In this document: one piece after another, positions 1 to 64,000 of the stretch
How positions within the stretch are numbered: the first letter of the stretch is position 1
Layout: every line of letters starts with the position of its first letter
Source: Neptunomonas japonica JAMM 1380
Lineage (GTDB): Bacteria; Pseudomonadota; Gammaproteobacteria; Pseudomonadales; Balneatricaceae
NCBI RefSeq assembly: GCF_016592555.1
Contig: NZ_AP014546.1
Coordinates: forward strand, 2,800,501 to 2,864,500
Length of the DNA stretch: 64,000 bases
Direction of reading: 5' to 3'
Made by a program: the position numbers and the translations under genes
The notes under the pieces: generated by a model
Told to the model about the DNA's origin: nothing
The model's database searches: none
Seen by the model: the letters and a program-made list of their open reading frames with translations, nothing else

Positions 1-902
1 AAAACTGCATTGGCATCACCATGGGGAATATGAAACATAGCGCCAAATGCATGAGCGCAGTTGTGCACGGGCATTGCATTAAGCGCATTTATAAACGCAT
101 TACATGCCATGGTGCTGGCTTGCAGCATACTTGAACGCGCCGCAACATTTTGGCCATCGTTGACGGCCGTCGGTAAATTTCGTTCAATTAGCTGCGCTGA
201 CATGAACGCATGCGCATCAGTAAAATGATCCGAGTTAGGAGACGCCACCGTTTCAAGCGCATGTGTTAATGCATCCATCCCGGTTGATGCAGTAATGTGT
301 GCAGGTAAACCTAAGGTTAAATTTGGATCTAATACGGCAATATCGGCTTCAATAAAAGGTACCGCTAAATTTCCCTTAATACCTGCCTCTTCGTTATACA
401 GTACCGCACCTGGTGTTACTTCAGCTCCGGTACCCGCAGTTGTCGGCACAGCGATGTGGGGAATATCCATTGGGGTAGCATTGGGCCAAGATTCAATCTT
501 AATACCCACTTGAATCGCATCACGTACATCAGTTAAGTTATGATGCAGTGCGTATTTAACGCCTTTGGCGGCATCCATTACACTGCCGCCGCCCAAAGCC
601 AAAATGGCATCCGCTGATATTTCTCGTGCGTATCGCAAAGCTTCATTCACTGTGTCGCAAGCCGCATCTGGCGCAATACCCGTAAACACACCTGCCAATG
701 CAGGTCGCGAACTAAAACCTGTCGTGCCAAAGACTCGTACAACTTGATCCACGATACCTGCCTGTTCAAGGCCAGCATCACTCATCAGTAATATACGTTT
801 TGCGCCGAGCCCATCAAACAACGCTGGAATGCGAACAATCGAACCTGCTGCACAGTGCACAACAGTTCTCATAGTGTATTGTAAGTAACCGGTAGAAGAC
901 AT
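1..902 (-). CDS. Iron-containing alcohol dehydrogenase (3' end beyond window)
   Basis: This NAD(P)-dependent group III alcohol dehydrogenase should interconvert an alcohol and its aldehyde in the cytoplasm. My translation of the minus strand shows the nucleotide-binding GGGSVMDAAKG about 100 residues in, then PTTAGTGAEVTP, and the metal-ligand region GMDALTHALE. The last visible residues include HGDANAV, which carries a further metal-ligand histidine. About 300 codons are visible. Family members are usually about 380-390 residues, so roughly 80 C-terminal residues lie outside the window. The ATG at 902 has GAGG about nine bases upstream. A second in-frame ATG lies ten codons further in. It sits 81 bases downstream of the aldehyde dehydrogenase gene on the same strand, so the pair probably forms an operon for alcohol to aldehyde to acid. 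The substrate is unknown. Confidence 0.88.
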   Translation of the reverse strand, partial: MSSTGYLQYTMRTVVHCAAGSIVRIPALFDGLGAKRILLMSDAGLEQAGIVDQVVRVFGTTGFSSRPALAGVFTGIAPDAACDTVNEALRYAREISADAILALGGGSVMDAAKGVKYALHHNLTDVRDAIQVGIKIESWPNATPMDIPHIAVPTTAGTGAEVTPGAVLYNEEAGIKGNLAVPFIEADIAVLDPNLTLGLPAHITASTGMDALTHALETVASPNSDHFTDAHAFMSAQLIERNLPTAVNDGQNVAARSSMLQASTMACNAFINALNAMPVHNCAHAFGAMFHIPHGDANAV

Positions 903-983
903 AATGTAGACCTCATTCTCGCGCTCTTTGTTTATATAAACAAAAAGCGGCTATCATTCTGAATTAACTGTTTTGATTAAACT

Positions 984-2510
984 TTATGAAAAGCGCTTAT
1001 GTAGAATCGAATAAAGTGACTTTTTACGATAGTCGCTTTCAAATGCGATATTTACCGCTTTTGTTTCGACGTAAGAATCGATACTGTATTTGCCAAATTC
1101 GCGACCATAACCACTTTGTTTATAACCACCAAACGGCGCATCAGTTCTCATCATGTGCCAATCGTTAATCCAGATAGATCCCGCTTGTAATTCTCGTGCT
1201 ATTTCTTGAGCTTTGACTAAATCATTGCTCCATACACCGGCAGACAAGCCATAGATACTATCGTTTGCCATCTCAATGGCTTCTTCGGTTGTGCTGTATT
1301 TAATGACCGATAATACCGGCCCAAATATCTCTTCCTGTGCCACTTTCATATCATTAGTAACATCAGCCAAGATTGTCGGCTCAACAAAGAAACCTCCTTC
1401 ACAGCCTGCTATCTCAGCACGGTTACCACCACAAGCAATACGTGCTCCCTGCTCAACACCCGACTTAATATAAGACAAGACAGACTCGCCATGAGATGCG
1501 CTCGTCATCGGCCCCATACTCGTACCAGGATCATTCGGATTGCCCAATACCATTTGCCCAGACACTTTCACCAATTTTTCAATGACTGTGTCATATATAC
1601 TTTCATGCACTAACAAGCGTGTACCAGACTCACACGCTTGGCCTGAGTTGATATACACACCAAACAAAGCACCATATGCTACTAAATCAAGGTTAGCGTC
1701 AGGCATAACAATCGCGGGGCCTTTACCACCTAGCTCAACGGTCACGCGTTTTAACGTTTCAGCAGCATTGCGCTGAACACGCTTACCCATATCTGTAGAG
1801 CCAGTAAAAGATATTTTGTCGATTCCTTTATGTAAGCTCATTGCCTCACCGATGATCGAGCCACGACCAGTGATGATGTTCATCACACCTTTAGGCACGA
1901 CTTCTGAAATCAGCTCGGCTAACCTTACGGATGACGTCGGTGTAGATTCTGCAGGCTTAACAATGACTGCGTTACCTGCGGCAAGTGCTGGCGCTACTTT
2001 CATACAGAACAAAAGAATCGGAAAGTTCCAAGCAGTGATTAAACCACACACACCAATAGGCTCTTTCCACACCTGGGTATGGCACATTTCAGGGATAGGG
2101 CGCGGAGATAAGCTTGTCACAAATGGATAAGATTTAACCTCTTCAGCAAGTGTCATGAAAAGGTCTGCCACCGCCGGTATATCTAGTGCCATTACGCGGC
2201 TAATCGTACCACCAGAGCACGCTACCTCCAGTGCGGCAAGCTCTGGAGCATGGGCCAATATTTTATTGGCAATCGCATAAAGTACTTTTGAGCGCTCAAG
2301 AGGCTCCATATTACGCCATGCGGGATCATTAAAGGCAGCGCGCGCAGCCGCTACCGCATTATCAACATCGTCAGGGTCAGCAGAAGCTACGCGTGCGACT
2401 GCATCACCTGTTGCTGGATTAATGACATCAGTATAAAGACCCGCCACAGGATCGATACGCTCACCGTTAATGATCAACGGAAACTTTTGCATTGGAGATT
2501 GCTCAGCCAT
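984..2510 (-). CDS. NAD(P)-dependent aldehyde dehydrogenase
   Basis: This enzyme oxidises an aldehyde to the carboxylic acid in the cytoplasm. The 508 residues match the usual length of the family. Catalytic elements are all present: Asn162 in TAWNFP, Glu259 in VTVELGGKGP, and the nucleophile Cys293 in SGQACESGTR. The Rossmann motif FTGST lies at about 235-239. The ATG at 2510 is preceded by AGAGGA at good spacing. The Fe-ADH gene follows 81 bases downstream. Together with the acyl-CoA ligase and beta-oxidation genes upstream, it fits a route from an alcohol through the acid to acyl-CoA. Substrate class cannot be assigned from sequence alone. Confidence 0.93.
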   Translation of the reverse strand: MAEQSPMQKFPLIINGERIDPVAGLYTDVINPATGDAVARVASADPDDVDNAVAAARAAFNDPAWRNMEPLERSKVLYAIANKILAHAPELAALEVACSGGTISRVMALDIPAVADLFMTLAEEVKSYPFVTSLSPRPIPEMCHTQVWKEPIGVCGLITAWNFPILLFCMKVAPALAAGNAVIVKPAESTPTSSVRLAELISEVVPKGVMNIITGRGSIIGEAMSLHKGIDKISFTGSTDMGKRVQRNAAETLKRVTVELGGKGPAIVMPDANLDLVAYGALFGVYINSGQACESGTRLLVHESIYDTVIEKLVKVSGQMVLGNPNDPGTSMGPMTSASHGESVLSYIKSGVEQGARIACGGNRAEIAGCEGGFFVEPTILADVTNDMKVAQEEIFGPVLSVIKYSTTEEAIEMANDSIYGLSAGVWSNDLVKAQEIARELQAGSIWINDWHMMRTDAPFGGYKQSGYGREFGKYSIDSYVETKAVNIAFESDYRKKSLYSILHKRFS

Positions 2511-2845
2511 GTTGTCCTCTCTATTTATTATTGTTCAGCCAAATAGGTTTCAAAATTTATAGACGCTAAACTTCAAGCGTAGGCTTCATAGATCTTTTTT
2601 AGCGTTATAAGAATAAAAATGAACTGTTAATTAATTTCTTATAGTTTTCACTATATGCTGGTATCCCTACTTCGCTGTTTCCCCTAGCCGCCGTTACGTT
2701 ATCCGTAGAGACAGTAAATAAAGACTAAACGCGGAAAAAAACCGGCTATCTCAGGGGAGTTAAAAAATCTTTGATAGCCGGAAAAAGCTCACTTAAGGTA
2801 AGCACAGGGATGTAAAACTTAATAAGGGGTATAATAATTTTGTCT
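2511..2845. other. Intergenic region, about 335 bases
   Basis: No credible gene on either strand. It contains the minus-strand terminator of the upstream beta-oxidation operon (2734-2781). The remaining part, about 2511-2733, should hold the promoter of the ALDH/ADH pair. I could not pick out a convincing -35/-10 pair there. Confidence 0.5.
2734..2781 (-). terminator. Rho-independent terminator after the acyl-CoA dehydrogenase gene
   Basis: Inverted repeat CCGGCTATC (2742-2750) and GATAGCCGG (2773-2781) with a 22-base loop. On the minus strand it is followed by a run of seven T (2735-2741). It lies about 65 bases past the stop of the acyl-CoA dehydrogenase gene and so ends that operon. The long loop makes it somewhat atypical. 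Confidence 0.75.
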
Positions 2846-3997
2846 TTATGATTTCAATATATCTCTGGAAATCAGCTCTTTCATGATTTCAGAAGTACCG
2901 CCATAAATACGCTGAACTCGTGCATCAACAAAAGCCCGGGCGATAGGATATTCAACCATATAGCCGTAACCACCAAACAACTGTAAGCACCCATCTACCA
3001 CACGGCCTTGCATCTCAGTTGATGCCAGCTTTGCCATACTGACCGAAGCCACATCAAGTTCGTCCGTCTCAAAACGATTTACACACTCGTTTACAAAAGC
3101 TTTATTGATACGCAAATCAGTTTGCATTTCTGCTAATTTGAATCGGGTATTTTGAAAATCAGCTATCGCTTTACCAAACGCTCTTCTCTCTTTGACATAA
3201 TCAACAGTCATGGCAATCGCGCCTTCCGCTGCGGCTACACCACATACAGCAAGACTCAATCGCTCACGACGTAACTCGTTCATCAACACGCCAAAACCAC
3301 CATTAAGTGGGCCTAATAATGCAGACGTTGGAACACGAACATCTTGAAAGAACATCTCAGAAGTATCAGCAGCATGACAGCCTATCTTTTCAAGGTTACG
3401 ACCACGTTCAAAACCAGGAAGGTCACAATCAACAATAAATAAAGATATACCTCGAGAACCAGGAGCATCAGGATCCGTGCGTGCAACTACCACTACTAGA
3501 TCACAATGCTGACCGTTTGAAATAAAGGTTTTCGAGCCATTTATCACATACTCATCGCCGTCTAACTTTGCATGGGTACGCACCCCCTGTAAATCAGAGC
3601 CCGTTCCAGGTTCGGTCATCGCGATCGCACCTACCTGCACTCCACTCACCATTTTAGGTAGATAATGATGTTTCTGCTCTTCTGTTCCTGCGTGTAAAAT
3701 ATAATGGGCCACAATATCTGAATGCACCGCCATACCACCGCCAAGCCCCATACAGTTAGCTCGCGCGAACTCTTCAGCCACTATCATTGAAAAACGGAAC
3801 GGCACACCGCAGCCGCCATATTCCTCAGGAATATCAACACATAGAAAGCCTTGATCACCCAGTTGGTTCCAGACTTCTCGCGGGATAATGGCATCTTTGT
3901 CCCATTGCTCATATTTTGGGACAACTTCTGTCTCTACATAACGACGGACATTATCTCGAAAAAGATCCAAATCACTCTGTTCGTATACTTGGCTCAT
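2846..3997 (-). CDS. Acyl-CoA dehydrogenase, long-chain (LCAD) type
   Basis: This FAD enzyme should introduce the alpha,beta double bond into an acyl-CoA and pass electrons to ETF. The 383 residues cover the whole fold. The motif AMTEPGTGSDL is at about 126-136 and the C-terminal YGGTSEIMKE at about 365-374. The position that carries the catalytic Glu in medium-chain enzymes (IYEGT) is Gly366 here. A Glu in ELRRERLSLA (Glu245) matches the alternative base position of LCAD and isovaleryl-CoA dehydrogenase. The gene is therefore likely active and LCAD-like rather than defective. It is the last gene of the operon 7082-2846. Confidence 0.92.
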   Translation of the reverse strand: MSQVYEQSDLDLFRDNVRRYVETEVVPKYEQWDKDAIIPREVWNQLGDQGFLCVDIPEEYGGCGVPFRFSMIVAEEFARANCMGLGGGMAVHSDIVAHYILHAGTEEQKHHYLPKMVSGVQVGAIAMTEPGTGSDLQGVRTHAKLDGDEYVINGSKTFISNGQHCDLVVVVARTDPDAPGSRGISLFIVDCDLPGFERGRNLEKIGCHAADTSEMFFQDVRVPTSALLGPLNGGFGVLMNELRRERLSLAVCGVAAAEGAIAMTVDYVKERRAFGKAIADFQNTRFKLAEMQTDLRINKAFVNECVNRFETDELDVASVSMAKLASTEMQGRVVDGCLQLFGGYGYMVEYPIARAFVDARVQRIYGGTSEIMKELISRDILKS

Positions 3998-4055
3998 TTC
4001 AACATCTCACTTGTCTGAGTTATAGCTGCGTTAAAGGCAACCATAAGTAATTGAT

Positions 4056-4457
4056 TTACAAAGCCACAATAGCTTCGCCAATTAATGTTTGATCACCCTT
4101 TTGTGTCGCTGCAACAATACTTAAACGCGCTAAGGTTTCACCGTTATCTTCATATATTTCAACAACTTTCCCACCGCAACTAATGACATCACGCAGGTGA
4201 GTAATGGCCGCAAAGCGGCTCGAAAACTTGCGTAACTGACTCTGTGATTTCCAGTTCGTCAGCATTCGCCCAAGATAAGCCATCGATAGCATCCCATGGG
4301 CAAATACATCAGACATACCCGCTTTAAGCGCGAAGTCCGAATCGACATGAATCGGATTGTGGTCCCCGGATGCTCCACAATAGAGTGCTAAGGTATGGCG
4401 GCTAATAGGTGGTAATTTCAAACTTGGGATTTCAGTGCCCACTTTTATATCTGTCAT
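4056..4457 (-). CDS. MaoC-family (R)-enoyl-CoA hydratase
   Basis: A single hot-dog MaoC domain, likely the catalytic subunit of a two-subunit enoyl-CoA hydratase. The hydratase-2 catalytic pair is visible as Asp and His in GASGDHNPIHVDSDFA at about 30-45. A second conserved stretch, DVFAHGMLSMAYLGR, follows. I use the ATG at 4457 because GGGAG lies eight bases upstream. A GTG three codons earlier is the alternative start. The partner gene ends 12 bases upstream. Paired small MaoC proteins are known as heteromeric hydratases acting on bulky acyl-CoAs such as steroid side chains. Applying that here is inference. Confidence 0.85.
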   Translation of the reverse strand: MTDIKVGTEIPSLKLPPISRHTLALYCGASGDHNPIHVDSDFALKAGMSDVFAHGMLSMAYLGRMLTNWKSQSQLRKFSSRFAAITHLRDVISCGGKVVEIYEDNGETLARLSIVAATQKGDQTLIGEAIVAL

Positions 4458-4469
4458 GATCTTCACTCC

Positions 4470-4916
4470 CTAAGCGTTTCGATACACTAATGTGCAACGG
4501 GCCTTTGCTAATAACTGGTGCTCTTGATTCGTATAACTCGTTTCTGTCACAACGAACTCTAAGGCCCCATTTTTTTTATCAAAGACATCCACTAGCTTAC
4601 GGCTCACAGAAATGTCATCACCAGCGTACACTTGCCCGAAATATTCAAACTCCTGAGAGCCATGAAGAATACGGCCCACATCCATTTTTAATACTTCAAC
4701 CTCTGGTGGTAAATCAGAATCAGACTCCATATCCAGTACCATTGGAAAGGTAGGCGGAGCAGGGAGCGCTTTATACCCTGCGTCACGCGCAGCCGATTCG
4801 TCCGTATAGATAGGATTTTTCTCACCAATCGATTTGGCAAAAAACCTTAACCGCCCTGTCTCAACAGGTACGACAAATGTTGGAAACACTTCACCTATTT
4901 TGGCTCGATCTAACAT
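4470..4916 (-). CDS. MaoC-like dehydratase, FAS1-type N-terminal hot-dog domain
   Basis: A 148-residue hot-dog protein of the FAS1-type dehydratase N-terminal family. It begins with the typical AKIGEVFPTFVVPVETGRL. It contains ENPIYTDESAARDAGY at about 34-50, where the hydratase Asp-His pair is not intact. It also has a typical PTFPMVLDM followed by ILHGSQEFEY. It is probably the substrate-binding, non-catalytic subunit paired with the next gene. The ATG at 4916 has AGGAG six bases upstream. An in-frame ATG at 4934 would include that Shine-Dalgarno inside the coding region and is less likely. Confidence 0.83.
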   Translation of the reverse strand: MLDRAKIGEVFPTFVVPVETGRLRFFAKSIGEKNPIYTDESAARDAGYKALPAPPTFPMVLDMESDSDLPPEVEVLKMDVGRILHGSQEFEYFGQVYAGDDISVSRKLVDVFDKKNGALEFVVTETSYTNQEHQLLAKARCTLVYRNA

Positions 4917-4945
4917 ATTAAATCTCCTATCCACACCTTTTTAGG

Positions 4946-6127
4946 TCACGCTTTACGGTACATCGTGACGACAACAGCACCACCGAGACCAAGATTGTGC
5001 TGAAGTGCCACATTGGCATTCTCTACTTGACGCTCGCCTGCCGTACCACGCAGATGCCACGTTAATTCAGTACATTGTGCTAAACCTGTTGCGCCAATGG
5101 GGTGCCCTTTAGACATCAATCCTCCTGATGGGTTAACTACAAATTGACCTCCATAAGTGTTATCACCATCATTAATGAATTTCTCAGCACCACCTTCTGG
5201 GCAAAGCCCAAGGCCTTCATAGGTAATCACTTCATTAGGTGTAAAGCAGTCATGCAGCTCAATAACATCAATTGATTCAGGGCCAAACCCTGCTTGCTCA
5301 TAGACTTCTTGAGCCGCTTTTTTAGTCATTTTTGCACCGATCAAATCAATCGGGTTATCCCAAGTATTAGCAATATCTGTTGCCATAGATTGCCCAATAA
5401 TTTCAACCCCCGCCGAAATACCATGTTTACGGGCAAATGAGGCACTACAAACAACAACCGCTGCCGCACCACATGTTGGAGGGCATGCCATCAAGCGTGT
5501 TAAATAAGGCGCATAAATTGAAGGTGCCGACATGACTTCTTCGACAGTCAATTCATTGGTAAATAATGAGAGTGGATTCTTAACAGCGTGGCTACGTGTT
5601 TTTACAGAAACCTTGGCAAAAATATCTGGATTAGCATTGTATTTATCAATATAAGCTGTTCCTGCTGAACCAAACATTCTTAATGCAAGCGGGCCCGCGG
5701 GTGCATCAGGTGCTGATTTTTCCAATGCTGAAAGCATAAAATCAAAAGGAGACTCTCGATCTTCCCAGTTTGAACCTAAGGCTCCGGGCTGCATCTCCTC
5801 AAAACCAAAAGCAAGTGCACACTCAACCGCACCGGATTGAACAGCCTGACGCGCTAAAAACAGTGCCGTAGACCCAGAAGAGCAGTTATTATTCACATTC
5901 ACAACCGGAATACCGGTCTGACCTACTTCGTAAAGCGCATGCTGGCCACACGTACTATCACCGTAGATATAACTTGCGTATGCCTGCTGAACTTCTTTAA
6001 GCTCAATACCTGCATCTTTTAAAGCTTCACGAATGGCTTTAGCCGCCATGACTCGATACGGTTCTTGCTGACCCGGTTTACAAAACTTAACCATGCCGAC
6101 ACCGGCTACTTGTGCAAAGTTACTCAT
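4946..6127 (-). CDS. Thiolase, SCP2/lipid-transfer-protein type
   Basis: Thiolase-fold enzyme that should cleave or form 3-ketoacyl-CoA. The 393 residues keep the nucleophile Cys82 in NNNCSSGSTA, His292 in ELHDCFTPNE and His342 in SKGHPIGATG. That architecture matches SCP-x-type thiolases, which act on branched or sterol-derived acyl-CoA. The Ltp2-type aldolases look similar but work with a DUF35 partner, and no DUF35 gene is present in the window. The ATG has AGAGGA upstream. Second gene of the operon, 25 bases after the SDR gene. Confidence 0.9.
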   Translation of the reverse strand: MSNFAQVAGVGMVKFCKPGQQEPYRVMAAKAIREALKDAGIELKEVQQAYASYIYGDSTCGQHALYEVGQTGIPVVNVNNNCSSGSTALFLARQAVQSGAVECALAFGFEEMQPGALGSNWEDRESPFDFMLSALEKSAPDAPAGPLALRMFGSAGTAYIDKYNANPDIFAKVSVKTRSHAVKNPLSLFTNELTVEEVMSAPSIYAPYLTRLMACPPTCGAAAVVVCSASFARKHGISAGVEIIGQSMATDIANTWDNPIDLIGAKMTKKAAQEVYEQAGFGPESIDVIELHDCFTPNEVITYEGLGLCPEGGAEKFINDGDNTYGGQFVVNPSGGLMSKGHPIGATGLAQCTELTWHLRGTAGERQVENANVALQHNLGLGGAVVVTMYRKA

Positions 6128-6152
6128 TACTCGTCCTCTTATTATTATATTA

Positions 6153-7082
6153 TTAGGCTTTTTGTGGCTCTGGTTTTGCCTGGTCCATGCCTATACGGCT
6201 CATGACCGGCTTAAATGTATCTTCGATAGAGGCAGGATGATCCGCACCCTCAAAATCACCAATACGGGCTAAGCTATCAGCCACTTTATCCGCATCAACG
6301 GCATCCTCACCTTCCAAGACAACCCCTTGACTACGTTCCCAACGTATTTTGGCTGTCCAGCCTGCGCCGGTTTCAAATAGTGAGCCATTCTCTTCACATT
6401 CTTGAGCACACAAGCTCACAACCAGCGCCGCTACGGCTTCAGGTTTAAGCGCTTCAACAACCGCTGGCGACATAATAGTTTCGGTTAAACGAGACCCGGC
6501 GATAGGAGCGATACAATTGGCTCGAATATTATTTTTTGCCCCTTCAATAGCAAGTGTTTGGGTTAAGCCATACAAGCCCAATTTAGCTGCACTGTAATTT
6601 GCTTGGCCAAAGTTGCCATAAATACCAGCAGCTGATGCTGTGAAAATAATGCGACCAAAATTTTGCTTACGCATTATTGGCCACGCAGCTTTTGTCACTG
6701 AATACGCGCCTTTAAGGTGCACACGCTGAATAAGATCCCAGTCCTGATCAGACATTTTGGCAAATGAACTATCGCGTAAAATGCCTGCGTTATTAATCAC
6801 AACATCAACACGCCCAAAATTATCCATAGCAGTCTGAATAATTTTTTCGCCCTCTTCGACTGAATCGTAGTTAGCAACCGCTTCTCCACCTAGTGCTTTG
6901 ATCTCTTCAACAACCGCATCAGCTGCGGCTGAACTTTGCCCATCACCGCTACCTGAACCACCTAAATCATTCACTACAACACGAGCACCACGGCGAGCAA
7001 ACTCGATAGCATATGCACGACCTAACCCACCACCTGCACCAGTAATAACCACTGTTTTCTGATCAAAACGAATTGAACTCAT
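6153..7082 (-). CDS. SDR 3-hydroxyacyl-CoA dehydrogenase (MFE-2 like)
   Basis: Short-chain dehydrogenase of about 309 residues, longer than classical SDRs and similar to the dehydrogenase unit of peroxisomal multifunctional enzyme 2. Cofactor motif TGAGGGLGR is at 14-22, NNAG at 97-100, and the catalytic Ser150, Tyr163 (ANYSAAK) and Lys167. In this context it should oxidise (3R)-hydroxyacyl-CoA, which fits the (R)-specific MaoC hydratase downstream. First gene of the operon. The ATG is preceded by AAGGT. A terminator separates it from the CoA ligase, so it needs its own promoter in 7083-7223. Confidence 0.9.
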
Positions 7083-7222
7083 AATAATTACCTTGTCGTC
7101 CTGTAAGTGCCCATTGGGCTATATTTTCTGATACCAGTGTCTAAAAATGAGGCACTTTGAACAATGACGTAAAAATACGATAAAGTTATTCAAAACTACC
7201 AAAGCGGGGCTCGAATTTAAGG

Positions 7223-7247
7223 CAAAAAAAACGCCCATAAATGGGCG
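7223..7247 (-). terminator. Rho-independent terminator after the acyl-CoA ligase gene
   Basis: Perfect stem CGCCCAT (7232-7238) and ATGGGCG (7241-7247), followed on the minus strand by eight T (7224-7231). It lies about 85 bases after the ligase stop and separates that gene from the SDR operon. A second inverted repeat just upstream (AGAGGC near 7259 and GCCTCT near 7275) has no T-run. Confidence 0.82.
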
Positions 7248-7330
7248 CTATAAAGTAAGAGGCCTAATCAAAGCCTCTCAAGCAAGATGTAATGGAAGGC
7301 CCTCAAAACCATCCCATTACCAACGACAAC

Positions 7331-8902
7331 TTAGTTTACTGCACGGTCATAGGCTTCCCAGTAAGGTTTACGTAAATCCATTTTTCTGAGTTTACCCGCC
7401 CCCGTCATGGGGAACGGCTCTTCTCGAAACTCAACGCTTCGAGGGCATTTATAACTTGCAATCTGCCCCCGACACTCCTCAATAATAGCGGCTTCCAACT
7501 CATCAGATGCCTCATAATCTTGTTTGAGTCTCACGATAGCGTGCACGGCCTCCCCCCATTCGACGTTAGGAATTCCCACCACAGCGACCTCTAATACTGC
7601 CGGATGTATCGTCACTGCGCTTTCCACTTCAGCAGAGAAAATATTTTCCCCTCCTGAAACAATCATGTCTTTTACACGGTCTACTAAAAATAGGAATCCT
7701 TCTTCATCTAAAAATCCAGCATCTCCGGTATGCACCCAGCCATCGATTAATGTGCTAGCAGTTTGCTCTGGACGATTCCAGTACCCTAACATCGCGTTAG
7801 GACCTGTGATTACGACTTCACCCACCTGACCAATAGGAAGCCTGTTTCCTTGATCATCTACAATTTTTATATCGACAATATACCCAGCTTGTCCTGCCGA
7901 GCGTAACTTACCCGCCATAGGCCCTTCAAAAACATGATATTCAGGACGTAATATAGTTGCCATCGGCGCCAACTCTGTTTGGCCATAAGCTTGATAAAAA
8001 TCAACATTAGGTAATTTCGCAATGGCTGCCCGCAAAGTGCCTTCCGGCATAGGAGAAGCGCCATAAATGGCTTTTCTCAAAGAGCTGACATCCGCACCTG
8101 AAAATACATCTTTCTCGAGCATCATCGAAATCATAGTGGGTACCAACAACAAATCTGTTACCTGGTGAGCAGAAATGGCATCAGCCACAGCTTGCGGTTG
8201 GAATGCAGGTATAAACACATGCGTATTACCCGCTATAGCGTTCGCACATGACACCGCAGCATCAGCCATATGAAACATCGGCGCAGCATGCATATAACGA
8301 ATATCTTGCTGGTTACAATCGAGCCCAGCCAATGCAGCGATAGAGCTCGTATAAAAGTTCTGGTGGCTTATCATCACCCCTTTAGGGAAACCTGTTGTAC
8401 CGCCAGTATAAAAAATACCCAGCAGGTCATTGTAGCCCCGCATAGCATCCCCAATAGGATCGGCTTCTTCGAGAATATCTTCGTATGTCAGCATCCCTTC
8501 GGGTGCAATCCCATCGCCCATATAGATACAGGTTTTAAGCTGGCTGCAGCCCGCCAATATCTCTTTACCGATTTCAAGAAATGTATCATCAATAAAAAGC
8601 ACACTTGAACCCGAGTCCTCTAATGAATATACATTTTCTGCCACTGACCAACGAATGTTCAACGGAACCAATACGGCGCCCACCCAAGGCACTGCAAAAT
8701 AATATTCAAAGTAACGATCAGAATTTAACGCGAGAATCGCAACGCGGTCTCCCTCTTTAACACCTGCCTTGCGCAAAGCACCGGCCAAACGAGCAACACG
8801 CTCAACCAATTGAGAAAAAGTCTGTTCTCTTTTAGCAAAGACTGTTGCTGTCTTGTTAGGAGAAACCTGTGCGCTACGTCGGATCGTTTGAGTAAGGTTC
8901 AT
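7331..8902 (-). CDS. Acyl-CoA synthetase (AMP-binding, fatty-acid--CoA ligase family)
   Basis: ATP-dependent ligase that converts a carboxylic acid to its CoA thioester through an acyl-adenylate. The 523 residues carry the P-loop FYTGGTTGFPKGV in the first third, the YGQTELAP region in the middle, and GWVHTGDAG, VDRVKDMIVSGGENIFSAEVE and the C-terminal lysine context MTGAGKLRKMDLR. Such enzymes start beta-oxidation of long-chain, aromatic or terpenoid acids. This one links the ALDH product to the SDR operon. It stands alone between two terminators. The ATG at 8902 has GAGG about eight bases upstream. Confidence 0.92.
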   Translation of the reverse strand: MNLTQTIRRSAQVSPNKTATVFAKREQTFSQLVERVARLAGALRKAGVKEGDRVAILALNSDRYFEYYFAVPWVGAVLVPLNIRWSVAENVYSLEDSGSSVLFIDDTFLEIGKEILAGCSQLKTCIYMGDGIAPEGMLTYEDILEEADPIGDAMRGYNDLLGIFYTGGTTGFPKGVMISHQNFYTSSIAALAGLDCNQQDIRYMHAAPMFHMADAAVSCANAIAGNTHVFIPAFQPQAVADAISAHQVTDLLLVPTMISMMLEKDVFSGADVSSLRKAIYGASPMPEGTLRAAIAKLPNVDFYQAYGQTELAPMATILRPEYHVFEGPMAGKLRSAGQAGYIVDIKIVDDQGNRLPIGQVGEVVITGPNAMLGYWNRPEQTASTLIDGWVHTGDAGFLDEEGFLFLVDRVKDMIVSGGENIFSAEVESAVTIHPAVLEVAVVGIPNVEWGEAVHAIVRLKQDYEASDELEAAIIEECRGQIASYKCPRSVEFREEPFPMTGAGKLRKMDLRKPYWEAYDRAVN

Positions 8903-9069
8903 CTTCGTACCTCATTTTTTTATTCTTGTTTATCATCACAGTGATAAGCTTTTAATTGATGCTACGGTGATTATCAAAAACAACCAATGGCAGCTAATAC
9001 CAATAAAATTGATCATTTCTTTCATCTATTCACGTTGTGAGAGGGGGGAGACGAGGAAAAATATTCAAT

Positions 9070-9099
9070 AAAAAAAAGCGCCGAAGCAAGCTACGGCGC
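9070..9099 (-). terminator. Rho-independent terminator after the DUF1329 gene
   Basis: Stem GCGCCG (9078-9083) and CGGCGC (9094-9099) with a ten-base loop. A run of T follows on the minus strand (A at 9070-9077 on the plus strand). It lies about 40 bases past the stop of the DUF1329 gene. Confidence 0.8.
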
Positions 9100-9136
9100 A
9101 AATTATGAAGGGATGGAGCAGTAACGAGTTAGCTAA

Positions 9137-10537
9137 TTAACGCTTACCCGAACGACGAATAGCAGCAGGGGTAAAGTCACGATGTTTAGCACGATGCGCA
9201 AAGTCAAAGCCAATTTTTTCTTCGTTTGTTAAGCCTATCGCCATATAACGACCAGAGTTCAAATCATGCAATGTTTCTAAGCTCAACCAAGGTGCCGTCA
9301 CTTCGTAAAATTGCATATTATGACCTTCTGATACTCTCCAAAGCTCATTACGGCCATCGTACTGATCAACCACAGCCGCCTGCCAAGAGTCCTCATCTAA
9401 ATATACGCTACGACGAGAATATATATGTCGCTCTCCATCCTTAAGTGTGCCCTCTATTTCCCATACACGATGTAACTCGTAACGCGAATGATCAGGGTTT
9501 ACATGGCCCGCTTTAAGAATATCTTTATATTTCAGTTTTTTAGACGCCAACTTAAACGAATTATAAGGAATATAGACCTCTTTTTTACCAACCAACTTCC
9601 AATTATATTTATCCGGAGCACCGTTAAACATGTCTAAGTTATCAGAAGTGCGCTGCCCATCAGAAGCAAAACCTGGTCCATCATAAGCAACCTGCGGCGC
9701 GCGACGCACGCGACGCTGACCCGCATTATAAACCCACGCTAATCGCGGCTCTTTCACCTGATCCAATGTTTCATGCACTAACAAAACATTACCCGTCAAG
9801 CGCGTAGGTTCGAGTACTTTTTGAATATAGTAAAATAAGATATTGTTATCTTTTTTAGCATCATACCCTTCAACTAAATACTCAGGAAAAATCAACTGAT
9901 CCTTAATACGCACTAATGTGTAGTCACCATTTCGTTGAACAGGTACCGAAGCTATAGTGCGCTCAACACTACCGCCACGATATCGGGTGATATGATTCCA
10001 CATGGCTTCAATGCCCGTTTGCGGAATTGGAAACGGAACAGAGACTGCAAAATCTACGATGCCATTACCACCGGAAACCAATGTAGCGCTCGTTGCATTT
10101 TTCTTTGCGGCATCATACACCTTCTGCGGGTATGCAGCGCTTCGACGTGTAGGATATACATGCATCTTATGGGTATCGGGATAACGCTTGAGTAACGCAA
10201 TCTGCCCAGGTGTTAGATTATCTTTATACTGATCTAAGTTAGCAGCCGTTATTGTAAATAACGGCTTATCATCACCATAAGGATCAATTCGCTCACCGGT
10301 TACCTTAAAACCTTTCGGTGCCGTTTTTATGCCACCATCCCATGCTGGAATAGTCCCTGCAGCGTTACCCGCTGTTTCCGCGCCAACCGGCGTCAAACTA
10401 TCTCCCAGTTTTGCAGCTTGATCTGGGGAGACAGCAGCCGTTACTGCACCCGCTAACAATGTCATTACCAAACCACTTCCTATCAACCACTGTCGACTAA
10501 TAGAAGCTCTCACTTTTTGTTGAGTTATCTTATTCAT
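9137..10537 (-). CDS. DUF1329 family periplasmic/envelope protein
   Basis: A 466-residue secreted protein with an N-terminal signal peptide: a basic start, then a hydrophobic stretch WLIGSGLVMTLLAGAV ending near AVSPD. The body matches the DUF1329 family, which has a LolA-like fold. It shows LGDSLTPVGAE, GTIPAWDGG and, towards the end, DEDSWQAAVVDQYDGR. No enzymatic function is established. The gene follows DUF1302 after 29 bases, which is its usual partner. Family context is uptake or processing of hydrophobic substrates at the outer membrane. A role in delivering the substrate of this island is inference. Confidence 0.85.
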   Translation of the reverse strand: MNKITQQKVRASISRQWLIGSGLVMTLLAGAVTAAVSPDQAAKLGDSLTPVGAETAGNAAGTIPAWDGGIKTAPKGFKVTGERIDPYGDDKPLFTITAANLDQYKDNLTPGQIALLKRYPDTHKMHVYPTRRSAAYPQKVYDAAKKNATSATLVSGGNGIVDFAVSVPFPIPQTGIEAMWNHITRYRGGSVERTIASVPVQRNGDYTLVRIKDQLIFPEYLVEGYDAKKDNNILFYYIQKVLEPTRLTGNVLLVHETLDQVKEPRLAWVYNAGQRRVRRAPQVAYDGPGFASDGQRTSDNLDMFNGAPDKYNWKLVGKKEVYIPYNSFKLASKKLKYKDILKAGHVNPDHSRYELHRVWEIEGTLKDGERHIYSRRSVYLDEDSWQAAVVDQYDGRNELWRVSEGHNMQFYEVTAPWLSLETLHDLNSGRYMAIGLTNEEKIGFDFAHRAKHRDFTPAAIRRSGKR

Positions 10538-10566
10538 AATACACCTTTCCTAACTCCGCTCTGCGG

Positions 10567-12279
10567 TTAAAAGGACATCCCGAAGTTAATAGAAATAAAA
10601 TCACGGTCATTGGTGTCGTGGAAGTCGCCACCAAAGAAGCTGTTATAAGAGATACCACCTGTGTACTTGCTCAAATAATCTGCATTTAAACTAAGACCCA
10701 GTGCTTTACGCCCTTCTCGAAAATTAGCATTAGGCGAAAAACCACTTACATCATGAGACCAAGCTATTGTTGGCTTTAAATTAATACCATAGAGTGCATT
10801 AGGGTAATCAAATACGGCTCGCGCACGATAACCCCAAGAGGTTGAGGTCACATAACCATCACTGCCTTTTTCGGCTCCTCCAAATACAGGTGAACGGCCA
10901 TATGCTCGTTCAGACGCATCAGGAAGGTCATGCACATAATTAGCACCGGCCTCACCTATTAAAGTTACTCGGCTGGCTCCCGCTACTTGATCAAGAAATT
11001 TAACCACCGTCACTTGTGCCTGAGACACACCTACCGTGTCATGGCCATTAACCCGCCCCGGTGCAGCAGCATTAAACGTTGATGAGTAGGTTGTTGGCAC
11101 ACCAAACCCTGCCCGTAAAATATCAATCGTATTAACTTGCAACGGCTGATCCGGACGATAGCTGTATTCACCCGATACAGACCACGTTCCGACATTAGTG
11201 TTAAAACTCACTCCGTATTGAGATACATCTTCTGGATAATCAATGAAGTACCCCCCTAACCCACCAGAGACCGTCTTAATTGGCGCAATAATAGGTATAC
11301 GGCTATGGAGGTTTTGGTAGTAAATACCAAACTCTGTTTCGTTAAGCTCTTCGGAAACATAGCGTAGTGCCACCCCATATTGACCATTAGAATCTGGCTC
11401 TCTATTTCCAAATCGTGGGAGTGAAGCCGCAGGTACTGCTAACTGTGTTTTATCTGGCAATGCCACGCTTAATGTACCGACATTACACCCTGCCGCTACG
11501 ATATCCGCATTGGAGAAGTAAGTACCGCAGCCATCAATAACAAATGGCTGCCAATCTAATTGATAGAAAGCTTCAACACTAAGAGCATCACTAACACCAA
11601 GGTTTCCATACAATAAGCTCACAGGTAGCAAGCCTTCTTTTACTTCGGCACCCGGCCTTCTGAACGCTGAAACATCAATAGGGTTAATAGAGTTGACACC
11701 GTTTTGGATAAAGGTACTTTCCCCCCAACTGACCACTTGACGACCTAAGCGTAAGTCAAGCGGCATATCACCCAACTCTAGATTTCCATACACAAAGGCA
11801 TCCAGCAGCTCTATTCCCGAGAACTTAGCAAAATCAGCAAAGCCCGAATCGTCTAATTCTGCACCCGCGGTATAACCATTAGGCGAATGACCATGAGGTT
11901 TACCATTATTGGCCAACTCATAGTCATACCAATATTTACCGCGAAAGAAAGCACCGTAATTTTGATAGGTCAGTTCAAGATCATGTATGCCTTTAAAGAT
12001 TTTCGAAAAAGCATCACCTTTCTTGAAGTTAAGGTTCCCATCATCCGTCACACTGGAAGAGCCCGTCGCACCCGCCACATTACCCGGGCTAATTAAAGCC
12101 TTATCGGGATCTTCGGCACGCCAACTCGCCCCAATGGACAGCTGAGACGAAAAATTACCCTCCACTTCACCTAAATTGAATTCCACCGCATGCGTTGGGT
12201 TTATCACCAAGCCAGCCAATAAACCGGCCTGTGCTCCTTTTACCAATGCAGCGCGATAGCCCTTATTTATTCTTATCAT
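10567..12279 (-). CDS. DUF1302 family outer-membrane beta-barrel protein
   Basis: A 570-residue protein with a signal peptide of about 30 residues, cleaved after a THA-like site, followed by VEFNLGEVEGNFSSQLSIGA. This start is characteristic of DUF1302. The protein is rich in alternating beta strands and ends in FISINFGMSF. The terminal Phe is the typical BAM recognition signal for outer-membrane barrels. It probably forms a channel for a hydrophobic compound. It is the first gene of a two-gene operon with DUF1329, transcribed away from the YCF48/RND pair. Confidence 0.86.
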   Translation of the reverse strand: MIRINKGYRAALVKGAQAGLLAGLVINPTHAVEFNLGEVEGNFSSQLSIGASWRAEDPDKALISPGNVAGATGSSSVTDDGNLNFKKGDAFSKIFKGIHDLELTYQNYGAFFRGKYWYDYELANNGKPHGHSPNGYTAGAELDDSGFADFAKFSGIELLDAFVYGNLELGDMPLDLRLGRQVVSWGESTFIQNGVNSINPIDVSAFRRPGAEVKEGLLPVSLLYGNLGVSDALSVEAFYQLDWQPFVIDGCGTYFSNADIVAAGCNVGTLSVALPDKTQLAVPAASLPRFGNREPDSNGQYGVALRYVSEELNETEFGIYYQNLHSRIPIIAPIKTVSGGLGGYFIDYPEDVSQYGVSFNTNVGTWSVSGEYSYRPDQPLQVNTIDILRAGFGVPTTYSSTFNAAAPGRVNGHDTVGVSQAQVTVVKFLDQVAGASRVTLIGEAGANYVHDLPDASERAYGRSPVFGGAEKGSDGYVTSTSWGYRARAVFDYPNALYGINLKPTIAWSHDVSGFSPNANFREGRKALGLSLNADYLSKYTGGISYNSFFGGDFHDTNDRDFISINFGMSF

Positions 12280-12609
12280 CGGGTCAACCTCGCATTAAAA
12301 GTTTAAAGCGTTTAACGATCCAACAGACTTCACAGTTTTAACCGTAAAGAGATCTGTTGCTTTATGTTTTAACTCCGAGGACTCCCTTTCAACAATGATA
12401 AGAACGCTCAATCCAATCAACAAAAAGCATCAACACGCCCTCTAGCCCCCATACAGCGGGCCCTTTCAACATGTCATATTATTTAACACCAGCGACTCTG
12501 ACACTTTTCGCCAATTATTTTGAGCTATGTGGCCATCCCTTTCTAAAGACTTAAGATCTAGTCTGTAAGTAACACTAAACCTCATAAATAAAAATTACAG
12601 AGGCCGGCT
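12280..12609. promoter_or_regulatory. Divergent intergenic region, DUF1302 versus YCF48/RND
   Basis: This 330-base gene-free spacer must hold both divergent promoters. The plus-strand gene has AGAGG before its ATG and the minus-strand gene has GAGG. I found no strong -35/-10 pair by eye and no perfect dyad. It is a likely target of the AraC regulator encoded at 16348-17364, but that is inferred only from position. Confidence 0.45.
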
Positions 12610-13848
12610 ATGGTTATTTCAACTTCACCAAAACAAGGTGCTCTTCGCGCTCTTTATTTGTCACGAAGAACATCACTCACGCTAGGCAGCCTCATTTTAG
12701 GCTGCATATTGGCGACTCACAGCTTGGCACGCGACGCTACAAAAGATCGGCTTTGGATGCCACCATTAACAAGCCAGATTGCCCAACAGTCCCTCATGTT
12801 AGATATCACACAAGCGGGAGACCGTCTGGTTGCTGTAGGCGATCGGGGTTATATATTATTTTCTGATGATCTTGGAGAAACATGGCAACAGGCTAATAGC
12901 CCAAGTAGTTCAACCCTAACAGCCATCACTTTTGCAAATAACAAACAAGGGTGGACAATAGGCCACGATGGCATAGTCCTGACCAGTAACGATGGCGGAA
13001 CAAACTGGAAAAAGCAGCTCGATGGTAACCAAATCAATGAGATACTCCTGATCAGTGCGCAAATTAATTTTTTAAAAGCCCAAGAATTAGCTAAAGACAC
13101 AACTAAGAACGCCGATCCAGAAATCGATACTTCGCTCATACTTGAAGAAGCCGAAATATCTTTAGAAGATCTTCAAATAGCCCAAGAAGAGGGCCCCACA
13201 ACCCCCTTACTGGACCTTTGGTTTAAGGATGCTAACTATGGCATTATTGTAGGTGCTTACGGCACACTCCTTATCACCGAAGACGCTGGGGAAAACTGGT
13301 CTACTCCGACTGCGCCTCCTATCAACCCAGATCGTTTCCACCTAAATGCAATTACCTATGTCGGCAATAACACACTGATATTAGCAGGCGAAGCCGGCAG
13401 CTTGTATCGCTCACAAGACAATGGCCAACACTGGGAAACTATCGAATCCCCTTATAATGGCTCCTTTTTTGGCGTTGCCCAGCAACCGGACAGATCGATT
13501 ATTTTATTTGGTCTTCGCGGCAACACTTTTGTTTCAAATGACCAAGGCATGAGTTGGAAAACACAAAAATCAAATACACAGGCCTCGTTATTTGCCAGCA
13601 CACAATTACCTAACGGGACAACACTATTAGGCGCCGCAAATGGCCAACTCATTTCCAGCCAAGGTAACCATCAGCCTCTTAGCATACTAAAACAAAAAGA
13701 ATCTCGGCCAATCAGCGCGATGATCGCAATGCAAAACCAGCTATTTATCGTGGGAGCTGGAGGTATCAGCACTCAGCAATTACCGCACGATACAAACGTT
13801 GTTGCAGCTACAAAAACACTCTATAAACTAGAACAGGAGGCGTTGTAA
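12610..13848 (+). CDS. YCF48/BNR-repeat secreted beta-propeller protein
   Basis: A 412-residue exported protein related to the photosystem II stability factor YCF48 family. The N-terminus has basic residues and a hydrophobic core, SLTLGSLILGCILA, ending near SLARDA. The LGC there could also be read as a poor lipobox. Repeats of the BNR/Asp-box type follow: FSDDLGETWQQ, TSNDGGTNWKK, TEDAGENWST, RSQDNGQHWET and VSNDQGMSWKT. These predict a beta-propeller. Its stop TAA overlaps the ATG of the RND gene by one base, so the two are translationally coupled. In other bacteria this family travels with MMPL-type exporters. It probably acts as a periplasmic accessory protein. Confidence 0.83.
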   Translation: MVISTSPKQGALRALYLSRRTSLTLGSLILGCILATHSLARDATKDRLWMPPLTSQIAQQSLMLDITQAGDRLVAVGDRGYILFSDDLGETWQQANSPSSSTLTAITFANNKQGWTIGHDGIVLTSNDGGTNWKKQLDGNQINEILLISAQINFLKAQELAKDTTKNADPEIDTSLILEEAEISLEDLQIAQEEGPTTPLLDLWFKDANYGIIVGAYGTLLITEDAGENWSTPTAPPINPDRFHLNAITYVGNNTLILAGEAGSLYRSQDNGQHWETIESPYNGSFFGVAQQPDRSIILFGLRGNTFVSNDQGMSWKTQKSNTQASLFASTQLPNGTTLLGAANGQLISSQGNHQPLSILKQKESRPISAMIAMQNQLFIVGAGGISTQQLPHDTNVVAATKTLYKLEQEAL

Positions 13849-16241
13849 TGAAACATGAATGCACCTCAGCCGAGCATCACATTTTACACCCTCTAGAGGA
13901 TTCCGAACCCGTTTTAGAGCGCGCTGTTTTCCGCTTTCGTCCAGCACTCATTTTCCTTTTTATCATGGCAACCCTGTTTCTTGGCTACAAAGCGATAGAC
14001 CTTCGCCCTGACGCCAGTTTTGAGAAAATGATCCCAACCTTTCACCCCTATATAGCCAACTATCTTGAACATAAAGAAGACTTATCAGGCCTAGGTAACG
14101 CTGTACGTATTTCGATTGAATCCACCAACGGCGATATTTTTAATGCGGATTTTCTTGAAACCCTCAAAAAAATCAATGATGAAGTGTTCTTTATTTCAGG
14201 TGTTGACCGCTCTGGCCTAAAATCTATCTGGACACCCAATGTTCGCTGGTCAGAAGTTACCGAAGAGGGCCTCGCCGGAGGTGCTGTTATTCCTGACGGT
14301 TATGATGGATCAGAAGCATCTCTGAGCAAACTACGCGTGAATATTACGAAGTCAGGCCAAGTGGGGACATTGATCTCCAATAACTATAAGTCTGCACTGG
14401 TTTACGCACCTCTTTATGATACAGACCCACAAACCGGTGAGCGCTTAGACTACCAAGCTTTTTCACGCAACTTAGAACAGCTCATTCGTGATAAATACGA
14501 AACTGACCATGTGAAAATCCACATCACCGGCTTTGCAAAAGTCGTAGGGGATTTAATTGATGGAGCCAGCCAAGTTATTATTTTCTTTATTCTGGCCATT
14601 GGTATTACCTTAGTCCTTATTTACCTTTATTCACGCTGTATAAAAAGCACCTTAGTGCCGCTAGCCTGCTCAATCATTGCGGTAATTTGGCAACTAGGCT
14701 TACTCAGAACCTTTGGTTACGGCTTAGACCCTTATTCAATGCTGGTACCATTTTTGGTATTCGCTATCGCGGTATCTCATGGGGTACAGGTTATCAACGC
14801 CATTGGCATAAACGCTTCTGAAGGTAATAGCCCTGAGGTTGCTGCACGTAAAGCGTTTCGTGTCCTTTACATTCCGGGGTTAACAGCACTAATCAGTGAT
14901 GGCATCGGCTTTATCACTCTAATGGTCATTAAGATTGAGGTAATCCAAGATTTAGCAGTAGCCGCCAGTTTAGGCGTTGCCGCTATCATCTTAACTAATC
15001 TCGTATTGCTGCCCATTCTGATGTCTTATTTGGGGGTAAGCCAAAAAGGCATAAAGCACTTAAACAAACCAGCCACGGGCTTTTCGGTATGGTCTATATT
15101 TGTAAAATTCACACAACCAAAAATAGCACTTATCACCATTACATTAGCGGTCACAACGCTAGGCTTATCAGTCTATGAAAGCCGCAACCTTAAAGTCGGC
15201 GATTTGGATGCCGGTGCACCAGAGCTTCGTCAAGACTCGCGCTACAATCTTGATAATAAATTCATGGTGGATAACTACTCATCAAGCACCGATATTTTTG
15301 TCACCTTAGTTAAAACATCTGACAATGAGTGCATTACCTTTGAAACGCTCGATACCGTCGATCGCTTTCAATGGAGAATGCAACAAATCGAAGGAGTACA
15401 AACCACTCGTTCGGTTGTGAACGCTGCAAAAAGAGGCATTGTCGGTCTTAACGAAGGTAATCTGAAATGGGCTACTCTCTCACGAAACCAGTTTGTACTT
15501 AACGCTGCGACCAGTGGCAAGCATGTACCGCCTGGCATGATCAACGGAGCTTGTAACCTTATTCCAGTGGTTGTTTATTTGAACGACCACCGAGCAGAAA
15601 CCCTCAACCGAGTGGTGGCTGAAGTAGAAAGCTTTGCCGCTGAAAACAACCACGAAGGACTTAAATTCTTAATGGCAGCCGGTAATGCAGGGATTGAAGC
15701 CGCCACCAACATCGTAATAGATAAATCTCAATATGAGATGCTGATGTGGGTATATGGCGTCGTCAGCTTACTCTGCTTACTTACCTTTCGTTCGCTGCGT
15801 ACTGTTATCTGTATTATTACACCCTTGGCGTTAACTTCCGCCTTATGCCAAGCCCTCATGACTCACTTAGGCATTGGTGTAAAAGTCGCCACTCTACCTG
15901 TTATAGCATTAGGTGTGGGTATCGGTGTGGATTACGGTATCTACATTTATACCAAGCTAGAAACCTATTTAAAAAGTGGCCAATCGTTAGAAGAAGCGTA
16001 CCTCAACACTCTTAAAACAACCGGTAAAGCGGTGGCCTTTACAGGTTTAACTTTAGCGATTGGTGTAGGTACCTGGGCATGGTCCCCTATTAAGTTCCAG
16101 GCCGACATGGGTATTTTGCTTACCTTTATGTTTATTCTAAATATGTTGGGTGCTCTTATTTTGCTGCCGGCACTGGCCCGCTGGTTAATTCGTGTCGAGC
16201 CCAAGGCTCCGAGCATTTCAACGGCCATCAGTACCATATAA
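13848..16241 (+). CDS. MMPL-type RND superfamily transporter
   Basis: A 797-residue inner-membrane protein of the predicted RND exporter family. It has two repeats, each a single helix, a periplasmic domain and a bundle of five helices. The first helix is around FLFIMATLFLGYKAI. Bundle one begins at VIIFFILAIGITLVLIYLY, and the second half includes VIALGVGIGVDYGIYIY, where Asp marks the proton relay region. The family moves lipids and hydrophobic molecules. With YCF48, DUF1302 and DUF1329 it forms an envelope transport set. Whether it imports or exports is unknown. Confidence 0.88.
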   Translation: MKHECTSAEHHILHPLEDSEPVLERAVFRFRPALIFLFIMATLFLGYKAIDLRPDASFEKMIPTFHPYIANYLEHKEDLSGLGNAVRISIESTNGDIFNADFLETLKKINDEVFFISGVDRSGLKSIWTPNVRWSEVTEEGLAGGAVIPDGYDGSEASLSKLRVNITKSGQVGTLISNNYKSALVYAPLYDTDPQTGERLDYQAFSRNLEQLIRDKYETDHVKIHITGFAKVVGDLIDGASQVIIFFILAIGITLVLIYLYSRCIKSTLVPLACSIIAVIWQLGLLRTFGYGLDPYSMLVPFLVFAIAVSHGVQVINAIGINASEGNSPEVAARKAFRVLYIPGLTALISDGIGFITLMVIKIEVIQDLAVAASLGVAAIILTNLVLLPILMSYLGVSQKGIKHLNKPATGFSVWSIFVKFTQPKIALITITLAVTTLGLSVYESRNLKVGDLDAGAPELRQDSRYNLDNKFMVDNYSSSTDIFVTLVKTSDNECITFETLDTVDRFQWRMQQIEGVQTTRSVVNAAKRGIVGLNEGNLKWATLSRNQFVLNAATSGKHVPPGMINGACNLIPVVVYLNDHRAETLNRVVAEVESFAAENNHEGLKFLMAAGNAGIEAATNIVIDKSQYEMLMWVYGVVSLLCLLTFRSLRTVICIITPLALTSALCQALMTHLGIGVKVATLPVIALGVGIGVDYGIYIYTKLETYLKSGQSLEEAYLNTLKTTGKAVAFTGLTLAIGVGTWAWSPIKFQADMGILLTFMFILNMLGALILLPALARWLIRVEPKAPSISTAISTI

Positions 16242-16268
16242 ATAAAGGCAAACTTCTTTAACCTCCTT

Positions 16269-16294
16269 GCCGTGTTGACAGCCTGTCACACGGC
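16269..16294. other. GC-rich dyad between the RND and AraC genes
   Basis: GCCGTGT (16269-16275) pairs with ACACGGC (16288-16294), and inside them GACA (16277-16280) pairs with TGTC (16284-16287). One unpaired T separates the two arms on the left. No T-run follows. It is either a transcription end that needs Rho or a protein-binding site ahead of the AraC gene. Confidence 0.4.
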
Positions 16295-16347
16295 TTGCGA
16301 GCCCCTCCTTCTGCTGTTATAACTGAGATAATTACTTGATTTGGAAA

Positions 16348-17364
16348 ATGTCTATGGGGCAATCGGAGCGTTTTACTGCATCCTGTCACTTCGTACGAGT
16401 GCTACTGCAACAGGCTGAATCAAAAGGGATTAGCTCTCAAATGCTACTGGACAGCGCAGGGCTCACACCGGAACTAGTCGAAGGAGCACAAGCACGCTTA
16501 ACTACAGAAAAGCTCGCAAAAATCGTTCAACTTATGTGGTCAAACCTTAACGATGAGACCATGGGGTTTTACCCTAGCCCAACAAAACTAGGGACTTTCC
16601 AAATGATGGGCCAACTCAGCATTAATTCACCCTCATTATATAAAGCGCTTAAACGTGCGACCCGTTTTTACTCTTTAGTCACTGATGACTACAGCTTTCG
16701 TTTAGTACGAAAGGGTGATGAGTGCACCTTTATCTATACACCGAAAGACAATGAGGCTGACAAAGAGCATCTCATCATCGAGTTTACCCTCATTGTATGG
16801 CACCGCTTTGCCAGCTGGTTAGTTGGTAAACATATCCCCCTGAGTAGCACGAGTTTTAGCTATCCAAGTCCTGCTCATGTGGATGAATATAAATTCATGT
16901 ACCCTAGCCCCCATAAGTTTAACCAAGACCAAAATAGCTTTAGCTTTAGCAGCCAATATTTAAACCTACCCATCATTCAAAACGAAGAAAGTTTACACGC
17001 GTTTATTAATCGCTCACCGGTTGATATCTTTTTGAAGCCCAGAAACGATGAAAGTTTTAGCACACGCATCCGCCTTTATATTGAGCCTTTAGTCTTTGAT
17101 GGCTTTCCCGACTTTGACACCGTTGCAGAAAAACTCTGCATGGCCAACCAAACACTACGACGTAAGCTTAAAGCAGAAGGCACTTCTTACCAGCAAATAA
17201 AAGATCTGGTTCGACGAGATATCGCCATCTATCACCTTACCCAGCAGTCCCTCAGTATTTCTGAAATCTCATGTTTGGTAGGTTTTACCGAACCCGGGGC
17301 CTTTATCCGTGCTTTTAAAAATTGGACCGGGGTAACCCCTGGTGATTATCGAAAAGAAAGCTGA
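16348..17364 (+). CDS. AraC-family regulator with Arabinose_bd-type N-terminal domain
   Basis: A 338-residue transcription factor. The N-terminal two thirds match the AraC ligand-binding domain of the OruR/ArgR-like group (ARLTTEKLAKIVQLMW, LGTFQMMGQLSI). The C-terminal domain has two helix-turn-helices, TLRRKLKAEGTSYQQIKD and ISEISCLVGFTEPGAFIRAF, then KNWTGVTPGDYR. The coding frame can also start at a TTG at 16336. I prefer ATG 16348 or 16354, and none has a strong Shine-Dalgarno. It follows the RND gene by about 100 bases and is the natural candidate to control the catabolic island to its left. Confidence 0.86.
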   Translation: MSMGQSERFTASCHFVRVLLQQAESKGISSQMLLDSAGLTPELVEGAQARLTTEKLAKIVQLMWSNLNDETMGFYPSPTKLGTFQMMGQLSINSPSLYKALKRATRFYSLVTDDYSFRLVRKGDECTFIYTPKDNEADKEHLIIEFTLIVWHRFASWLVGKHIPLSSTSFSYPSPAHVDEYKFMYPSPHKFNQDQNSFSFSSQYLNLPIIQNEESLHAFINRSPVDIFLKPRNDESFSTRIRLYIEPLVFDGFPDFDTVAEKLCMANQTLRRKLKAEGTSYQQIKDLVRRDIAIYHLTQQSLSISEISCLVGFTEPGAFIRAFKNWTGVTPGDYRKES

Positions 17365-17495
17365 GGTAATACCTTCCTGCCACGACTCCCCTTCACTACA
17401 AAGTCGATTGCAACGGTTAGAGCTGATTAGGCAAACTCTAAAAGATGAACTACCAAAATGAGTAAACCCAGCTTTATGAACACGGCACTAAGGTA

Positions 17496-19715
17496 CTAAC
17501 GTTCCTCAGCACTCTGTTTTTGTTTATAACTGCTAAGGGCTTGCTCTATTCGTGTATCTTGAGGAAAGCGCCGCTTCAACACAGTTAATAATTCGATTGC
17601 TTCTTGAATATTTCCACTGGCTTCTAAAGCTACGGCAGCAACGAACCCGTACTGCATATTATGTGGGGCAAGCACGGAGGCCTGTTTCAACGTGCTGGCT
17701 GCACTTTGATAATCTTTTTGACGTACTTTTAATAAACCTAAGGCGTAGTACAAAGCGCCATCGTTTGGTGAATTTATTATTGCTGAGTTTAATAAAGGCA
17801 GAGCCTCTAAATCTTTATCTTGTCGGCGATAAAGTTCAGCTAAGTTAACCATCGCAGGAACAAACTGTGCGTTATATTCAAGCGCTTTTTTATAATGGAT
17901 TTCCGCTTGTCGATACTCTTTTTTTGCGCTTTTTAAATTACCATATCTGAGTTGCCCATCAGGCGTGTCGGCATGTAAACCTAGCCAAGCACTGTACTCT
18001 TGGCCCACTGCTTCATATTGCTTACGGCTAGGCTTAGGGAGCTGGGAGGCCTCAAGCTCAAACAATAATTGATAGGCCATGAATCTAACAGCGGCAACTT
18101 CATCATAGAGCGACTCTACGGCTGTTGCGACCTTGTAACGCAAAGGATAACTTTGCAGTGCCATTAACGCCGCACGGCGAACTAATGGGTCAGGATTAGC
18201 ACGCTGCGCTTCTATCACTTTTAGTGTTCCAGCCTCCACAAAAGCCCCTAATCGACTCAATGCACTCGCTTTTACTATCGCAGGCACAGGACCTTGCAGT
18301 AATGAGGTTAACAACGCTTGTGAGTTTTCTGTCTCCTCTGCTAGCGCCACTAAAATATCCGAATAATGCTCGGGTTGTGTTTTCCCTTTTTCCTTTAACC
18401 AGCGTGCAAGCACATCAGCAGCCCATGCTGGACTTTTATCATCATGACATTGGTTACAGGCATTTGGCACACCTGTTTTTTGGCTAAGGTCAGGTCTTGG
18501 AATACGCAAACTATGATCTCGGCGAGGATCTATTTGCATATAGGTCGTAGCTGGCATGTGGCAGTTAACGCACTGCGCACCTGTTGAACCTTGTTGATGA
18601 CGCGAATGTTGCGGTTGATCAAACACCGCGGTGGCATGGCACTGGCTACACAGCTGATTTCCTTGTGCTTTTAAGGCTAAACTGTGAGGTTCATGGCAGT
18701 TACTGCACTCCACACCTTTCGCATACATTTTACTTTGCAAAAACGAACCATATACAAAGACCTCGTCGTTAATTTGCCCATCCGCGTGGTACAAAGGAGG
18801 CTCCAATAGCCGTAACTGGTAGGCATCTTCAAGGCGCGAGCTGCTCTCTTCGTTTAACAATGTTCTGCGCGCATGGCAGCCTGCACATTGCTCTAGCTGC
18901 TCAAGGTTACTTTCACCTTTGTTAATGGCGGTGTTTTGCGTTCCTACTTGCCACTGACTTTGGCTTTTTAGCCATCGCGTTAGCGCAAATTGAGTGCTAA
19001 TTTGTTGCGTAGTTTGAGATGCTTGTGCCCATGTTTGGTGTTGCTTTCCCGGTCCATGGCAGGCCTCGCAAGCCACGTTTACCTCGGCCCAGCTTGAAGT
19101 ATAGGTTTCGGTACGCGGATCAAAATTTTTCTTGAAATTTGTAGAATGACAATGCGCACATCGGCTGTTCCAACGCTGATATGGTCCTGTCCAGTGCAGC
19201 GGGCTATCGTATAGTAGGGGCTTTTCAGGGAAGAGATGAAACCACTTTTGTCCGCCCTCTTCAAGCGTACGGCTATCCCAAGCGATATTCAAAATTTGGT
19301 AGCGCCCTTTCGGAAAACTCACCAAATACTGCTGTAATGGATAGGTCCCAAAGGTATAAATAACCTCATAATGCGCTTGTTCGCCACTTTCATTCTGGGT
19401 TTCTAACCAAAAGGATTCCCCTTTTTTATAGAATTTTGTTATCCGCCCAAAGTATTCAAATGAGGCGTCGTTAAAGTCACCTTTAACACTTTCGTGACTT
19501 GCCTCGCGCATAGACCAAGCATGATCAGAGGTTTGCCACGCATTATATTCAGCTGCATGGCAACCTTTGCAAGTGAGTGAGCCGATATATCGTTCATTTT
19601 CATGAGCGGTGGCCCATGCAGTCGCGTTTGTGAGAACCCCAATTAAAAGCCCCAAGCAGACACACAACTGAAGCAGCGCAATACGTGAAACATGGTTTAA
19701 AAAGCGCCTACTCAT
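17496..19715 (-). CDS. Secreted octahaem cytochrome c with C-terminal TPR domain
   Basis: A 739-residue exported electron carrier. A signal peptide covers about the first 37 residues. Eight CXXCH haem-binding motifs lie in the N-terminal 60 percent: CKGCH, CAHCH, CEACH, CAGCH, CSNCH, CSQCH, CVNCH and CNQCH. A helical, possibly HEAT-like stretch (VRRAALMALQSYPLR) and then TPR repeats (AEIHYKKALEYN, YYALGLLKVRQKDYQ) follow. It should be periplasmic and probably docks a partner through the TPRs. ATG 19715 is preceded by GGATTGAGG. Only five bases separate it from batD, so it belongs to the Bat operon. It resembles the cytochrome c554/doubled-CXXCH group, but the electron donor is unknown. Confidence 0.88.
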   Translation of the reverse strand: MSRRFLNHVSRIALLQLCVCLGLLIGVLTNATAWATAHENERYIGSLTCKGCHAAEYNAWQTSDHAWSMREASHESVKGDFNDASFEYFGRITKFYKKGESFWLETQNESGEQAHYEVIYTFGTYPLQQYLVSFPKGRYQILNIAWDSRTLEEGGQKWFHLFPEKPLLYDSPLHWTGPYQRWNSRCAHCHSTNFKKNFDPRTETYTSSWAEVNVACEACHGPGKQHQTWAQASQTTQQISTQFALTRWLKSQSQWQVGTQNTAINKGESNLEQLEQCAGCHARRTLLNEESSSRLEDAYQLRLLEPPLYHADGQINDEVFVYGSFLQSKMYAKGVECSNCHEPHSLALKAQGNQLCSQCHATAVFDQPQHSRHQQGSTGAQCVNCHMPATTYMQIDPRRDHSLRIPRPDLSQKTGVPNACNQCHDDKSPAWAADVLARWLKEKGKTQPEHYSDILVALAEETENSQALLTSLLQGPVPAIVKASALSRLGAFVEAGTLKVIEAQRANPDPLVRRAALMALQSYPLRYKVATAVESLYDEVAAVRFMAYQLLFELEASQLPKPSRKQYEAVGQEYSAWLGLHADTPDGQLRYGNLKSAKKEYRQAEIHYKKALEYNAQFVPAMVNLAELYRRQDKDLEALPLLNSAIINSPNDGALYYALGLLKVRQKDYQSAASTLKQASVLAPHNMQYGFVAAVALEASGNIQEAIELLTVLKRRFPQDTRIEQALSSYKQKQSAEER

Positions 19716-19720
19716 CGGCC

Positions 19721-21028
19721 TCAATCCTTTATGTAAAGTGGTGGCAAAGCATGGTTATCTTTAAGGTCGCTTTGACCCGCTCGGATTTTTATCTCTTTAT
19801 TAATTTGTCGCGTTAAAGATCGAAAATCAACTGCGGGCATACAGTTTTTGTTATTCGGTTTGGCATACTGAGCGAATATAACCTGGGCTAAAACATCAGG
19901 CTTAGCTACTGACCTTCTTGTGAAATTATTAGCTATAACCGTGCGAGAGCTTGGCTGGGCACCTAACCATACATAAAAGTTTTTAATGATCTCAGCCAAG
20001 CTCTGTTGCTTAATTGCTCGTTTGATTTGTGCTCTAAGAGCTCTCTCACTATGTACTTTTTTTTGTACTAATAAGCTTGCTCTTTGATTGCGTTTTTTAA
20101 ACCAAAGCAAGCTTCCTAAAAGTAAACAAATAAATAACCCAGCGCCAATTAACATATTAAACCTGCCCCATAAAGACCACTTATCAAGTGCTGCTGAACT
20201 ATACCCAGCGCTCGGCAAAACCTGCAATGTTTTTGCAGGCAAGCTAGCCACATGCCATGCGTTATCGGTGGCGTTCCACCAACGTATATTCAAGGCGGGT
20301 AAAGTTACCTCTCCAGACTCGGATAACAGATAGGTGTACTGCTCTTTTCGATGGCCTATAAACCCTTCCCGATCAGATTGGTCAAATAGCTTCGGTTCGC
20401 TTTGATAAACACCATACTTCTGCGACGTTAGTCGCTCGCTATATAAGTCGGGGAACAGACTCCCTGGTACATTGTGGCTACTAACATGAACATCCCTCGT
20501 TATACCGCTGCCGCTTAATAAATCGCCTTGTGGATAATGATACGCCTCCGTAAGTTTTACCTTATCAGTCACCAAAATTAAGCTATTAATCGCGGCATTA
20601 GGTATAACATCAGTCTGGAAAACGATAGATGAACTCTCCAATGATTGTCCGTGGCTACTCCCTGCTGGCCAAGCTAATACATTAAAGGGAGGGATCACAA
20701 CCAATCCAGCGTATTGTGGATAAAGCCAGTATTCATAACGCTGGGCGGTAAACTGTTGTCCACCTCGTTTCAGCGTAAAGTTGGTAGCAAATGAATGGGG
20801 TTGTATCACAACAACATTAGGTATCTTTAATACTGGTAACTGCGGAGCGCGACTAAACCAAGTGGGTGTTAAGATATCCACCTGAAGAACTTGTAGCTCC
20901 CCTTGATAAGTACTGATGCCTTTACTTAGAGTGACTTCTAAAAGCACCTGCTTATTCGCGCCAATGGCTAATTCATTAACAAAAACATATAAGATAAAGT
21001 ACCGAAAAAAGGACATAATAGTGTTCAC
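19721..21028 (-). CDS. batD: BatD-like membrane protein
   Basis: A BatD-type protein of about 435 residues: signal sequence, beta-rich periplasmic region, one transmembrane helix at about 300-320 (LIGAGLFICLLLGSLLWF) and a basic cytoplasmic tail. I choose GTG 21028, which overlaps the TAG of the TPR gene by one base and has GGGAG upstream. ATG 21016 is the alternative. The Bat complex was named from Bacteroides aerotolerance genes. In Proteobacteria its job is not settled, with proposals around MoxR-assisted protein maturation and stress resistance. Confidence 0.82.
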   Translation of the reverse strand: MNTIMSFFRYFILYVFVNELAIGANKQVLLEVTLSKGISTYQGELQVLQVDILTPTWFSRAPQLPVLKIPNVVVIQPHSFATNFTLKRGGQQFTAQRYEYWLYPQYAGLVVIPPFNVLAWPAGSSHGQSLESSSIVFQTDVIPNAAINSLILVTDKVKLTEAYHYPQGDLLSGSGITRDVHVSSHNVPGSLFPDLYSERLTSQKYGVYQSEPKLFDQSDREGFIGHRKEQYTYLLSESGEVTLPALNIRWWNATDNAWHVASLPAKTLQVLPSAGYSSAALDKWSLWGRFNMLIGAGLFICLLLGSLLWFKKRNQRASLLVQKKVHSERALRAQIKRAIKQQSLAEIIKNFYVWLGAQPSSRTVIANNFTRRSVAKPDVLAQVIFAQYAKPNNKNCMPAVDFRSLTRQINKEIKIRAGQSDLKDNHALPPLYIKD

Positions 21029-21681
21029 TACTGCTCTCCCTTTATTTGCTCGCGCTGCCATTGGTAGGCAAATTTCAGGCGCAAAAAATCTGCCGGATCA
21101 ACATTCAATCGCTTAAGCCAAAGTTGCTCTATTTGGTCTTTACTCAACCCGCCGTAAATATCATCTGGCTGAAACTCTTCTGCTTTCTTCGCTTGCTCTT
21201 TATCAAGATCAAACACTAATTTATCGGCTTCCAGTCTCGCCTTCTCACCTGCTTTGCGCTCTTGGTCCGATTGAGGCTTATGTGCCAACACCAGCACCAA
21301 AGCAAGATTTTCTTGCGCTTGATGCCAATCAGGCTTTAATACTAACGCTTTTCGATAGGCCAAAGCAGACACCTCATAGTACGCCATTTGTGCTAAGGCA
21401 TTACCTTGATTATAGAAACCATCGGCGCTATTCATACGTCCATAGATCATAGCTGCACGTTCATATTGCCCCGCAGCGTAGTGTGATGCCGCACGCCAGT
21501 CTCTGCTGTTAAAACGACTCGCAGATGTTAAAAACTCTTGTTTCTCATAATAATAAGCGCCTTGCTGGTCGGCTGTACCTACTAAATTGAGGCCTAACGG
21601 AGCTCCCTCAGCCAGCCATAATAGCGCCAACACAAGGAGGCATACTCCCCAATATTTTTGCATCGGTTTTAGCTTCACCAT
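21028..21681 (-). CDS. BatC-like TPR protein
   Basis: A 217-residue protein with an N-terminal hydrophobic segment (YWGVCLLVLALLWLAEG), then TPR-like repeats (HYAAGQYERAAMIYGRM, GFYNQGNALAQMAYYEVSAL, ALAYRKALVLKPDWHQAQENLAL). It ends with the signature QLWLKRLNVDPADFLRLKF found at the C-terminus of BatB/BatC proteins. In many relatives this region is fused behind the VWA domain of BatB. Here it is a separate gene overlapping the preceding stop by 7 bases. It probably scaffolds Bat proteins on the periplasmic side. Confidence 0.82.
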   Translation of the reverse strand: MVKLKPMQKYWGVCLLVLALLWLAEGAPLGLNLVGTADQQGAYYYEKQEFLTSASRFNSRDWRAASHYAAGQYERAAMIYGRMNSADGFYNQGNALAQMAYYEVSALAYRKALVLKPDWHQAQENLALVLVLAHKPQSDQERKAGEKARLEADKLVFDLDKEQAKKAEEFQPDDIYGGLSKDQIEQLWLKRLNVDPADFLRLKFAYQWQREQIKGEQ

Positions 21682-22607
21682 CTTAGAAGCACTCCGCGCC
21701 TAAACCAAAATAAGCAAAGCATTGCCATGGGGTATACGGCGTAATAACCCAGATCGATGCCCTCTTGCGCAGAGCCCTGAGTACGCTTTTGCACTGCAAC
21801 CTTTGATCTTGAGTGTTGTGCCAAACTTGGTAATGCACTATTAGGTAAGTAAATACGCGCCATACGCATGCCCACCGGTGCTTCTATATTTTGCGGAGCG
21901 TCACCAACCAGCCAGATATCAATGGGGTGTGTAATAGTCGGATTTAAGGTTATGAACGATGACCAGTTAGGGTGGAATGGAGTGATCAGCAGCTGAGTGC
22001 CTTGCCCTTTGGGCAATATTTCTTCCCCCTGAAGCAGAGCTTTTTCTGGCTGCCATCCCTCTACAGGCATAATGCTAGGGTTTAAATGTTTTACATACCA
22101 AATAAGGCTATTGGTATCATTAGTAAGCGGTAATACCCAGTGAGTGCTACCTGCAAAGACTTGAATCGCGACAAGTGTACCGCGATTTTTTTCAAGCAAT
22201 TCAATTGTTTTAAACTTAATAAGCGATAGCCAAACAGGCTCGTTCTTTGCCTGCTGACTCTCACTCAAACCCTCAGAAGAAAGAGATAAACTAATGACCA
22301 GCGGAGCTCTCTCTCTGTGGATTCTTTCACTCGCCCCCCATTGGGGACCAGCTAACGCGACGCTCCAACACAATAGCGTAAAGAAAGCTAACCAAGAGAG
22401 GTTTAGCTTTTGCGGAGATTTTTGCTGTACTCGCAATGCTTGCAACAAAGATGGCGCGATAAAGCGTTGCCACTGTGACGCATCGATACTCTGTTTACGC
22501 TGCCACAGAATCAATACTAATCCGGGTAGCATCGCCCATAACCACAACGGCCTTTGCCAGTCGAGCCCTGTAAGCATATCCACGTCTAGAGCTAACCACT
22601 CATTCAT
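21675..22607 (-). CDS. BatB-like protein with degenerate VWA domain
   Basis: A 310-residue protein in the BatB position of the operon. The N-terminus resembles BatA/BatB (WLWAMLPGLVLILW, a helix at about 70-85, then ALAGPQWG). The expected metal site is lost. The DxSxS loop reads VISLSLSSEG, the Thr loop reads MPVEGWQPEKAL, and the TDG loop reads LLITPFHPNW. A C-terminal helix (AVYPMAMLCLFWF) remains. ATG 22607 overlaps the batA stop as ATGA and has GGAG upstream. It is probably a structural partner of BatA that no longer binds a divalent cation. Annotating it as an ordinary VWA protein would mislead. Confidence 0.75.
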   Translation of the reverse strand: MNEWLALDVDMLTGLDWQRPLWLWAMLPGLVLILWQRKQSIDASQWQRFIAPSLLQALRVQQKSPQKLNLSWLAFFTLLCWSVALAGPQWGASERIHRERAPLVISLSLSSEGLSESQQAKNEPVWLSLIKFKTIELLEKNRGTLVAIQVFAGSTHWVLPLTNDTNSLIWYVKHLNPSIMPVEGWQPEKALLQGEEILPKGQGTQLLITPFHPNWSSFITLNPTITHPIDIWLVGDAPQNIEAPVGMRMARIYLPNSALPSLAQHSRSKVAVQKRTQGSAQEGIDLGYYAVYPMAMLCLFWFRRGVLLRW

Positions 22608-23578
22608 TGTGTACTCCAGCGCTGTAGCGCTAGCCAAGAATGAGTCAATAAGGTCACAAACAGCGCCAACGCTAATGGCCAGTGATATAAAGCCAGAAAA
22701 GGTTGGTAGCTGCTGAGCTTTTGGTTATCGGGTTCTAACTCTTCAATTTTCCCCATAAGCGTGCCAAGCTCGTTCCGGCTATCGGCTTGAAAAGCCTCTC
22801 CTTGCGTGAGTTGCGCTATCTGCTTTAACAGACCAAGATCTAGTGCAGGCTCGCCTAAAGTTTCAGGATTGCCAATCGCAATGGTATATACCTTTATATC
22901 CGCTCTTTTTGCAAACTCTGCGGCCTCTAATGGAGAGACTTTACTACCTGAATCATTTCCGTCTGTGAACAACAGCAGGGCTTTTTGCTCTGTTTGGCTA
23001 CTTTTAAAGTGCTTCACCGCTAAACCAATTGCATCACCTAACATAGTTTTAGGGCCGGCCATAGGCACTTGGCTTTCATTTAATAGTTGGATAAATATTT
23101 GTTTATCCTGACTAAAAGGTACTTGTAAATAAGGCGCGCTACCAAACAAAATAAGCCCAAACCGATCACTTTCTCTGCTCATAACTAGGTGCTTCAAGAG
23201 TGTTTTCAAGACATCTAAACGACTCACCGGCGTTCCTTGTACTGAAACCATATCTTCAGTCGCCATACTGCCCGATATATCTACAGCAATCATCAAGTCC
23301 CTTGTGGGTTCTGTAAATTTGACCACATCTAAAAGCCACACAGGTCGCGCCATCGAAAAAACAACCATTATCCAAATAAACCCCATCAACCAACGTTGAA
23401 TAGGTCGACGTTGATGCACAGAAACCACTTGAAGAGGTAAGCCAGATGCATCCGATAAACGCTGTGTGAAAGGGGCATGTATCGCATCAATATCAGCAGC
23501 ATGCGGCTGAAAAAATGATTTCACTAACCAAGGAAGAGGCAACAGCAATAAAGCCCACGCAAACGTCAGTTCAAACAT
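22604..23578 (-). CDS. batA: BatA-like VWA-domain membrane protein
   Basis: Membrane-anchored von Willebrand factor A protein of 324 residues. N-terminal helix FELTFAWALLLLPLPWLV, a second helix (RWLMGFIWIMVVFSMARP), the VWA domain, and a last helix near the end (WPLALALFVTLLTHSWLAL). The metal site is complete: DISGSM, the Thr loop in GPKTMLGDAIG, and LLFTDGND. ATG 23578 overlaps the DUF4381 stop by a few bases. Upstream in-frame starts would extend into the preceding gene. Expected to work with the MoxR ATPase. Confidence 0.88.
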   Translation of the reverse strand: MFELTFAWALLLLPLPWLVKSFFQPHAADIDAIHAPFTQRLSDASGLPLQVVSVHQRRPIQRWLMGFIWIMVVFSMARPVWLLDVVKFTEPTRDLMIAVDISGSMATEDMVSVQGTPVSRLDVLKTLLKHLVMSRESDRFGLILFGSAPYLQVPFSQDKQIFIQLLNESQVPMAGPKTMLGDAIGLAVKHFKSSQTEQKALLLFTDGNDSGSKVSPLEAAEFAKRADIKVYTIAIGNPETLGEPALDLGLLKQIAQLTQGEAFQADSRNELGTLMGKIEELEPDNQKLSSYQPFLALYHWPLALALFVTLLTHSWLALQRWSTQ

Positions 23579-24116
23579 CGCTATCAGCCCTCTTATGTTC
23601 ATTCTTTGGGGCTGTATTATGCTCAATGATCCACATTCGGATAGCCGTGATCAGCCAAGCCATATCATCATTTGTCATCAATACTATTTGGCTAGGAGGG
23701 GCATAAGCTAAACGCTTTAGCATTTCACACATCCTGTATTGAGAATGCCTATTATTCTTTGAAGCATCTGAATTTTTCCAGATCTCTTTATCTGCTATAA
23801 CGTCGCTGGCCGGCAATCCAGCACACACGCATACTCGCTTAACCAAAACTGGAAGTTGCCTAATTGCTGCTTCATCAAACTCTCTACTTACAATACGCTT
23901 CTCTAACTGAGTGAGCTCTTTGAGTGCTTCCCTTCTATAAGCATTAGCCCGCCAACTGTTAATACGCTTACGCAGCACCGATATGCACCAAAAAATTGCA
24001 ATCACAACAAGCCACTGCCACATAATACCCACTGGCCAAAAAGCCACAGGCTCAGGAAGCTGTATGGGGTTAAGGGTATCTAACCAAGGGTTTTGGTATA
24101 CATCAGTCGCTTTCAT
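23571..24116 (-). CDS. DUF4381 family membrane protein of the Bat operon
   Basis: A 181-residue protein. A short leader contains the family-like NPWLDTLNPIQLPEPVAFWP. A single transmembrane helix follows (IMWQWLVVIAIFWCISVL), then a basic cytoplasmic tail with RREALKELTQLE. It starts with an ATGA overlap on the DUF58 stop. DUF4381 proteins occur only as part of MoxR/Bat operons, between DUF58 and BatA, as here. Their role is unknown. Confidence 0.85.
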   Translation of the reverse strand: MKATDVYQNPWLDTLNPIQLPEPVAFWPVGIMWQWLVVIAIFWCISVLRKRINSWRANAYRREALKELTQLEKRIVSREFDEAAIRQLPVLVKRVCVCAGLPASDVIADKEIWKNSDASKNNRHSQYRMCEMLKRLAYAPPSQIVLMTNDDMAWLITAIRMWIIEHNTAPKNEHKRADSDV

Positions 24117-25069
24117 GAGCGAAACCTTCGCTCGGAAGGTGTCATACCAGTGAAGACCTGTTCACGTAAAGTCAGTGCGGTAGTCAGTTCCAGAAATGAG
24201 GTATTGGGGGCAAGAATTAATGATTGAATACGTTGTTTTGCAGACAAAAACTGCTCAGCGTATTTATTCCTTAGCTCGCGGGAATGGGTATTTAACTCAA
24301 TAAACTGGCCTGCTTGGCTAAAGCTCCATCGGTGGCAAGCAGGCATACTCTCTTCAAGTGGATCAGTGACCATTAACATTCGTAGATTGTTTTTCTGAAG
24401 CAGCGGGTTAAGATAATCAGACCTTAGCCCCGAAAGTCCCTCTAGATCGCTGATAATCCAAATATCTTCTGCGCCACAAGCCAAACGCCCTAGCTTATTA
24501 ACCGCGTCATTAAGGCTGTCGCCATTGACAGAATTTGTTGCACTCAATGCATGGTTAAGCTGCTCTACTTTTTTCAGTACGCTTAGTAAATTTCTTTCAC
24601 TACGCTGAGGCTTATATAAACCGGTACTTTCTGAACATAAAAAAGCCCCAACCCTGTCCCCAGCCTTAAGCGTTTGCCACGCGACTAGAGCAAACAGTTC
24701 TGCTGCCAATACCGATTTCATCTGCCGTTGGGAGCCAAAAAAAAGACTAGACCTCTGATCAAGCACAATATAAGTGGGTTTTTCTCGCTCTTCAGTGAAC
24801 ACACGGATATGTGGCTGACCGGTACGCTTTGTTGTTTTCCAGTCTAATAGGCGGATATCATCTCCTGGCTGATAATGCCTTAACTCTTCAAACATCAGAC
24901 CACGGCCACGTCGATGAGTATTCATCTGGCCTGGTTGTTGCTGGTTAGCCATCAAGTTTATTAGGGGATAAGAAAACTTGGTTTGGCTTTTCAATAAGAG
25001 GAGTTCAGGCAAACTAACATAAATGCCTTGCGTATTTGAATGAGGTATACAATCTGAAGTAAGCGCCAT
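24113..25069 (-). CDS. DUF58 domain protein of the MoxR/Bat operon
   Basis: A 318-residue cytoplasmic protein with the DUF58 hallmark RRGRGLMFEELRHYQPGDD, followed by IRLLDWKTTKRTGQPHIRVF at about 60-95. A VWA-like fold follows (YIVLDQRSSLFFG). ATG 25069 has a very good Shine-Dalgarno, GGAGG with eight bases spacing. The in-frame start 18 bases upstream lies over that site. It is the standard partner encoded directly after MoxR. Confidence 0.9.
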   Translation of the reverse strand: MALTSDCIPHSNTQGIYVSLPELLLLKSQTKFSYPLINLMANQQQPGQMNTHRRGRGLMFEELRHYQPGDDIRLLDWKTTKRTGQPHIRVFTEEREKPTYIVLDQRSSLFFGSQRQMKSVLAAELFALVAWQTLKAGDRVGAFLCSESTGLYKPQRSERNLLSVLKKVEQLNHALSATNSVNGDSLNDAVNKLGRLACGAEDIWIISDLEGLSGLRSDYLNPLLQKNNLRMLMVTDPLEESMPACHRWSFSQAGQFIELNTHSRELRNKYAEQFLSAKQRIQSLILAPNTSFLELTTALTLREQVFTGMTPSERRFRS

Positions 25070-25092
25070 ATGTGTTACCTCCGGCACAATAA

Positions 25093-26088
25093 CTATACAA
25101 CAGGCACCAGTGAAACCAATTTAGCAATCACTTGATCTGCATCGACATTGTTAGCTTGAGCTTCGTAACTAAGAATAAGTCGGTGGCGTAGTACATCGGT
25201 CACCACCGCTCGAACGTCGTCAGGCTCTACGTAATCACGCCCTTGAAGCCACGCATGAGCGCGCGAGCAACGATCCAAAGCAATGCTCGCTCTAGAACTC
25301 GCCCCTACTTCAATCTGGTTGGCCAGCTCTTCACTATAACGGCTTGGTTTTCGGCTCGTCATGATCAAAGCAATAATGTAATCATCAATGGCCGAAGACA
25401 TATAGATTTGGCTAATTTTCTCTCGTGCAGCAAAAATTTTCTGCTGTGAGATTGTCTCGACTACATGACCGCTACCCCCCTCCTCCTGACGCATCAAATG
25501 CATGATCTCCCGCTCAGCATCATCATTTGGAAAAGCCATTCTGACTTTCATCAAAAAACGATCTATTTGTGCCTCAGGAAGAGGGTAAGTGCCTTCTTGC
25601 TCTATCGGATTTTGTGTCGCTAACACCATAAAAAGCTGCGGTAGTTTATGAGTGCACCCAGCCACCGTAACTTGCCTTTCCTCCATAGATTCTAATAAAG
25701 CAGCCTGAACTTTAGCTGGTGCACGGTTAATTTCATCTGCTAAAACAAGGTTATTAAAAAGAGGGCCCGGCTGAAAAACCAATTCATCGCGCCCTTTTTC
25801 ATGATGATAAACCTCAGTACCGGTCACATCGCTAGGAAGCAAGTCCGGTGTAAACTGGATACGACCTAAGGAAGCATCAAGCTGTTGAGCAAGTGATTTA
25901 ATGACCCGTGTTTTTGCTGTTCCTGGTAAACCTTCGACCAATAAATTCCCATCGCATAACAAGCTAATAAGAACTCTTTCAATAACTAAATCTTGACCAA
26001 GAACCTGTCGACACAGCTGTTTCTTAAGATGCTGAACGGCATCAAAAGGACGCATACTTTCATCGATGTCAGTCTTTTCAAAGTCCAT
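25093..26088 (-). CDS. MoxR-family AAA+ ATPase
   Basis: A 331-residue AAA+ chaperone-like ATPase. Walker A GLPGTAKTR, Walker B VLADEINRAPAKVQAALLESMEE, sensor region LATQNPIEQEGTYPLPEAQIDRF, and the C-terminal lid with GASSRASIALDRC are all visible. MoxR proteins act with VWA proteins to mature or insert cofactors, and this gene heads the Bat set. ATG 26088 has AAGGG upstream. A TTG two codons earlier is less likely. The sulfatase gene ends about 100 bases upstream on the same strand. Confidence 0.92.
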   Translation of the reverse strand: MDFEKTDIDESMRPFDAVQHLKKQLCRQVLGQDLVIERVLISLLCDGNLLVEGLPGTAKTRVIKSLAQQLDASLGRIQFTPDLLPSDVTGTEVYHHEKGRDELVFQPGPLFNNLVLADEINRAPAKVQAALLESMEERQVTVAGCTHKLPQLFMVLATQNPIEQEGTYPLPEAQIDRFLMKVRMAFPNDDAEREIMHLMRQEEGGSGHVVETISQQKIFAAREKISQIYMSSAIDDYIIALIMTSRKPSRYSEELANQIEVGASSRASIALDRCSRAHAWLQGRDYVEPDDVRAVVTDVLRHRLILSYEAQANNVDADQVIAKLVSLVPVV

Positions 26089-26188
26089 GGTCAACCCTTG
26101 AATGCTTTTATCTCAAAGATATTTCTCTTAGCCATTATTTAGCTTCTCATAATACGATTCTGAAAAACGCATAGGGCTAAGAGACATT

Positions 26189-27772
26189 TTATTTATCGTA
26201 CTGCATAAATTTTTCAACGATTTGATCAACACTAAAACTAGCCGGGCGCTGACGAGGAGGGTACTCTTTAAAGGTTGATAAGAAGCCAGCTGTTGTTGCC
26301 TGCGCCTTATATAAGTACGGAAGACGGTCAGCAAACCAACGCTCGTAACAGCAAGACTCAATATCGGCTCTTTCAAACGGATCACGTCGCAAATTAAATA
26401 TTTTAGGTAAACGCAGTGGAATTAAAGGGTCTCGCCACACTTCTAAGCCGTGCGCACGCTGCTCAGAGAACATCACTTTCCAATCGCCCATACGTACCGC
26501 TGACAACTTTCCATCATCGGTAAAGTAAAAGAACTCTTCGCGGGCTCCCTTCTCCGACTCACCTGTTAAATACGGCAACTGGTTATAGCCATCCAAATGT
26601 ACTTTAAAGTTTTTTGTACCTGCCGTATGACCTTCTTTTAATTTTTCTTTAATCTTTGGTTCACCCACTGCTGCCATTAAAGTAGGTACCCAATCTTGGT
26701 GAGAAATAATTTCGTTTGATACCGCTCCAGGCTTTATATGGTCAGGCCAACGCACCATGGCGGGAACACGGAAACCACCCTCCCATGTTGTGTTTTTCTC
26801 ACCGCGAAATGGAATGGTTCCGCCATCCGGCCAAGAGAACACTTCTGCTCCATTATCTGTAGAGTAAAAGACAATCGTATTCTCAGTAATACCAAGTTCA
26901 TCCATTTTACTTAATAGCTGGCCGACTTGATCATCATGTTCAGCCATACCGTCAGCATAAATTCCTTGGCCTGTTTTACCTTCCCATTTTTCACTCAAGC
27001 GAGTCCAGACATGCATACGTGTGGCGTTAAACCAAAGGAAGAAGGGTTTTTCTGCTTTATGAGCTTTATCCATAAAACCTAGTGCACCCTCTAAGAACTC
27101 GTTATCCACTGTTTCCATACGTTTTTTAGTTAAAGGGCCCGTATCTTCGATACGACCATCGGCGTAGGAGTGAATAACTCCCCGTGGGCCAAAGCGCTTC
27201 TTAAAAGCCTCGCCTTTAGGGTAATCTGGATGCTCCGGCTCCTCTTCCGCATTTAAGTGGTAAAGATTGCCATAAAATTCATCAAACCCGTGATTAGTCG
27301 GTAAAAACTCATCAAGGTCACCTAAGTGGTTTTTACCAAACTGGCCATTCATATACCCCAGCGGTTTTAACAATTCAGCCAAGGTTGGGTCTTCACCTTT
27401 CAATCCACGAGCAGCACCTGGCATGCCTACTTTTGTTAATCCCGTTCGAATAGGATGCTGTCCTGTAATAAATGCCGAACGGCCTGCTGTACAGCTCTGC
27501 TCACCGTATGCATCCGTAAAGAGCATTCCTTCATTAGCAATTCGATCAATGTTGGGGGTTTTATACCCCATCATTCCGCGGTTATAAGCACTGATGTTAA
27601 ACCAGCCGACGTCATCACCCCATATCACTACAATATTAGGCCGCTTAGCGTCTTGGGTAGCTTCTACATTTAAAGAAACACTTATAAGTATGGCTGCTGA
27701 GAGGCTCAGCAACCGTTGGGTAACACTCCGGCGTCCTGAGCCCACCGAACGAGAACTATAGATATGATGCAT
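26189..27772 (-). CDS. Secreted type I sulfatase (arylsulfatase family)
   Basis: A 527-residue exported hydrolase that should remove sulfate from an organic ester in the periplasm. A signal peptide spans about residues 18-38 (LLSLSAAILISVSLNVEA). The metal ligands appear in VIWGDDVGW at about 49-57. The active-site sequence SCTAGRSAFITGQ has Cys94, the residue converted to formylglycine. The fourth position of the motif is Gly rather than the usual Ser. That is seen in the arylsulfatase subgroup with the CTAGR form. STDNGAEVF and the C-terminal fold are present. No formylglycine-generating enzyme is encoded in the window. Substrate unknown. Confidence 0.9.
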   Translation of the reverse strand: MHHIYSSRSVGSGRRSVTQRLLSLSAAILISVSLNVEATQDAKRPNIVVIWGDDVGWFNISAYNRGMMGYKTPNIDRIANEGMLFTDAYGEQSCTAGRSAFITGQHPIRTGLTKVGMPGAARGLKGEDPTLAELLKPLGYMNGQFGKNHLGDLDEFLPTNHGFDEFYGNLYHLNAEEEPEHPDYPKGEAFKKRFGPRGVIHSYADGRIEDTGPLTKKRMETVDNEFLEGALGFMDKAHKAEKPFFLWFNATRMHVWTRLSEKWEGKTGQGIYADGMAEHDDQVGQLLSKMDELGITENTIVFYSTDNGAEVFSWPDGGTIPFRGEKNTTWEGGFRVPAMVRWPDHIKPGAVSNEIISHQDWVPTLMAAVGEPKIKEKLKEGHTAGTKNFKVHLDGYNQLPYLTGESEKGAREEFFYFTDDGKLSAVRMGDWKVMFSEQRAHGLEVWRDPLIPLRLPKIFNLRRDPFERADIESCCYERWFADRLPYLYKAQATTAGFLSTFKEYPPRQRPASFSVDQIVEKFMQYDK

Positions 27773-27975
27773 AACCTGACCTTCATTTTGTTTTTGTTAT
27801 CTAAATGAGCAAAATGATGAGCTAGGTTTGACCTATCTCACCTATGCCATTAGAAGAAGAGGTGATACTTCGATTCTACTGCAGAGCAAAATAACGTCTA
27901 TTACGGAGCACGCCAAAAGTTTGACCAATCGCACACTCACATGAAATATTAAATAAAAACTAAGGGGGAAAGCGC

Positions 27976-29010
27976 TTATTCTTTGTTTGATTTTTGTGCG
28001 CGATATTGGCCAGGCGCCATGCCTGTCCAGCGCTTAAAAGCTCGACAAAAGGAGCTAAGGTTAGCAAACCCTAACATGTAACATATTTCATTAATCGTAA
28101 TATGAGATTGCTCTAAATACTGTCTCGCTAAATCACGACGCACATCTTCCACCACCTGGGTGTAATGCGTACCTTCTTGCTGCAGTTTGCGTTGTAAATT
28201 ACGTAAACTGAGGTTTAAGGATTTTGCGACTTTCTCTTGAGAAGGCTCACCTAGGGGGAGCATTTCAATCACTTTCGCCTGCACTTGCGTAACAATATCA
28301 TTCCACTCTAAACGAGCGAGGTAATCGATAACAACTTGATCACTTTTCGATGCCAACTCAGCATTTGCAGTTAACAAGGTTCCTTCGAGTACTGTTGAGT
28401 CAAACTCAATTATTGTTTGTGCCGCGCCAAACTCAATTGGACAATTAAAAAACGCGTTGAAGGCCGCCATACTTTTTAAATCTGTAGGCTCAGACCTTTC
28501 TAAGAACATGGCTTTTGGGGAGAATGCAGCACCACTTAACTCTCTACAGATAGCAACCATTGATGCAATAAACGCATCTAAAGCTTGATCTGCAACTAAC
28601 TTGTAACCATGTTCATCTTGGTTCACTTGAAAACGAATACTGTACACATCTCCATAACACACCAACTCAAGCGTTCCTGCATTACTCACCATCCGCCCAT
28701 AATTAACCAGCCGCTGTAGAGCATCCTTTAATGTTTCACTCGCCCAAATAGAGTATCCCAGAGCATGAAAAGTAGTGGGTTTAATATAAGAGGCAACACT
28801 AAGCCCAATAGCTTCATTACCTGTTTGAGTCGTAACAATATCCCACAACTGTCCCATCTTTTTAACATCAAATCGGCTGTTTGGATCTGTGGCGTGATGT
28901 AGGTCGAGTCCTACCTGGGAAAACAACTCATTGCTATCACACCCGGCGTCATCTAGCGCCCGAGAAATAGCAATAATCCAACCACCAGAAGAGGTTGCTT
29001 TTCGCATCAT
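27976..29010 (-). CDS. AraC-family regulator (second, Arabinose_bd type)
   Basis: A 344-residue regulator with the same layout as the first AraC protein. The ligand domain includes DVKKMGQLWDIVTTQTGNEA and TFHALGYSIWASETLKDALQ. The C-terminal DNA-binding domain has NLQRKLQQEGTHYTQVVED and INEICYMLGFANLSSFCRAF, then KRWTGMAPGQYR. It lies upstream of the sulfatase on the same strand and is the best candidate to control it. The start has no clear Shine-Dalgarno, and a second ATG follows directly. A dyad overlapping its promoter suggests autoregulation. Confidence 0.88.
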   Translation of the reverse strand: MMRKATSSGGWIIAISRALDDAGCDSNELFSQVGLDLHHATDPNSRFDVKKMGQLWDIVTTQTGNEAIGLSVASYIKPTTFHALGYSIWASETLKDALQRLVNYGRMVSNAGTLELVCYGDVYSIRFQVNQDEHGYKLVADQALDAFIASMVAICRELSGAAFSPKAMFLERSEPTDLKSMAAFNAFFNCPIEFGAAQTIIEFDSTVLEGTLLTANAELASKSDQVVIDYLARLEWNDIVTQVQAKVIEMLPLGEPSQEKVAKSLNLSLRNLQRKLQQEGTHYTQVVEDVRRDLARQYLEQSHITINEICYMLGFANLSSFCRAFKRWTGMAPGQYRAQKSNKE

Positions 29011-29373
29011 GGGATATGTAATCCGTGTTTATTATTATAGTAGATCCATTTTACTATAACTAAAACATACTCACCTCTCAATGAGTTATCCTAGAACAAT
29101 GATGACTGATTCGAACGTTATCGCACTCAAAAACACACTGAATCATGGTATGAATACGTACAACCCTTTGCCTGATCTATTACTCTACGTTCAGGCTAAA
29201 CCCACTACTTGCTTACAATGCCTATATAACAGGCCGTAGTGTTAATGATGAACTAGGCTAATTTAGGATGCATTCGGCGAGCCTCAGGAATCACTTATCA
29301 GGAATACTTTGCTGAAAGGATTAGATTGCTAAAAGCTACATATAGAGATTAGATTACGTGAAAAATATAAAGA
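29011..29373. other. Intergenic region between AraC gene and tRNA-Thr
   Basis: About 360 bases with no supportable gene. The end next to the AraC gene carries its promoter and dyad (29034-29062). The rest shows no repeat, RNA fold or coding signal that I can defend. Confidence 0.5.
29034..29062 (-). promoter_or_regulatory. Promoter with overlapping dyad upstream of the AraC gene
   Basis: On the minus strand a perfect -10 TATAAT lies at 29039-29034 with a weak -35 (TAGTTA, 29062-29057) 17 bases away. An eight-base inverted repeat, TTATAGTA (29035-29042) and TACTATAA (29052-29059), overlaps it. This arrangement suggests repression or autoregulation. Confidence 0.5.
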
Positions 29374-29449
<76 letters not shown>

Positions 29450-29557
29450 GTATGATCATAAAAGACCACTTGATCCCAAGCATAGATAATGCGAAGAATC
29501 ATAAATAAGAACAACTACTTTATACAATTCGTAAGCAGCTGTTTTCATTGTAGAATC

Positions 29558-29634
<77 letters not shown>

Positions 29635-29648
29635 AAAGTGTGGTGCGT

Positions 29649-29676
29649 ATTATAGTGATGCGGGAGGCGGACGCAA
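29649..29676 (-). promoter_or_regulatory. Promoter of the tRNA-Val/tRNA-Thr unit
   Basis: Minus strand -10 TATAAT (29654-29649) with TTGCGT (29676-29671) 16 bases upstream. The predicted transcription start falls just before the tRNA-Val 5' end. It lies between the response regulator stop and the tRNA. Confidence 0.55.
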
Positions 29677-29704
29677 GTGCTTCTTTTCACTTTTCATCTT
29701 TTTT

Positions 29705-30346
29705 TTATACGATCTCATTTTCAATGGCATATTTCGCCAAACCTGCGGCAGTTTGTATATTCAATTTCTGTTTTATATTCTGGCGATGCGTTTCAACCGT
29801 ACGCACTGAAATATCAAGCTGGCGCGCTATATCTTTATTACTGCCACCTTCTGCTAATAGCTTGAGTACTGTTTCTTCTCGCTTTGTCAGGTTCGGGCGC
29901 GAGTCATCTATAACTGCGTGGCGGCGCCCTGAATCAAAATGTTTTACCAGCGTTTCTGATGCACGTGAGCTAAAATAGGTTCCACCTTGGTGCACCACTT
30001 CAATCGCTTTTACGAGCTCTTCAGAGGATACATCTTTTAAGACATAACCTGCTGCACCGGACTGAATCAGCTGCAGAATATATTCACGGTTTTCATGCAT
30101 TGATAATATCAACACTCGAAAATCGGGGAAGCGTATTTTAAGCTCTTTAGTCGCTTCTAAGCCGTTCATTACAGGCATAGAAACATCCATCAAGACAACG
30201 TCTGGTATGAGTGCTTCTGCAAGCTCCAATGCTTCAAGACCATTATTTGCTTGCCCGACAACTTCTATACCCTCTTGGCTGGATAAACAAGCATTTATAC
30301 CATCCAGAACTAAAGGGTGATCATCTACCAGTAAAACCCGTATCAT
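29705..30346 (-). CDS. NarL/LuxR-family response regulator
   Basis: A DNA-binding response regulator of 213 residues. The receiver has the acidic pair in VLLVDDHPLVL and the phospho-acceptor Asp in PDVVLMDVSMPVMNG, with Lys in GYVLKDVSSEEL. The C-terminal LuxR helix-turn-helix reads LTKREETVLKLLAEGGSNKDIA, in effect RQLDISVRTVETHRQNIKQK. I use ATG 30346 with GGGGA nearby. ATG 30358 would add four residues. It follows the sensor kinase gene by a few bases and is surely its partner. Confidence 0.92.
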   Translation of the reverse strand: MIRVLLVDDHPLVLDGINACLSSQEGIEVVGQANNGLEALELAEALIPDVVLMDVSMPVMNGLEATKELKIRFPDFRVLILSMHENREYILQLIQSGAAGYVLKDVSSEELVKAIEVVHQGGTYFSSRASETLVKHFDSGRRHAVIDDSRPNLTKREETVLKLLAEGGSNKDIARQLDISVRTVETHRQNIKQKLNIQTAAGLAKYAIENEIV

Positions 30347-30364
30347 CCTATTCCCCATACATCT

Positions 30365-31711
30365 TTACACTAAAGGTAGCTTTACCCGCAGTTGAGTGCC
30401 TTGACCTACCTCAGAGGTTAGTACAAATTCACCACTTAACAATTCTATTCTGTCATGCATGTTACGTAACCCAATACCTTCTTTAAGCACCGCGCTTTTG
30501 ATATCAAACCCATCTCCATTATCTTTTAGCGATACCCACACGTACTTTCCTTGTACCCATGTCTTCAAACGCACTTCATCTGCACCGGAGTGTTTATCTA
30601 TATTACACAGCGCTTCCTGAATAACTCTGTACAAAGTGATCTCTATATCATCAGGCAAGCGCGTTTTCGGGAAGTCCAAGTCCGTTTCTACCATAATCCC
30701 TGTTCGTGATTCATACTCATCGAGTAAGCTTTTAAGCGCTGAGGTTAGTCCCATATCATCAAGCAGGCTGGGGCGCAGATCATGAGAGATCAAACGCACT
30801 TCTTGTATCGCTTGATTGAGCACATCCATCCCTTTTGAAAGATCTTGAATGGCACTCTCATCACCCTTTTTTATTTTATTAATACCCAACTCTACTCGGA
30901 ATTTAACCGAGACCATTAACTGGTTAATACCGTCGTGAAGTTCTCTGGCAAAACGGCGCCGCTGGCTAACTTGGAATTGCACTGATTTATGCGCGAGATG
31001 ACGCAAACGAGCATCAGCTAACCGACTTTCATGCACGTTAATAGCAATACCTATCATCACGATAATAATTGCCGTTGCTGCCGTGATAACCAACACAGTA
31101 AAAAAAGTATTACGTATGTTTAATGTCACTTCTTGCCGGGCTCTGGCTACTTCTTTGGCGATATCATCGACGTATAAACCCGTACCTACCATCCAGCCCC
31201 ATTCAGGCAACAAAACTACATAACTTAGCTTATCTTCATTGCCACCTTTTGAGGGCTTACGCCATACATAACGATGAAAACCGCCGCCTCTCTTGGCAAC
31301 GGCAAATAGATCTCGAAAAACGTAGGTGTCATTATCATCTTGAAGGTCGAACAAGTTTTGTCCAACCAACTCAGGTTGCGCTGGATGAACTAAGTTAACG
31401 CCATCAGCATCGTAAACAAAAAAGTAACCATCTTCGCCGTAGGTTAAACTATCAAGAATACGTTTTACTTCTTCCTGCGCCTCAAAGTCATGTAGCCAAG
31501 ATGCATTCAAAACATGATCAATAGAGGTTAACGCTAACCCAACGTAGTTTTGTAATTCACTTCGTTTAGAAGCCAACAAATTTTGTTCAAATGTTTTTAT
31601 TTCAAGTTCAGAGAGAGATTGCGACTGCTTAACGCTCATCAAAGTGATGATGCCCGTAACCAATAATAGCGGTAATAAAGCCAGCGTAAGTATTTTGAGT
31701 TTAAGTGGCAT
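30365..31711 (-). CDS. Sensor histidine kinase with periplasmic Cache domain (NarX/UhpB-like core)
   Basis: A 448-residue inner-membrane kinase. The first helix is LKILTLALLPLLLVTGIITL. A periplasmic single Cache domain follows (YFFVYDADGVNLVHPAQPEL and WGWMVGTGLYVDDIA). The second helix is near 210-235. A HisKA_3 dimerisation domain has the phospho-His in RRFARELHDGINQLM. The HATPase domain ends in TQLRVKLPLV. Cache domains of this type bind small organic acids or amino acids. ATG 31711 is preceded by AAGGCG. The reading frame continues 20 codons upstream but with no better start. Confidence 0.9.
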   Translation of the reverse strand: MPLKLKILTLALLPLLLVTGIITLMSVKQSQSLSELEIKTFEQNLLASKRSELQNYVGLALTSIDHVLNASWLHDFEAQEEVKRILDSLTYGEDGYFFVYDADGVNLVHPAQPELVGQNLFDLQDDNDTYVFRDLFAVAKRGGGFHRYVWRKPSKGGNEDKLSYVVLLPEWGWMVGTGLYVDDIAKEVARARQEVTLNIRNTFFTVLVITAATAIIIVMIGIAINVHESRLADARLRHLAHKSVQFQVSQRRRFARELHDGINQLMVSVKFRVELGINKIKKGDESAIQDLSKGMDVLNQAIQEVRLISHDLRPSLLDDMGLTSALKSLLDEYESRTGIMVETDLDFPKTRLPDDIEITLYRVIQEALCNIDKHSGADEVRLKTWVQGKYVWVSLKDNGDGFDIKSAVLKEGIGLRNMHDRIELLSGEFVLTSEVGQGTQLRVKLPLV

Positions 31712-31953
31712 AATGAACGCCTTATGTTTAAAACTCAGCGTATCCTGCCTGACCTTAGATTGTTGTTCCACTTTTGTACCCAGTTTTACGTAGTAATCAG
31801 GAGGGGGCCTACGTAGTTACCGCAACATTAACGTCTATAATACGCTGTATTTTAGACTATAGTGCGCTGCTCATCATTCGTTAAGCTGGTGTATTATATT
31901 TTGTATTAAAGTTGAATGAAAAATAGCCGATTTACTATGTGTGGTCATTGTTT

Positions 31954-31977
31954 CAAACGTTTGGTGTCAAACACCAA
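31954..31977. other. Hairpin in the leader of the PilZ-like gene
   Basis: TTGGTGT (31961-31967) and ACACCAA (31971-31977) form a perfect seven-base stem with a three-base loop. A ten-base palindrome CAAACGTTTG (31954-31963) overlaps its left arm. No T-run follows. It may be an operator or an mRNA leader structure 40-65 bases before the start codon. Confidence 0.35.
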
Positions 31978-32018
31978 GCCAATTTTAGCCCACATCTAAG
32001 TGCATATAGGTGCATATT

Positions 32019-32465
32019 ATGGCTTCTGATCTAACGCACGGTTACATTCGTCATCCTAATGACATCCCCGCTCAGATCTCACTCTGCTCTAAGAACATCC
32101 TTTCTCCAAATACAGCGAGTCACTCCGGAAGGATAGGCATCAGCCTCTCTACTGAGGATTTTTACGCTATCGGCACAGCCCTTGAGATTGAAATTGCCAT
32201 TAAGGACCCTGCTTTCAAAGCGTCTGGACACGTCGCATGGTGCATCCCTGAAAGAGATGGAAACTTTCGTACCGGGTTAGTGTTTGATGATCCGGCAACC
32301 GCTTATGCTGTAAGAATGATTGAGCAGATTTGTCATATCGAGCAATACCGTCAAGAAATAAAGCATGACGAAGGCAGAACATTAAGTAGCGAAGATGCGG
32401 CTCACGAATGGATTATAAGATTTGCTAAAGACTTTCCTGAACTAAACTCAGCGGTCCATTCGTAA
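32019..32465 (+). CDS. PilZ-domain-like protein with degenerate c-di-GMP motif
   Basis: A 148-residue soluble protein. The region from RHPNDIPAQISLCSKN to ASGHVAWCIPERDGNFRTGLVFDD resembles a PilZ beta-barrel, with the typical closing G(V/R)W and GLxF strands. The ligand loop aligned to DxSxxG reads ASHSGRIGISL, so the Asp/Ser/Gly positions are not conserved, and the RxxxR motif is only partial. It may no longer bind cyclic di-GMP. ATG 32019 is used. A GTG three codons earlier is possible. It lies convergent with uvrB. Confidence 0.6.
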   Translation: MASDLTHGYIRHPNDIPAQISLCSKNILSPNTASHSGRIGISLSTEDFYAIGTALEIEIAIKDPAFKASGHVAWCIPERDGNFRTGLVFDDPATAYAVRMIEQICHIEQYRQEIKHDEGRTLSSEDAAHEWIIRFAKDFPELNSAVHS

Positions 32466-32492
32466 GCATTACCTGCCTTTCTTTAATAAGCA

Positions 32493-34508
32493 TCAAATAG
32501 CGGCATGTTTTAATTGCTCTAGCTGATCTCTGTAATGACCGGCCAGTTCAAATTCAAGATTTTTAGATGCTTCATACATTTTATCCTCTAGTTGACTCAT
32601 CGCTTTAACCAGCTGCTTGGTAGTCATTGTGCTTGGATCAAACTCAAAATCACCGGCCTTATCTGCCACTTTCTTCGCCGTACGCGCCGCTTTTCGGCCT
32701 GGAATGGTAGAAGCACCTTCCATAATATCTGCAACAGATTTAGTAATCCCTTTGGGTGTAATCCCATGTCGCTCATTATGTGCGACTTGCTTCTCACGGC
32801 GCCTGTCCGTCTCTGCAATAGCGCGTTCCATCGAGCCTGTAATTCGATCAGCGTAAAGGATTGCACGTCCATTAATGTTACGGGCTGCTCGCCCTATGGT
32901 CTGAATCAAAGCAGTATCTGAACGCAAGAAGCCTTCTTTATCAGCATCAAGAATCGTCACCAGCCCAACCTCGGGCATATCAATCCCTTCCCTTAATAAG
33001 TTAATACCTACCAACACATCAAATTCACCGATACGCAAATCACGAATAATCTCTACACGCTCAACGGTATCTATATCTGAATGTACATAACGCACCCTAA
33101 CACCATGTTCTGCTAGATACTCTGTTAAGTCTTCTGCCATGCGTTTAGTTAATACGGTCACAATAACTCTGCAGTTATCGACAACAACCTTGTTTATCTC
33201 TTCTAACAGATCATCGACCTGAGTAGAGGCAGGACGTATCTCAACAACGGGGTCTATTAAGCCTGTTGGGCGTACCACTTGCTCGACAATTTGCCCAGCA
33301 TTTGCCGCTTCATATCTACTTGGAGTAGCAGAAACAAAAATCATTTGCGGTGCTAGGCTTTCCCACTCTTCAAAGCGTAGAGGACGGTTATCTAATGCAG
33401 AAGGTAAACGAAATCCATATTCCACGAGAGTCTCTTTACGTGAGCGGTCACCTTTATACATCGCTCCAAGCTGTGGAATAGTGACATGTGACTCATCAAT
33501 AACCACCAGCGCATTATCAGGCAGATAATCAAACAGAGTAGGTGGCGCTCCACCTGGCTCACGTCCCGATAAATACCGCGAATAGTTTTCAATGCCTGAG
33601 CAGTAGCCAAGCTCCATGATCATTTCCATATCGTACATGGTGCGCTGCTCTAAGCGCTGCAGCTCAACCAATTTATCGATCTCTTTTAAAAACGTGAGGC
33701 GCTCATGCAGCTCAACTTTTATTTTTTCAACCGCTTCTACTAAGATTTCACGCGGCGTAACGTAATGCGATTTAGGATAAACCGTGGCGCGTGGAACCTT
33801 ACGCAGCACTTCTCCTGTTAAAGGGTCGAAGTAGCTTAAGTTCTCAACTTCATCATCAAACAGCTCAATACGTAGCGCGTCTCTTTCCGACTCTGCAGGA
33901 AAAACGTCAATAACATCACCACGTACGCGATATGTCCCACGGTGTAATTCCACATCATTGCGCTTGTATTGCAGCTCAGCTAAGCGACGCAAAATCTTAC
34001 GCTGATCAGCCACATCACCGCGATCTAGATGCAACATCATCGATAAATATGATTCGGGATCACCCAGACCATAAATAGAAGATACCGTTGCTACGATAAT
34101 AACATCGCTACGCTCCAGCAGCGCCTTAGTAGCTGACAAGCGCATCTGCTCAATATGCTCGTTAATCGATGCATCTTTATCTATAAATGTATCTGAAGAA
34201 GGGACATAGGCCTCTGGCTGATAGTAGTCGTAGTAAGATACAAAATACTCTACGGCATTATCAGGAAAGAACTCTTTAAACTCACCGTATAACTGTGCCG
34301 CCAATGTTTTATTGTGCGCTAAAACAATTGTAGGTCGCTGCACTTCTGAAACTACATTGGCGATCGTAAATGTCTTACCAGAACCAGTCACACCTAACAG
34401 GGTTTGTGCAGCCAATCCGTCATTGATCCCTTGTACAAGCCCTTTAATGGCTTCTGGCTGATCGCCAGCGGGTGAAAAAGGTGAGTTAACTTTGAAACGT
34501 TCTTTCAT
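32493..34508 (-). CDS. uvrB: UvrABC excinuclease subunit B
   Basis: DNA-damage recognition helicase of nucleotide excision repair, cytoplasmic. At 671 residues it has the normal length. Walker [11 protein letters not shown], the beta-hairpin region [33 protein letters not shown], helicase motifs [16 protein letters not shown] and QTIGRAARN are all present. The C-terminal UVR motif ([18 protein letters not shown]), which binds UvrC, is also there. I see no LexA box upstream. Confidence 0.98.
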
Positions 34509-34715
34509 AATACCCTGCTATCTGTTGATCGCGTGCGCCAAAGAATCGAACGCGCTAGTATACCCACTCAAATCCTTAACGTCTTGGTTATTGGATCTAT
34601 AACAAACACCCCTTCTCAGCATCCCTCACGGATCATTATCTTTTCTAAATTAAAACCTGAGGATTTTTACGACTAAATATTAGGTTTTTTGATGTTTTGC
34701 ATATGCCTAATCCTG

Positions 34716-34721
34716 TATAAT
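34716..34721 (+). promoter_or_regulatory. -10 element of the aspC promoter
   Basis: A perfect TATAAT about 50 bases upstream of the aspC start, with T-rich DNA before it but no good -35 hexamer at 16-18 bases. Confidence 0.4.
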
Positions 34722-34773
34722 TTTTCCGCTTTATTTAGCGACTTTCCTTAATTTTTTCATAGAGGACTATGAA

Positions 34774-35961
34774 TTGGACGTCCAACTTTCAGATCGTGTT
34801 AACAGCATTAAACCTTCTCCTACATTAGCTGTAACCAACCGTGCAGCTGAACTGCGCGCTGCAGGCAAAGATATTATTGGCCTAGGCGCTGGCGAGCCGG
34901 ATTTCGACACTCCCGAGCATATTAAAGATGCTGCTATTGAAGCCCTCCATAATGGCTTCACTAAGTACACGGCTGTTGATGGTACACCAAGTCTGAAAAA
35001 TGCAATTATTAACAAGTTTAAGAATGATAATGGCTTAAACTATGAAGCTAATCAGATCTTGGTTTCTTGCGGTGGAAAACAAAGCTTCTTCAACCTGTCT
35101 CTAGCACTACTCAACGACGGTGATGAAGTTATTATCCCTGCACCATACTGGGTTTCATACCCTGACATGGTACTGGTTGCTAACGGTAAACCCGTCGTCA
35201 TTACTACGACTCAAGCGCAGCGCTTCAAAATCACGGCAGCTCAGCTGGAAGAAGCGATTACTCATCGCACCCGTCTAGTCGTATTAAACAGCCCATCTAA
35301 CCCAACAGGGGTTGCGTATACGCTGGAAGAACTAAAAGAGCTTGGCGAAGTACTTAAACGATTCCCTAACATACTCGTTGCTACTGACGATATGTATGAG
35401 CATATTCGTTTTAACGACTTACCATTTTGCAACATTCTAAATGCTTGCCCAGAGCTTTATGACCGCACCATCGTGCTAAACGGTGTTTCAAAAGCTTATT
35501 CGATGACTGGCTGGCGTATTGGTTATGCGGCAGGTCCAGCTAAACTGATAGGCGCCATGAAAAAAGTGCAATCACAAAGCACATCCAACCCATCATCTAT
35601 CTCCCAAGTAGCATCGCAAGCGGCTCTTGAAGGCGGCAATGCCTGTGTTGATACAATGGTAGTTGCCTTTAGAGAACGCCATGAATATGTAGTGTCTGCA
35701 TTAAACGAGATCGAAGGTGTTGAGTGCATCCCTGCCGATGGTACCTTCTACGCTTTCCCAAGTTTTCAGCAAATAATCGATAACGACGATCGCTTTAATA
35801 ATGACATAGAGCTTGCCGAATTTTTGCTGAACGATGCTGGTGTTGCTCTGGTACCTGGCTCTGCTTTTGGTGCCCCCGGCAACATGCGTCTTTCTTTTGC
35901 TACGAGCATGAGTATTTTAGAAGATGCCATTGGCCGTATAAAAGCAGCACTAAAAGCCTAA
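34774..35961 (+). CDS. aspC: Aspartate aminotransferase (class I PLP enzyme)
   Basis: Transfers the amino group between aspartate and 2-oxoglutarate in the cytoplasm. The 395 residues match the Pseudomonas-type family from LSDRVNSIKPSPTLAVTNRA onward. The PLP lysine is in SKAYSMTGWRIGYAAG, with NSPSNPTGVAY and the substrate-binding Arg in NMRLSFATS. The start is an unusual TTG at 34774 with AGAGG eight bases upstream. The ATG at 34769 is out of frame, so TTG is the only sensible choice. Confidence 0.94.
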   Translation: MDVQLSDRVNSIKPSPTLAVTNRAAELRAAGKDIIGLGAGEPDFDTPEHIKDAAIEALHNGFTKYTAVDGTPSLKNAIINKFKNDNGLNYEANQILVSCGGKQSFFNLSLALLNDGDEVIIPAPYWVSYPDMVLVANGKPVVITTTQAQRFKITAAQLEEAITHRTRLVVLNSPSNPTGVAYTLEELKELGEVLKRFPNILVATDDMYEHIRFNDLPFCNILNACPELYDRTIVLNGVSKAYSMTGWRIGYAAGPAKLIGAMKKVQSQSTSNPSSISQVASQAALEGGNACVDTMVVAFRERHEYVVSALNEIEGVECIPADGTFYAFPSFQQIIDNDDRFNNDIELAEFLLNDAGVALVPGSAFGAPGNMRLSFATSMSILEDAIGRIKAALKA

Positions 35962-35990
35962 TACGCTTTCTTAAATAGTTAATCATCTTC

Positions 35991-36015
35991 AACGCCGGAT
36001 TTTTCCGGCGTTTTT
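35991..36015 (+). terminator. Rho-independent terminator of aspC
   Basis: Nine-base stem AACGCCGGA (35991-35999) and TCCGGCGTT (36004-36012), TTTT loop, then T-run to 36015. Confidence 0.9.
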
Positions 36016-36074
36016 AATCCTGCAACAATCAACAGTCTGTTGCTAAAAAACAACAATTTACATCCCCCATCTGC

Positions 36075-36130
36075 TTGAGTCTCATTCCTATCCGCGTACA
36101 ATACAATTTAAATTTAGAACGACCGGTCTA
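36075..36130 (+). promoter_or_regulatory. Promoter and operator of the tetR/RND efflux operon
   Basis: TTGAGT (36075-36080), 16-base spacer, TACAAT (36097-36102). Just downstream, TAGAAC-GACC-GGTCTA (36115-36130) forms a 16-base near-perfect dyad with a GACCGGTC core. It resembles the TAGACC-N4-GGTCTA box of NemR-type TetR regulators with one mismatch. Its position over the start of transcription fits repression by the adjacent TetR protein. Confidence 0.65.
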
Positions 36131-36137
36131 GTTAAAT

Positions 36138-36758
36138 ATGAATCAAGGTAGACGCCCCGAACATAGTCGCCAACAAGTATTAGAAAAAGGCATGGAACTC
36201 TTTAACCAACAGGGCTATCACGGAACTGGGTTAACCGCCATTCTGAAAGCATGCCAGGTATCTAAGGGCTCCTTCTATAATTTTTTTGGTAGCAAAGAAG
36301 AGTTTGCTGTTGAGATTATCGATCATTATCACTCAATAGAGTGCGAACGCTGGGAAGTTGAGTTCTCCAAATTGAATTGCCCACAGTTTGAAAAAATGCG
36401 CGTAATGCTCGAAAGGGAAATTCAAGAATTTGAGTCTGAAAAAGAGCATTTTGGTTGTTTAATTGCCAATCTATCAGGTGAACTAGGCAATGCTTCGCAT
36501 GCATTTAAAGAAGCGATTCGCCGCTCAACATCTGATGTTTTACAAGCGATAGAAAAGGATTTTCAACAATGCCAAGTAGATGGAGACCTCCGCAACGATC
36601 TTAGTGCTCAACAGCTAGCACACCTTTTTTGGGATAGCTGGCAAGGCGCACTACTGCGCATGAAAGTAGAAAGTTCGACAGCACCATTACGAGAACTACT
36701 AGACCTTTATTGGAATCATATTTTACCGCCACTAAATGGAAAGAAAACACATGTTTAA
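36138..36758 (+). CDS. TetR/AcrR-family regulator of the efflux operon
   Basis: A 206-residue repressor. The N-terminal helix-turn-helix spans about residues 10-50 (RQQVLEKGMELFNQQGYHGT, then KGSFYNFFGSKEEFA). The C-terminal domain resembles the group with a conserved GCLIANLSGELG. Relatives such as NemR respond to electrophiles through cysteines, and Cys appears in FGCLIANL here. There is no clear Shine-Dalgarno before ATG 36138. The 3' end overlaps the adaptor gene by 8 bases, so it is the first gene of the efflux operon. Confidence 0.9.
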   Translation: MNQGRRPEHSRQQVLEKGMELFNQQGYHGTGLTAILKACQVSKGSFYNFFGSKEEFAVEIIDHYHSIECERWEVEFSKLNCPQFEKMRVMLEREIQEFESEKEHFGCLIANLSGELGNASHAFKEAIRRSTSDVLQAIEKDFQQCQVDGDLRNDLSAQQLAHLFWDSWQGALLRMKVESSTAPLRELLDLYWNHILPPLNGKKTHV

Positions 36759-37812
36759 TCATAAAAGAAAGTGGTTAATCACCACACTACTACTGATTTC
36801 CACAACCCCCATGTTAGTCACGGCGGCAGAAAAACCAGGCGGTTTACCAGCAGAAGTGGTCAAAGTACAAACCGAAACACTTCGTCATGAGCTTAAAGCA
36901 GTCGGGACGCTAGAAGCATGGGAAAGCGTCGTCATTCGCCCAGAACAAAACGGCCTCATTACAAAAATTTTGTTTAAAGAGAGCCATGCGGTAAAACAAG
37001 GCGACACCTTATTCGAGCTTAATGCAGACTCTTATCGTGCCGAGGTTTCTCAAGCCAAAGCACGCGTTAGCCTCAGCCTTAATGAGTTTAAGCGAGCTGA
37101 AAAACTACTCAAAAAACGCGTAGGTTCTGTCAATGATAGAGATACGACACTGGCACAATTGCGTGTTGATGAAGCACAACTAGAGGTTGCCAGAACACTC
37201 TTAAAGAAAATGACTATCAAAACACCTTTTAATGGCGTCATCGGATTAAGAAATGTAAGCCCCGGCGATTATGTAACCTCAGGCCAAGATCTCGTTCAAC
37301 TGACAGACATTAGCAAAATGAAAGTTGAATTCAGCCTACCTGAAACAGCATTGAGCCAAATAAAAACCGGCCAAACTGTTTCTCTGAATGTAGCGGCCTA
37401 CCCGCAGGCAAGCTTCAGTGGTGAGATATATGCTATTTCTCCTGTTGCTGATGCCCGCAGTCATAACATTAAGATCAAGGCTATTGTTAATAATGAGTCT
37501 GGCCAATTACGCCCTGGGTTGTTCAGTAAAATTAGCGTCTTATTAAGTGCAGATAACAACGCCCTCCTCGTTCCCGAAGAAGCTATTATTCCAAACAACG
37601 GTGCTTTCCTTGTTATGCGTATGGATGAAAACAATAGCGTTGCCATGGTTCCTGTCACTCTAGGCGTGCGACAAAGCGACCAGGTACAAATACTGAACGG
37701 CTTAAATGCAGACGATGTCATCGTCACTGCAGGACATTTAAAACTACGCCCGGGAATGCCAATCACGCCTATATTCCCACAATCCAAGAATACTCCTAAA
37801 CAGGAAGGCTAA
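36751..37812 (+). CDS. RND efflux periplasmic adaptor (membrane fusion protein)
   Basis: A 353-residue MFP that bridges the inner-membrane pump and the outer-membrane channel. Signal peptide WLITTLLLISTTPMLVTAA, then the barrel-sandwich/lipoyl halves (VVIRPEQNGLITKILFKESH and IKTPFNGVIGLRNVSPGDYV), a short alpha-hairpin between them, and beta-barrel and membrane-proximal domains. ATG 36751 has GGAAAG upstream. An ATG five codons earlier lacks one. No lipobox is visible. Confidence 0.92.
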   Translation: MFNHKRKWLITTLLLISTTPMLVTAAEKPGGLPAEVVKVQTETLRHELKAVGTLEAWESVVIRPEQNGLITKILFKESHAVKQGDTLFELNADSYRAEVSQAKARVSLSLNEFKRAEKLLKKRVGSVNDRDTTLAQLRVDEAQLEVARTLLKKMTIKTPFNGVIGLRNVSPGDYVTSGQDLVQLTDISKMKVEFSLPETALSQIKTGQTVSLNVAAYPQASFSGEIYAISPVADARSHNIKIKAIVNNESGQLRPGLFSKISVLLSADNNALLVPEEAIIPNNGAFLVMRMDENNSVAMVPVTLGVRQSDQVQILNGLNADDVIVTAGHLKLRPGMPITPIFPQSKNTPKQEG

Positions 37813-37818
37813 ACGCTC

Positions 37819-40800
37819 ATGGTTTTATCCGATATCAGTATAAAACGCCCGGTACTCGCAATGGTCATGAGCCTGATGCTGCTTTTAGTCGGCGTCATTT
37901 CTTATGACAAGCTTACCGTTCGTGAATACCCAAAAATTGATGTGCCTGTCATTACCGTAGAAACGAACTACTCCGGTGCCAGCGCCTCTATTATTGAAAC
38001 TCAGGTCACACAAATTATTGAAGACTCTCTCTCAGGTATTGAGGGGATCGATTTTATGACGTCGATCAGCCGCTCACAAAAGAGCCAGATCACGATCAAC
38101 TTTAAACTTGATCGTGATCCGGATGCCGCAGCCAGCGATGTACGCGACCGTGTCGGCCGAGTCCGTGGTGCACTACCTGATGATATAGACGAGCCCATCG
38201 TTGCTAAATCTGAAGCAGATGCACAGCCCATTATCTGGCTGGCATTTTCATCTGATCGTCACACACCAATGGAAGTATCCTCTTTCGCTGATAAGCGCGT
38301 CAAAGACCCCTTGCAAACTGTACCTGGTGTTGCCAGCATCCTTATTGCCGGTGAGCGTCGCTACTCTATGCGTGTTTGGCTGGATCCTGATCGCTTGACC
38401 TCTTATAGCATGACTCCGGTTGATGTTGAGTCAGCATTGCGAGCACAAAACCTTGAAGTACCCGCAGGTAGAATAGAAAGCGCTGAACGTGAGTTTAGCG
38501 TCCTAACTAACAGCGACTTAAATACGGTTGAGCAGTTCGAACAGGTTATCGTTCGCAATGATGCCAACTACCCCATTCGTATTCAAGATGTTGCGACTGT
38601 AGAAATCGCACCTGAATCAGAGCGTATTATCGGCCGTTACAATAGTAAAAATGCTGTTGCGATGGGTATCGTTAAGCAATCCACAGCCAATCCTTTAGAT
38701 GTATCCAATGGCATTAAAGCTGAGATGGAGCGCATTAAGCAGATCTTGCCTGAAGGCATGCAAGTTAATGTCGCTTATGACTCATCTATCTTTATCCAAG
38801 CATCAATTGACTCCGTATTTACCACACTGATTGAAGCCGGCATTCTCGTTGTTATCGTTATATTTTTCTTCTTACGTAACTTACGCGCCACCTTAATTCC
38901 CGTAGTTACTATTCCACTCTCGTTAGTGGGTGCGTTTGCTGTCATGTATGTATTGGATTACTCCATCAATACACTTACATTACTAGCGATGGTGTTAGCT
39001 ATAGGGCTAGTAGTGGATGATGCCATCGTCATGCTTGAGAACATTTTTCGGCATGTCGAAAATGGAATGTCGCCTGTTAAAGCGGCATTTGTGGGAAGCC
39101 GTGAAGTCGGGTTTGCCGTTATTGCTACTACATTAACATTGGTTGCTGTCTATGTACCCGTAGCACTCACCCCAGGAAGAACTGGAAAGCTATTTACTGA
39201 GTTTGCTTTAACCTTGGCCGGCGCCGTGCTCATATCCGGATTCATTGCTTTGACGCTTTCGCCCATGATGGGTTCAAAAATGCTTAAACATGAGAAAAAG
39301 CACTCATTCATCTTTAATTTTATTGAGCGGTTGCTCAACAACATTACTAATGGCTATCAAGCACTGCTTAACAAGTTATTACGTAACGGCTTTTTAGCCG
39401 CCATCATCATGGTAGCCAGCGCTTCAGGTGCTTGGTATTACTATGATTTATTACCCAAGGAACTCGCACCAGTAGAAGATCGCGGTACTATCATGTCATT
39501 TTCAATCAACCCTGATGGTGCATCTGTTGATTATGTAAACCGGTACTCCAAAGGTGTTGAAGGTATTATATCGACGGTACCAGAACACAACCGCTACTTC
39601 ACCGTGGTTGGCTTTCCATCTGAAACTAACTCTCTTGCATTCCTTGGCTTAAAACCATGGGATGAACGCGAAAGGAAACAGCAAGATATCGCTGCAGAGC
39701 TTACCCCTAAACTGTTCGGTGGCGTTACCGGTAATATGTCATTTGCGATGAACTTACCCTCATTAGGACAGAGCATTATCTCTCGCCCTGTTGAGTTCAT
39801 TATCAAATCCAATGGCACTTACGACGAATTGAAAGCCATCACAGACAAAGTGCTCGCCAAAGTTTATCAAAGCCCAATGTTTGTTCAGCCAGATACCGAC
39901 CTGAAGCTTAACAAACCAGAGCTTCATATTGATATCGACCGTAATAAAGCGTCCGAAGTCGGGGTTCCAATTGAGCGTATAGGTCGCACGTTAGAAAGCT
40001 ATATAGCGGGCCGTGATGTTACTCGCTTCAAAAAAGAAGGTGATCAGTACGATGTCATTGTGCAGGTTCAAAAACAGCAACGTGATAACCCTGCTGATTT
40101 ATCAAACCTGTATGTACGCAGTGATCGAGGAGACATGATTCAGATGTCTAACCTGACAAGTGTCACTGAAACAGTAGCACCTCGGGAACTAAACCACTTT
40201 GATAAGGTGAAAGCCGTTAAACTACAAGCCATGCTAGCACCAGGCTTTAGTATTGGCGAAGCACTCGAATTCTTGGAAAAAACCTTACAGGAAGTAGCAC
40301 CTGAAGCATCACAAGACTTTGGTGGACAATCACGAGAATTTAAAGATTCTAGTAATAGCCTACAGATGACTTTTGTATTAGCTCTTACTTTTATTTTCTT
40401 AGTGATGGCCGCTCAATTTGAAAGCTTTAGGAACCCATTCATTATTTTACTTTCAGTTCCACCCGCCATATTCGGCGCCCTCTTTGCTTTGTACTACACT
40501 GGAGGAAGCATGAGTATTTATAGCCAAATTGGTCTCATTACGTTGATTGGTTTGATCGCTAAACATGGTATTCTGATTGTTGAGTTTGCGAACCAACTTC
40601 AGGAACAAGGACACAATGTACGCGAAGCCATAATGGAAGCCGCCACATTGCGTTTACGCCCTATATTAATGACGACCGGCGCTACCGTTTTAGGTGCATT
40701 ACCGTTAGCATGGGCCGTTGGTGCTGGTGCCGAATCTCGGCAACAGATCGGCTGGGTTATTGTCGGAGGAATGCTATTTGGCACCTTGATGACATTATTT

Positions 40801-40881
40801 GTTATCCCAACAGTTTATAGCTTCCTAGGGAAACGCGCCCCAAATACAACTGAACAAGCATACGCAGAAACGATACAGTAA
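37819..40881 (+). CDS. RND efflux inner-membrane transporter (HAE1 type)
   Basis: A 1020-residue proton-driven drug exporter. First helix in VLAMVMSLMLLLVGVISY, twelve helices in two repeats and two large periplasmic loops. The proton-relay aspartates are in AIGLVVDDAIVMLENIFRHV, and the second half has LIGLIAKHGILIVEFANQLQ and LRLRPILMTTGATVLGALPL. The adaptor stop is 6 bases upstream and the outer-membrane gene starts 11 bases downstream. Substrates are unknown. Confidence 0.95.
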   Translation: MVLSDISIKRPVLAMVMSLMLLLVGVISYDKLTVREYPKIDVPVITVETNYSGASASIIETQVTQIIEDSLSGIEGIDFMTSISRSQKSQITINFKLDRDPDAAASDVRDRVGRVRGALPDDIDEPIVAKSEADAQPIIWLAFSSDRHTPMEVSSFADKRVKDPLQTVPGVASILIAGERRYSMRVWLDPDRLTSYSMTPVDVESALRAQNLEVPAGRIESAEREFSVLTNSDLNTVEQFEQVIVRNDANYPIRIQDVATVEIAPESERIIGRYNSKNAVAMGIVKQSTANPLDVSNGIKAEMERIKQILPEGMQVNVAYDSSIFIQASIDSVFTTLIEAGILVVIVIFFFLRNLRATLIPVVTIPLSLVGAFAVMYVLDYSINTLTLLAMVLAIGLVVDDAIVMLENIFRHVENGMSPVKAAFVGSREVGFAVIATTLTLVAVYVPVALTPGRTGKLFTEFALTLAGAVLISGFIALTLSPMMGSKMLKHEKKHSFIFNFIERLLNNITNGYQALLNKLLRNGFLAAIIMVASASGAWYYYDLLPKELAPVEDRGTIMSFSINPDGASVDYVNRYSKGVEGIISTVPEHNRYFTVVGFPSETNSLAFLGLKPWDERERKQQDIAAELTPKLFGGVTGNMSFAMNLPSLGQSIISRPVEFIIKSNGTYDELKAITDKVLAKVYQSPMFVQPDTDLKLNKPELHIDIDRNKASEVGVPIERIGRTLESYIAGRDVTRFKKEGDQYDVIVQVQKQQRDNPADLSNLYVRSDRGDMIQMSNLTSVTETVAPRELNHFDKVKAVKLQAMLAPGFSIGEALEFLEKTLQEVAPEASQDFGGQSREFKDSSNSLQMTFVLALTFIFLVMAAQFESFRNPFIILLSVPPAIFGALFALYYTGGSMSIYSQIGLITLIGLIAKHGILIVEFANQLQEQGHNVREAIMEAATLRLRPILMTTGATVLGALPLAWAVGAGAESRQQIGWVIVGGMLFGTLMTLFVIPTVYSFLGKRAPNTTEQAYAETIQ

Positions 40882-40892
40882 GGATTAGCTCA

Positions 40893-42194
40893 ATGAAATT
40901 TGTCTCATATGCCATTCGTGCAGCCATGTTTGCCAGCCTTTGCAGCTCAGCAACACTAGCAAATGCCGCTGCTCTAGAAGATATCTACTTAAAAGCACTG
41001 AGTAACGATGCTCAGTTAAAAGTTGCAGAAGCTACGTTTCGTGCGAATAAAGAAGCGCTTCCGCAAGCCCGTGCCGGATTGCTACCTAACATTAACGCAA
41101 CAGCGAACACTAGCTATACGGATTCTGACCTAGCCTCTTTTAACAACCATGGTTACACCGTCAGCTTGGTTCAACCTGTTTTTTCTGCATCACGATGGTT
41201 TACTTACCAGCAAGGAAAAACACTGGATGAGCAGGCTCAATTACGTTTCGATCTAGCGCAACAAAACTTGATCCTTCAGTCCGTAGAAACATACCTAAAT
41301 GTGCTGCGCGCCAAAAGCAACCTAGAAACTGCTGAATCCCAAGAGCGCGCCATTAAGCGTCGTCTTGATCAGGTCAACGCACAATTTGAAGTCGGGTTAA
41401 TTGCCATTACTGACGTACACGAAGCTCAGGCATCTTATGATAATGCTCGTGTTAATCTGATCGAAGCTGAAGGCGCACTGGATAATAGCTACGAAGCGAT
41501 AGAACGTCTGACAGGTGAAACCATCACTAGAACAGACCTGCTGAGCGAAGAATACCCTATCCAGGAGTTAGCGCCTGCTGCTCCAGAAGAGTGGCTGACA
41601 AAGGCACTTTCTAGCAATATATCGCTGAGAGTAGTCAAAGCTGATATTGATGTAAGTCGCAAGAGTGCACAAATAGCCAAAGCTGGCCATTACCCAACGC
41701 TGGATCTTAATGCCACCTACGATCGAGATAAAGGTACTGCCAACAGCAATAACTGGAATGACGGCCACGTTGTTGGTTTAACATTTAGCGTACCTCTTTA
41801 CCAAGGTGGTGCAACAAGCTCACGTTCGCGCCAAGCTTACGCTCAATTGGATGCGGCCACCCAAACCTTTGACGATACAGCTCGTGGTGTTAAACAGTCG
41901 ACACGCAGTCTGCTCCGTAACATTAAAACCAATGTACAGAGTGTTTACGCGCGCCAACAAAGCATCATTTCTAGCCAAGCAGCACTTGATGCTACTAGTG
42001 AAGGGTTTTCAGTTGGTACGCGTAACGTTGTTGATGTGTTAGCAGCAGAACAAGCACTCTATACAGCCAAACGAGACTATGCGACCGCACGGTTTGACTA
42101 TGTTTTAAACCTATTCACCTTTAAGCAACAGGTAGGTACTCTCAACCCTGAAGATCTATCTGGCTTAGATAACTGGCTTATCATTGAAGGTTAA
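40893..42194 (+). CDS. TolC-family outer-membrane efflux protein
   Basis: A 433-residue outer-membrane channel. Signal peptide IRAAMFASLCSSATLANAAA is followed by two coiled-coil-rich repeats typical of TolC (LEDIYLKALSNDAQLKVAEA and YDNARVNLIEAEGALDNSYEA). AxVGTRNVVDVLAAEQALY is the characteristic second-repeat motif. No lipobox is present, so it looks more like TolC than OprM. It completes the tripartite pump. Confidence 0.93.
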   Translation: MKFVSYAIRAAMFASLCSSATLANAAALEDIYLKALSNDAQLKVAEATFRANKEALPQARAGLLPNINATANTSYTDSDLASFNNHGYTVSLVQPVFSASRWFTYQQGKTLDEQAQLRFDLAQQNLILQSVETYLNVLRAKSNLETAESQERAIKRRLDQVNAQFEVGLIAITDVHEAQASYDNARVNLIEAEGALDNSYEAIERLTGETITRTDLLSEEYPIQELAPAAPEEWLTKALSSNISLRVVKADIDVSRKSAQIAKAGHYPTLDLNATYDRDKGTANSNNWNDGHVVGLTFSVPLYQGGATSSRSRQAYAQLDAATQTFDDTARGVKQSTRSLLRNIKTNVQSVYARQQSIISSQAALDATSEGFSVGTRNVVDVLAAEQALYTAKRDYATARFDYVLNLFTFKQQVGTLNPEDLSGLDNWLIIEG

Positions 42195-42240
42195 ATTTAA
42201 AGACTAACTTCTGACTAGAGAAATACATTCTCTCACACAA

Positions 42241-42270
42241 AAAAAGCCCGCTATACCGGGCTTTTTTATA
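42241..42270. terminator. Bidirectional terminator after the efflux operon
   Basis: AAAAAGCCCG (42241-42250) and CGGGCTTTTT (42257-42266) form a ten-base stem with a six-base loop. T-runs follow on both strands. It serves tolC on the plus strand and the convergent unknown gene on the minus strand. Confidence 0.92.
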
Positions 42271-42300
42271 TCTATAATGCGTTTATCATTAAAGCTAATG

Positions 42301-43101
42301 TCAGTGAATAACGGGGCTATCATCATCGCCTTCTGGCAAAATAATATGACCTGCGCCATCTCGCGCTAATGCTCCTTTACTTTCTGCTAGCTCTAACAGC
42401 TGATCCAGTAGAATATGCGTCAAGTGTCCACTGATGATAATCCCCGCGGGAGGGTCTCCCTCAAACAGCTCTTCATCAACCATATCGTCAGGCCTTAACC
42501 CTAGCAATAGAGGGTTCTCAGCGACTAGCGGCGCGATATCTTCAGGTGCAAAAATTGCGTAGTTACCTGATACCTGCAGTGCTAACTGATAAGCATCATG
42601 TACTTCGCTTTCCAACAGCTCCATAAACTCATTTTCTGCTGCCTGAAGCAACAAACTTAATCGGCTAGCACCTTTTTTAGTCAAGTTTTTCGTCGCGGTA
42701 TCTGACTGGCTATAATCAGCCAAAACCTTATATTCACGATGAGGATTAAGCTCCGCCTCTTCGACTAAAATATGCCCTTCAGCATCTACATCTAACCACT
42801 TATTACTAACCGCTAACGCTAACAAGCTTTCTAAAGCCGCCATCACAATATTACTACTGATGATCGCCCCAACAGCCGGATTCTCTCTCTCGCTTGAGTC
42901 TGCAATCAGATCACTAGCGCGGGTCGCCAACAAGGTAGGGTCTTGTTCAACAATTTTCGCTAAAACGTCTGTTTCTAGATACAGCTTCTCATGACAAAGC
43001 TTTTCAGCGGCCAAAAATGGCTGCTTACGCTCGTTCGCATCCATTAGTTGCAGATATTCTTTTCGAATATTTTCAAGAATATCGCTCAGTATCTGGCTCA
43101 T
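42301..43101 (-). CDS. Unknown protein with internal duplication
   Basis: I do not recognise this 266-residue acidic, soluble protein. It clearly contains two copies of a unit of about 110-130 residues. The first copy has DPTLLATRASDLIAD, then PAVGAIISSNIVMAALESLL, then DVDAEGHILVEEAE. The second has NPLLLGLRPDDMVDE, then PPAGIIISGHLTHILLDQLL, then ARDGAGHIILPEGD. Each begins with a helical region (RKEYLQLMDANER and ENEFMELLESEVH). There is no signal peptide, helix pair or catalytic motif. Each unit ends in a (D/G)A-EGHI-type beta turn. It sits alone between tolC and the dcd group. Possibly a ligand-binding or regulatory repeat protein, but I assign no function. Confidence 0.8.
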   Translation of the reverse strand: MSQILSDILENIRKEYLQLMDANERKQPFLAAEKLCHEKLYLETDVLAKIVEQDPTLLATRASDLIADSSERENPAVGAIISSNIVMAALESLLALAVSNKWLDVDAEGHILVEEAELNPHREYKVLADYSQSDTATKNLTKKGASRLSLLLQAAENEFMELLESEVHDAYQLALQVSGNYAIFAPEDIAPLVAENPLLLGLRPDDMVDEELFEGDPPAGIIISGHLTHILLDQLLELAESKGALARDGAGHIILPEGDDDSPVIH

Positions 43102-43213
43102 GTGGTTTTCTCAGAATAATAAACGTACATACTGTTATTGAAGCACAACAACGCCATGAAGTTTAGTGTGGCTTTCGCCGTGGTTAGTTTAATAATCTAT
43201 CGCTGCAGAAAAA

Positions 43214-43858
43214 TCAGTGGACGGTAATGCCAATCGGTGTGGCCGCATGCTTAAGCTGATCGAAGCCTTCTCGCAATTCTGATAAAGGCTTCAGGTGAAA
43301 GTCTACTGGATCAGTAGGCAATTCCAACCAATCCAATGACCAGACACGAGTCATAAGCTCATACTCACCAATCAACGCGTCTAGAAAGATCATGACAGCC
43401 TCAACTCTTGGATCTATATCCAGCATATAAGAAACATCATGCATATAGATACTCAGGTGGAGTTTATTCTCGATAGTGTGAAGCGAATACCAATAATCTG
43501 AAAGCTCACAAACTTCATCAGCAACATTGATATAATTTGGAATAGGGTCGTAACGGTGGTTGAACGCCGTAAAGCGAATGCCACTAAGATCAGGCGCAGC
43601 CCCGACAAGGCTTAATACTGAATGGATAGATTCAGGATAGCCATCACAGCCAAAAATCATCTCTACTGGCCCGTCATCCTCATCTCGTTCGAAATGAAAT
43701 GTTAGGTTTTCATCAATTTTCTGCAATGTATCTCGATAGTCTGACAACAAACCATCCGCATCAAATTGATTATCTTGCCGACTACTCAACAATTGATCAA
43801 TTGTCAGCTCTAACTGCTGCCAGAAATCTTGAATTCTTTTAATGTCTTGCTGCATCAT
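43214..43858 (-). CDS. Unknown acidic protein coupled to dcd
   Basis: A 214-residue soluble protein that I do not recognise. It has a helical N-terminus (IKRIQDFWQQLELTIDQLL), a mixed middle with FHFERDEDDGPVEMIFGCDG and IRFTAFNHRYDPIPNY, and an aromatic-rich helical C-terminus (MIFLDALIGEYELMTRVW). The composition is strongly acidic with no signal or membrane segment. ATG 43858 overlaps the dcd stop by one base, so translation is coupled. A TTG at 43861 is possible. Coupling to dCTP deaminase suggests a housekeeping role near nucleotide metabolism, but this is only context. Confidence 0.75.
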   Translation of the reverse strand: MMQQDIKRIQDFWQQLELTIDQLLSSRQDNQFDADGLLSDYRDTLQKIDENLTFHFERDEDDGPVEMIFGCDGYPESIHSVLSLVGAAPDLSGIRFTAFNHRYDPIPNYINVADEVCELSDYWYSLHTIENKLHLSIYMHDVSYMLDIDPRVEAVMIFLDALIGEYELMTRVWSLDWLELPTDPVDFHLKPLSELREGFDQLKHAATPIGITVH

Positions 43859-44424
43859 CAAGTACGTGGCACTACGACACCAGTCTGGCCCTGATATTTA
43901 CCACTGCGATCACGGTAAGATGTTTCACACACTTCATCAGCACCCAGAAATAACATTTGAGCGACGCCTTCATGTGCATAAATTTTTGCAGGAAGCGGCG
44001 TCGTGTTAGAGAATTCAAGTGTAACGTGACCTTCCCATTCAGGTTCCAGTGGTGTTACGTTTACAATGATACCGCAACGCGCATAGGTGCTCTTACCCAA
44101 ACAAATAGTCAATACATCACGAGGAATCTTAAAATACTCAACAGTACGTGCTAACGCAAAAGAGTTCGGCGGAATGATACAAATATCCGAGTGCACATCA
44201 ACAAAGCTGCCAGCATCAAAGTCTTTCGGATCAACAATCGTAGAGTTGATATTAGTAAAGACTTTAAACTCACTTGCACAACGAACATCATACCCATAGC
44301 TTGAAGTACCATAGGAGACAATAGGTCCGTTCTCAGTCGTGCGAACCTGATTAGACTCAAACGGAGAGATCATCTCGTGATCCTGCGCCATACGACGAAT
44401 CCAGCTATCTGATTTAATGCCCAT
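43858..44424 (-). CDS. dcd: dCTP deaminase
   Basis: Deaminates dCTP to dUTP, the main source of dUMP for thymidylate synthesis. At 188 residues it has the exact family length. Motifs [18 protein letters not shown], the catalytic Glu region [20 protein letters not shown] and the C-terminal [14 protein letters not shown] are present. ATG 44424 follows GGAAGG. A GTG one codon earlier is too close to it. The mrp gene lies upstream on the same strand, an order common in gammaproteobacteria. Confidence 0.97.
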
Positions 44425-44476
44425 CACACCTTCCGCAAACTAAAAATTAAAAGCACGCAATTATAGTGTTTTTTAT

Positions 44477-44513
44477 AAAAAAAACCGCATTTATCTAATA
44501 GAAAATGCGGTTT
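44477..44513 (-). terminator. Rho-independent terminator after mrp
   Basis: AAACCGCATTT (44482-44492) and AAATGCGGTTT (44503-44513) form an eleven-base stem. On the minus strand T-rich sequence follows (A-run at 44477-44484 on the plus strand). It separates mrp from dcd. Confidence 0.88.
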
Positions 44514-44538
44514 AGGTGATCAGGCTGTTATCAGTTGG

Positions 44539-45378
44539 CTAATCTTCAACAATATTGATCTGCGGTATTTTAGAAACACCATCAGCTTGGCTCTGTACTT
44601 TTGCCATCAATTTTTTTGCAACATCGCGATATATAAGAGAAACAGCACTTTCAGGCTCGGCTGCGACAGTAGGGGTACCTGAATCAGCCTGCTGACAAAT
44701 TTCCATGGTTAATGGCAACGAGCCTAGCAATTCAGTATCGTAGTCACGCGCTATCCGCTGCCCACCTCCTGCACCAAATACATGCTCTTCATGCCCACAC
44801 GCACTACAAATATGTGTACTCATGTTTTCAACAACACCCAATACAGGAATATTCACTTTATTGAACATTTCAATGCCCTTTTTCGCATCCAGCAAAGCAA
44901 TATCCTGAGGCGTTGTAACAACAACAGCTCCATCTACAGCAATTTTTTGCGAAAGAGTTAACTGAATATCGCCCGTGCCTGGTGGCATGTCTATCAAGAG
45001 ATAATCAAGATTTTCCCACTGCGTTTGCGTTATTAACTGCTGCAAAGCACCACTGGCCATTGGTCCACGCCACACCATCGGTGTATTCTCATCGATCAAC
45101 AAGCTAATCGACATCGCCTGCAACCCATGAATAGAGACTGGCTTCATGGCGTTTTCGCCTATTGGCTGGGGCCGAGTCCCTGAAGGTATGCCGAGCATCA
45201 TCCCTTGGCTTGGACCATAAATATCAGCATCCAAAACACCAACATTTTGACCTTCTGCCATCAAGGCTAAAGCTAGGTTTGCAGTCGTTGTTGACTTGCC
45301 TACGCCACCTTTTCCGGACGCTATAGCTATAACGTATTTAACCCCTGGCAAACCAGAAGCTTTTGCGGGTGCTTGCAT
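44539..45378 (-). CDS. mrp: Mrp/NBP35-family iron-sulfur carrier ATPase
   Basis: P-loop scaffold/carrier for Fe-S clusters, also called ApbC. The deviant Walker A reads IASGKGGVGKSTTTAN, with the first Lys that marks the Mrp/MinD class. DADIYGPSQGMMLG, DYLLIDMPPGTGDIQLTL and the cluster-binding CxxC in THICSACGHEE are visible. The N-terminal DUF59 region of longer Mrp proteins is absent. ATG 45378 follows GGAG at good spacing. The divergent metG lies a few kilobases away. In many relatives they are adjacent. Confidence 0.93.
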   Translation of the reverse strand: MQAPAKASGLPGVKYVIAIASGKGGVGKSTTTANLALALMAEGQNVGVLDADIYGPSQGMMLGIPSGTRPQPIGENAMKPVSIHGLQAMSISLLIDENTPMVWRGPMASGALQQLITQTQWENLDYLLIDMPPGTGDIQLTLSQKIAVDGAVVVTTPQDIALLDAKKGIEMFNKVNIPVLGVVENMSTHICSACGHEEHVFGAGGGQRIARDYDTELLGSLPLTMEICQQADSGTPTVAAEPESAVSLIYRDVAKKLMAKVQSQADGVSKIPQINIVED

Positions 45379-45572
45379 TATTTTCTCCACTTGAAGACGA
45401 CATCGCCGCCAATAACCTAGTATTACAGTTGGTTATTATGCATAGATTTTGATTGAATGCCAATGACCAACCAGCATTCACAATAGAACCAGACAACTAC
45501 TAAGTTTTGTATAAAAGAGGCATTCTGCGCACTCCGAACACAGAGATATTTCATAACTAACTAAGAGCACTA

Positions 45573-46835
45573 CTAAACAGTATTACGCTTCATCGATATT
45601 GTATGAAAAGCACCGACCATAGCGAGCACGCCAATAGCATATAACAACCACGTTTCATCCAGTTTTAATAATGAGAACATGACGGTCAGTACTAAACCAC
45701 ACAGCATGGAAATATTTTGAATGAAGTTGCTTCCTGCTAGTACCTTACCCATATTATCAACGGGTGCATGAAACTGGACCAAAGCATTTAAAGGTATCGT
45801 CATTAAAGCGCCGCTAATGCCGATCAACAAAAAAACAACGCTAGCCCATTGTAATGAACTCACCAAAGGTAAACTAAACACCCCAAGCATCACACCAACA
45901 GCACCTAAAGGAATCAGCCCTTGGTTAATACTATGTTTTGACCAGCGTCCCACTAGCAATGAACCAAACATTATACCGACACCCGCTAACGCCATCGCTC
46001 CTTGAATAACAAAAGTATTCTGCTCTGATAGCGCCTCTTCTGCAAAAGAGGGAAATACAGCAAGCATCACTTGACTGATTGTCCAAAAAATCGATAGGCC
46101 AAGAACAGACTTAAAAATCAACTTATGCTCAATAATGGCGTTCATGTTGCGCTTCAATAAAGCAGCTCGCCGATAAGCTAACCAATCAAACGCAAGCGAA
46201 GACTTCTCGTAAGGTGTAACGGGTAAGCGTTGCGCTAATCCAGCCTCCATTACTGTTGCCAACACTAAAGCCCAGCCTAATGGCGCTATATGCTGAAGAA
46301 TAATGGCAGGATCTTCGCTGGTTACATATAAGTCAGTCAATAATATTTCAAAAAGTAATGAAAAAACCACAATACCTGACAATATAGCCACCATGGTTGC
46401 TGATTGTATCCATGCATTGCCTTTGGAGAGATTGTCTGTTCCGACTAACTCTCGAATAAAACCATATTTAGCCGGAGAATATAGCGCACTCTGCAAGGCT
46501 AAAAATAACGTCATAGTAAACGCTAATCCAAACCACCCCTGATAATAACTTAACGTAATAATGAGCGTGAGCATTACCGCTACCCGCGCAGACCAACGCA
46601 TGACTATCGGCTTTGAAAATCGATCACTAATGAACCCTGCCGGAGAAAGCAATAGAATAAATGGCAATAAAATCAAACTATTAACAATCGCCGTTAAGAT
46701 AATCTGCTCAGGTCCTTCATAAGACTTAAACAAGGTGTTCTGAACAATAATCTTATGGCCAAGGTCAACAAAAGCATTGATAAATGCGACACCTATAAAT
46801 GCTAAAAAGCCTTTAACTCTTAAAAGTGCTAGCAC
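45573..46835 (-). CDS. MFS transporter, LplT-like (lysophospholipid carrier group)
   Basis: A 420-residue membrane protein with about 12 helices. The N-terminal half shows FLAFIGVAFINAFVDLGHKIIV, LSPAGFISDRFSKPIVMRW (MFS loop 2-3 motif) and ALQSALYSPAKYGFIRELVG. The last two resemble LplT and the MFS part of acyltransferase-MFS fusions. LplT flips lysophospholipids inward for reacylation by Aas. No acyltransferase gene is adjacent, so this assignment is tentative. The start codon ATG 46835 is preceded by AGGAGCATG-like sequence. Confidence 0.75.
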   Translation of the reverse strand: MLALLRVKGFLAFIGVAFINAFVDLGHKIIVQNTLFKSYEGPEQIILTAIVNSLILLPFILLLSPAGFISDRFSKPIVMRWSARVAVMLTLIITLSYYQGWFGLAFTMTLFLALQSALYSPAKYGFIRELVGTDNLSKGNAWIQSATMVAILSGIVVFSLLFEILLTDLYVTSEDPAIILQHIAPLGWALVLATVMEAGLAQRLPVTPYEKSSLAFDWLAYRRAALLKRNMNAIIEHKLIFKSVLGLSIFWTISQVMLAVFPSFAEEALSEQNTFVIQGAMALAGVGIMFGSLLVGRWSKHSINQGLIPLGAVGVMLGVFSLPLVSSLQWASVVFLLIGISGALMTIPLNALVQFHAPVDNMGKVLAGSNFIQNISMLCGLVLTVMFSLLKLDETWLLYAIGVLAMVGAFHTISMKRNTV

Positions 46836-46950
46836 ACATGCTCCTACCTAAAAAAACCACTCACCTGAGAAGCCATTTATAAATGGTGAAGCACTTAGCA
46901 ACAAAACCAAGCGCCCAAACCCACACTCAATATAAGCGCCTGAATCAATT

Positions 46951-48039
46951 TTATTTTCGTGTTAAGTAAACACCACACTCAAGATGGTGGGTATAAGGGA
47001 ATTGATCAAATACAGCGAAACGTTCAATCTTATGAGTATTAGTGATCGACATTAGATTGTCATGCAGCGTGTCTGGATTACAGCTAATATAAACAATATT
47101 TTCATATTCAGTAATCTGCGCAACCGTTTCATCGTCGAGCCCTGAACGCGGCGGATCTACGAGGACTGTTGAAAACTCACACGTTTCTAATTCAAGCCCG
47201 TGCACTTTACGTGTTTCTTTTTTCCCTTGAAGCACTAACGTTAAGTCTTCTGAGGGCATTCTCAGCACATCCAGATTAGTTATTCCATTAGCTTCAATAT
47301 TGTACTCAGCGGCCCGAACCGAGGTCTTAGATATTTCCGTTGCGACCACCCGTCTAAAGTTTTGAGCTAAAGGCAAAGTAAAATTACCGCTACCACAATA
47401 AAATTCAACTAAATCACCACCGGCATCTTTAGTCACATCCAAAGCCCAACGAATCATGTCTTTGCATACTTCCCCGTTAGGCTGTGTGAAGCTATTCTCG
47501 ACCTGTTTAAATTCGTAAGTTCTGCCATTAATATTGAGATTTTCGATAACAAAATCACGCTCAACAATCAGCTTTTTCTTACGTGAACGGCCAACTATGT
47601 CAATATTAAACTGCTGACGAAGCCCTTGCACTTCCTCAGCCCAGCTATCATCAATTGGGCGGTGATATAGCAAACTAACTAACAGCTCACCAGATAAGGT
47701 GCTAAGAAAGTCAACTTGGAATAACTTAAAGCGTAACGAAGAGTTTGCGCGAATGACATCTAATAAATCAAACATCACTTCGTGAATGCGTGGAGCCACC
47801 ATCGCACACTCATCAACACGAATAGGGTTACGATTATCACCTGGCTCAAACATCACATAATAGAGGTCATCTTCATCATGCCACACACGAAACTCCGCAC
47901 GAAGTCGATAATGAGTTTTAGGTGATGCAAAAGTTTCTATATTGGGAAGTTCAAAAGCAGCAAAGCTATCGCGCACTCCTGCAACCTTTTCAGCCAATAA
48001 TTCATCATAGCGTTCGGGCTGGATGTCAGATAGTGCCAT
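46951..48039 (-). CDS. trmA: tRNA (uracil-54-C5)-methyltransferase
   Basis: Makes ribothymidine 54 in the T loop of tRNAs using SAM. 362 residues, the normal TrmA length. No TRAM domain, as expected. Motifs FYCGSGNFTLPLA (SAM), VDPPRSGLDDETV, and the catalytic Cys in YISCNPDTL are all present. The N-terminus YDELLAEKVAGVRDSFA is typical of TrmA rather than RlmC/RlmD. Confidence 0.96.
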   Translation of the reverse strand: MALSDIQPERYDELLAEKVAGVRDSFAAFELPNIETFASPKTHYRLRAEFRVWHDEDDLYYVMFEPGDNRNPIRVDECAMVAPRIHEVMFDLLDVIRANSSLRFKLFQVDFLSTLSGELLVSLLYHRPIDDSWAEEVQGLRQQFNIDIVGRSRKKKLIVERDFVIENLNINGRTYEFKQVENSFTQPNGEVCKDMIRWALDVTKDAGGDLVEFYCGSGNFTLPLAQNFRRVVATEISKTSVRAAEYNIEANGITNLDVLRMPSEDLTLVLQGKKETRKVHGLELETCEFSTVLVDPPRSGLDDETVAQITEYENIVYISCNPDTLHDNLMSITNTHKIERFAVFDQFPYTHHLECGVYLTRK

Positions 48040-48119
48040 TGAAAACCTCTAAACTTTAAAAATAGGAAGGTGAAAAATAAGAAGGCCGCATTTTATCAGC
48101 CATCACACCTAGGTCAATC

Positions 48120-48147
48120 GAAAAAAAAGAGGCTAAAAGCCTCTTTA
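48120..48147 (-). terminator. Rho-independent terminator after the HDOD gene
   Basis: AAAGAGGCT (48126-48134) and AGCCTCTTT (48138-48146) with an AAA loop. A long T-run follows on the minus strand. It separates the HDOD gene from trmA. Confidence 0.88.
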
Positions 48148-48170
48148 TTTATAGAAAGAAGAGATCAACG

Positions 48171-49406
48171 CTAATCAGACACTTTGACTGCGTACTCATT
48201 AGCCATCATTTCCCACTGACTCAAATGATTTTTCAAACCTAACCGCTCAACATACTTTAGCGCTAGCTGGCTCGACACAGAACAACCTATTCCATTACCA
48301 ACGGAAGGTAACAAGGCATCAGCAATATGTACTGCCGTAAGGGGTTGGAAATCATTGGACGGGCTACTACCCGGAAAGTGATGAAACAATACAGCTTCAA
48401 TCACCTTAGGCGGCAAATTCCATAAACCCAACATATATGCCCCCGCTTCTGCATGAGATACGCCGATATTCATTTTCTCAACCACATACAATGGCTGAGA
48501 TAACTCGGTCGCTTTACTCATTACAATTCTATACTTCTCAGGGTCATGTGACGCCAAAACAATCATACCAAAATCGTGTAACAAGCCAGCAAGGAACGCC
48601 TGCCCTTGTAAATGACGATCAGCTTTAACCGAGCGACAAATATCTTGTGCGAACCGTGCGACTAACATTGAGCGACTGTGTATTTCAGAAAAAGAAAAAC
48701 TCGTCCAGGCAGAGCTTTGCGGGAATGCTTCAAAAAGATGAGACGCTAAGGTCAAATCACGAATAAGCCGAACACCTAAGATAGTAACAGCTTCATTCAA
48801 ACGATAGATTTGCCTTTCCAAACCAAAAAAAGCCGAGTTAACCAGCTGCAATACTTTGGCCGACATAACGGGATCACGCTCGACAATTTGAGCGATCTCA
48901 CGAGCACTGGAGTGACCAGACATCAGCGCTCTATTTAAGGCTTCATATATATCAGGCAAAGATGGCAAACGTTCAATACGGCCGATAAAATCCCTAATCT
49001 CTGGTTTGTGAATCAGACCAGCAACTTTTAAAGCCTGCTCTACCGACAAAGAAAGTTGAACGTCAGTACAGTTTTCAGGTAATGAAGAGTGCGCAACTTC
49101 CGAAATACGGGCAGCAATAGTCGGAGATAAATTTCCCGATACTACTATACGTATTGAATTTGGACTTGCTTGGATAACCAGCATTAATGCAGCCAGCATC
49201 TGTTCAGGGTTATCAGACACCCCAACGATAATAATATCAAAATGCTGCTGCTGAATGCGCTCAAGCATTTTTTCAGCGGAATCTACACGACACACTGACC
49301 AATTATTAAGGTCAGCTACGGTATTGATGTCCTCATCCTTGAGCGAAGCTGAGCGACAGACCAATATATTTTTGTCATGCAGCGTAAGCTTCACTTTTGC
49401 ATCCAT
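48171..49406 (-). CDS. HDOD-domain signalling protein with pseudo-receiver domain
   Basis: A 411-residue cytoplasmic protein. Residues about 8-125 have a receiver-like fold, but the phospho-acceptor position after the third strand reads DIIIVGVSDN. The usual Asp is replaced by Gly, so it cannot be phosphorylated there. An HDOD domain follows (RLPSLPDIYEALNRAL, ERDPVMSAKVLQLVNSAFFG, LNEAVTILGVRLIRDLTLAS, GLLHDFGMIVL, SHAEAGAYMLGLWNLP). HDOD proteins act in signalling, often near c-di-GMP or stress circuits. ATG 49406 has AAGGGG eight bases upstream. Confidence 0.88.
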   Translation of the reverse strand: MDAKVKLTLHDKNILVCRSASLKDEDINTVADLNNWSVCRVDSAEKMLERIQQQHFDIIIVGVSDNPEQMLAALMLVIQASPNSIRIVVSGNLSPTIAARISEVAHSSLPENCTDVQLSLSVEQALKVAGLIHKPEIRDFIGRIERLPSLPDIYEALNRALMSGHSSAREIAQIVERDPVMSAKVLQLVNSAFFGLERQIYRLNEAVTILGVRLIRDLTLASHLFEAFPQSSAWTSFSFSEIHSRSMLVARFAQDICRSVKADRHLQGQAFLAGLLHDFGMIVLASHDPEKYRIVMSKATELSQPLYVVEKMNIGVSHAEAGAYMLGLWNLPPKVIEAVLFHHFPGSSPSNDFQPLTAVHIADALLPSVGNGIGCSVSSQLALKYVERLGLKNHLSQWEMMANEYAVKVSD

Positions 49407-49568
49407 ATGCATAACCCCTTAACTCAATATTAACCACTTATTGGTATAAGGTTTAGTCAAGCATAAGGAAACTGTCCACTAATTTTATACAAATTAGGTT
49501 CATTAACCTCACTTAACACCGTAAACTATCCTTTTTATATTCACTCACGTAGCTACGTCTTTAAAATC

Positions 49569-51605
49569 ATGCCAGATACTCAGCGAAAAATACTCGTTAC
49601 AAGCGCCCTACCGTATGCCAACGGCCCTATTCATCTAGGCCATTTGGTTGAATATATTCAGACCGATATATGGGTACGATTCCAGAAACAACGCGGCCAT
49701 AATTGCACGTATGTTTGTGCTGATGATGCGCACGGCACGCCCATTATGCTGAAAGCCGACCAGCTAGGCATTACCCCTGAAGAGCTAATCCAAAAAGTAA
49801 GCCAAGACCACCAAAAGGACTTTTCAGGTTTTATGGTGGGGTTTGATAATTACTATTCGACTCATTCAGAGGAAAATAAGCATTTTGCATCGCTGGTTTA
49901 CACGCGACTACGTGATAAAGGTCATATATCTAAAAAGACCATCACACAAGCTTACGACCCTGAAAAAGAGATGTTTTTACCCGATCGCTTTGTAAAAGGC
50001 GACTGCCCTAAATGTGGCGCTCTTGATCAGTATGGTGACTCATGTGAAAAATGTGGTGCGACATATAGTCCGGTAGACCTAAAAAATGCTTACTCTGCTG
50101 TCTCTGGTGCTAAACCAATAGAAAAAGAGTCTGAACACTACTTTTTTAAACTCGGTGACTTTGAAGAGTTTCTACGCAACTGGGTTGATAAGCATGTTCA
50201 ATCTCAGATGGTTCATAAACTGAATGAATGGTTTGAGTCTGGCTTACAAAATTGGGACATTTCCCGTGACGCTCCTTATTGGGGATTTGAAATTCCAGAC
50301 GCACCCGGTAAGTATTTCTACGTTTGGTTAGATGCCCCTATTGGCTACATGGCTAGCTTCAAAAACTGGTGCGATAAAACAGGCGTAGAGTTCGATGAAT
50401 ACTGGGATGAAGCGTCAAACACCGAGCTGTATCACTTTATTGGTAAAGATATCGCTTACTTCCATACATTATTCTGGCCAGCCATGCTGGAAGGCGCGGG
50501 CTTTAAAAAGCCAGATGGAGTGTTCTGTCATGGCTTTTTGACCGTTGACGGCCAAAAGATGTCGAAGTCACGTGGCACCTTCATCATGGCGGAAACGTAC
50601 CTTAACCACCTTCGCCCAGAATACCTTCGTTATTATTTTGCAGCCAAGCTTGGTTCAGGCATTGACGATATTGACCTAAACCTTGAAGACTTCCGCATGC
50701 GTGTTAATGCGGACTTAGTTAATAAGGTGGTCAACATAGCCTCTCGATGTGCTGGCTTTATTCACAAGAAATTTGACGGAAAACTTTCGGCAGAGCTTTC
50801 ATCTCCCAAGCTCTACCAAGAAGCAGTCACTGCCGGCGACTCCATTGCTGATGCTTATGAGAAACGTGAATTCGGGCGAGCCATGCGTGAAATCATGGCG
50901 ATCGCTGATAAAGCCAATCAATACATTGATACAGCTGAACCTTGGGTACTCGCCAAACAGGAAGACAAACAACAGGAGGTTCAAGACTGCTGTTCAATGG
51001 GTATCAACCTCTTCCGCGTTATCTGCACCTACTTAGCACCAGTACTTCCTCTGGTTACTGAGGATGTAAAAGCATTCCTAAACTTGGAGTCACTTGCTTG
51101 GGATACCGTCAAACAGCCACTAACCAATCATACTGTTAATAAATTCAAACCGCTGATGCAGCGTGTAGATGAAGATAAAATAGCGGCACTGATTGAAGAT
51201 AGCCGTCAGACAATGGAAGCAACTGCTGCCATACAAGCCCCTATAGAATCATCACCGCTAAGTGATGACCCTATCAGCGATACAATTTCTTTTGACGACT
51301 TTGCAAAAGTTGATCTTCGAGTAGCACTGATAGCCAAAGCTGAGCACGTAGACGGTGCGAAGAAGCTACTGCGGCTGACACTTGATCTAGGTGGAGAGAC
51401 CCGAAATGTCTTTGCTGGCATAAAATCAGCCTATTCACCTGAAGATCTACAAGGCAAGCTAACTGTTATGGTTGCCAACCTAGCACCTCGTAAAATGAAG
51501 TTTGGCATGTCTGAAGGCATGGTCTTAGCAGCAGGTCCTGGTGGCGAAGAGCTGTGGATTTTAGAGCCTCATGCAGGAGCTCAACCTGGTATGCGCATTA
51601 AATAG
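49569..51605 (+). CDS. metG: Methionyl-tRNA synthetase
   Basis: Charges tRNA-Met. The 678 residues match the long form of gammaproteobacteria. HIGH-type motif [12 protein letters not shown], zinc-binding CPKCG and CEKCG near 147-163, KMSKS motif [12 protein letters not shown] at about 335, and a C-terminal EMAPII-like tRNA-binding domain ([20 protein letters not shown]) used for dimerisation. The stop is TAG, which confirms that amber ends translation in this genome. Confidence 0.98.
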
Positions 51606-51621
51606 CTACCTAATACTCCAA

Positions 51622-51649
51622 TAAAAAGGCCCATACGGGTCTTTTTTTT
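51622..51649 (+). terminator. Rho-independent terminator of metG
   Basis: AAAGGCCC and GGGTCTTT form a stem with one G-T pair around the loop ATAC, followed by eight T ending at 51649. Confidence 0.85.
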
Positions 51650-51925
51650 GCCTAAAGCCTTATTACTACACACTTTTAAACGACTTATTTATGCGCTAAT
51701 CCAGTGCAGCGCACCTAATTTACTCACCCAAAAAGCCTCTATAAACAAATTCAAACACGCTTTCAGAACAAGTAAGCAATAACCCCTACGTAGTATAAGC
51801 GTTGTATTGAGTGTTCATTTTTGGAAATATAATTCACTAGATAAAACAAAAAGCCTCATGCGGGGAATTTATCAAATATCTACTACACTGAAATTGACAA
51901 CAATAAAACCAACAATAATAAAAAT

Positions 51926-51941
51926 AGGTACGGCCTTTGCA
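51926..51941 (+). promoter_or_regulatory. Sigma-54 promoter of the aap operon
   Basis: AGGTACGGCCTTTGCA matches the -24/-12 consensus TGGCACG-N4-TTGCA at 10 of 12 defined positions. The invariant GG (51927-51928) and GC (51939-51940) have the required ten-base separation. The predicted start is about 75 bases before the aapJ ATG. Aap-type and other acidic amino-acid transporters are known targets of sigma-54 with NtrC or AauR-like activators. Confidence 0.7.
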
Positions 51942-52028
51942 TTATTCTCCAATGGGTGTTGCATCTAAACGCAGCACACCGCAGACCACTATAAAAATAA
52001 CTTCCCTGATCCTAGGAGGATTACTCTA

Positions 52029-53045
52029 ATGATGAAAACGAGTTTAATTACAGCAGCAATTCTTACAGTAAGCTTTGCTGGCCACGCTATGGCAGAAGGA
52101 ACTTTAGATGCAGTTAAAGCCAGAGGTGTTGTTCAGTGTGGTGTTACCACTGGGCTAGCAGGCTTTTCTAATCCGGATGAAAAGGGTAACTAGAATGGTT
52201 TAGATGTTGACCTATGCCGTGCAGTTGCAGCAGCAGCGTTAGGTGATGCCAGTAAAGTTAAATTTATTCCTCTAACCGCTAAGGAACGCTTTACCGCTCT
52301 ACAATCTGGTGAAATCGATGTTCTATCTCGTAACACTACGTGGACGCAGACTCGTGATACTCAACTAGGCCTTAACTTTGCCGGCGTGAATTACTATGAC
52401 GGCCAAGGCTTTATGGTAGCTAAATCTCTAGGTGTAAAAAGTGCAAAAGAGCTTGATGGTGCAGCCTTCTGTATTCAGGCAGGCACGACAACAGAGCTAA
52501 ACTTAGCTGATTATTTCCGCCAAAACGGTATGACATACTCTCCTGTTGTATTCGATACATCTGACCAGACGGCTAAAGGCTTCGATGCAGGACGTTGTGA
52601 CGTCCTAACCTCTGACCAATCTCAGTTATATGCTATTCGTATCAAACTAGAAAAACCTGATGATGCAATGGTATTACCAGAAGTTATTTCAAAAGAGCCA
52701 CTTGGCCCCGTTGTGCGTCAAGGTGATGACCAGTGGTTTAACGTTGTGAAATGGACTCACAATGCCATGCTAAACGCAGAAGAGCTGGGTATTACTTCAG
52801 CAAATGCGGATGAAATGATGAAGTCTTCAAATCCAAATGTACGTCGCCTACTTGGCCTTGAAGGACCAAAAGGAACAGGTCTTGGACTTAATGATGACTG
52901 GGCTTACCAAATTGTTAAGCAAGTAGGTAACTACGGAGAAGCATTTGACAACAATGTCGGCGCTAACTCACCACTGAAAGTAAGTCGCGGTATTAATGCA
53001 CTGTGGACAAATGGTGGCTTACAGTACGCACCACCTATGCGTTAA
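52029..53045 (+). pseudogene. aapJ: aapJ, amino-acid ABC transporter binding protein, interrupted by an amber codon
   Basis: Periplasmic solute-binding protein for general L-amino acids. Reading from ATG 52029, with AGGAGG nine bases upstream, gives a signal peptide, LDAVKARGVVQCGVTTGLAGF, then DEKGN followed by TAG at 52191-52193 (codon 55), then NGLDVDLCRAVAAAALGD. The family has Trp at this position, so one G to A change in TGG explains it. The frame is otherwise open to the TAA at 53045. The full product would be 338 residues, the family length. The largest piece from a later start (GTG 52386) would lack the signal peptide and part of lobe 1. It is either a recent nonsense mutation or a base-call error. 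Confidence 0.9.
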
Positions 53046-53150
53046 TCATTTTTAGTTGGCTATGGAACTCAGGTTCCATAGCCCTCTATAGTTGATTCCA
53101 GATAGGGGTTCTTTTTAAGACCCCTTTCTATCTGTTCCGTGGAGAATTCG

Positions 53151-54353
53151 ATGTCGACACTTGATCGATCAAACCAAAAGAATTCTGCAACTCAACCAAG
53201 CAGTGGTCGTTTCTGGAACGACCCGGATAAACGCGCCCTGTTTTTCCAAGTATTACTTGTCTTGGGGCTTGCAGCCTTCTTCCTCTATATTATAAACAAT
53301 ACGCTAAGCAACCTTGAGCAACGCGGTATTACTACGGGCTTTGCTTTCCTAGATGTGGAAGCAGGTTTCGGTATTTTACAATCTCTCATTCCTTATACTG
53401 AAACAGACAGTTATGGTCGTACTTTCTTAGTTGGCTTGTTAAACACTGTTCTAGTATCTGTAATGGGTATCATTGCCGCCACACTCTTAGGTTTTTTCTT
53501 AGGTGTGGGTCGTCTATCAAAAAATTGGCTAGTTTCAAAAATTTGTACTGTCTATATTGAAATTTTTCGTAATATCCCTCTATTACTACAAATATTTTTC
53601 TGGTACTTCGCTGTTCTTCGAACACTACCCAGCCCAAGGCAAAGTATTGAGTTCCTTGGAAGCTTTATTAACGTTCGCGGTATCTATATGCCTGAACCCG
53701 TCGGAACTGATGGGTTTAATTATGTATGGATAGCCTTTTTCTTAGGCATAGTGGCCACATGGCTACTTAAACGCTGGGCAGATAAACGCCAAGACGATAC
53801 TGGACAGGATTTTCCTACTTTATATGCAGGTTTAGGGCTTATCTTAGGCTTACCTTTTGTTGTGTTCCTTATTATGGGAATGCCATTAGAGATTGATCAA
53901 CCAGCACTTAAAGGCTTTAATTTTGTAGGTGGCATGGTATTGATTCCCGAGCTAATGGCTTTGTGGTTGGCACTCACAATTTACACAGCGGCTTTTATCG
54001 CAGAAATAGTGCGTGGTGGTATTCTTTCTGTGCCAAACGGCCAGTTAGAAGCGGCAAGTGCTTTAGGCCTTCCTCGCGGAAGAACATTAAGATTTATTAT
54101 TCTTCCTCAAGCATTGCGCGTCATAATACCCCCACTTACTAGCCAATACCTTAACCTCACAAAAAACTCATCTCTAGCAACCGCTATTGGTTACCCTGAT
54201 CTGGTATCAGTATTTGCAGGCACAACACTGAACCAAACGGGACAAGCCATTGAGGTTATTTTCATGACCATGGCCGTATACCTGACGTTAAGCATTCTGA
54301 CGTCAATATTTATGAACTGGTATAACAGCCGTAAAGCTTTGATTGAGCGATAG
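53151..54353 (+). CDS. aapQ: Amino-acid ABC transporter permease AapQ
   Basis: A 400-residue inner-membrane permease. N-terminal helix (FFQVLLVLGLAAFFLYII), then the BPD_transp_1 domain with a long insertion between helices typical of AapQ/BztB. The EAA loop that docks the ATPase is EAASALGLPRGRTLRFIILP. ATG 53151 follows GGAG. A GTG four codons earlier is not needed. 105 bases follow the aapJ stop. The stop is TAG. Confidence 0.94.
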   Translation: MSTLDRSNQKNSATQPSSGRFWNDPDKRALFFQVLLVLGLAAFFLYIINNTLSNLEQRGITTGFAFLDVEAGFGILQSLIPYTETDSYGRTFLVGLLNTVLVSVMGIIAATLLGFFLGVGRLSKNWLVSKICTVYIEIFRNIPLLLQIFFWYFAVLRTLPSPRQSIEFLGSFINVRGIYMPEPVGTDGFNYVWIAFFLGIVATWLLKRWADKRQDDTGQDFPTLYAGLGLILGLPFVVFLIMGMPLEIDQPALKGFNFVGGMVLIPELMALWLALTIYTAAFIAEIVRGGILSVPNGQLEAASALGLPRGRTLRFIILPQALRVIIPPLTSQYLNLTKNSSLATAIGYPDLVSVFAGTTLNQTGQAIEVIFMTMAVYLTLSILTSIFMNWYNSRKALIER

Positions 54354-54366
54354 GTGGAGAGAAAAT

Positions 54367-55464
54367 ATGAAATATGATTTAGAACCCACCCTACCAGCAC
54401 CTCCCAGTACAACAGGAGTATTAGGCTGGCTAAGAAGAAACCTATTTAGTAATGCGACTAACTCAATTGCCACACTCGTTATTGGCTACTTTTTAGTCAC
54501 ATTACTGGGTCCAGCCTTACAATGGACGTTTATAGACTCAGACTGGTTTGGTGATTCTCCTGCAGCCTGCACCAGTGGAGGTGCCTGTTGGGCGTTTATC
54601 ACTTACCGCATGGACCAATTCATGTACGGGTTTTACCCTGATACTGAATACTGGCGCATAAATGCTACCTTCCTCATCTTTGCTGTTGCTATTGTCTGGC
54701 TGGTTGTTGATAAAACACCTTACAAAGGCTATGTCTCAGTATTTGTTCTTTTCATCTACCCTATCATTGCTTTTTACCTGCTTTATGGAGGAAGCTTTGG
54801 TTTAGATATTGTTGAGACCCACAAGTGGGGAGGCCTCAGCCTCACACTAGTACTTGCCGTTATAGGTATTGTTGCTGCCATGCCCTTCGGCATACTGCTG
54901 GCGCTAGGTCGACGCTCTAACATGCCAATCGTAAAGTCCTTTTCAGTGATTTACATTGAATTTTGGCGCGGCGTTCCGTTGATCACGGTTCTGTTTATGG
55001 CTTCAGTCATGCTACCCCTGTTTGTCCCTGAAGAGATCACCTTTGACAAACTATTACGTGCCTTGATCGGCATCATACTTTTCCAATCAGCCTATATGGC
55101 AGAGGTTATTCGTGGGGGCCTTCAAGCAATACCTAAAGGCCAATATGAAGCGGCTGACGCATTAGGTTTAGGTTATTGGAAATCGATGTCATTAATCATT
55201 CTTCCGCAAGCACTTAAACTGATGATTCCGGGCATCGTGAACACCTTCATTGCTCTGTTCAAAGATACCAGCCTAGTTCTTATCATTGGCTTGTTCGATA
55301 TCCTAGCGATTGTCCAAGCAGCAAATAGTGACTCTGCTTGGCTAGGATTCTCAACGGAAGGCTATATTTTTGTTGCTTTTGTTTTCTGGGTCTTTTGTTT
55401 TGGTATGTCTCGTTATAGCCAAAACCTTGAAAAACGCCTACAAACCGGACACAACACGCGCTAA
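54367..55464 (+). CDS. aapM: Amino-acid ABC transporter permease AapM
   Basis: Second permease, 365 residues. It has the AapM-like N-terminal region ([20 protein letters not shown]) and several helices. The EAA loop is [20 protein letters not shown], followed by [23 protein letters not shown] 54367 has GGTGGAGAG upstream. The reading frame extends back to overlap aapQ, but the Shine-Dalgarno fixes the start 13 bases after the aapQ stop. Confidence 0.94.
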
Positions 55465-55481
55465 AAGACGTGGAGATTATT

Positions 55482-56252
55482 ATGAGTACACAAGAAACAC
55501 ACGAAGCATCAGACCAGTTGATGATAGAACTAAAAGAAATGAACAAGTGGTATGGCGATTTTCACGTCTTAAAGAATATAAACCTTCAAGTTAAAAAAGG
55601 TGAGCGTATTGTTATCTGCGGCCCTTCTGGCTCAGGAAAATCAACAATGATCCGGTGTATTAACCGACTAGAAGAACACCAAAAAGGTGACATCATTGTT
55701 AATGGAATGGAGCTTACGAACGACTTAAAAAACATTGAAAGCATACGTAAAGATGTCGGTATGGTGTTCCAGCATTTCAACCTTTTCCCACACCTCACTG
55801 TGCTTGAAAACTGCTGCCTAGCTCCTATCTGGGTCAGGAAGGAGCCGCGTAAACAGGCAGAAGCGGCGGCAATGAAATATTTAGAGCGTGTAAAAATACC
55901 GGAACAAGCCTTAAAATACCCTGGGCAATTATCCGGTGGGCAGCAGCAACGTGTTGCCATAGCACGCTCTCTTTGCATGAACCCTGACGTAATGCTTTTT
56001 GATGAACCTACATCAGCACTTGATCCAGAAATGATCAAGGAAGTGCTCGATGTAATGATCGAACTGGCAGATGAAGGCGGTATGACTATGTTATGCGTGA
56101 CTCATGAAATGGGCTTTGCAAAAACAGTTGCCGACCGTGTTATTTTCATGGATGCAGGACAAATTATTGAAGAAAATGAACCTCATGAGTTCTTCAACAA
56201 CCCGCAACATGAACGCACACAACTATTCCTGAGCCAGATAATCCAGCACTAA
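55482..56252 (+). CDS. aapP: Amino-acid ABC transporter ATPase AapP
   Basis: Cytoplasmic ATPase, 256 residues. Walker [11 protein letters not shown]-loop [12 protein letters not shown], signature LSGGQQQR, Walker [13 protein letters not shown] and H-loop VTHEMGFAK are intact. ATG 55482 has GTGGAG eight bases upstream. The aapM stop is 17 bases upstream. With an intact AapP, AapQ and AapM, only the binding protein of this operon is broken. Confidence 0.96.
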
Positions 56253-56271
56253 CCGGGCAACCTTTTTTAAA

Positions 56272-56296
56272 GGCGACCGTTCGGTCGCTTTTTTTA
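56272..56296 (+). terminator. Rho-independent terminator of the aap operon
   Basis: GCGACC (56273-56278) and GGTCGC (56283-56288) with a GTTC tetraloop, followed by a run of T. Confidence 0.9.
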
Positions 56297-56388
56297 TACC
56301 TGTTAACCGTGATTAACAAATCTATCCATGTTACAAACAGCCTTTATTTTCATACAGATAGTTATTAATCATTAACAGTGGAGTTCCT

Positions 56389-56751
56389 ATGACACCTGAA
56401 ATTTTCATTTCACAACTCATGTCTCAATCTAGCACATCAGAAAAGGGGGGTTTCGAAGACACCATGGCAGTCATCAAGGAGCATTTTGACTATGTGCCCA
56501 CCGCTTTTACTAACGGTCTAAGTGACAAAAAAGTAGCTAATGATGCAGGTATGAATGAAGGCTCATGCAAAATATTTGCTTTTGGGCAACTATTAGAACT
56601 TAGTGAAGAGCAAACATTACGCTGCTTTGGTAGATTTTATCAGGATGTTCTTAACAGCCCTGAAGGTAATGATCACGGTAATATTCGGAACTTTATGTGT
56701 GATGGTTGGAAAGGTATTCACTTTGAAGGACAAGCACTCACTCGAAAGTAA
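56389..56751 (+). CDS. HopJ-family protein
   Basis: A 120-residue soluble protein that matches the HopJ/HopPmaJ family over its whole length. Examples are FEDTMAVIKEHFDYVPTAF, NEGSCKIFAFGQLLELSEEQ and NDHGNIRNFMCDGWKGIHF. The family was named from a Pseudomonas syringae type III effector candidate but is widespread in free-living bacteria. No secretion-system gene is nearby, so an effector role here is unlikely. It ends 30 bases from the convergent SulP gene. Confidence 0.88.
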   Translation: MTPEIFISQLMSQSSTSEKGGFEDTMAVIKEHFDYVPTAFTNGLSDKKVANDAGMNEGSCKIFAFGQLLELSEEQTLRCFGRFYQDVLNSPEGNDHGNIRNFMCDGWKGIHFEGQALTRK

Positions 56752-56781
56752 GCGCCTGCCTTTAACACAACCGGCTTACAA

Positions 56782-58341
56782 CTATGCGAGTCGGTCGTCT
56801 GCAATTTTATAATCGGGGTCTTCTATCAAGTTAATCTCAACCAGACTCCCTGCCTTCTCAAGCAACACAACACATTCTGAACTCAAATGACGTAAGTGCA
56901 ACGTTTTCCCTGCCGCCATATAACGCTCAGCTACTGCATCAATAGCCTCAATACCCGAATGATCCATTACCTGCGAGTCTTTGAAGTCAATAATAACATC
57001 ATCAGGATCGCTTTTCGGTTTAAAGTTATCTCTAAAGCTTTGAGCTGACGCAAAAAACAGCGGCCCGTGAGAAAGGTAAACTTTTGTTTTCCCTTCACTT
57101 TCAGTCCATGTTTCAAACTCAACATGTTTAGCATGCTTCCAAGCGAACATAAGAGCCGACATGATAACGCCCACCACAACGGCGATAGCCAGATCACTCA
57201 TGACAGTGACCACTGTAACAGTTAACACGACCAGTAAGTCTGCTTTAGGCACTTTGCCCCACAAACGAAAGCTAGCCCACTCAAACGTTGCTATTACAAC
57301 AATAAACATCACGCCAACTAATGCAGCGACGGGAATCATCTCGATAAGAGATGCACCTACGACAATAAAAGCAAGCAAGAAGAGGGCTGCGGAAATACCT
57401 GATGCGCGACCTCGCCCACCAGAATTAATATTGATCATACTTTGACCAATCATAGCGCAACCACCCATACCGCCAAAGAAACCTGTGACGATATTCGCAA
57501 CACCCTGGCCCACACACTCTTTATTACCACGCCCACGAGTTTCAGTTACTTCATCAATCAAGGTCAATGTTAGTAAAGATTCAATCAAACCAATCGCAGC
57601 TAAAATCACAGCATAAGGTAAGATGATATAAAACGTTTCAAACGTCATTGGTACGCTTGGAATACTAAAAGTAGGTAAACCACCTGCTATCGTAGCATCG
57701 GCATTACCTGTCATGTTGGCCAGTACATCCTGGACAGTCCGCGTGTCTAAATCGAGGAAAATGACCAGCAAAGAAACCACTAAAATAGCGGCTAGTGATG
57801 ATGGAATAGCACGTGTTAATTTTGGTAGAAAATGAATGATCGCCATGGTTAAAGCAACGAGCCCTAACATCATGCCCATTTCACTGCCCTGCAGCCATTG
57901 AAACGCTCCTGTTTCATCAGCAAACTTAAACTGCTTCATCTGCGCTAAGAAGATAACGATGGCAAGACCGTTTACAAAACCCAGCATAACGGGGTGAGGT
58001 ACTAAGCGGATAAACTTCCCTAACCGGAACGCCCCTGCAAGCATTTGTAAAATACCCATTAACACCACAGTAGCAAACAGATACTCAACGCCATGCTGAG
58101 CAACCAAACTTACCATAACAACAGCAAGAGCCCCTGTGGCACCCGAAATCATCCCTGGGCGGCCACCGATAGTTGCAGTAATTAAACCAATAAGAAATGC
58201 TGCATATAGCCCCACCAAAGGCTCGACGCCGGCAACAAAGGCAAAGGCAACGGCTTCAGGCACCAACGCCAGAGACACAGTTAACCCAGAAAGCACATCG
58301 TTTTTCATACTTTGAGTTTTAGATACGAGCAGTTGAAACAT
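56782..58341 (-). CDS. SulP-family anion transporter with STAS domain
   Basis: A 519-residue inner-membrane transporter for sulfate, bicarbonate or a related anion. About 12-14 helices begin at [20 protein letters not shown], with [29 protein letters not shown], the family signature. The C-terminal STAS domain includes [20 protein letters not shown]. The substrate cannot be told from sequence. With the sulfatase 30 kb away, a sulfate role is possible but not supported by linkage. Confidence 0.92.
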
Positions 58342-58538
58342 TCATAGCCCCGATTGAATTTTGAAGGGATGTTTGAAATTAAAAATAATTTCTAGGGAAA
58401 TTTAAAAGGCGCAAATTTTAACAGAAATGCACAGCACTGTCAGAAAAGACTCAGCCATATACAGCATCTAAAAGCATTAGACTTACATAAAATCATGACA
58501 ACTTAATGGCAACCACTTAACGTTGCTGCAAAGTAGAG

Positions 58539-59096
58539 TTACGCATCGCTACCGCGTTGTTGTAATAGAGCCGCGCGCAAATAGACAAGGTTATGCTGAG
58601 AAAGCTTCTTCGCTAACTGGCGTAACTCAGAGCTCACATGCGCATGGTAAAACGACTGCAGGCTTGCTAAGTTTTGCCAGGCAGGAGGCATACGGCTCAT
58701 GTGGCTCACCATACCGCCTGCAGCGTCCTCTACTAGGTACTTAACTACACCAATACCACTCAGCAATATCCGGGATAGGCACATAGGACAAGGCTCCAAA
58801 GATACGACTAACTTCAGTAAAGCCGGTGGGTGCTCTTTTATAAAATAGGCCTCATACTGATCAAGCACTCTCATCTCTGCATGCGCGGAAGAGCAAAACT
58901 GAGTAGAAAAGACAACATTCTTTTCTTCTACCAAGACCTGACCATCAGCATCTAACAACACAGCACCCACGCCGTAATTTCCTGATTGCAGTGCAGCCAA
59001 CGCTAATTCACAACAACGAAAGCCAGCTTCTTCATCACGAAACTGTGGATTAATCTGATATTCTTTTACAAGTTTAATCAGTTCATCAAACTCCAT
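58539..59096 (-). CDS. Zinc-dependent nucleoside/CMP-type deaminase family protein
   Basis: A 185-residue cytidine deaminase-fold protein. The zinc site is complete: HAEMRVLD gives the first ligand and proton-shuttle Glu, and LEPCPMCLSRIL gives the two Cys ligands. The architecture resembles TadA/guanine deaminase relatives. It lacks the flanking features that would identify TadA. The substrate is therefore open. It lies between SulP and dinB, both on the same strand, with its own AAGG start site. Confidence 0.85.
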   Translation of the reverse strand: MEFDELIKLVKEYQINPQFRDEEAGFRCCELALAALQSGNYGVGAVLLDADGQVLVEEKNVVFSTQFCSSAHAEMRVLDQYEAYFIKEHPPALLKLVVSLEPCPMCLSRILLSGIGVVKYLVEDAAGGMVSHMSRMPPAWQNLASLQSFYHAHVSSELRQLAKKLSQHNLVYLRAALLQQRGSDA

Positions 59097-59156
59097 TATC
59101 TCTACCTTACTTCTTAGTCATCCCCACTCTAAATGTCACAACGCGCATATGAGAAC

Positions 59157-60212
59157 TTAAGACCAGAGATCTAGCTGCTGTAGCGACTCGTCTTCTTGAT
59201 CTTTTAAGCGAAAACCAACACCGAGTAGCCTGACAGGTTTATTCACCCGTTGGTAGCCTTGGCTCATAAGAGCTGACCATAGCTCTTCATTATGTATTAA
59301 AGAACGATGTTCAATGGTTGTTTGGCTAAAATCATTAAATTTAAGTTTAACGAACAAGCCTTGCATTGACCTTTGCTGCTTAAGCTTACCGAAGCGCTGC
59401 AGTAATTCATCACTTAAAGCAGGTATATGAGATAAACACTCATCCAAGGAAAGAAGGTCACTTGCAAAAGTATGTTCAACACTAATAGACTTCCTTACCC
59501 TGTCTGTAATGATCTCACGCTCGTCAATACCGCGACTCAATTCATAAAGCCTTTGTCCGAAACGACCAAAACTTTCAGTTAACTGGGCGATTGAAAGCTC
59601 TCTCAAATCACCACACGTTTGCACATTAATTGATTTGAGTTTCTCAGCAGTTTTGCGCCCTACCCCAAAAAGCTTTCCAACCGGTAAAGCCTGCACAAAA
59701 CGGTCTACCTCGCTGGGTGTTATGACGAATATACCATTGGGTTTATTCCAATCACTGGCTATTTTAGCTAGAAACTTATTAGGGGCAACACCTGCTGAAA
59801 TAGTGATGCCCGTTTCATTAACGACTCTTTCGCGTAACATCTGCGCTATACGCGTCGCACTCCCTTGGTGCTCTTTACTGTCAGTCACATCCAAATACGC
59901 TTCGTCTAAAGATAAGGGCTCAATACAACTTGAGACGTCACGATAAATGGCCATAATTTGGGCCGATACGTGTCGGTATTTTTCCATCCGCCCAGGAATA
60001 ACCGTCAATGCGGGGCAAAGTTTAAGCGCATGAGCAGTGGCCATAGCAGAACGAACACCGTACGCACGTGCAGGGTAGTTACATGTCGCTATTACCCCTC
60101 GCCTATCCGCACGTCCACCAATCGCTAGTGGAATATCTGTATATTCAGGATTGTCGCGCATTTCGACAGCTGCAAAAAAGCAGTCACAATCACAGTGAAT
60201 AATTTTTCTCAT
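59157..60212 (-). CDS. dinB: DNA polymerase IV (Y family)
   Basis: Translesion polymerase, 351 residues as usual. Catalytic acidic residues are in IIHCDCDCFFAAVE and SLDEAYLDVT. Little-finger and HhH regions follow (LFGVGRKTAEKLKSINVQTC). The C-terminus ends with a possible beta-clamp motif, LQQLDLWS. A LexA box lies 28 bases upstream, so SOS induction is expected. Confidence 0.96.
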   Translation of the reverse strand: MRKIIHCDCDCFFAAVEMRDNPEYTDIPLAIGGRADRRGVIATCNYPARAYGVRSAMATAHALKLCPALTVIPGRMEKYRHVSAQIMAIYRDVSSCIEPLSLDEAYLDVTDSKEHQGSATRIAQMLRERVVNETGITISAGVAPNKFLAKIASDWNKPNGIFVITPSEVDRFVQALPVGKLFGVGRKTAEKLKSINVQTCGDLRELSIAQLTESFGRFGQRLYELSRGIDEREIITDRVRKSISVEHTFASDLLSLDECLSHIPALSDELLQRFGKLKQQRSMQGLFVKLKFNDFSQTTIEHRSLIHNEELWSALMSQGYQRVNKPVRLLGVGFRLKDQEDESLQQLDLWS

Positions 60213-60239
60213 ATATTTTCACACAATGCCGCACATAAG

Positions 60240-60255
60240 CTGTATATAAAAACAG
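60240..60255. promoter_or_regulatory. LexA (SOS) box upstream of dinB
   Basis: CTGTATATAAAAACAG matches the LexA consensus CTGT-N8-ACAG exactly, with an AT-rich centre. It is 28 bases before the dinB ATG and about 150 bases before the divergent olsF-like gene. Confidence 0.85.
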
Positions 60256-60406
60256 TATAACTAAAACATTACATACAGCCTAGTACCCGCTATATGAACT
60301 AGGTCAACATGGCTCTTACGTCACACTTTTGTCATTATCTCGTCAAATAATTGCCACATAACTGCCATATTATTTTCTACATATTGTTTATTGACAGGAT
60401 CACAAT

Positions 60407-62140
60407 GTGATTAATGTAGAACGAGTATTGACTCATAAATACCCTGCTTTCTCTGAAAAGCCTGCACCCTTTCGCCGTTCAGCAGTTTATTGCTTACGTC
60501 GTTTAGTTCATGAAGATGAAATCAATACTTTCTTAACTCAAAACCAAGGAGCTACAGGTTTTGAATTTGTTGACAAAGTGTTAGATTATTTTAATTTCAG
60601 CTACAGCCTCAGTCATGCCGATAGGATGAACATCCCATCGTCAGGCCGCGTCGTTATTGTTGCTAACCATCCTTTAGGTGCTTTAGATGGCTTAGCCCTA
60701 CTGAAGCTTATTGGTGAAATTCGTCGTGATGTGCGCATTGTTGCTAATGATGTATTGAGTAATTTTGAACAACTCAATTCGCTATTCTTGCCCGTTGATA
60801 ATTTAGGTAAAAGCACTCGAAAAAATGATATTGAACGTATTACCGATTCGCTGCAAAACGAAGAAGCAGTGATTGTCTTTCCTGCGGGGGAAGTGTCTAG
60901 AGCCGGTATGACAGGTATTAAAGACGGAAAATGGAATAGTGGCTTTTTACGCTTTGCACGTAAAGCAAACGCGCCCGTTTTACCTGTTTATTTAGGTGGT
61001 AAAAACTCCCCTCTCTTTTACGGCATGTCGTATATTAACAAGTCATTATCAGCGTTGCTTTTACCCAGAGAGATGTTCAATAAACAATCGGTCATCATTC
61101 CGATTCGTATAGGCCAAGCAATTCCATATAGCCACATAGATGCCGTTCCTTTATCTACCGCCGAAAAAACCAAACTTTTACGTAAACACTTATACCGCAT
61201 CGCAAAACGAAAAAGCCCTCTATTTATCACAGAAAAAACCATTGCTCACCCACAAGACAGGCGCGTACTAAAACAAGAGCTCAGATCATCAGAGCTTTTG
61301 GGTGAAACGGCTGATGGAAAAAAAATATACCTATTTGACTACCGCCCTGACTCAGCTGTTATGCAAGAAGTAGGAAGATTACGAGAAATATCTTTTCGCT
61401 GTGTAGGCGAAGGCACTGGAGAGAACAAAGACTTAGATAAGTATGATCGCTACTACCGACACCTAATTTTATGGGACGAGGAAGATCTTGAAATCGCAGG
61501 AGCATACCGGTTGGCAGAAGCACACAAACTCATTCATGACTCTGGGAGCCCCCTCTATAGTGAAACGCTGTTTCAGTACAATCACACGATGACACCCTAT
61601 TTTGAGCAAGGAATAGAGCTAGGGCGTAGCTTTGTACAACCTCGTTACTGGGGAAGACGAAGTTTAGATTACCTATGGTACGGTATCGGCGCATACTTAA
61701 AGAAACACCCTGAGGTACGCTATATGTTTGGCCCAGTAAGCCTAAGTAATAGCTACCCAAAACCCGCAAAAGATATGCTGGTCTGGTTTTACCAGCATTA
61801 TTTTGGCGCCAGTGAGCAGCTGGCAAAAGCAAACATGCCTTATAAGTTATCAGACGAAGAAACAGACAACTTACATACCCTGTTTTCTGGTAACGACTAC
61901 AAGTCTGATTTTAAAATTCTCAAAGAGCAACTGGATTATTTAGGTGTATCAGTCCCCACACTTTATAAACAGTACAGTGAGCTTTGTTCTGCTGGCGGTG
62001 TTTGCTTTATGGATTTTGGAATTGATGCTGATTTTAACTATTGCGTCGATGGCTTAGTAATGGTCGATATGCATTTTGTTAAAGATAAAAAATACCAACG
62101 CTATGTAGGCGGCCAACTACCTGCACATGAAAACCATTAA
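60407..62140 (+). CDS. olsF: OlsF-like bifunctional acyltransferase for ornithine lipids
   Basis: A 577-residue fusion. Residues about 70-290 form a PlsC/LPLAT acyltransferase with the NHX4D motif in VANHPLGALDG and FPAGEVSRAG. Residues about 310-560 match the GNAT-like OlsB N-acyltransferase (LREISFRCVGEGTG, LILWDEEDLEIAGAYR, ELGRSFVQPRYWG, YMFGPVSLSNSYP). This order matches OlsF of Serratia, which makes ornithine lipid from ornithine by both acylations. Ornithine lipids replace phospholipids under phosphate limitation or stress. GTG 60407 has AGGA seven bases upstream. The nearby ATG runs into a stop. Confidence 0.87.
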   Translation: MINVERVLTHKYPAFSEKPAPFRRSAVYCLRRLVHEDEINTFLTQNQGATGFEFVDKVLDYFNFSYSLSHADRMNIPSSGRVVIVANHPLGALDGLALLKLIGEIRRDVRIVANDVLSNFEQLNSLFLPVDNLGKSTRKNDIERITDSLQNEEAVIVFPAGEVSRAGMTGIKDGKWNSGFLRFARKANAPVLPVYLGGKNSPLFYGMSYINKSLSALLLPREMFNKQSVIIPIRIGQAIPYSHIDAVPLSTAEKTKLLRKHLYRIAKRKSPLFITEKTIAHPQDRRVLKQELRSSELLGETADGKKIYLFDYRPDSAVMQEVGRLREISFRCVGEGTGENKDLDKYDRYYRHLILWDEEDLEIAGAYRLAEAHKLIHDSGSPLYSETLFQYNHTMTPYFEQGIELGRSFVQPRYWGRRSLDYLWYGIGAYLKKHPEVRYMFGPVSLSNSYPKPAKDMLVWFYQHYFGASEQLAKANMPYKLSDEETDNLHTLFSGNDYKSDFKILKEQLDYLGVSVPTLYKQYSELCSAGGVCFMDFGIDADFNYCVDGLVMVDMHFVKDKKYQRYVGGQLPAHENH

Positions 62141-62215
62141 CTACATCAGCAAAAACTTCCCTAAGCGAGCACTGCGCGATATTCTGTAATAACTATTCGA
62201 ATCACTGAGTGCATA

Positions 62216-62686
62216 ATGAGCCCTGTAGTTATTATCATTTTAGGAACAATTCTGATCACAGGAATGCTCTGGATAAGAGCATTACCTGCACAGCGACGCA
62301 GTTTTGCTCTTTTTAAATTAGTAGTTTTGCTCTTAATAGCCATCATTGTGATTTTAACAATCACAGGACGTCTTCCTTGGATGGGCGCATTACTGGCCAG
62401 TTTTTTTCTTCTCTTCAAAAAATACAACCTGATCTTCAGGGCAATACCTTTTCTACAACACTTCTTCAAAAAAACCAATCAACACCAAAATGGGAGTCCA
62501 AAAAGCCGTTCAAAGATGACTCGCCAGGATGCACTAAACATTCTCGGATTAATTGAAGGCTGTACTAAGGAAGATATTATTAAGGCGCACAGAAAACTCA
62601 TGCAAAAACTTCACCCCGATCAAGGTGGCAACGACTATCTAGCAGCTCAAATTAATGAGGCTAGAAGCTTACTCCTAGAGAAGTAA
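62216..62686 (+). CDS. Membrane-anchored J-domain protein
   Basis: A 156-residue protein with one to two N-terminal helices (PVVIIILGTILITGMLWI and LVVLLLIAIIVILTITGRL). It ends in a J domain: QDALNILGLIEGCTKEDIIK, then AHRKLMQKLHPDQGG with the essential HPD. It should stimulate a DnaK-type chaperone at the inner membrane. It resembles the short DnaJ proteins related to TIM14/Pam18 and DjlA, though it is not DjlA itself. It ends 1 base from the convergent lipoprotein gene. Confidence 0.88.
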   Translation: MSPVVIIILGTILITGMLWIRALPAQRRSFALFKLVVLLLIAIIVILTITGRLPWMGALLASFFLLFKKYNLIFRAIPFLQHFFKKTNQHQNGSPKSRSKMTRQDALNILGLIEGCTKEDIIKAHRKLMQKLHPDQGGNDYLAAQINEARSLLLEK

Positions 62687-63646
62687 TTACTCTGAGCGTT
62701 TAAGTGAAAGACCCGCTCGTCCAAACGTAGCCGAGAAACCTTCTTGCACAAATTCACCAGAGCGCGCTCTTCTCAACAACAAAACTGATTCCTGCTTATG
62801 GCCGTCCTGCTGTGTAAAATGAAGCATTAACTTGTCACTGCTTTTCCATTGCCATGTTCCCTGCATAACAATAAGTGATTGGCCATTACGATAATCCAGC
62901 AGCATAGATGCAGCATTATCAGGAAGTAAGTCCAATACAACAAATGCTTCATTATCAGTCAAAACATTACTATAGCGGCCCAATAAAGCTCGATTAGTTA
63001 AATTCCCCTGCCGAGCACAACCTTGAAAAGACTTATCATCCAACAACATACTTGCGCTCCAACGATACCAAATATTCAGAGCATCAGTACATGATTGATC
63101 ATGTAGCTCTAAACGAAAAGAGTGAGACTGACCGTTAGTATTTTCAAGTGAACTTTCCCAAAGGCCTTGAATACCTGCGTATGCATCTATGGGGAAATTT
63201 AATGTTTGTAATGTCTCATAAGACTGAACACGAACACGATCAGGTAAAATATCTGCTAGCCATGGAGGGTTCACCCCTTGCGCGCGAAAGCGAATTGTAG
63301 ATAAATTAACATGGCACATTTTGCTGCCACCACCGGCAATCATCACATCATCAACTCGCCATACTAAATCAACACCCTGCTCAGCTTTTACTTCCATATA
63401 GACAGGAAGTTCCACACTTGATGACTGGGCAGTAAATCGTTTAGCTAATAACCCTCGAGAGTCATTTAAGCGACGGCGTTCTTGGCTATAACAAGGCGTC
63501 ATTATAAATCCACCAGGGCCTTTACTAACTACTCCTCTTACAAACTCGACCTCAGTGTTTTTAGGCTTTATACCAAGGGAATCTATACAGCCTGACAAAA
63601 AAGCAGTAAAAATACATAAAGCAGCAAACTTATTTATTCCATGCAT
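62687..63646 (-). CDS. Predicted lipoprotein of unknown function
   Basis: A 319-residue exported protein. From ATG 63646 the signal peptide reads INKFAALCIFTAFLSGC, a good lipobox (LSGC) with the lipidated Cys. A beta-rich body includes VYMEVKAEQGVDLVWRVDD and IQGLWESSLENTNGQSHSF, and the C-terminal half may be a heme- or lipid-binding barrel. I do not recognise the family. Starts further upstream would add 19 residues and spoil the signal peptide. It diverges from a TetR gene by 82 bases and may be its target. Confidence 0.75.
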   Translation of the reverse strand: MHGINKFAALCIFTAFLSGCIDSLGIKPKNTEVEFVRGVVSKGPGGFIMTPCYSQERRRLNDSRGLLAKRFTAQSSSVELPVYMEVKAEQGVDLVWRVDDVMIAGGGSKMCHVNLSTIRFRAQGVNPPWLADILPDRVRVQSYETLQTLNFPIDAYAGIQGLWESSLENTNGQSHSFRLELHDQSCTDALNIWYRWSASMLLDDKSFQGCARQGNLTNRALLGRYSNVLTDNEAFVVLDLLPDNAASMLLDYRNGQSLIVMQGTWQWKSSDKLMLHFTQQDGHKQESVLLLRRARSGEFVQEGFSATFGRAGLSLKRSE

Positions 63647-63728
63647 GGTTGACGGAACCCTTTCTATGTACCATAACTTAGTATTAAGGATTTTTTCTAA
63701 CACGCTACTAACTCAGGGACCATGATAA

Positions 63729-64000
63729 ATGGCAAGACCAGCAGAGTTTGATAGAAGCGAAGTACTCAATAAAGCCATGGAGGTTTTTTGGCGCACAGGG
63801 TATAACGCCACATCGGTTACTGATCTTGTGCATGCTACGAGTCTTAAACCAGGATCTCTATATGGGGCATTCAATAGTAAACGTGGACTCTTCCTTGAAG
63901 TTATCGATAATTACGCGAACCGCAGCTTAACACGCATCAGCGAGTGCATGGAACAATCGGATTCTGCCATCGATGCTATTGCACATTTTTTTTCCCGCAT
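63729..64000 (+). CDS. TetR-family regulator (5' part, gene runs off the window)
   Basis: About 90 codons are visible. The helix-turn-helix reads ARPAEFDRSEVLNKAMEVFW, then YNATSVTDLVHATSLKPGSL and YGAFNSKRGLFLEVIDNY. The pattern is typical of TetR/AcrR regulators of the NemR or YxaF group. The ATG at 63729 has no strong Shine-Dalgarno. The ligand domain lies beyond the window. Confidence 0.85.
   Translation, partial: MARPAEFDRSEVLNKAMEVFWRTGYNATSVTDLVHATSLKPGSLYGAFNSKRGLFLEVIDNYANRSLTRISECMEQSDSAIDAIAHFFSR

Follow-up and report, generated by a model that had tools for sequence, protein, structure and literature searches.

An in-frame TAG at a conserved tryptophan codon interrupts aapJ in one of two aap operons of Neptunomonas japonica JAMM 1380

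Within the 64,000-nucleotide stretch of Neptunomonas japonica JAMM 1380 DNA analysed here (the window), we examined an aap operon whose first gene, aapJ, belongs by product class to the substrate-binding proteins of general L-amino-acid ABC transporters (Table 1). The order of its genes, binding protein, two permeases and ATPase, is that of AapJQMP in Rhizobium leguminosarum and Sinorhizobium meliloti, and one source describes AapJ as the binding protein, AapQM as the permeases and AapP as the ATPase (PMC2978685). Close homologues of the AapJ studied here are named 'general L-amino acid transport system substrate-binding protein' by one source. Unlike in rhizobial AapJQMP, aapJ is interrupted here, and the genome carries a second, open aap operon.

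Table 1. Positions of the first aap operon and its features within the window.
Feature	Position	Strand	Remarks
Ribosome-binding site of aapJ	52014..52019	+	AGGAGG; identical in genomes G001, G004 and G005
aapJ frame, interrupted at codon 55	52029..53045	+	ATG to TAA, 338 codons
In-frame TAG, codon 55 of aapJ	52191..52193	+	TGG (Trp) in 7 of 7 other same-genus genomes searched
Downstream in-frame ORF of aapJ	52386..53045	+	GTG start, 219 aa; lacks the signal peptide and first 119 residues
aapQ, permease	53151..54353	+	Open, ends in TAG; permease domain as expected
aapM, permease	54367..55464	+	Open; permease domain as expected
aapP, ATPase	55482..56252	+	Open; ATPase domain as expected

A preliminary description of this DNA had placed a TAG stop at codon 55 of aapJ within a frame open on either side, and reading of the frame confirmed both points, this TAG being the sole stop ahead of the final TAA. 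With the one TAG inside it, the aapJ frame still matches PF00497 above the cut-off and falls by sequence among the PAAT-type substrate-binding proteins, although the continuous frame that a secreted two-lobe protein needs is broken at codon 55. The 54-aa product that precedes the stop gave no Pfam match at E 0.001.

The other three genes were found intact, as had been described, with open frames and the expected domains; their starts were taken as the ATG codons inside the listed ORFs 53139-54353 (aapQ), 54343-55464 (aapM) and 55470-56252 (aapP). Between aapJ and aapQ, at 53058-53125, lie two stem-forming repeats, the first of which keeps its pairing in G001, the nearest same-genus genome, despite changes on both sides (GGCTATGG...CCATAGCC versus GGATATGG...CCATATCC). 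Below aapJ, these repeats might serve to stabilise the RNA or as an attenuator. Upstream of aapJ, the ribosome site differs by one base in G007, and the upstream DNA shows good conservation in G001 and partial conservation in the other relatives compared. The view that both promoter and ribosome site look functional stands for the AGGAGG motif; a simple sigma-70 scan of the plus strand upstream of aapJ returned no promoter-like site, so that the claim of a functional promoter rests on conservation only.

Comparison with close relatives upheld the tryptophan context at codon 55. Among 57 genomes searched in full (our own included), 43 contained an aapJ match, and an internal stop ('1 TAG') was listed solely for our own copy; each of the seven other same-genus genomes searched combines TGG at codon 55 with an open aapJ. 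The open AapJ of G001 is 98% identical in protein along its entire length (94.9% identity at the DNA level), and the best named relative among the matches listed is Neptunomonas qingdaonensis (AapJ 91% identical). Residue 55 was tryptophan in 19 of the 20 loci of the whole-genome search (the remaining one being our own stop copy), in 79 of 80 named-genome loci among the matches listed, with tyrosine in the other, and in 119 of 120 database proteins among the matches listed, again with a single tyrosine; some organisms occur in more than one of the three sets. In the best matched stretch, a stop is absent from all 99 non-own loci among the matches listed. A protein search for a full-length AapJ of the same species covered the best 120 of 8000 scored, as clusters at 90% identity; its top-scoring database protein, P0001 (481 aa), is internally duplicated, and the search helped little. 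A second isolate of the species was not identified. A different native residue combined with a later start was ruled out, because tryptophan hardly varies at this site across the sets compared and the start is likewise conserved. With an internal stop, open orthologues and TAG in use as a stop, aapJ has the make-up of a nonsense pseudogene, and it differs from known ones in nothing notable beyond the gene affected.

We then assigned codon differences between our own aapJ and that of G001 to either branch, using G007 as outgroup. Our own branch carries 20 synonymous and 3 amino-acid-changing differences, one of the three being the stop itself, and the G001 branch carries 18 and 2, with 7 and 2 unassignable to either. 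Synonymous and amino-acid-changing counts on our own branch were similar in aapQ (31 and 2), aapM (24 and 1) and aapP (39 and 1), showing that the aap operon was constrained as a whole until recently. In a simple Poisson estimate (neutral ratio about 2.6, assumed transition weight 3), the probability of at most two other amino-acid-changing differences would be 0.026 had aapJ been unconstrained for 10% of our own branch, and 0.0005 had it been so for 20%. Judged from this constraint and the few changes apart from the stop, the aapJ stop is very recent or not real.

We consider it probable (roughly 0.6) that the TAG represents a nonsense allele of aapJ, of an ordinary kind and very recent origin. 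A G-to-A point change in the middle of the conserved tryptophan codon would have turned TGG into TAG, and would have arisen very recently in the lineage, perhaps in the strain that was sequenced or during its culture. Single broken genes are ordinarily carried by bacterial genomes. A single-base assembly error, with aapJ intact in the organism, is a credible alternative that we hold at somewhat below even odds. It fits the state of the gene, which is otherwise kept, under constraint like that of aapQMP, and free of a second lesion, and in having one stop, open relatives and no further decay, aapJ is like recent nonsense pseudogenes and assembly-derived false ones alike. About 14 kb away, moreover, a histidine kinase gene shows a one-base deletion in an A-run, a common type of assembly error, which keeps a sequence error at aapJ plausible. 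PMC11017572, in which pseudogenes of the aapJ type are discussed, attributes many of the internal stops and frameshifts that public genomes carry to assembly errors, but it also reports that, between nearly identical genomes, only 8.2% of internal-stop pseudogenes differ on average. Against an error, the assembly is one contig of 4,095,481 bases rated 99.91% complete, and across 292 common genes (about 100,000 codons) clear disruptions numbered two in our own genome and one in the relative, which argues that errors are not widespread.

Two further explanations would have some AapJ made despite the stop. Readthrough of the TAG, by a suppressor tRNA or a leaky stop, would yield some full-length AapJ, and the fully open frame downstream would allow it, but we consider it highly improbable. 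ARAGORN detected 61 distinct tRNAs (copies alike in both sequence and near flanks being counted once), none with anticodon CTA, TTA or TCA, and the 65 places in the genome matched by the Rfam tRNA model all lie inside the ARAGORN-scanned stretches; in an initial pass 150 of 235 candidates were scored, and a highly unusual tRNA may therefore have escaped detection. The genome has an intact gene for release factor 1 (prfA), and TAG also terminates metG upstream of aapJ (51603-51605) and aapQ (54351-54353). The absence of such anticodons among the tRNAs found, together with an intact prfA, makes TAG most likely a normal stop in this host, as the preliminary description had held, and neither a tRNA-CUA nor a loss of release factor 1 that would mark stop reassignment or suppression was found. 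A conserved readthrough site is unlikely, since the same-genus relatives have a sense codon at this position. Translation might instead restart downstream, at the GTG of a 219-aa ORF that is open past the TAG, and give a shortened but working AapJ. This ORF does retain a match to NCBIfam TIGR01096 (E 8.5e-31), but its 107 bits fall below the cut-off of 256. Its product would, however, be missing 119 of 338 residues, and it has no Pfam match at E 0.001, and we find a working restart scarcely credible.

A tRNA-type DNA pattern bearing CTA matched six times in comparison with three for a control (the pattern reversed). Three of the six matches lie inside tRNAs that fit Ser-GCT, Arg-CCT and Arg-TCT (read by position), one overlaps a tRNA on the opposite strand, and two fall at one place that has no listed tRNA. 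Suppression of the aapJ TAG is thus unsupported by the tRNA set, by the CTA-pattern search and by prfA.

The comparison of disruptions with G001 was reciprocal and covered about 417 kb of our own genome, using ORFs of at least 100 aa (354 of G001, 357 of our own), of which 292 genes found a counterpart of at least 85% identity in either direction; a stop was counted unless it fell in the final 5% of the match. Nine disrupted entries were obtained in our own genome and seven in G001. We set aside those with a stop in the first 27 alignment positions (five of nine and five of seven, respectively), reading them, though not individually checked, as over-extended mechanical ORF starts, and treated as unclear the short ORFs with no Pfam match (two of our own, 101 and 107 aa; one of G001, 140 aa). 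The clear disruptions left were aapJ and the histidine kinase in our own genome and a WYL-domain regulator in G001, and a widely error-ridden assembly was rejected on these counts. The 5% filter left out a 729-aa gene whose G001 copy is cut by a stop at residue 726. The sensor histidine kinase (L166, near 2215; at about 66215 in window coordinates and so beyond the end of the window) is 465 aa in both G001 and G007, and our own copy is one base short in the A-run, a frameshift that cuts the ATPase domain. The HTH-WYL regulator (229 aa) is open in our own genome (L207:5801-6490) and frameshifted in G001 (G001:C2, about 196162-196718).

The core of the earlier interpretation, that either a recent nonsense change or an error in the sequence accounts for the TAG at this conserved tryptophan codon while the rest of the aap operon is intact, holds against the relatives, the tRNA set and the substitution counts. 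If the nonsense allele is real, translation would end after 54 residues, comprising the signal peptide (identified by reading) and about 30 mature residues, so that no working AapJ would be expected from this gene (aapJ1). The function of the AapJ1 protein would be lost, and expression of aapQMP might be reduced by polarity. Matches of the 219-aa ORF are confined to the later parts of PAAT binding proteins. Its product, if made, would not be exported and is not expected to work, because neither the signal peptide nor any of the first 119 residues is included.

The preliminary description went further than its core in proposing that the stop would leave the permease complex without its binding protein, a claim that overlooked the second open aapJQMP operon and its intact AapJ2. 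This operon lies about 1.2 Mb away on the minus strand (G000:C1, about 4048189-4052481; L151:4190-8482), and all four of its frames, which take the places of J, Q, M and P, are open. AapJ2 (339 aa) is 62% identical to AapJ1 and matches PF00497, AapQ2 is 53% identical to AapQ1, and aapM2 and aapP2 were named from their place and from reading of the frames. By ORF reading, the second operon adjoins a D-cysteine desulfhydrase / ACC deaminase-like gene and TRAP transporter genes. An AapJ2-like gene at 62% is found in G001 and G007 too, and is therefore probably older than the aapJ stop. In the genome as a whole, PF00497 has 13 matches (aapJ1 and aapJ2 included, some sharing a frame) and PF13458 has six, five of them over the cut-off.

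With a second open operon present, the cell need not lose this type of transporter. The second operon may replace the first aap system, or AapJ2 may even supply the binding protein to it. For Rhizobium, PMC2978685 describes overlapping uptake by Aap and Bra, and isoleucine uptake in S. meliloti is reported there to be largely kept in an aapJ braC mutant and lost in an aapJ braD mutant, from which it appears that another binding protein can serve a permease in that organism. By analogy with this rhizobial precedent, and given the second operon and the other PF00497 and PF13458 matches, loss of AapJ1 is likely tolerable. It is very improbable, in our estimate, that the cell has given up one general amino-acid transporter in favour of the second, with aapJ1 in the course of being lost, aapQMP1 retained and supplied by AapJ2 or a different binding protein, and the stop marking an early tolerated step in the merging of two systems.

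If the TAG is a recent nonsense allele, the loss of AapJ1 would thus be partly covered by the second operon and by other amino-acid transporters. The stop calls for no new mechanism, and its explanation is ordinary. For annotation and nutrition work with this strain, it is advisable to regard the first aap operon as probably non-functional pending a check of the TAG base, and to ascribe amino-acid uptake to the second aap operon and to other systems.
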